From a virus: a stretch of DNA of 23,124 bases. Below the pieces are notes generated by a model. It was not told the DNA's origin. It searched no databases and was given only the letters and a program-made list of their open reading frames with translations. The translations under genes were made by a program, and so were the position numbers. The DNA lies in the IMG/VR virus record IMGVR_UViG_3300035459_000133, positions 1 to 23,124 of that record; one strand, 5' to 3'. Shown piece by piece: positions 1-23,124 of this stretch. Within the stretch, counting starts at the first letter, position 1. Each line of letters begins with the position of its first letter.

Positions 1-1215
1 AAATATAATAACTCCATAATTGGCATTGGCTAATGATGGAGAAAATGTTATTTGTGAATAACCATTAGAAACATAAGCAACTGAAGCGATTACTCCGGAT
101 ACTGAATATTGCGTAAATCCACTGCGGGTTTTATAAACTGCAGTACCTTTTACGAAAGAACTTACATAATCTTTTATATCTTCAATCCTTGGTATACTAG
201 CTTGAGGTGAAACTGCGCTAGAAAAACTAGCGCCTCTACTCCAAATCGGATTTAAAAGTATCCAACATCCTATCGCTGCCAAATAATGAATTCTATAATG
301 ATAATTTTCAACAATTTCAGAAGCGGCTAAAGCGACATTTCCATCATTATTTATAATAACTACTTGTTTGTAAGTTCCATTTAAACCTACAAATACAGCT
401 CCATTGCTAGCTCCTCCAGTTATGGTAGGAACGTAAAAATATAATTCCAAATTATCTATAATTGTTAATGAAGGATCAACAATATTATAATTGTTTACCG
501 AAGTTTCTGTTGAACCTCTAATTATATATGCATTATTTTGTATACCAGTCTGTAAGGCATAACGAGCGTCTGCAAATGCCTGAGTTATATATCCAGAAAG
601 TGCTGTAATAAAAGGAGCTCCAGGATATACAGTTATATTTCCGGAAATTATTTGAGTCTCCCCATAATTAACTGTTATTACCCATGCTCCAACAAAACCC
701 GCATCGGGAGAAGGCGTAATTTGTGTCCCAACTGGAGCCTCAGTACCCGCTTTTATTTGCACAAGTGCTGTATCTTGTCGTAAAGTATTTACATTATCAG
801 TGTATGGAGTATACGGAGGCGCGGAATTCACAAAAGTTCTTGGCGTTGGATTTACATCCACTTCTTCAAACGCCACTTCTATTAAATAATTAATGGCATT
901 ACCGCTACCACTAGGCGCTGGAGTTGCAAAAGAAGTCGGTGTTAATATGATTCCTTGTTTTAAAATCTGTGTAGAATCCGGAGGCAGCACCCCCCATGAA
1001 TTAACATCAACATTTACATAGGCGTATACTTCTCCATTAGCTGCAGATACATTGAGACCTGTAAGAGGCGTACAGGCAAAATTATTAATTACAGTCGATT
1101 TTCCCCAAAGAGTTTCCGCTATTTTGGCCAAGGCTATATAAACAGATTTGGCAGGAATTAGCACGTCCTGTCCGGATACCGCGGATTCTCCAGGAAATAT
1201 TATTACTCTATCCAT
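1..1215 (-). CDS. Tail fibre / distal tail protein, partial (C-terminus beyond left edge)
   Basis: An open minus-strand frame begins at ATG 1215-1213 (MDRVIIFPGESAVSGQDVL) and stays open for 405 codons to the window edge, so the C-terminus is missing. The sequence is rich in Ser, Thr, Asn, Val and Gly with predicted beta character and no enzymatic motif. Around residue 200 there is a segment ending SGYITQAFADARYALQTG, which resembles the short linker (ADARYALQ) common between the N-terminal baseplate-attachment part and the shaft of phage fibres. It lies 11 bases downstream of the gpI-like gene, which is where the gpH-type fibre sits in P2- and Mu-like baseplate clusters. A distal baseplate protein is the alternative. 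Receptor specificity cannot be read because the tip is absent. Confidence 0.72.
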   Translation of the reverse strand, partial: MDRVIIFPGESAVSGQDVLIPAKSVYIALAKIAETLWGKSTVINNFACTPLTGLNVSAANGEVYAYVNVDVNSWGVLPPDSTQILKQGIILTPTSFATPAPSGSGNAINYLIEVAFEEVDVNPTPRTFVNSAPPYTPYTDNVNTLRQDTALVQIKAGTEAPVGTQITPSPDAGFVGAWVITVNYGETQIISGNITVYPGAPFITALSGYITQAFADARYALQTGIQNNAYIIRGSTETSVNNYNIVDPSLTIIDNLELYFYVPTITGGASNGAVFVGLNGTYKQVVIINNDGNVALAASEIVENYHYRIHYLAAIGCWILLNPIWSRGASFSSAVSPQASIPRIEDIKDYVSSFVKGTAVYKTRSGFTQYSVSGVIASVAYVSNGYSQITFSPSLANANYGVIIF

Positions 1216-1226
1216 CTCACCACCCT

Positions 1227-1907
1227 CTATATTTGTTCAAATTTAACCCAACACACTGTCCCAAAAACCTTAAATAAATTTATTACTCTCAAGATAAGCT
1301 CTTCTGTCAAACTAATCTGAGCGTTATCTGCATAACAAAAAGTATACTGACCTCTAACTAAATCATACGCTCCTAAAGAAGAATCCCAAGGGGCATAAGC
1401 TGTAGCAACTTCTGTATTACCTGACATATATACCGTTATAAAACACTGGTATGCCAAACTTCCATCTCCACCGCCCCACATTTCACCGTTATCCCAATAA
1501 GAAACATCCCATGCGAAAGTGCCTTCCGGAAAAGAAGATTCTATAATTAACGGCTTATAGCCCGTTATGAATTCTATAACGCTTTCCATAGCAGGTCTAG
1601 TCGCTTTTTCTCGCAACAAACAACTTAAAATTATAAGTCTAAACGAATCATCATCCTCGTTTGTCTGTCTTACTATTGCGTTACCAAAAAAGTCCTTTGC
1701 GATTAAATCTAAAACACTTCCTGTAGCAGTTTTTATCCTCAATTGCGGGTTTACAAATTGCTCCAATGTGTATATCCATTGCAAAATATTAGCTGCGCCT
1801 TCAAGAGTCGTATCAAGCACCAAAGGATTGTCGCCAAACCAACTGGGTGGTAGATACGAACGTAATCTATTCTCAATATTTTCAACAGATATATCTGGTA
1901 AATTCAT
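1227..1907 (-). CDS. Baseplate protein gpI-like (tail protein I)
   Basis: This 226-aa protein is placed as the gpI / Mu gp48-type component that joins the outer baseplate to the fibres. The assignment rests mainly on position: it directly follows gpJ, with its start overlapping the gpJ stop (TAATG), and precedes the fibre gene. In the sequence there is an N-terminal helical part (IENRLRSYLPPSWFGDN near residue 10), a middle segment with LLREKATRPAMESVIEFITGY, and a C-terminal segment (EELILRVINLFKVFGTVCWV) typical of this family's end. It has no signal peptide or transmembrane segment. Confidence in a baseplate role is good; the exact subfamily is less certain. Confidence 0.72.
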   Translation of the reverse strand: MNLPDISVENIENRLRSYLPPSWFGDNPLVLDTTLEGAANILQWIYTLEQFVNPQLRIKTATGSVLDLIAKDFFGNAIVRQTNEDDDSFRLIILSCLLREKATRPAMESVIEFITGYKPLIIESSFPEGTFAWDVSYWDNGEMWGGGDGSLAYQCFITVYMSGNTEVATAYAPWDSSLGAYDLVRGQYTFCYADNAQISLTEELILRVINLFKVFGTVCWVKFEQI

Positions 1908-3088
1908 TATGGATTATCCGCTAGTATCGTTACTGTTTCAGCGATTATTTTTTCCTTACTCGTTATCGCTAAATCGCTCGTACCTCCATTTAAAGATACA
2001 TTATGCACATTTACAATGACATCTGGTGCAACCGAATAACAAATGTACTCTATTTTACTATAATAAAAAGTCTCCCCTATCTGCAAAGAGGCAATATACT
2101 CCTTCAATGCATTTGTCACGGACAGTATTAAAGAATCCGTATCAGTTCCTAAAGGAACTGAAATCGTAGCAGTAACTGTTGCATCGACAATAACTGGCCT
2201 ATAAACTTCAAAAAATATAGTTAATCCCCTTGTCGCATTCAATACATTATACGCCACTGTCATCAAAGAATCCGGAGGGTCCCCAGATCCATCGTCAATA
2301 ACCGCATAAAAATACCCTAATCGCGCCGTATCTGTATGATAATCAATGTTTTCCACTACATTGTACTCTATATTCTCCTGCAACCCTGCTAAAGCAGCTT
2401 CTATTGCTGTAATAGTAGCTTTAGATAACCCATTGATATAAAGAACAAATCTAGCTTTAACCTCATCGTCTGTCTCTTCATTAGAACCATTATCAAATGG
2501 AACCGCGTTTGTTACCGTATCAATGTATATAATTGGATTGACAATCGTATCTATCGATCCAGAAGCCACATTTCCTGAAGATCCGATTGTATTGCATTGA
2601 ACCAGTACATTTATAGTAGATATTCCAGAGGGTATTACATAGGAAGATAGAGAAGGAACATAATACGGATTGGAACTATCCGCAATTGCAAAAAAAACTA
2701 ATCCTGTCGTCGAAGATTTAAACTGCTGTCCTAAAAGTACAACCGCTTGATTTGTACTAGAAAATCTAGATACCACAACATTTCCTGTAGAATAAACAGC
2801 CGGTAATCGCGTTAAATTGTAATCAGCAATAAATGAATCTACGTCAGGACTGTAACTTGCTCCCGGTGCCCCACAAGTAGATAATCGAGAAATGGCTAAT
2901 AACTTCACTATCTGCCCTTGTAACCATAGAGTTACTCCAGCCACGCTCTCGACTTCTGCCAATGTTACAGAACCGGGTGTAAGATTTATTATTTTTTGTA
3001 AATTCACTTTTGCTGCCGCCTGTATCGCGGTAGTCATTTGATTGACTATTTCATCAAAAGTTTTAGTCTGCAATTCCTGAACACCCAT
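1907..3088 (-). CDS. Baseplate J-like protein (gpJ / Mu gp47 family)
   Basis: This 393-aa protein matches the baseplate J family, the wedge component that forms the inner ring around the hub. The N-terminal segment (residues ~10-60) resembles the family's entry region. A Gly/Ser/Val-rich beta domain spans roughly residues 100-200. Then comes NEETDDEVKARFVLYINGLSKAT-type sequence near residues 200-225, the signature loop and helix of J proteins. The C-terminal domain contains LILSVTNALKEYIASLQIGE and ends with an alternating beta pattern. The gene lies between the gpW-like and gpI-like genes in the standard V-W-J-I order. Its stop overlaps the start of gpI, which suggests coupled translation. 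Confidence 0.92.
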   Translation of the reverse strand: MGVQELQTKTFDEIVNQMTTAIQAAAKVNLQKIINLTPGSVTLAEVESVAGVTLWLQGQIVKLLAISRLSTCGAPGASYSPDVDSFIADYNLTRLPAVYSTGNVVVSRFSSTNQAVVLLGQQFKSSTTGLVFFAIADSSNPYYVPSLSSYVIPSGISTINVLVQCNTIGSSGNVASGSIDTIVNPIIYIDTVTNAVPFDNGSNEETDDEVKARFVLYINGLSKATITAIEAALAGLQENIEYNVVENIDYHTDTARLGYFYAVIDDGSGDPPDSLMTVAYNVLNATRGLTIFFEVYRPVIVDATVTATISVPLGTDTDSLILSVTNALKEYIASLQIGETFYYSKIEYICYSVAPDVIVNVHNVSLNGGTSDLAITSKEKIIAETVTILADNP

Positions 3089-3100
3089 ACATTCACCTAA

Positions 3101-3472
3101 TCACGATTGTAATGTAAAATTCAACGTAGAAAGTTGATTCTGAGCTATATTAAAATAAACAATTGTACATTCTAATTGTCCAATATCTTGTGATAATGTT
3201 ACAGTCGGTATTGGTATTTTAGCAACCGAATCTTCTAAATACATTTGTGAAATTATTAATTGGTTTATTTGTTGCACAACTTCATTAGACAACGCTGCTC
3301 CAACAAATCTTCCAAGACCTGCTCCATAGCCCTGATGCCATAAATATTCACCAGGGTTAGTCAATAAGCGTCGTAACACACGCTGATTGGTCTCATCTAA
3401 ACCGTCGGCCATTTTTATATCATTGTAAATGTCTAAATTTATGTCACTACTCCATTCATGTGCTATATCCAC
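3101..3472 (-). CDS. Baseplate wedge protein, gpW / gp25-like
   Basis: This 123-aa protein has the features of the gpW/T4 gp25/Mu gp46 family, which docks the baseplate wedge to the first sheath ring. The diagnostic segment is LRRLLTNPGEYLWHQGYGAG (residues ~33-52), followed by a helix (VVQQINQLIISQMYLED) and a short C-terminal beta sheet. Despite older naming as lysozyme-like, no catalytic function is expected. It sits between the spike gene and gpJ, as in P2-like clusters, with 8 to 12 base gaps on either side. Confidence 0.9.
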   Translation of the reverse strand: MDIAHEWSSDINLDIYNDIKMADGLDETNQRVLRRLLTNPGEYLWHQGYGAGLGRFVGAALSNEVVQQINQLIISQMYLEDSVAKIPIPTVTLSQDIGQLECTIVYFNIAQNQLSTLNFTLQS

Positions 3473-3480
3473 ATATCACC

Positions 3481-3993
3481 TCAATTCACATCTACATTTA
3501 CACTTAAATCTCCATCGGTCATTTGTTGCGTTGGAGGATCTCCAATTCCCGGATGCGTATGGTTATTAAATAAATCTTTAAACGTATCAATAACTACTTT
3601 TCTAAATGTACCATCTTTGTTTCCAATAGAAACATTAGAAGTCGAATACACATTAATAATACCATTTTGATCAATTAAAACATCTCCAGAATTTACAGAA
3701 ATTGAAGGTTTACTGGTCCCCCAAAACAAAGTAACAATTCCTCCATTTATATCACCATCCGAAAATAATACTTGACAAATATCTCCTATATTAGGACCAA
3801 TAAAAACCCCGGTAGATAAAGAAGCTATTTTCAACCAACCTGTAACCACATCCTCTGGAGCGCCCGAAAGTTTAACTCTAACCAAATAATTATCTGGATC
3901 GTAATTAAAAACAGTTCCGCATTTTATAAATATCCTACTACCAAGGACATTTTCAGCGTGCTGCTTCATTAAATTTATTAATTTTTCAGACAT
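3481..3993 (-). CDS. Baseplate spike protein gpV-like (membrane-piercing tip)
   Basis: This 170-aa protein is the central spike of a contractile tail. The N-terminal OB-fold region spans about residues 20-95 and includes WLKIASLSTG and GDICQVLFSDGD, typical of gpV. A short repetitive beta-helix follows (residues ~97-140). The C-terminal part has HTHPG at residues 145-149; the paired His in an HxH turn is the established iron-binding apex motif of P2 and phi92 spikes. The gene lies between the hub (gpD-like) and gpW-like genes. I see no lysozyme or other fused enzyme, so this is a plain gpV-type spike. Confidence 0.93.
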   Translation of the reverse strand: MSEKLINLMKQHAENVLGSRIFIKCGTVFNYDPDNYLVRVKLSGAPEDVVTGWLKIASLSTGVFIGPNIGDICQVLFSDGDINGGIVTLFWGTSKPSISVNSGDVLIDQNGIINVYSTSNVSIGNKDGTFRKVVIDTFKDLFNNHTHPGIGDPPTQQMTDGDLSVNVDVN

Positions 3994-3998
3994 AATTT

Positions 3999-5084
3999 TT
4001 ATACTATATTTACTTCACTTTCAGTTGAATGATTTTTAGCTTCAATATTCATACTACATTCTCCAGTAAATTCTAAATATCTTTCTATCTTAGATATAAA
4101 ATAAATTTGATCTAACTTTGTCCCTGTTCCGGATATTTGTATCGGATAGATAATATCCAAAGTTGAGTCCAAAAATAAATCAGTATGAAACACAATTTCC
4201 CTTTCAGTTATTTGCTGTAAGTAAGATTGTGCTAATTGTAGCGCTTGCTCTGGAGTTAAATTAGGTTTCGTGTATACATAATTTTGCACATTTTCATGAT
4301 CCGATTCTGAACGACTTTTCGTTGCTTTTCTTTTTACGGTGTTTCCCGTACTACTATTAAAGCTAACAACCTCAACACTAACGTCTCTGGCAATGGAAAG
4401 ACATCGAGAAAATTTTGGATTTATAGCATTAACTCGAATAGTTTTATTAACAGCATCGATAATAAAAGTTATTCCATAAAAATCGTCGCCTTTAACAGGT
4501 TTAGGTTGAAAATGCAATTCTTTACCGCGGACAAATAATAAAAAATCTTCCTGTTTGGCAAGAAACGTTAATATATCCCATTCTGTTCTCTGTACACCAG
4601 TAGCGACATATTCATTATTTAAAAAAACTCCAACTGGAGTAGCAGTTTCAGTAACTACAGGAATTAAATTATGTTCTAAGGCAAATTGTTCGACTATCTC
4701 AGAACTAGTATTGTTGGGGTACCTCTCTGTAGTTTTAGTATCAATTAATAAAGAAGAATAATCTCGTCCACTAACAGAAATACTATTTGACACATATTCA
4801 AAATCAATATTATCAACTCGTCCATAAAAAATAGGAGTATATGTAAGACCGCCATCCAAACTTAAATCAATCTCAACATCTATAAGCATCTCATCCGTAA
4901 ACTTATTTACATCCCATTCCGGAGAATTTCCATACATCGGAAGTGTAACTTTAAACGTATCCGCATTATAGTAATTGCAATTTTCTACTGTAAGATTACT
5001 CCATACTACTTTGCTTTTATTAAAAATAACATTTGCGCGAGGCTTGGTAAAATTGGATGTAGCTGCGGGATCATTAATCATCAT
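3999..5084 (-). CDS. Baseplate hub protein, gpD / Mu gp44 / T4 gp27-like
   Basis: This 361-aa protein is assigned as the tail hub that connects the tube to the spike. It begins with beta-rich segments that can be compared with the tube-like barrels of gpD/gp27 (VVWSNLTVENCNYYNADTF near residue 27; FYGRVDNIDFEYVSNSISV near residue 86). A helix follows (EIVEQFALEHNLIPV), then WDILTFLAKQEDFLLFVRGK near residue 168, a sequence pattern seen in late-control D proteins. The start ATG overlaps the upstream LysM gene stop (ATGA); a second in-frame ATG lies one codon further in. Position between the LysM protein and the spike supports the call. Confidence 0.85.
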   Translation of the reverse strand: MMINDPAATSNFTKPRANVIFNKSKVVWSNLTVENCNYYNADTFKVTLPMYGNSPEWDVNKFTDEMLIDVEIDLSLDGGLTYTPIFYGRVDNIDFEYVSNSISVSGRDYSSLLIDTKTTERYPNNTSSEIVEQFALEHNLIPVVTETATPVGVFLNNEYVATGVQRTEWDILTFLAKQEDFLLFVRGKELHFQPKPVKGDDFYGITFIIDAVNKTIRVNAINPKFSRCLSIARDVSVEVVSFNSSTGNTVKRKATKSRSESDHENVQNYVYTKPNLTPEQALQLAQSYLQQITEREIVFHTDLFLDSTLDIIYPIQISGTGTKLDQIYFISKIERYLEFTGECSMNIEAKNHSTESEVNIV

Positions 5085-5383
5085 GAGGCAAATTCTCCTT
5101 GTCTATCAATTCCATCCCATGTTGGAATAATTAAATTCTGAATTCCTATAAGTTCCGGATCAATCAATCCATTAGCATCCGCTATTACTGTCCACTGTAA
5201 AGGATCCCCATAAAATTGTGCTGCTACAGCATATAAATTTCCTGTTGATACTGTAACTGTTTGAGCCGTAGTATTTCCATTTAATTGCTCAGTTAATATT
5301 TGCATTTTATTTAAAAGCGCCTGCATATTATAATAATTTGCAAGTAATAATATATTATCAGCCTCTACGTTAAAATCTGTCAT
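5081..5383 (-). CDS. LysM-domain tail protein (gpX-like)
   Basis: This 100-aa protein has a helical N-terminus and then a LysM-like module at about residues 48-92, recognisable from NLYAVAAQFYGDPLQWTVIA followed by ANGL and a Pro-containing LIIPTW end. In contractile tails, small LysM proteins bind between the hub and the initiator or tape-measure region. They are structural, and need not bind peptidoglycan. The gene overlaps the upstream gene by 4 bases (ATGA) and its stop overlaps the hub start, so the three genes are probably translationally coupled. Confidence 0.82.
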   Translation of the reverse strand: MTDFNVEADNILLLANYYNMQALLNKMQILTEQLNGNTTAQTVTVSTGNLYAVAAQFYGDPLQWTVIADANGLIDPELIGIQNLIIPTWDGIDRQGEFAS

Positions 5384-5988
5384 ATATTAATCCCCGCAAT
5401 CGAATTATTTACAATAGTTTGGCATGAAGCAATTTGCGCTAAAAGTTGTTGTTGTATCCGACTTGATACAGATGTATTTGGAAGCAATGAACCAATATCA
5501 TTTTCTAATATGGCAAAAGCTTCCCATAAGGGAGGATTGTTAACTAATGTCTTTAAATCGTAAAATTCAGTTATTAAATCCCACATTAAACCACTGTAAT
5601 CAGAAGGCAATAAAGGAACATTAGGATTTGATAATTCTTCTACAATTAACAAAGTAATTGTGTATGGAATTTGATATCTTTTTTGCAGTGTAGTTTTAAA
5701 ACTTTTTATAACTACGGTATAAATCTTATCAAATATGGTAAACGTTAATGGATCTCCATTAATGCGTAACATATCTATGTATTCAGCTCTACTATAAGCA
5801 GTTAACCCAAAAAACAAACCGCTAAAAGTTATATCATCGTCGTTTCTTCCTAAAGATTTAACTGAACGTACTCCGCCCAATGCAATATGCACAGATAGCT
5901 GCTGTTCACCACTAAGTATGTTTATTTCCTCTGGAATTTCGTGGCCAGTGAACTCAAAATCACCTAACATTATTTTTGTATCGGCCAT
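5380..5988 (-). CDS. Baseplate/tail protein with DNA-circularisation N-domain-like fold
   Basis: The frame can be opened from ATG 6021, but the better start is ATG 5988-5986 (MADTKIMLGDFEFTG). A GGAGG sits 8 bases upstream of it, and it follows the tape-measure stop after one base; the earlier ATG would extend 32 bases into the tape-measure gene. The 202-aa product has a beta-rich first half with GDFEFTGHEIPEEI, RSVKSLGRNDDDITFSGLFF and YTVVIKSFKTT, resembling the Mu gp43 / DNA-circularisation N-domain family. In phage clusters these genes lie between the tape measure and the hub and make an early baseplate ring; the historical name does not imply a DNA role. The second half is helical. Confidence 0.75.
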   Translation of the reverse strand: MADTKIMLGDFEFTGHEIPEEINILSGEQQLSVHIALGGVRSVKSLGRNDDDITFSGLFFGLTAYSRAEYIDMLRINGDPLTFTIFDKIYTVVIKSFKTTLQKRYQIPYTITLLIVEELSNPNVPLLPSDYSGLMWDLITEFYDLKTLVNNPPLWEAFAILENDIGSLLPNTSVSSRIQQQLLAQIASCQTIVNNSIAGINI

Positions 5989-5989
5989 A

Positions 5990-7591
5990 TCACTGTCCTC
6001 CAGATGTAAGCGTTCCAGCATTTAAAGTACTTACAGATGCATTTGCTTGTGACGACGTAGCCCATCCATGTCGTTCCAATTTTGTAGATTGAATATCTCC
6101 TAAAACGTCACCAACTTTGTATGCATTTAAAAATACATGTCCTGTCACTTTTCTAGCTTCTTGATATTTTTTATAAGAATCCATCGCGCTAGAAATGGGG
6201 CTTGATGAAGACGCATTTAATAAAGCACCATTCGCTGTAGAAAGTTGAGATGTAATTCCTGGTAAAGTACCCGGTAATATTCCGGCGAACATGGAAAAAA
6301 AGGAATGAATACGATCTAAAAAATTAGAATTTCCTCTAAGGAAATCATTTAATACTGTTAATCCCGCAGTCAATCCTTGTAATACTGGTTGAATTCTAAT
6401 CAAAGCCGGAGCCCCCACAGCCGCTCCTAAATTAACAAGTTGTGTCTTAAAACTGGACCATGTAATATCAAAACTAGTTCTCGCTTGTTCCCCCATCTGC
6501 TCTAAAGTTTTATTTTTTAGTCGTTCAAACATGCTTACATCTTTTAGAACAAGTTCTCTTTTTACAATAGCTTGCATGAACGCTTGTTGTAAAATCTGTT
6601 GATTAGGAAACATCTTTGCAATATCTATTCCTATCTTCGCGCGTACTTTCTCATCCGTGAAATCAGTACCATATTTCTTTTCTATAATCGGCGATAGATA
6701 TTTCCATGTCCATTCTATAAAATTTGATGCTAATAACTCTGGATCCTTTATTCCTTTCTGATTCCATAATCCAAATTGAGATAAGGCTACTTTCAACTGT
6801 TTATTAACGCCTCCAGCCTTCAACCCTCCTATAGCTCCATACAGTCTTGCCATAGACTGCAGCATTGATCCAACGCCCTGCCTACCACCACCTCCGCCCT
6901 GAGATGTGATCCATTCTTGCATAAATGTAGGAAATTCCTGATACAAAAACTTATCGCTTACCGCAAGTCCCGATCCTCGCGCGAATTTTAATGTAGCTTG
7001 ATATACTTCCGGTTTTACTCGTCCCGCGGTAACCGCCATAGATTTAGCAATACCCGTTATCATTGCGGTGAATTGAGCGGGATCCATCGACCGTCCGGTC
7101 AATTCTGCTACTTTCATCGCAGAAAGTGCCATTTCTCTTGCTTTAGAAGTATCTCCAGAGGTAGCCGACGCTGCAAATATCTGTGTCATCAACGCCATCT
7201 TAGGAAGGAATTCAGTAGCTCTCTCAACACTTCCCATCGTATAACGCAAATCGCCAAACATTTGAAGCGCTTCACTCGCGGATACCATTTGTACTTTTGA
7301 AGTGGTTTCCCATGCGGCTGCTTGTGCCTTAGACACTTCAACACTTGTCAAACCAGCCATGTTCAATTGATTTAACGCATGTAAATAATCTGTTCCGGCT
7401 ACAGCAGCCTCTTTCAATATACCTGCAGCGAGACGATAACCCTCGTACATTGCAAAGGTCTTCATCATAGTACCTCGAATACCGGCCAATTGCGTATTCA
7501 AAGCACCGGCTTCCCGAGAAATACCTAAAAGCTTATTCGATACACCATCGTAGAGGATAAATCTGACAAATGTATTGAAATACTCAGCCAT
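5990..7591 (-). CDS. Tail tape measure protein
   Basis: This 533-aa protein is the tape measure that sets tail length and is packed inside the tube. It is mostly alpha-helical, Ala/Met/Gln-rich, with an N-terminal helical stretch (LLGISREAGALNTQLAGIRG near residue 21) and a segment at residues ~70-240 resembling the phage tail tape-measure core (MALMTQIFAASATSGDTSKA). A Gly-rich linker (QGGGGGRQGVG, near residue 232) splits the helical parts, and a hydrophobic stretch lies near residues 425-445. From the usual ~0.15 nm per residue a tail of about 80 nm would follow (inference). It lies between the gp10-like gene and the baseplate genes. No peptidase or lysozyme motif is seen. Confidence 0.87.
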   Translation of the reverse strand: MAEYFNTFVRFILYDGVSNKLLGISREAGALNTQLAGIRGTMMKTFAMYEGYRLAAGILKEAAVAGTDYLHALNQLNMAGLTSVEVSKAQAAAWETTSKVQMVSASEALQMFGDLRYTMGSVERATEFLPKMALMTQIFAASATSGDTSKAREMALSAMKVAELTGRSMDPAQFTAMITGIAKSMAVTAGRVKPEVYQATLKFARGSGLAVSDKFLYQEFPTFMQEWITSQGGGGGRQGVGSMLQSMARLYGAIGGLKAGGVNKQLKVALSQFGLWNQKGIKDPELLASNFIEWTWKYLSPIIEKKYGTDFTDEKVRAKIGIDIAKMFPNQQILQQAFMQAIVKRELVLKDVSMFERLKNKTLEQMGEQARTSFDITWSSFKTQLVNLGAAVGAPALIRIQPVLQGLTAGLTVLNDFLRGNSNFLDRIHSFFSMFAGILPGTLPGITSQLSTANGALLNASSSSPISSAMDSYKKYQEARKVTGHVFLNAYKVGDVLGDIQSTKLERHGWATSSQANASVSTLNAGTLTSGGQ

Positions 7592-7593
7592 CG

Positions 7594-8082
7594 CTATTCC
7601 TCAATATCTGAAACAGATTTAATTAGTGGTTGGGTAAAAATATTTCCGAGAATTACCATCGAAGAAATTATTTTGCTGTGCTCACGAAATAGAGCTGTTT
7701 TTAACGCTGGACGAGAAGGAATCTTACCTTTACCTTCCTCTTGAGCTTTCGCATACTCATCTGCTCCATATCCAACTTTATATCCAATAGCTACATCTTT
7801 CTTTACTATTCCGCAATTTACTTTATAACCTACTGAATTTCTCAATCTGCCTTCTCGAAGCAAAGGTTCATTTTCTGGATACCCTTTTGACACACGATCC
7901 GCTTTTGTTACATCTGCCAGTGGGGGCCACTCAGGTTGCTCGTGACCTATAAGTTCTTTTGCTTTATTTTTTACTGCTTTACCAACTTCCTTGAGGAACA
8001 ATTTATCAAGTAGCTCTCTTTTTATGGCAGTTCTCATTAATACATTTGGAAATTCTCGGAAATCACATTCATGTATACCCAT
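7594..8082 (-). CDS. HK97 gp10 / Mu gpG-like virion morphogenesis protein
   Basis: This 162-aa protein looks like the gp10/gpG group of neck or tail-completion proteins: helical N-terminus (LLDKLFLKEVGKAVKNKAKE), then WPPLADVTKADRVSKGYPEN followed by PLLREGRLRNSVGYKV, and a late PSRPALKTAL segment. These W-P-L, P-L-x-R-x-G-x-L-R-x-S and R-P-A patterns recur in that group. A clear ribosome-binding site (GAGGG, 7 bases before ATG 8082) supports the start. Its position between the chaperone and the tape measure is unusual, since gp10-type genes usually precede the tube gene. Function in tail completion is inferred. Confidence 0.68.
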   Translation of the reverse strand: MGIHECDFREFPNVLMRTAIKRELLDKLFLKEVGKAVKNKAKELIGHEQPEWPPLADVTKADRVSKGYPENEPLLREGRLRNSVGYKVNCGIVKKDVAIGYKVGYGADEYAKAQEEGKGKIPSRPALKTALFREHSKIISSMVILGNIFTQPLIKSVSDIEE

Positions 8083-8093
8083 TATCGCGCCCT

Positions 8094-8279
8094 CTATTCA
8101 TCCTCCTTTACTTTCTCAAACCTCCATCCATTGAAATTAAATTTTTGCATTCCCTCGAATTCAACAAAAATTATCAAATAACTTGTGACTTCATCCTCAG
8201 GCAAGCTAAAAGCAACATCAAACGGAACTCCATTTTTCACAAGAAATAACCGGTCGCGCAATCCCTTGTCACCGGCTAT
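8094..8279 (-). CDS. Tail assembly chaperone frameshift extension (-1 frame)
   Basis: A 61-codon frame with no ATG start begins exactly at the chaperone stop and ends at TAG 8096-8094, just before the next gene's ribosome-binding site. The chaperone ends GAA ATA AAA AAA TAG. The A_AAA_AAA heptamer (8285-8279) lets the ribosome slip back one base and read ATA GCC GGT. The extension contains LRDRLFLVKNGVPFDVAFSL and FNFNGWRFEKV, which look like genuine protein sequence. The fused product would be about 195 aa. A GAGAGG lies about 14 bases upstream of the slip, and a 9-bp stem (8271-8279 with 8246-8254, one G-U pair) starts right after it. Internal TTG or GTG starts exist but lack a ribosome-binding site. 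Confidence 0.78.
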   Translation of the reverse strand: MAGDKGLRDRLFLVKNGVPFDVAFSLPEDEVTSYLIIFVEFEGMQKFNFNGWRFEKVKEDE

Positions 8280-8680
8280 TTTTTTATTTCTTGTTTTAAC
8301 CTCTCTTCATCGATCGCCTGATCAAAATTTTCTGCACAACATTTTTCAATTGCCAATCGGCCCTCATCATCCAAAATGTTCAGCCATTTATCAATTTCCA
8401 TTTCATTATTAAGCGTTACAGGTATGCCATCTACGGATTTTGCAAACATTACCTGCATAATAGAACCATAATACAACTGATTTATAGTACCATCTTCATT
8501 CAACGCATTCTTTCCTAATGCCTTTGTAAAATTAGCTCGTTTCAACCAGCTTGGAACTTTAACAACAATCGTCCTTCCCATAGAATCTACAACCGAAAAT
8601 TCTTTTTGTGATCTTTTTACAATCATCTGGGAAGGAGTTTCTACACCTTCTGATGCAGTTGTTTTTAATTTCACTGTCAT
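8276..8680 (-). CDS. Tail assembly chaperone (short form)
   Basis: This 134-aa protein occupies the slot between tail tube and tape measure that holds tail assembly chaperones (P2 gpE, lambda gpG, Mu gp41 types), which coat the tape measure during tube assembly. The body is a beta strand region (IVVKVPSWLKRANFTKALGK near residue 37), a central helical part (INQLYYGSIMQVMFAKSVDG), and a charged helical C-terminus (EERLKQEIKK). Gene start and upstream tube stop overlap in TAATG. It ends in a lysine-coding A-run that is a classical slippery site, giving a second longer product in the -1 frame. Its family is inferred from position and gene structure rather than from a strong motif. Confidence 0.82.
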   Translation of the reverse strand: MTVKLKTTASEGVETPSQMIVKRSQKEFSVVDSMGRTIVVKVPSWLKRANFTKALGKNALNEDGTINQLYYGSIMQVMFAKSVDGIPVTLNNEMEIDKWLNILDDEGRLAIEKCCAENFDQAIDEERLKQEIKK

Positions 8681-9123
8681 TATGGAGTTACCTCTCTACG
8701 TGATGCTAAAATTCCAACAGACCAGCTAATAGTGTCATTACCTTTTAATGCGCCAGTTTTAAATGCTTCCAACTGAACATCAGTATAAATAACGTCAGTT
8801 ACACTACCATCGGTTTCACGAACTGTTACATGATAATACATTGGCGGAACAGGAGTCGCGTTAAAATAACATGCTTCAAGTAATTGCCACAGATCGTCCA
8901 TGTCTCTATTTTTTCTTTCTCCGGACATAGTTCCTGTATACCCTTCCATAAAAACACAATGCTGTGGATTGCCATTCACTGGCAATATTGTTTTTGTAGT
9001 CGTCTTAGCATCAAAACTTAATTCAGTAGTTTCCGGCATTGTAAAACTCTGTCCTGTACCAACCACGACCAAATTTATAGTGCAATCTTTACCAACATTA
9101 TACCCGCCAACACTTGTAGTCAT
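8680..9123 (-). CDS. Tail tube protein
   Basis: This 147-aa protein directly follows the sheath gene, as contractile-tail tube proteins do, and has the length of that group. It is beta-rich with few helices: GYNVGKDCTINLVVVGTG near the N-terminus, TTELSFDAKTTTKTILPVNG in the middle, and a C-terminal FKTGALKGNDTISWSVGILA strand. This resembles the P2 gpFII / Mu gpM / DUF3277 tube families; the loop around FMEGYTGTMSGERKNRD would line the ring interface (inference). A 26-base gap separates it from the sheath gene. Confidence 0.87.
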   Translation of the reverse strand: MTTSVGGYNVGKDCTINLVVVGTGQSFTMPETTELSFDAKTTTKTILPVNGNPQHCVFMEGYTGTMSGERKNRDMDDLWQLLEACYFNATPVPPMYYHVTVRETDGSVTDVIYTDVQLEAFKTGALKGNDTISWSVGILASRREVTP

Positions 9124-9149
9124 AACACACCTCTTTTCTATTTAATTTA

Positions 9150-10703
9150 TTAACCAACGGTTTGAGATGTGATAGATAATCCCGAACCATTCAAATTGAT
9201 AATGAATTTCTTAACGATATTCATATATTGCACATTTACATCACAATATAAATAGTCTGCAGCAATACTCATAGGACTGTTATTCGTTAAGTCGCAAACA
9301 ACTTGATATGCTTGAATCATATTATTCTTTAACAATTCTTGCAAAAATCCAGATATTGTAGCTTTTACTGACGCTCTAGTTGTATCTGAAGAAAGCATAG
9401 TTTGCGTTTGTCCAATAAAAATACCCATCGCTGAATTAAGCGTGTATGCTAAATAATTTGTCATCCTTGTGTAACTGTCATCACTTATCAAATTATTATT
9501 ACTCGTGTTACAACCAATTCTAGCAGAAAAATAATTTCCTCCTGGAGACGGATTTACAATAACATCAATACCTGCAGTAGTTAATGTATCAAGATCGGCA
9601 CCAGAATAAATTTTACCGCTCGTCTGACCTTCTGTAGAAATTATACCTGCTATCGATTTATTTAAGCTGCTTTGTTCTGGACTAAGATTCGCAATTCTTC
9701 CAGCAATAAACGATTGAGGACTTATAAGACGAGTTAAACCATTTGTTGTATCATTAAAATAACACCAATCTCCAAGCATTATTTTGGCATCATAACTATT
9801 AATTCCCGCACCTTGTTTTAAAGCAACCATTGCGGTAATAGAATTATATTGCCCTGAAATAGTAGTTAAAATCATGTAGGTTCCTTCACTCAATCCATAC
9901 GCCGTTTGATTTGTCCATGTAGTACTGTCATCCATGTCACAAATCATAGCCACGCCGCAACCACTGCCTCGTAAAGAATAAAGACCGGTTCTTGTAACAC
10001 CATCGGTTCCTAGAAAATTTGCAGACGTCGGAGAAGTATTTCCATTAAGGCCTCCTGTAAATGGAGAACTGACCAATGCCGGGGATGAAGTTGCAGTGCC
10101 GACAACTGCACTCACAATTTTAGATTTAGATCTTACATTAGGAATTCCCGTATTTATTGCAGCAACCATATTTGTCCAAAATGCCAGCCCGGTACCGCCG
10201 ATATTATCGTAAACTTCTGGAACAGGAGTTGACGGCAGTGCAATAGTCATTTTAAATGTAGGAGCAGCCAATGTGGTATTAGATCCTGCACTCATTGTGG
10301 CTATAATAGAATTCCCAACAGTTCCTGTATACAACGCTGTTAAAGTCATTCCTAGCACGGGAGTGACCTCACTATCCATAACACTTGCTGTTGCTGCCGC
10401 ATCCGTTCCATCTGTTATTCGCACGCAACGCATATTATTAGCGCCGTTAATGTATGCATTATAAACAGCAGATCCCATATCATGTTTAACTGGTAAGATA
10501 GGTCCAAATGTTTGAACATAATCTGACATATTAGAAATAGTCATGGGAGCGCTTTTAGGTCCCCAAGAGGCTAAACCAACAATACCTAAAATGTTGGTGG
10601 GTATGCCATTTATGGCCAAAACTGTTGGCGGGATTATATTGACATACAAATCCGGATGAATTAATGCGTTTAAATTAGTACTACCATATTGAATTACTGG
10701 CAT
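9150..10703 (-). CDS. Tail sheath protein
   Basis: This 517-aa protein is the contractile sheath. It opens with a typical sheath N-terminus (LNALIHPDLYVNIIPPTVLA, then ILGIVGLASWGPKSAPMTIS), where the 'GlvG.A.wGP' pattern and the following DYVQTFGPIL are characteristic of the Mu gpL and P2 gpFI sheath families. NGANNMRCVRITDGTDAAAT marks the next conserved strand. The C-terminal region (IGCNTSNNNLISDDSYTRMT and the end segment VQYMNIVKKFIINLNGSGLS) matches the C-terminal arm that interlocks subunits. It is followed immediately by the tube gene. Confidence is very high. Confidence 0.96.
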   Translation of the reverse strand: MPVIQYGSTNLNALIHPDLYVNIIPPTVLAINGIPTNILGIVGLASWGPKSAPMTISNMSDYVQTFGPILPVKHDMGSAVYNAYINGANNMRCVRITDGTDAAATASVMDSEVTPVLGMTLTALYTGTVGNSIIATMSAGSNTTLAAPTFKMTIALPSTPVPEVYDNIGGTGLAFWTNMVAAINTGIPNVRSKSKIVSAVVGTATSSPALVSSPFTGGLNGNTSPTSANFLGTDGVTRTGLYSLRGSGCGVAMICDMDDSTTWTNQTAYGLSEGTYMILTTISGQYNSITAMVALKQGAGINSYDAKIMLGDWCYFNDTTNGLTRLISPQSFIAGRIANLSPEQSSLNKSIAGIISTEGQTSGKIYSGADLDTLTTAGIDVIVNPSPGGNYFSARIGCNTSNNNLISDDSYTRMTNYLAYTLNSAMGIFIGQTQTMLSSDTTRASVKATISGFLQELLKNNMIQAYQVVCDLTNNSPMSIAADYLYCDVNVQYMNIVKKFIINLNGSGLSITSQTVG

Positions 10704-10716
10704 ATTTTTTTCCTCT

Positions 10717-11520
10717 TCATTGTAAAGTTTCTATTACTTCTGCATCCAAAATAGAATACGCGGGAGCCGTTATCATAGTTGGATATTCTACATAATAATT
10801 TAAGTCTCGAACATAACAATCGTCAATTTCTAATGCATCTTGTTCTTTAGACGAGCTGTAATATATTCTCGCCCATGTATTATCTGGCAACACAAATCTC
10901 TCTATGTCACTTAAATGGGAATCTATCACACTTGATATTGTGCTTCTATCCAAAATGGCCGAAGCGGTTTTCGCGGATGTCCAAACTCGAATTAGAATTT
11001 CTCGCAACTGTCTCTTTACCTCTCTGCCCATTACAGCGCCATCTCCAACTCTAACTATTAAACTCGTGCAGTTAGAAATTGTAATAGTATTATTTGTTGC
11101 AATGGCATTAGGAATTAATGTTGCTATGTTTGCTGCAATCGTATTTAACGTATCAGTGACAAGTTCTGTATATGAATACGCTATTCCGTTACATATTGTC
11201 ATTATAACTTCACCAGCTGTCCTTGTTCCACCGAAGGTTATAACATTAAATACCACAGTTGCGGTAATAGTAACAGGTTTTAAAGAGAGTAACTGCCAAG
11301 GTTTTAAATACCTTGTAGTATTCCTTTCTACCATCGTTGGAAATATATTTATTACAGACTTTCCCGATAATAACCACGCGTCCAAATCATTTTTAGTGGG
11401 CCATCCTGGCATTATGTCAATATCTTGTCCGGTAATAGATGGACTCAATATACCATTAGGATAAATTAATGGCGTAATGATATCCTGCAATGTCGTCAAT
11501 ACTTGACTTATATCCGCCAT
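10717..11520 (-). CDS. Probable tail terminator / neck protein
   Basis: This 267-aa protein sits directly upstream of the sheath gene, where the tail-terminator or tail-completion protein of contractile phages is encoded. Near residues 20-60 there is ILSPSITGQDIDIMPGWPTK and DLDAWLLSGKSVINIFPTMV. After an internal beta-rich section there is MGREVKRQLREILIRVWTSA (residues ~163-182) and DIERFVLPDNTWARIYYSSS, a pattern found in myophage neck proteins. No motif fixes the role. It could alternatively be a distinct neck-ring protein. The gene is preceded by a one-base gap and followed by a 13-base gap. Confidence 0.6.
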   Translation of the reverse strand: MADISQVLTTLQDIITPLIYPNGILSPSITGQDIDIMPGWPTKNDLDAWLLSGKSVINIFPTMVERNTTRYLKPWQLLSLKPVTITATVVFNVITFGGTRTAGEVIMTICNGIAYSYTELVTDTLNTIAANIATLIPNAIATNNTITISNCTSLIVRVGDGAVMGREVKRQLREILIRVWTSAKTASAILDRSTISSVIDSHLSDIERFVLPDNTWARIYYSSSKEQDALEIDDCYVRDLNYYVEYPTMITAPAYSILDAEVIETLQ

Positions 11521-11521
11521 T

Positions 11522-12187
11522 TTAAACCCCTCTCTTCCGTATCGATAACCGCCAGCCCAATTCCGTCAACTCATTTGCTGTAACTATGTAATCTGTATTG
11601 GTTTGATCTGTTATGATATGCCCTGTCTTTATTTGCACACTACCTAAAAACGGAAGAAAGCAAAAAAACATAGGCAATTTAGCATCAGTGGGAAGTTTTG
11701 CAACTGCCTCTTCCCCCTTTCCCGCCGTCAAGAAAGCACAGGGGCAAGCTTGCATAACTGTCGTTACATCATCTTTTGTGTAGCCGCCATATTCTGTTGG
11801 TCCTTTTGACATATTGATATTAGGTTCTGTAATCGTAACAGTACGATCGCATTTAACTCCTAACATAGGCAACAGTTCCTGTTTAGCCATAACAAAAAAA
11901 GTACTTGGTAAAATACTATTAATCGTAGATGTTTCCACCAAATAATCGCCTACTTTAACAATTCTACCATCTATTAATAACTGCCAAACGCAATTACCAT
12001 ATTTGTTAGCTTTAAGATATGTCCATTCAACACTGGCTGATACTGGAACGGTGGCCACTAAATTTCCAATGGCGATAGGAGTTAATCCTGTTGTAGAGCG
12101 ATATACATTATAAGACGCCCCCAATTCGGAAGCTGCTTTGGCATATCCTTTAAATACTTTGCCTTGTACTCGAGTATAAGTTGTCAT
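11522..12187 (-). CDS. Neck / head-closure protein, unrecognised family
   Basis: This 221-aa protein lies between the head-tail adaptor candidate and the probable tail terminator, so a connector role is inferred from place. Its N-terminus (VQGKVFKGYAKAASELGASY) is followed by beta strands, an LIDGRIVKVGDYLVE segment near residue 70, and FFVMAKQELLPMLGVKCDRT near residue 97. The C-terminal end has VTANELTELGWRLSIRKRGV, whose E-L-T-x-L-G-W-R-L core I have seen in myophage neck genes. Its start overlaps the previous stop in ATGA. There is no enzymatic motif. Confidence 0.6.
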   Translation of the reverse strand: MTTYTRVQGKVFKGYAKAASELGASYNVYRSTTGLTPIAIGNLVATVPVSASVEWTYLKANKYGNCVWQLLIDGRIVKVGDYLVETSTINSILPSTFFVMAKQELLPMLGVKCDRTVTITEPNINMSKGPTEYGGYTKDDVTTVMQACPCAFLTAGKGEEAVAKLPTDAKLPMFFCFLPFLGSVQIKTGHIITDQTNTDYIVTANELTELGWRLSIRKRGV

Positions 12188-12621
12188 AGGAGTACATCAA
12201 CACCGCCACCTGCATGGGGAAAATATGCCTGATGCTGATCCATAAATGCATAAGGTCCGCAATACGGAACTCCCATAAACTCACATAACTGCTTTCGACA
12301 TAAAACAAATAAATTCCATTTATCCCTTATTTCTTTAGGATTTCTTTCCCATACCGCAGCTTTATTGGTATCGAGATCAATATAAGAACCATACATGTCT
12401 GCTTCAATAGCAGTCAAATTTGCTAAAAAAGTTGTTCTGACAAGTGATGTTTCATTATCGCTCAAGCTATTCATTCTATATTCAAGCGACCCATACCATG
12501 TTGTAAACCTAACACCAAACGCAGAAGTATTGACATTCCCTAAAAAAGGATATCCGCAATACTTGCGTATCAATACTTTTTCTGCGTCAGTAAAAACCAT
12601 AGGGCACCCAAAATCATACAA
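12184..12621 (-). CDS. Head-tail adaptor-like protein
   Basis: This 145-aa protein is compatible with the small helical adaptor proteins that bind the portal in long-tailed phages. It begins with a helix FTDAEKVLIRKYCGYPFLGN, then a long helical region (YGSLEYRMNSLSDNETSLVR), a segment AIEADMYGSYIDLDTNK, and a C-terminal helix LFVLCRKQLCEFMGV. It is encoded just after the capsid and a 76-aa unknown, and it overlaps the next gene by 4 bases. Many phages with a similar capsid gene carry an equivalent protein at this place. The precise role is inferred. Confidence 0.66.
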   Translation of the reverse strand: MYDFGCPMVFTDAEKVLIRKYCGYPFLGNVNTSAFGVRFTTWYGSLEYRMNSLSDNETSLVRTTFLANLTAIEADMYGSYIDLDTNKAAVWERNPKEIRDKWNLFVLCRKQLCEFMGVPYCGPYAFMDQHQAYFPHAGGGVDVLL

Positions 12622-12844
12622 AATGAAATCTTTTACTAGAATTTTTAATTATGTTTTGAATTCGTAAATCTCGAACTTCGTCTCCAGCATAAAATGTATA
12701 ATCACAGGGGAACAAAGGATTTACAACATTGAATAATCGTACTGTAATAAATTCATCAGCAACCAAAACAGGGGGAGAAATTAAATCCTCTCCCCCTTCT
12801 ACATCATAAGTTAATACTTTTAAATTACTTTTTTTGGATCCCAT
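12614..12844 (-). CDS. Hypothetical protein between capsid and adaptor genes
   Basis: This 76-aa protein (start MGSKKSNLKVLTYDVEGGED) is not recognised. It is predicted to be mainly beta-strand with a lysine-rich start and a FHFV end. It overlaps the adaptor gene by 8 bases and begins 5 bases after the capsid stop, so it belongs to the late operon. Its size and place would suit a capsid decoration or head-completion protein, but nothing in the sequence proves it. Confidence 0.6.
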   Translation of the reverse strand: MGSKKSNLKVLTYDVEGGEDLISPPVLVADEFITVRLFNVVNPLFPCDYTFYAGDEVRDLRIQNIIKNSSKRFHFV

Positions 12845-12849
12845 AACTA

Positions 12850-14220
12850 TTAAGATGCAGATTCAATAATAACAGCACGTTTAAAGTATTTACCATTAGA
12901 TGTCGGAATAATTTCCGGAGTTGTCAAAATATCAGTTGGAGCTACATAACCACCAATCCAAGTCCAAGCTTGAGTAAGATTCATGCCTAACATATCTAAC
13001 GCACCACGAACTATAAATGCAATACCTTCATGCATTTCAATGTGATGTATGTATTGAGCGTATTGGTTTTGAACTGCAATCTGAGTACCTTCAAATTCAG
13101 CTTCAATTAAACTATTTCCACCGCCAATGATAATGCGATTTACGTTAACAGTATCACCATTAAAATTAGTAACTTGTTGTTGAATTGTTTCAGTAGTAAA
13201 TCTGTAGATTGAACCTAATACCTTATCAAACAATGCTTGTTTGACAGTTGTAGAAGTTTCTAACGTTGTTGCAGTTAGATATTTAAACTGATCTGACTTT
13301 AACAATTGGTTTTGTGCACTATAGTCCATATACAGGTTGTAAAAATTACCATCAACCATTGGAATCCTATTATTACGCAGCATGTTTACGCCATGTACTA
13401 ACTGATCAAATGTTAAAGAATCAGTCGTCGCTAATTGCATAAAATTAGTTTTGTTATTTGGACGAATTATAATAGGAGCGTAATAATGGCGAATACTTTT
13501 ATAAATGGTACCTTGAGCTACAGTAGCATTTGCTGAAAACTGAATTGTTCCTGATTTTCCACCATAAGCCGCAAGAGATGATGTATTAACCATATCCGGC
13601 GCCACAGCAATAGCATTAAGTGTGGTTAGATTTGTACCATCCCCATCGTCTAAATAGCACGGTAATGGATATGTAATACTAATAGGCTGCATAATACCTG
13701 TAACACTATCGTAAACCTTATCAAACCCTCTAACATCATCAACAGCTATTGTGTCTCCTGGTACAGCTAAAGTAGCAGTAATCCAAGTATTTCCAGAAGT
13801 ATACGCAGAAAAGATCGCGTTTCTTGCCAATCTTTCTCGAGATTGAGATGCTTGAATACCTAAATTTTCTGCATCTGTTAAAAAGTTATTGACAATATTT
13901 ACTTGGTTGTCCAATAAATTTAACGGGGTATAATCACCATACTGATTAATTCCAACAGTAAACTGTTCTACTGCGGGCATGTAAGCCGTCATACCATTAT
14001 CAATATCTCCATTCTTCGTTGGATCTAACGGAATAATATTTGGTGCCAATCGGCTTTTTCTAGTTTTGGTTAATGTTTCACCAATTCTTACTGGAAATGT
14101 TTCTTTAGAAGCTATTTCCCTATAAGCGGTTTCGCTGACAAGCCCATCGTAATAGGCTCTTTCTAACATATTCTGTTGAATAGTTTCTTGCAAATTTAAC
14201 GGTAAATTATCAATAGGCAT
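12850..14220 (-). CDS. Major capsid protein
   Basis: This 456-aa protein is the likely major capsid subunit, placed after portal and scaffold and before connector genes. It has an N-terminal arm (residues 1-60, with ILMERAYYDGLVSE-like helix and RKSRLAPNIIPLD), a central region with YMPAVEQFTVGINQYGDYTP, a spine-helix-like segment (ENLGIQASQSRERLARNAIF), and a late NRIPMVDGNFYNLYMDYSAQ motif. That last pattern and the C-terminal MHEGIAFIVRGALDMLGMNL resemble the N4 gp56 / P22-type HK97-fold coat group rather than the short HK97 type. I see no N-terminal delta domain. It is not adjacent to a recognisable protease gene. Confidence 0.86.
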   Translation of the reverse strand: MPIDNLPLNLQETIQQNMLERAYYDGLVSETAYREIASKETFPVRIGETLTKTRKSRLAPNIIPLDPTKNGDIDNGMTAYMPAVEQFTVGINQYGDYTPLNLLDNQVNIVNNFLTDAENLGIQASQSRERLARNAIFSAYTSGNTWITATLAVPGDTIAVDDVRGFDKVYDSVTGIMQPISITYPLPCYLDDGDGTNLTTLNAIAVAPDMVNTSSLAAYGGKSGTIQFSANATVAQGTIYKSIRHYYAPIIIRPNNKTNFMQLATTDSLTFDQLVHGVNMLRNNRIPMVDGNFYNLYMDYSAQNQLLKSDQFKYLTATTLETSTTVKQALFDKVLGSIYRFTTETIQQQVTNFNGDTVNVNRIIIGGGNSLIEAEFEGTQIAVQNQYAQYIHHIEMHEGIAFIVRGALDMLGMNLTQAWTWIGGYVAPTDILTTPEIIPTSNGKYFKRAVIIESAS

Positions 14221-14241
14221 AAAAGTATCTCATCATTAAAA

Positions 14242-14820
14242 TTAAGGCCTAAATCTCTTAAGAAATTCGGCTTTTGCTTTTTTAGCCTCACTTGGGGATA
14301 AACTCATTAATTTCTTTCTGTGTTCTTCACTTTCTGCAGTTTTACTATTAGCAGCTGGAGGCGTTACGTTGCTAGAAGTACCTGTAGATTTTTTTTCTTG
14401 AAATAGATGCGGTTTCTGAGTTTTTACTGTAGTTAAAAATTCATCTACACCAACCACATTACCGTTTACATCTATCTTAACTCCAGACTTATCTAAAGTT
14501 GGAAGATCCAATACATCCGGATCTATTATGCCCATCTGGGCGGCTTTTGCTCTTAATTCTGTTTTAATCACTCGAGAATTTGCCTGATCTATCATCTTGG
14601 CATTATTCTCTAATTGCTCCTTCAATGCTTTTGTTTCCAAACGTCTTGCTTTATTTTCTTCTCGAAGCTCTTTGATATGCTTCATAGCTTCAGTATCAAA
14701 TTTTTTTGGTTCTTTATCACCTTCATCTGGAAGTGTTTCTTGCTTCTTACCGCCGTCTAAATTTGATTTATCGCTTGAATCGTCGCCCTTCTGGGCTAAA
14801 TCTTTATTCTCTTCAGTCAT
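14242..14820 (-). CDS. Scaffold-like capsid assembly protein
   Basis: This 192-aa protein lies between portal and capsid, the normal place of an internal scaffold. The first ~35 residues are highly charged and disordered (SDKSNLDGGKKQETLPDEGD), followed by a long coiled-coil helix over residues ~44-100 (KELREENKARRLETKALKEQ). The next part has AKAAQMGIIDPDVLDLPTLD and VDEFLTTVKTQKPHLF, seen in scaffold-type minor structural proteins. The C-terminus ends with a basic helix (EAKKAKAEFLKRFRP), which in P22-like scaffolds binds the coat. Its stop overlaps nothing, but its start overlaps the portal stop by one base. Confidence 0.8.
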   Translation of the reverse strand: MTEENKDLAQKGDDSSDKSNLDGGKKQETLPDEGDKEPKKFDTEAMKHIKELREENKARRLETKALKEQLENNAKMIDQANSRVIKTELRAKAAQMGIIDPDVLDLPTLDKSGVKIDVNGNVVGVDEFLTTVKTQKPHLFQEKKSTGTSSNVTPPAANSKTAESEEHRKKLMSLSPSEAKKAKAEFLKRFRP

Positions 14821-16445
14821 TATAGTACCTCTTTATTACCATCTGGTAAATTATTTTTTTGCGTTTGCGCTTCCATAACCATTTGACTTTCTTGAGCAAC
14901 ATCAATATCAGATTGAATTCGTTGCAACTCAAGTGCAGAATCATCTATGTTGTAATTCGATTCTATACTTTTTACAGCAGTTTCTCGACTAAGCAACCCA
15001 TTTGTAATCAGATTAACTAACGCCATAGATTCTTTCTGTAAATCATCCGGTGTATATGGAAACCAATTGCCCCAAACTAGTTCAATACTAGTATTTTTAT
15101 CGAAATCTTTACTTAAAACCTCATCGTCCAAATAAATATCATATTTGTTAACTAATTTTAAAATCAATTTCAATAATTTTCGCAGCGCCCCTTCTCCATA
15201 AGTAACTCTAAGCTTATCAGCCAACCAAACCAGGGCTTGATTCATCATCTCCATTGCTTTACCTGACTGTGCTACACTTAACTTCTGAGTCTCCATTCTA
15301 TTGCCATGCATTACTTCTAAACTGGATTCCCGCTCCATTTTTGCAAAATCCATCAGGGTAGTTAACCCATTACCTGTAATTTCTAATAGTTTCGCTTGAG
15401 CATCTTGCGGCAATAATAGCGTATTCGATCTACTTTTATTAATTTTTGGAGGAGACGCTGTGCCTCCTAGGACGCCACTGCTTCCATCGCCAACGTCCAT
15501 CAAATCATCTGAATTAATGGTAAGCACGGGTTCTGCAGAATATTTTAATCCTCGATCTCCTTGAGACAATAAGTAATCTTTGCAAATCATGTTACTAATG
15601 CCATCTGAAAACGTACATAGCCCATCAATACCGTTATCTCCTCCCGGCAAATTCTGTATCCAAATTATGGGCACAAATCCTAGTTGATGGTTTATAGTTC
15701 GTTCTTTATCCACAGTCCATGTCGCATCATCATGAATATCTTTAATATCTACTTGCTTATCTTCTGACAACCACAGTTTTCCGGAAACCGCATCTTGACG
15801 AATTGGCCTATAAAAACACTCATCATTTCTATCCCACATTCTCCTAAACCAATACACCGTTCCTACGTCTTGATATTTTTCTTCTATTTCATATCCGGAC
15901 TTTTTAAGCGCGAATCCATTTGTTTTATACAATTCAATAACACGCTTTAAATGTTTACATTTATCATTCTCATATTCAGGAGTTAAAAATACTGTCTTCA
16001 TTACTTTGATGAATAACTCGTACCCTTCACTCTCATGATGCGGCAAAACTCCAACTAATAAAGCCACACTTCCAATAGATCCTTTAAACGCGCAATCAAT
16101 AAATAGTTCATTAAACTGCATTTCTTGCATTATCTTTTCTAAAAGCATTCTAGCTTTATTGCAAGAACATGTAATCTTAGGAAAATGACTTTCACTAAAT
16201 AACAAAGAAATACTATCATCTACAACCAACTTACAAATATTATTTTTTATACACGGTGCGCGTTTATGCAGCGGCACATAGTCATTTCCATTTCCCTGTT
16301 CGTGAAATTCTTTCGTTAAATTATCATATGTGCGATTGAATAATATGCGATCATAAAAATCTAAGTCATATGTACGCTGATCGAACGCAATCGTTCTATT
16401 TTGTTTTGTTTGAAAAGGAATGGAATTTCGTATGGCGCGTTTCAT
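14820..16445 (-). CDS. Portal protein (SPP1 gp6 / A118-like)
   Basis: This 541-aa protein is the dodecameric portal through which DNA enters and leaves the capsid. It starts with a basic segment, then TYDLDFYDRILFNRTYDN (residues ~25-42) and PCIKNNICKLVVDDSISLLF (residues ~64-83), a typical portal entry region. WFRRMWDRNDE and the later VPIIWIQNLPGGDNGID lead to the clip and stem region. LLEITGNGLTTLMDFAKMER and MHGNRMETQKLSVAQSGKAM (residues ~350-400) are the crown-side helices found in SPP1-like portals. The gene begins with ATGA overlap with the DUF3008-like gene and directly precedes the scaffold. Confidence 0.9.
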   Translation of the reverse strand: MKRAIRNSIPFQTKQNRTIAFDQRTYDLDFYDRILFNRTYDNLTKEFHEQGNGNDYVPLHKRAPCIKNNICKLVVDDSISLLFSESHFPKITCSCNKARMLLEKIMQEMQFNELFIDCAFKGSIGSVALLVGVLPHHESEGYELFIKVMKTVFLTPEYENDKCKHLKRVIELYKTNGFALKKSGYEIEEKYQDVGTVYWFRRMWDRNDECFYRPIRQDAVSGKLWLSEDKQVDIKDIHDDATWTVDKERTINHQLGFVPIIWIQNLPGGDNGIDGLCTFSDGISNMICKDYLLSQGDRGLKYSAEPVLTINSDDLMDVGDGSSGVLGGTASPPKINKSRSNTLLLPQDAQAKLLEITGNGLTTLMDFAKMERESSLEVMHGNRMETQKLSVAQSGKAMEMMNQALVWLADKLRVTYGEGALRKLLKLILKLVNKYDIYLDDEVLSKDFDKNTSIELVWGNWFPYTPDDLQKESMALVNLITNGLLSRETAVKSIESNYNIDDSALELQRIQSDIDVAQESQMVMEAQTQKNNLPDGNKEVL

Positions 16446-16630
16446 TTTTTGTTTTTCTTTACTTTTTCCGGTAGCCCCTTAGTTTTAGTCTTGGCAAAAT
16501 CTCTCACTGATTTTTTAGACATTCCTTTTGCAGCTTTTTTTACTTTTGCAGATGGATTTTTTAATTTTCCCTCTTTAACAGCAGTTACCATACCCATAAA
16601 TTTTTGCTGCGCCTTTGATTTTGCCGGCAT
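16442..16630 (-). CDS. DUF3008-like small basic phage protein
   Basis: This 62-aa, very lysine-rich protein begins MPAKSKAQQKFMGMVTAVKE and has KNPSAKVKKAAKGMSKK and DFAKTKTKGLPEKV. That order (K-AQQ-F-GMV, then NPS, then KGMS, then DFA-T-KGLP) matches DUF3008, a family found in many phage head operons with no known role. It is 62 aa against the family's usual 55 to 65. It lies between the metallopeptidase-like small protein and the portal, with ATGA overlap with the portal. A DNA-binding or head-structural role is only inferred from charge and place. Confidence 0.87.
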   Translation of the reverse strand: MPAKSKAQQKFMGMVTAVKEGKLKNPSAKVKKAAKGMSKKSVRDFAKTKTKGLPEKVKKNKK

Positions 16631-16638
16631 AAATCACC

Positions 16639-16950
16639 TCATTTCTTTTTATGAATTTTTTTGTCATACAGAGAAAGCACATCATGCTGCACGCGTTTAT
16701 ATGCTTTCTTGCCAAACTTTCGTTTCTCATCTTTGTTCGCAGCTCTATGTGCTGTTAAATACTTATTGTGCTTCTTCTCCATGCGTAATGCTTCATCCCC
16801 TTCATGAAATACAACTTCAGGCACATCTTTTTTAGGCAAGCGTTTATCAATCCAAATCTCATTCTTATTCCTCGGATGTTTGCCAATCCATTTAGCATTA
16901 GGCTTAATGACAACTTTACGCTGTGATGGGGGTAATAATTTTTTGCTCAT
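16639..16950 (-). CDS. Small basic protein with HExxE-type motif
   Basis: This 103-aa protein is very basic. Residues ~45-75 carry VVFHEGDEALRMEKKHNKYL followed by TAHRAANKDE. H49-E50-G-D-E53 and the later H68 and E75 form a spaced H/E pattern that recalls a family of small phage proteins with metallopeptidase-like zinc sites, but the canonical HExxH is absent. The N-terminus has KWIGKHPRNKNEIWIDKRLP. It lies upstream of the DUF3008-like gene and overlaps the 124-aa gene by 4 bases. Catalysis is unproven, and the motif may only bind a metal. Confidence 0.7.
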   Translation of the reverse strand: MSKKLLPPSQRKVVIKPNAKWIGKHPRNKNEIWIDKRLPKKDVPEVVFHEGDEALRMEKKHNKYLTAHRAANKDEKRKFGKKAYKRVQHDVLSLYDKKIHKKK

Positions 16951-17321
16951 AGTCTTCCATACAATGGAGCTAAAACCGCTTTAATCACGACATTATTTGC
17001 CTGAGCGATACTGCAATTAAGTCTAATATATTGCGCTCCAATTAAAAAATAACCATAACTGCGGCACTCGCTTGCAACCACGTTAACTGATACTAGCTCA
17101 GCCACTCCCGCGCCTGTCTCAATACTGGTATCATACCAATTGACGCCATCATCAGACTCTTGAAATGAAACATCACAAGTCGTCCAATTTGCCGGAAAAT
17201 ACAATTTAAGTAATGGAAATGCACAAGTCTTAATTATTGCCGATGATGCACCTGATGCAATATTGATTTTTTGATTTCCATCTGCTACAACAGGATCTTT
17301 ACGAAACTCATCTATTTTCAT
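16947..17321 (-). CDS. Small beta-rich structural protein, unrecognised
   Basis: This 124-aa protein follows the terminase large subunit by 14 bases. It is predicted to be a beta sandwich with FPLLKLYFPANWTTCDVSFQ and SDDGVNWYDTSIETGAGVA, then FLIGAQYIRLNCSIAQANNV and the end KAVLAPLYGRL. Phage operons often encode similar small beta proteins of unknown role near the portal, perhaps head decoration or fibre-like. It overlaps the next gene by 4 bases (ATGA). I cannot name the family with confidence. Confidence 0.65.
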   Translation of the reverse strand: MKIDEFRKDPVVADGNQKINIASGASSAIIKTCAFPLLKLYFPANWTTCDVSFQESDDGVNWYDTSIETGAGVAELVSVNVVASECRSYGYFLIGAQYIRLNCSIAQANNVVIKAVLAPLYGRL

Positions 17322-17335
17322 CTTAACCTCTAATG

Positions 17336-18979
17336 TTACTTGCTGATGTAGTCAAAGTCTGTGTACATGGCTACTCTTCGTGTGGTTGTTTCCGCAAAAG
17401 CATAAATCAAGCTGTCTCCTTTATCGGGAGACCGCCCAATACGATCAATAATATCTTTTTTATCTTCTATCTGCAATCCTTGCGGCGTGAATTTCCAATG
17501 CGGGGTGCATAAGTCACGAAGTAATTCTGAGTCATCCGGAATCGCAATATTACTTCCAGTCTCGGGATCGAGTGCTTCACGCAACCGCCACCACCATTCC
17601 GCGCGTTTATTCCTGAACTCAAACTGCTTTGTCTTATCCTTAACGCTCGATGCTCCATTACCAACCAAACCGATAACCGCTCTCCTTTTGGAGGGCGTTA
17701 AAAGTATTAATTTACTAGCCTCAACCTCAGCAGATGCTCCAAGCTTAACGCAAAGCGCGTCATACACAGAAGCTCCTACACCAATGACGTCAACATGGAT
17801 CACGGCGCCGTCTTTCCTATGCCGTAAAACTTCCGCAGCCACCTCTTGCCCAGAGGGGGAATCTTTACCCTTAATGCAAATCTGTTTAGCACAATACCCA
17901 AACTCATGCAACAGCGTTATGACAGTTCTGTCCTTACCTCCGCGAGCCACGTCGACCCCTATCGAAACCATTTTGTAAATGTTGCGTTTGGATTGCAAAT
18001 CCCGCCATCTGCCTTGTGCCATGATAACCCATTTGCGCGGTATTACCTGGTACTCATGATCCACACTTCCGGCTCGGAAGTCGCCATAAAGGAGTTGTGA
18101 TCTAAGAGGCTCAGGCATAGCCTGTAAACGCGCTCTGTAATCTTCCCCGTAATACTTGTTATCTTCTAAGCGTGCGGGTATAAAAGTTCTGCTACGCGGC
18201 CGTAATCTCTCCCCCTTGTACATGAATGGCTCACTACTTTCTACCTCCTGGTCCACTCCACCGATGGTTGTAAACCAACGTAATTCTCCGGGGTTTGCCG
18301 GTTTGGGATGCTGGTCATCCAACCAGGGGGCCCAATACTTGATCACCCAATCCCCTTGTCCGGAAGAGGGGGGATTGCCAGTGCATATAACTCTAGTTCT
18401 TTGATTGAGAATGGTGGTGCGATTCCAACCAATGAGAAACCTATACTGATCCTCAAGAAAGTTGGTCAACTCATCAAAACCCTTAAGATCAGAAGCCCAT
18501 CCTTGGTACTTAGTCTCGTCTCCGGAATTCTGACAATGACAAAATATAAGAGACTTCCCGTCGTTGAACACCCACTCATTCTCGTTTTTATTAAAACTGC
18601 CAATGGAATTAAAAAGTGTTTTGGATCGAGTTTTTAAGTCTTTAAGTTCTACATTAGTTCGACGAAAGATCATTGACTTGGTATGTTGTCCTTGCGCTAC
18701 GCCCAAAAGAAGGTCGGTTTTGCCGCCCCCTGCAGCTCCGCCGTAAAACAACTCATCCGCTGGGCTTTGTATCGCCTGCAATTGACGCGCTTGTGGTATC
18801 CAGATTGCCGGTTTCTTCCCCTGTAATATTTCTAAAGTCTGCATCCGTGTATTCAGCGGTAGGGAGTTTAACACCTCTTCTTGCTGCTTCGACGATAGCT
18901 TCTCGAAGTAGGTTACCAATGAGCTGTTGCTCATCGCTTCCAATGAGTTTTTGTCCAGGTTCTTGTTTTTGACTGTCAT
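17336..18979 (-). CDS. terL: Terminase large subunit
   Basis: This 547-aa protein packages DNA. Its ATPase half has the conserved entry IPQARQLQAIQSPADELFYG (residues ~61-80), Walker A GGAAGGGKT at 80-88, and a Walker B-like LKGFDE with the D-E pair at about 169-170; a motif-III-type VICTGNPPSS follows near residue 197. The nuclease half shows three acidic positions of the RNase H fold: SIGVDVARGGKDRT (D343), AVIHVDVIGVGASVYDAL (D397) and SPDKGDSLIYAFAE (D~522). A TAGGAG 12 bases before ATG 18979 supports the long start, but in-frame ATGs at codons 16 and 46 are possible. Its first 75 codons overlap the small-subunit gene. Confidence 0.95.
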   Translation of the reverse strand: MTVKNKNLDKNSLEAMSNSSLVTYFEKLSSKQQEEVLNSLPLNTRMQTLEILQGKKPAIWIPQARQLQAIQSPADELFYGGAAGGGKTDLLLGVAQGQHTKSMIFRRTNVELKDLKTRSKTLFNSIGSFNKNENEWVFNDGKSLIFCHCQNSGDETKYQGWASDLKGFDELTNFLEDQYRFLIGWNRTTILNQRTRVICTGNPPSSGQGDWVIKYWAPWLDDQHPKPANPGELRWFTTIGGVDQEVESSEPFMYKGERLRPRSRTFIPARLEDNKYYGEDYRARLQAMPEPLRSQLLYGDFRAGSVDHEYQVIPRKWVIMAQGRWRDLQSKRNIYKMVSIGVDVARGGKDRTVITLLHEFGYCAKQICIKGKDSPSGQEVAAEVLRHRKDGAVIHVDVIGVGASVYDALCVKLGASAEVEASKLILLTPSKRRAVIGLVGNGASSVKDKTKQFEFRNKRAEWWWRLREALDPETGSNIAIPDDSELLRDLCTPHWKFTPQGLQIEDKKDIIDRIGRSPDKGDSLIYAFAETTTRRVAMYTDFDYISK

Positions 18980-19322
18980 TTCTCAACCCAACTCCTAAAA
19001 TTTTAGCTTCTTCCGAAATAGTTGTGACAACAAGGCGTAAATTGCCTTTATCCCAGGCTTCTTTTCTAACCAGCTGCAGTTCGCGAACTAAACGCTTTTG
19101 ATGTTCTGCAATATCTTCGTAATAACATTCGCGCCACTCATCTTCTGCTTCATGGATGCAGCTATTAATCGTAAGCGCCGTAACTTTACCGCCTTTAATG
19201 TTTGTAATTCCTTTCTCAAAGAGGATATCAACGATTTCTGCAGTAGTCCTTCCCTTCAACCTAAGATCTGCAATTAACGCCTTGTGCTTGAACTCAGCCG
19301 TTCCTTTAAGGCGTTTAGGCAT
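18753..19322 (-). CDS. terS: Terminase small subunit
   Basis: The product binds packaging sites and hands DNA to TerL. I choose ATG 19322-19320 (MPKRLKGTAEFKHKAL, 189 aa) because it begins 10 bases after the HTH gene stop and matches the usual start of this family. In-frame ATGs at 19364 and 19352 would add 14 and 10 residues and overlap the upstream gene; the ribosome-binding site is weak for all three. An N-terminal HTH-type part covers about residues 10-55 (IADLRLKGRTTAEIVDILFE), a central helical oligomerisation part follows (QKRLVRELQLVRKEAWDKG), and the C-terminal ~75 residues lie opposite TerL frame codons 1-75. The C-terminal end is Gly/Thr/Ser-rich. Confidence 0.83.
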   Translation of the reverse strand: MPKRLKGTAEFKHKALIADLRLKGRTTAEIVDILFEKGITNIKGGKVTALTINSCIHEAEDEWRECYYEDIAEHQKRLVRELQLVRKEAWDKGNLRLVVTTISEEAKILGVGLRNDSQKQEPGQKLIGSDEQQLIGNLLREAIVEAARRGVKLPTAEYTDADFRNITGEETGNLDTTSASIAGDTKPSG

Positions 19323-19332
19323 CTTTTCAAAT

Positions 19333-19551
19333 TTAAACCCTACTCTTTTCATCAGATGGCCCATCTAGCCAGAAATAAATACTTGTTTTAAAAATCACAG
19401 ACAAACGCAAAGCCGCTTCTGCACTGATAACGCGTTTATCATGCAAAAGAGCAGAAACATGCTGACGGGAATAGCCAAGGTCGTTAGCCAGATCCTCAAC
19501 CGACATGTATTTTTCCTGCATTTTTTCTCGCAATTTACTGCCAGGGCTCAT
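19333..19551 (-). CDS. HigA-like XRE-family HTH regulator (no toxin partner)
   Basis: This 72-aa protein has a HigA/VapI-like helix-turn-helix at about residues 17-40 (SVEDLANDLGYSRQHVSALL), then VISAEAALRLSVIF and YFWLDGPSDE, where HigA proteins have 'tpefWLnlQ'. It is shorter than typical HigA (about 100 aa). The start has a good ribosome-binding site (GAGG, 5 bases before the ATG). It is the first gene of the minus-strand late operon, so it is well placed to control terminase and head genes or itself. No HigB-like toxin gene lies next to it. Its promoter appears to overlap a palindrome and a TGTAACA heptamer just upstream. Confidence 0.83.
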   Translation of the reverse strand: MSPGSKLREKMQEKYMSVEDLANDLGYSRQHVSALLHDKRVISAEAALRLSVIFKTSIYFWLDGPSDEKSRV

Positions 19552-19565
19552 TTTAGCCTCGAAAA

Positions 19566-19581
19566 CGTTTCACATGGAACA
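19566..19581. promoter_or_regulatory. parS-like palindromic operator candidate
   Basis: The 16-mer CGTTTCACATGGAACA matches 13 of 16 positions of the ParB-box consensus TGTTTCACGTGAAACA. It sits immediately upstream of the HTH gene ribosome-binding site, at the expected transcription start of its promoter, so an operator for self-regulation is at least as likely as a partition site. No ParA or ParB gene is seen in the window. Confidence 0.4.
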
Positions 19582-19582
19582 C

Positions 19583-19591
19583 ATTGTAACA
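19583..19591 (-). promoter_or_regulatory. Extended -10 promoter of the HTH/late operon (candidate)
   Basis: On the minus strand the sequence is TGTTACAAT: a TGn extension followed by TACAAT, five of six matches to TATAAT. No good -35 lies at 16 to 18 bases, which an extended -10 can tolerate. The start would fall inside or next to the palindrome at 19566-19581, 25 bases before the HTH gene. It coincides with a TGTAACA heptamer, so a heptamer-binding protein could block it. Confidence 0.42.
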
Positions 19592-19791
19592 TCCAGAGGA
19601 CATTGAAACTAGGATTTTTTAGCCAGAGGGGCAAAAACTGCTGGAAAACACATAAAACCAGTGGTGAATGTGAAGGAGACATTTGGATTTCTGTAATTTT
19701 TCGGAGACATTCTAATTTTTGATTTTTACGCGTTTTATTGGAAACCCGCGCGCGCACGCTGTAACAGTTCCTGTACCCCCAGTAACTACTA

Positions 19792-19940
19792 TTACCGGGG
19801 TTATCAAACGCGTTAACGCTTAAATATTGGATATTACTAGATTAAAAGATCAAATAGTTAGCGCGCTAGACTTTAAATTGAATTTTATATCTAATATTAA
19901 CGCGTTTGATTGTACAAATTAGCCGCCATAACCCCGGTAA
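19792..19940. repeat. Nested inverted repeat in the divergent control region
   Basis: The left arm is continuous: TTACCGGGGTTAT (19792-19804) merging into ATCAAACGCGTTAA (19803-19816), then AATATTGGAT (19823-19832). The right arm has ATCTAATATT (19889-19898), TTAACGCGTTTGAT (19897-19910) and ATAACCCCGGTAA (19928-19940). The 13-bp and 14-bp pairs are exact; the 10-bp pair has one mismatch. A 10-bp palindrome TAGCGCGCTA (19859-19868) lies at the centre. Confidence 0.85.
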
Positions 19941-20000
19941 ACACAGTATATGAGCTAAGTGATTGATTCTAAAGGGTTTATTATACATGAATGTGATAAT

Positions 20001-20018
20001 AATATTAAACGCTTGATT
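20001..20018 (+). repeat. Degenerate third copy of the inverted-repeat element
   Basis: AATATTAAACGCTTGATT repeats, with two small changes, AATATTAACGCGTTTGATT at 19893, in the same orientation and 108 bases away. It lies about 40 bases before the start of the plus-strand gene, where a DNA-binding protein could regulate it. Confidence 0.6.
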
Positions 20019-20055
20019 TTGAATTATAAATGGTCGTACACTATTACGTAAATAT

Positions 20056-20457
20056 ATGAGTAAAAACAATAACATACAAAAACCGTGGCAAAGGTGGCTT
20101 AGACCACGGGCGCGCGACTATGTAAACGGCTGGACAATCGAATACCAACGGCGTTGGAAAAGATGGGCAGTTATGTTAAATCGTCCTTATGAAGTTAGGG
20201 CGGTGTTTGAACGACGAGGGCAAGCGTACCGCTACGCGTTGACACATTTCACAGTGCAAGCAACGCGTAAGCTCTTTAACGGTCGATATTTCGAGCAGAT
20301 TCAAAATTTACCGCTTGAATTGGAAATAATGGCAAAACAATGCTTTGAAGAAGCATTTTTAGAAAACTATCGCAAACCGCGTAAAAAGAAACAAAAAAGT
20401 CAAAAAACTATAGAAAACGAGATAAAAACCACAACTGCAACATCTAACGACGTTTAA
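20056..20457 (+). CDS. Basic protein of unknown function
   Basis: This 133-aa protein is not recognised. The first half is rich in Trp and Arg (KPWQRWLRPRARDYVNGWTI, then EYQRRWKRWAVMLNRPYEVR), the middle has HFTVQATRKLFNGRYFEQIQ and a helix ELEIMAKQCFEEAFLENYR, and residues ~106-118 are a lysine-rich run (KPRKKKQKSQK). The charge suggests nucleic-acid binding (inference). There is no clear ribosome-binding site before ATG 20056, so translation may be weak or leaderless, and the start is uncertain. It is a lone plus-strand gene between the nested inverted repeat and the iteron-like array, and could bind either. Confidence 0.65.
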   Translation: MSKNNNIQKPWQRWLRPRARDYVNGWTIEYQRRWKRWAVMLNRPYEVRAVFERRGQAYRYALTHFTVQATRKLFNGRYFEQIQNLPLELEIMAKQCFEEAFLENYRKPRKKKQKSQKTIENEIKTTTATSNDV

Positions 20458-20520
20458 CATTAAAATATACTTAATAATTCCCCAAACTTGCCCAAAACCA
20501 GACAAAAGGGTACATTTAAA

Positions 20521-20926
20521 AAAAAACGGTATTTATCAACGCTGTAACAAAATGAAAATCAAAAAAACCTTTATACATCATTTGTGTAACAAAATGACCA
20601 AAGCGAATAAAAAACCGTTACAAAAAGCGTTACATAGCTAATGCGTTGATTAATAAGGATTTTTTTATTAGCTGTAACAATGTAACAATAAATATATATA
20701 ATAATACATATTTTTTTTTTTAGGGTGGCTAGAAACAACGTACATTTTTTTGTAATTTTATAAAAATGTTTTTTCATGAAAAAAAATCGTAACATTGTAA
20801 CAATTGTTACACAATTGATAAATAAAGCGTTTTTTTAAAAAAATTGTAACACGTTTTGTTACACAATTGATAAATAAAGCGTTTTTTTTAGGATTTGTTA
20901 CACATTTGATAAATAAAGGTTTTTTC
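20521..20926. repeat. Iteron-like array with AT-rich core (candidate replication origin)
   Basis: Three direct copies share TGTTACACAATTGATAAATA plus AAAG and a T-run: they begin at 20804, 20856 and 20895 (the third with one change in the core). Two inverted copies begin at 20521 and 20562, and a degenerate direct copy spans about 20628-20666. The copies flank an AT-only stretch around 20688-20721. Copies are spaced 52 and 39 bases apart on the right. Unit plus heptamer sharing (TGTTACA) points to recognition by one protein; the array lacks CRISPR-like uniform spacing. Confidence 0.78.
20796..20811. repeat. Perfect 16-bp TGTAACA palindrome
   Basis: TGTAACAATTGTTACA is its own reverse complement and joins two of the heptamers; the second heptamer begins the direct iteron copy at 20804. 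A looser pair (TGTAACA, 5 bases, TGTTACA) lies at 20845-20863. These are the likely primary sites for a dimeric binding protein. Confidence 0.75.
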
Positions 20927-20940
20927 CGCCCATTTTTGGT

Positions 20941-21021
20941 GAATTGTAAAAAAGGTATAGATCGCAACAATAAAGTAGCGCAGGCAACAAAGTGCTTAGA
21001 TCTATACCTTTTTAACAATTC
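20941..21021. repeat. Long-armed hairpin (23-bp inverted repeat)
   Basis: The arms at 20941-20963 and 20999-21021 are complementary at 22 of 23 positions and enclose a 35-base loop. The loop contains two copies of GCAACAA. The outer ends are GAATTG and CAATTC, and the inner stem includes GGTATAGATC. It abuts the iteron-like array. It could be a cruciform, a stable RNA or a small mobile remnant; the arms are too AT-rich for a standard terminator. Confidence 0.82.
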
Positions 21022-21153
21022 CTAAAATTGACGATTTTTATTAAATAAATATTAAAATAAATCGCTCAAAATCGCCCCTTTGGCTGCTATCGCGTTACAA
21101 AAACCTCAATAAATCGCTTCTAAAATATTTTTAAAAATAAATGTAAAATAATG

Positions 21154-21182
21154 TTGCAAAATGTTGTAGTATGTGCTAGACT
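21154..21182 (+). promoter_or_regulatory. Early promoter P1 (candidate)
   Basis: TTGCAA (21154-21159) and TAGACT (21177-21182) are separated by 17 bases, each with four matches to the sigma-70 consensus. It would start a transcript near 21189, at the left side of the structured leader. Confidence 0.5.
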
Positions 21183-21187
21183 ATAGT

Positions 21188-21290
21188 TGTAAGTGAGTAA
21201 ATGTTTCAAACCCTGATCGGTGTGCCTGGCATCTAAAACTTACAGAGTGTGTCCCGCTGGCTAGGCTGGCGGAACAGAGAAGCAAACTAA
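21188..21290 (+). ncRNA. Structured leader / small RNA candidate between the two promoters
   Basis: TGTAAGT (21188-21194) pairs with ACTTACA (21238-21244). A second hairpin, CCGCTGGCTAGGCTGGCGG at 21254-21272, forms an 8-bp stem with two wobble pairs and a 3-base loop. The segment is much richer in GC than its surroundings. Nothing in it resembles a tRNA, and I know no riboswitch that matches. Confidence 0.4.
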
Positions 21291-21293
21291 TAG

Positions 21294-21322
21294 TTGCAAT
21301 AAGTTGTGAAGTGTGGTATAGT
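21294..21322 (+). promoter_or_regulatory. Early promoter P2 (candidate)
   Basis: TTGCAA (21294-21299) and TATAGT (21317-21322) lie 17 bases apart; the -10 matches five of six positions. The spacer (GTTGTGAAGTGTGG) resembles that of P1 (GTTGTAGTATGTGC), so the two look like duplicated promoters. The expected start is about 21329, 80 bases before the first early gene. Confidence 0.58.
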
Positions 21323-21406
21323 ATTTATAGATGTAACGAGATTTAAATCAATCAAACAATGATTACGAGCGCAAGCGAGAATCATAACAAAAAAGGAGAT
21401 AGAAAA

Positions 21407-21907
21407 ATGAAACTTAAAATTACAATTAATGATGATTTAGCAAAACACGAATTATTTGTAAAAATAGCAATACTAGAAAGTTATTTACAATGGTTAAAGT
21501 TATCAGAAAATGAAGATGTAACTACATTAGATCCTGACAATTGGTATCAAGGCAATGGGTGTGAATGTGGTTGCGATGTTATCAACCAAGTGTCTAATGA
21601 TAATACACCCATTTATTATAGCGATATTCGCGACCTTTGGTATTTATATAGTGACGATTTTGAGCAAGCTTTTGAAGACTCCGGCTGTTATTCAAAAAAG
21701 CCACAAAATTATCAACAAATATGTATTTTCATGTATTTAGAAAGCGTTGGTCATGAATTTGCTAGAACTTTAGAAAGTGAATTAAATACATTAAAAGATC
21801 AAGACGAAATGACGTTTGGTTTTTTATATAATTCTTTTGTTGTCCTTGATGAGCGATTATCAGAAGAGTTGCAATCTTTAAACAAGGAGGACTCAATCAA
21901 TGGCTAA
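21407..21907 (+). CDS. Acidic protein of unknown function, first gene of the early operon
   Basis: The start is ATG 21407 (MKLKITINDDLAKHELF), with AAGGAG eight bases upstream; an earlier in-frame ATG at 21359 has no ribosome-binding site and lies in the leader. The 166-aa product has about 32 acidic against 12 basic residues. Notable segments are WYQGNGCECGCDVINQVSND (residues ~46-65, four Cys nearby), PIYYSDIRDLWYLYSDDFEQ (residues ~68-87) and AFEDSGCYSKKPQNYQQ. No family is recognised. The strong negative charge resembles DNA-mimic anti-defence proteins only in composition, not in any motif. It overlaps the following microprotein by 8 bases. Confidence 0.8.
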   Translation: MKLKITINDDLAKHELFVKIAILESYLQWLKLSENEDVTTLDPDNWYQGNGCECGCDVINQVSNDNTPIYYSDIRDLWYLYSDDFEQAFEDSGCYSKKPQNYQQICIFMYLESVGHEFARTLESELNTLKDQDEMTFGFLYNSFVVLDERLSEELQSLNKEDSING

Positions 21908-21974
21908 CATAATCAACAAACTTAAAGCGTACGAGCGTAAATTCAGAACCTGGCTAGAGAAAGTTATTTATTAA
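21900..21974 (+). CDS. 24-aa microprotein
   Basis: A strong AAGGAGG at 21884-21890 lies nine bases before ATG 21900. The frame encodes MANIINKLKAYERKFRTWLE plus KVIY and stops at TAA 21974. The peptide is basic and amphipathic-helical. The preceding gene's stop lies inside its first codons (8-base overlap), so translation is likely to be coupled. No family is known to me. Confidence 0.55.
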   Translation: MANIINKLKAYERKFRTWLEKVIY

Positions 21975-21995
21975 TCAAATAAGGAGATTAAAACA

Positions 21996-22268
21996 ATGCA
22001 AAATATAACAAATATGAAATATGTTTTCTCTTGTTATGAATGTATGAATCAATGTTGTGAAGAAGTGCAATATAGAAAATTAAACTCAAAAGAACAATAT
22101 TTTATTTGTTGTAAGAATGGCGGCATTGTAGAACTTACAATAAAAATGCTGTTGTTTGACTTACAAGAAAAACAAAATGCAATCGAATCTTTAAGCAATG
22201 CATTAGATAGACTTCAAGAAAAACATATTTTTAAATGTCCATTTCAAGAGGACTTAATCAATGATTAA
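21996..22268 (+). CDS. Cys-rich protein of unknown function
   Basis: This 90-aa protein has a ribosome-binding site (AAGGAG, 9 bases before the ATG). It contains C13, C16, C20, C21, C38 and C39 (SCYECMNQCCEE and FICCKNGG), so a zinc-binding site is plausible; a coiled-coil helix follows from about residue 48 to 75 (LLFDLQEKQNAIESLSNALD), and a last Cys (C81) near the end. It overlaps the next gene by 8 bases. Its role in the early operon is unknown. Confidence 0.72.
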   Translation: MQNITNMKYVFSCYECMNQCCEEVQYRKLNSKEQYFICCKNGGIVELTIKMLLFDLQEKQNAIESLSNALDRLQEKHIFKCPFQEDLIND

Positions 22269-22485
22269 CTTACACAACAAACCAGCATTACTAACAGCTA
22301 TCATTATCCGCGATTTAGACAAAGCTAACCGCATCAGGCGAATGCAACGCTTGCCACATGTACATTATGATGAGCTAGAAGTTGAACGCTTAAGCGCGAT
22401 CTGCCATGGGCTATTATGCGCTAAAGACTGGATTAAGCGCCTGGTTACAGAACAAGCTTTAAGCATGAGACATTATCAATGTTAA
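22261..22485 (+). CDS. Small protein of unknown function
   Basis: This 74-aa protein starts at ATG 22261, nine bases after GAGG, and overlaps the preceding stop by 8 bases, the same arrangement as the microprotein. It is helical and basic: PALLTAIIIRDLDKANRIRR near residue 8, then HVHYDELEVERLSAICHGLL and a C-terminal TEQALSMRHYQC. No domain is recognised. A regulatory or anti-host role would be speculation. Confidence 0.7.
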   Translation: MINLHNKPALLTAIIIRDLDKANRIRRMQRLPHVHYDELEVERLSAICHGLLCAKDWIKRLVTEQALSMRHYQC

Positions 22486-22673
22486 CCCATCCACGAAAAC
22501 TATTTATCGCTACAGGCTTGCTATTTTGCGCTGTAATAGCTGCCACGTTGCTTGATTTACCTATGGGCTGGTACTTTTCATTATTGGCTTTATCTGCAGG
22601 ATTATTACTTGGCAAGCTTATAGTTTTATGGGTTATTTATAAAATGAGGAAGGAAAATGAAAGTAAGAACTAG
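22479..22673 (+). CDS. Small membrane protein (two transmembrane helices)
   Basis: This 64-aa protein has two hydrophobic helices: residues ~8-27 (LFIATGLLFCAVIAATLLDL) and ~31-55 (YFSLLALSAGLLLGKLIVLW), then a charged tail KMRKENESKN. It lies in the early operon and overlaps both neighbours (7 and 17 bases). The upstream ribosome-binding site is weak, so translation probably relies on coupling. A superinfection-exclusion or host-membrane role is possible from position; a holin is unlikely because no endolysin gene is nearby. Confidence 0.7.
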   Translation: MLTHPRKLFIATGLLFCAVIAATLLDLPMGWYFSLLALSAGLLLGKLIVLWVIYKMRKENESKN

Positions 22674-22998
22674 AGTTATACACCCCGGTAAAATATTGCT
22701 AAACATGTTGGAAAAGGCAGGAATATCACAACATGCTTTGGCAAAACGCCTAGGGTTGTCTGGAACACAAATAAACTACGTTTGCCAAGGTAAGCAAGGG
22801 ATAAGTCCATTAATTGCGCTAATGCTCGCCCGCTTCTTTAAGACGACACCAGAACTGTGGCTTAATATGCAGAATGCTTGGAATCTATCGTATTACTACA
22901 AAAAGATAGAGAAACAGCTAGTTAGGATAAAACCATTGGATAAACGATTAGGGAGAAAAGGAAATGATAGTAAAACAAGAGCCAAAAACAAGAGGTAA
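22657..22998 (+). CDS. HigA-like XRE-family HTH regulator (no toxin partner)
   Basis: This 113-aa protein has the HigA-type layout: IHPGKILLNMLEKAGISQHA at residues ~8-27, a helix-turn-helix around residues 24-45 (LAKRLGLSGTQINYVCQGKQ), GISPLIALMLARFFKTTPEL and WLNMQNAWNLSYYYKK. The W-L-x-x-Q-x-x-W/Y-x-L pattern is a strong family mark. The C-terminal ~25 residues are lysine/arginine-rich and variable. The gene before it is a small membrane protein, not HigB. A good ribosome-binding site (GGAAGGA) precedes the ATG. It overlaps the next gene by 35 bases. Confidence 0.88.
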   Translation: MKVRTRVIHPGKILLNMLEKAGISQHALAKRLGLSGTQINYVCQGKQGISPLIALMLARFFKTTPELWLNMQNAWNLSYYYKKIEKQLVRIKPLDKRLGRKGNDSKTRAKNKR

Positions 22999-23124
22999 TT
23001 TACTAGTAACGCGCAAACGCGGCGAGAGTATTATATTAACAGGCTGTTTTGGCAGAATTGAAATAAAGCATGTAGGCTATAGGTGGGGACAGACAAGATT
23101 AATGATTAACGCCCCACTAGATGT
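22964..23124 (+). CDS. CsrA-family RNA-binding regulator, partial
   Basis: ATG 22964 opens a frame that runs off the right edge after 53 full codons. After an 11-residue leader (MIVKQEPKTRG) comes NLLVTRKRGESIIL, which matches the start of CsrA (LxLTRKxGExIxI). A middle FGRIEIKHVG and then TRLMINAPLDV align with the CsrA sequence (RIGInAPkdV). CsrA dimers bind GGA-containing RNA hairpins, usually at ribosome-binding sites. The usual RNA-contact arginine near the C-terminus (R44 in E. coli) is beyond the window. It overlaps the HigA-like gene by 35 bases. A phage copy may alter host or phage translation. Confidence 0.86.
   Translation, partial: MIVKQEPKTRGNLLVTRKRGESIILTGCFGRIEIKHVGYRWGQTRLMINAPLD

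Follow-up and report, generated by a model that had tools for sequence, protein, structure and literature searches.

The locus raises the question of what a set of oriented repeats, arranged around the least stable DNA of a phage fragment, could serve. The window, i.e. the whole stretch of DNA analysed here, is a linear virus record of 23,124 bases. Genes for packaging, head and contractile tail (terminase large subunit, portal, major head protein, sheath, baseplate) run leftward from 19.4 kb to position 1, and from 21.4 kb small genes follow rightward, mostly without assigned function and including a HigA/XRE-like regulator and a truncated CsrA-like gene. The repeat array is located near the switch between these groups, in a 900-bp gap bounded by ORF 20056-20457 on the left and the next rightward ORF (21359 or 21407) on the right, both of which point rightward. 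Two mechanically called minus-strand ORFs (20571-20795, 20758-21018) overlap the array, and their translations are of low complexity. Overall, two HigA/XRE-like regulators are encoded (19333-19551, minus strand; 22657-22998, plus strand), with no toxin partner recognised beside either. The CsrA-like gene (22964-23124; Pfam CsrA, E 1.3e-6) is truncated by the right contig end; apart from it, weak family matches at permissive thresholds were discarded as noise, as were the weak Rfam hits in the array region, which has no Rfam match. The features discussed below are as follows.

19792-19940: second non-coding element, conserved, with nested inverted repeats; putatively tied to the array
20056-20457, plus strand: ORF of 133 amino acids, candidate heptamer-binding protein; 60 bp separate its end from the array
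20518-20550, minus strand: unit 1, inverted (TTGTTACAGCGTTGATAAATACCGTTTTTTTTT); IHF-type site with one mismatch
20543-20687: left arm, heptamers at 20543, 20585, 20616, 20628, 20673 and 20681
20560-20592, minus strand: unit 2, inverted; IHF-type half weak (CATCAT), counterpart in the related contig L005 not recognisable
20628-20666, plus strand: unit 3, split, spacer 8 nt longer; perfect IHF consensus at 20639-20651 on the minus strand
20688-20787: heptamer-free centre; AT runs at 20687-20706 and 20708-20722, least stable 100 bp of the window starting at 20687
20788-20902: right arm, heptamers at 20788, 20796, 20805, 20845, 20857 and 20896
20804-20836, plus strand: unit 4, direct; IHF-type site with one mismatch
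20856-20888, plus strand: unit 5, direct, sequence identical to unit 4
20895-20927, plus strand: unit 6, direct, 85% identical to units 4 and 5; IHF-type site with one mismatch
20941-21021: strong hairpin with 23-bp arms and a 35-nt loop, located 14 bp to the right of unit 6

The repeats are genuine and far exceed what chance would give. The array spans about 410 bases and comprises five gap-free 33-bp copies and one split copy flanking the low-stability centre, the gap-free copies following the consensus TTGTTACA-NNN-TTGATAAATAAAG-NN-TTTTTT, with substitutions. In a leave-one-out PWM analysis, each gap-free copy scored 25-45 bits compared to 12-14 bits for the best site outside the array, and the best direct match within a 441-bp test stretch reached 33/33, where 200 dinucleotide shuffles gave at most 26; these scores rule out a chance repeat. 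Since the inverted pairs alone (best 28/33) did not exceed the shuffles (maximum 29), support for the inverted copies comes from the whole-window PWM. An earlier note on this DNA had described three direct, two inverted and one degenerate copy. The direct copies were recovered as units 4 to 6 and the inverted ones, in register on the minus strand, as units 1 and 2. The degenerate copy near 20628 is genuine as well, but split rather than intact, combining the heptamer CGTTACA at 20628 with a right half at about 20646-20666. Unit spacings are 42, 52 and 39, and the two arms are opposed.

Within the collections searched, the unit is indeed undescribed: the DNA from 19300 to 23124 has no relatives among 50,697 phage records, and a single IMG/VR contig is related. 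In a search of one phage and four bacterial genomes, the unit pattern was absent except for one match with two mismatches. Matches to TGNTACANNNTTGATAAATA in 36 IMG/VR contigs were set aside, each contig carrying a single such site and no array. Array DNA gave only two plasmid hits, both weak and of low complexity. Other relatives of the large terminase subunit (TerL) are distant (34-54%) and their inspected surroundings show no comparable array; some of these distant relatives were found on phage-sized plasmids. An alphaproteobacterial genome with distant head genes is GC-rich, and the 20-kb stretches read from it contain no TerL match; relatives of the 21407 protein are absent from viral contigs.

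A second layer of sites, overlooked in the earlier note, is formed by 12 heptamers of the type [T/C]GTWACA, six on either side of the heptamer-free 100-bp centre; the left part of the 33-bp unit is one of them. Exact TGTWACA occurs nine times in the 441-bp test stretch, where shuffles give an expectation of 0.25, and nine times in the remaining 22.7 kb. The heptamer spacings (42, 31, 12, 45, 8, 107, 8, 9, 40, 12 and 39) are not consistently helical; repeat spacing at plasmid iterons generally is (PMC5043065). The heptamer resembles the motif TGTWACAW from OmpR ChIP peaks in Salmonella, two of its copies preceding a prophage integrase (PMC3586657). The array could be regulatory, the heptamers acting as operators of a phage or host regulator (e.g. 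one of the two HTH proteins, or one of OmpR type) with promoters in or near the array. The region is flanked by the two HTH regulators, and two heptamers overlap with a promoter-like pair at 20674-20702. However, promoter-like sites are not in excess (11 compared to 9.0 in shuffles), and the last heptamer lies more than 400 bp from the start of the next rightward ORF.

Read on the opposite strand, the unit consists of an A-tract, a spacer of about 7-9 bases, TATCAA, four bases and GTA, which is the layout of an IHF site; this, too, had been overlooked. The IHF consensus is WATCAANNNNTTR, and the 5' half of the site is AT-rich (PMC7581858). We scanned both strands of the 23 kb with a strict definition (A6 upstream of WATCAR-N4-TTR, at most one consensus mismatch), which gave five matches, all inside the array and covering five of the six units, while a relaxed A5 form added three sites outside it. 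One match is perfect (unit 3), four show one mismatch, and unit 2 is weaker; as the unit copies share descent, the five matches are not independent events. The sites are thus putative IHF sites, named by their match to the consensus.

Heptamer boxes combined with an IHF site are also found in P1 parS, which consists of heptamer A-boxes, hexamer B-boxes and an IHF site (PMC5016525). The array might likewise be the partition centromere of a plasmid prophage, with heptamer boxes around IHF bends and a ParB-like binder. The small basic ORF that ends 60 bp short of the array and the phage-sized plasmids carrying distant TerL relatives would suit such a centromere. Nevertheless, a centromere needs no melting-prone centre, the phage shows no sign of being a plasmid, and partition is disfavoured because no ParA or ParB match was found within the fragment; we regard it as improbable.

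Measured over 50 bp and over 100 bp, DNA stability in the window is lowest in the centre. The earlier note had placed an AT-only core here and proposed helix stability as a check. Instead of one such core there are two AT runs, separated by a C at 20707, and the check came out in favour of the centre over 50 and 100 bp but not over 150 bp, where a late-gene stretch at 3968 falls below it. The centre also contains a GC-richer piece, AGGGTGGCTAGAAACAACG. This piece has a 19-bp exact match in another viral contig (L124:2295-2313), within the VGRVARNN-coding stretch of a helicase gene. This match was rejected as being at about the level expected by chance in a collection of that size.

The sole relative of the region, IMG/VR contig L005/G001, encodes a TerL with 86% identity and covers only the left half of the array. 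Its alignment reaches window position 20706, which equals L005 position 1, so that the contig breaks off within the AT core, which could reflect a genome end, low complexity or a recombination junction. Between 20518 and 20706, 34% of positions differ. Among the parts kept are the perfect IHF consensus of the central copy and the A-tract and ATCAA of unit 1. An AT-only run is present as well, with a different sequence, as expected if it were a melting element rather than a recognition core.

Five of the six left-arm heptamers are recognisable in L005, and in all five base 3 is altered (T to A or C). The remaining heptamer bases are kept at 27/30 positions, and of the three substitutions two turn C into T at base 1. 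The corresponding chance values are 0.004 for base 3 in 5/5 and 0.003 for 27/30 kept, both from post hoc tests. To judge from the aligned sequences, this concerted change suggests, as its simplest reading, a binding protein with shifted specificity; gene conversion between copies could be an alternative. A conserved host regulator would leave the loss of TGTWACA at 5/5 recognisable sites unexplained, and OmpR regulation is disfavoured because of this loss. Altogether, we consider a regulatory array rather unlikely.

A candidate for such a binding protein is encoded next to the array by ORF 20056-20457. Its product is small and basic and shares 46% identity with its L005 counterpart, compared to 85% for the putative small terminase subunit (TerS) and 86% for TerL; it has no family match and no relatives other than in L005. 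An AlphaFold model based on the two sequences shows a core of four strands plus a helix with a pLDDT of about 70-78 (mean 56). Fold searches with this model against PDB and BFVD gave nothing significant. The arm-binding domain of lambda Int (Z 3.0-3.8) and AP2 domains (among the top structural matches, Z 3-4), whose fold packs a three-stranded sheet against a helix, weakly resemble the model, with unrelated small sheets ranking alongside in both cases, and we treat this predicted likeness as a lead rather than an assignment.

The resemblance to the lambda Int domain, weak as it is in the model, would fit a lambda-type attP, in which a tyrosine integrase encoded beyond the fragment uses the heptamers as arm-type sites, IHF-type sites bend the arms and strand exchange takes place in the 100-bp centre. 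Two arms, opposed units and IHF-type sites within about 410 bp agree with this, the length being close to that of the Phi24B attP (350-427 bp, with near-equal arms; PMC7581858), and the L005 contig ends within the centre, as is possible at an attP/attL assembly branch. On the other side, the AT run of the centre lacks sequence conservation, the sole viral-contig match of the centre (19 bp) is at chance level, and the array is found at the terminase end of the late genes and not at the tail end. In addition, attP is disfavoured because no recombinase was recognised within the fragment, neither in the 2.2 kb rightward nor in the 20 kb leftward of the array. We consider attP unlikely, placing it first among the alternatives to an origin.

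Some 600 bp left of the array, between the XRE gene and the 20056 ORF, lies a second element that had also been overlooked. At 19792-19940 it contains nested perfect inverted repeats of 13 and 14 nt (TTACCGGGGTTAT and ATCAAACGCGTTAA), the outer pair of which is identical in L005, and the surrounding stretch (about 19745-19975) is better conserved than the array. The window has three occurrences of the pattern ATCAA(A)CGCNTTA, two in this element and one in the array centre (0.07 expected, for a pattern defined post hoc). Element and array may belong to one shared machine. Alternatively, the element may be a regulatory site upstream of terS or, given its distance of about 430-580 bp upstream of that gene, a packaging site. 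On the other side of the array, the hairpin folds as RNA with -34.6 kcal/mol (z -7.3) and was missed by a simple terminator scan.

Packaging has to be considered for the array itself, which would then be a cosB- or pac-like site upstream of terS whose repeats are bound by the small terminase subunit together with IHF. Lambda cosB has three TerS sites, one of them inverted, and an IHF site (PMC4669245), so that repeated sites with an IHF-type site are shared; moreover, 1.15 kb separate the array from the terS start downstream of it, and the L005 contig end falls inside the array. Yet a rightward gene and the better-conserved inverted-repeat element, nearer to terS, intervene, and a putative TerS with 85% identity in L005 is a poor fit to a concerted change of sites. 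Twelve heptamers are also more than any cosB layout is known to have. We rank packaging as the least probable of the readings discussed here.

A bending protein and repeated sites for a phage protein form a kit that is common to IHF-using origins, lambda-type attP, P1 parS and lambda cosB. Directly established are the sites, with their number, orientation and enrichment over chance, together with the IHF-type layout, the low helix stability at the centre and the concerted base-3 change in the left arm of L005, and the array is probably an assembly site for a DNA-wrapping machine. In such a machine, a phage-encoded protein, with ORF 20056-20457 as the candidate, would bind the TGTTACA heptamers of both arms, and host IHF or an IHF-like DNABII protein would bend every unit. 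The arms would wrap around the easily melted 100-bp centre, and binding and bending together would open the AT core for helicase loading, with replication as the presumed outcome.

A replication origin is the best single reading of the array, and the balance tips towards it because the low-stability centre is kept in composition and not in sequence. This reading is plausible rather than established, and we hold it tentatively because no initiator gene was recognised. Gene family searches recognised no initiator, helicase loader, primase, recombinase or ParA within the fragment, which agrees with the earlier statement that the window holds no replication gene. GC skew, suggested there as a further check, turned out to be uninformative: the minimum lies at about 19.6 kb, roughly 1 kb off the array, and the switch follows gene direction, as coding-strand third positions are G-rich in nearly all late genes. 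Skew was thus rejected as origin evidence. The proposed iteron-origin layout stands insofar as oriented sites surround the least stable DNA and an AT-only run is kept in L005. However, "iteron" does not look like the best name for a composite unit of IHF-type site and heptamer, arranged in opposed arms, from a kit shared with other systems.

In its most specific form, the proposal is a phage origin or recombination site in which compound IHF-heptamer units form mirrored arms around a melting core and are bound by a new small DNA-binding family encoded next door, its specificity changed in step between sister phages; as a whole, this combination is doubtful. The element is well organised and, as far as these collections show, unreported. 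As an origin, it would offer a compact test case for repeated architectural bending versus one bend driving strand opening, and the comparison of the two sister phages would amount to a natural experiment on changing specificity. An attachment site or a centromere would define the lifestyle of a phage group that has almost no relatives in public collections. In each case, a defined DNA can be tested together with one candidate protein.

Compared to known systems, the array shares heptamer boxes and predicted IHF bending with P1 parS (PMC5016525), but has several IHF-type sites where parS has one, a low-stability centre, no identified hexamer box and no ParA/ParB match within the fragment. With lambda cosB it has in common repeated protein sites, one inverted there, a predicted IHF bend and a position upstream of the terminase genes (PMC4669245), whereas its distance is greater, a rightward gene intervenes and its sites are far more numerous. 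Lambda and Phi24B attP likewise have two arms of repeated sites with IHF sites within a total of 240-430 bp (PMC7581858); unlike lambda-type attP, no recombinase was recognised near the array, and its AT-rich centre is not kept in sequence in L005. The iteron plasmids pSC101 and R6K (gamma ori) and E. coli oriC resemble it in combining repeated protein sites, a bending protein and an adjacent AT-rich opening element (PMC5043065, PMC10380432), and IHF acts together with Rep at the pSC101 and R6K origins (PMC5043065). IHF with opposed arms of initiator boxes is a known origin design, realised at oriC with DnaA boxes (PMC10380432); the arms of the array are opposed likewise. In contrast to IHF-using origins, the array is without a DnaA box (no TTWTNCACA), and in place of a single main IHF site a heptamer is fused to an IHF-type site in each of up to six units.
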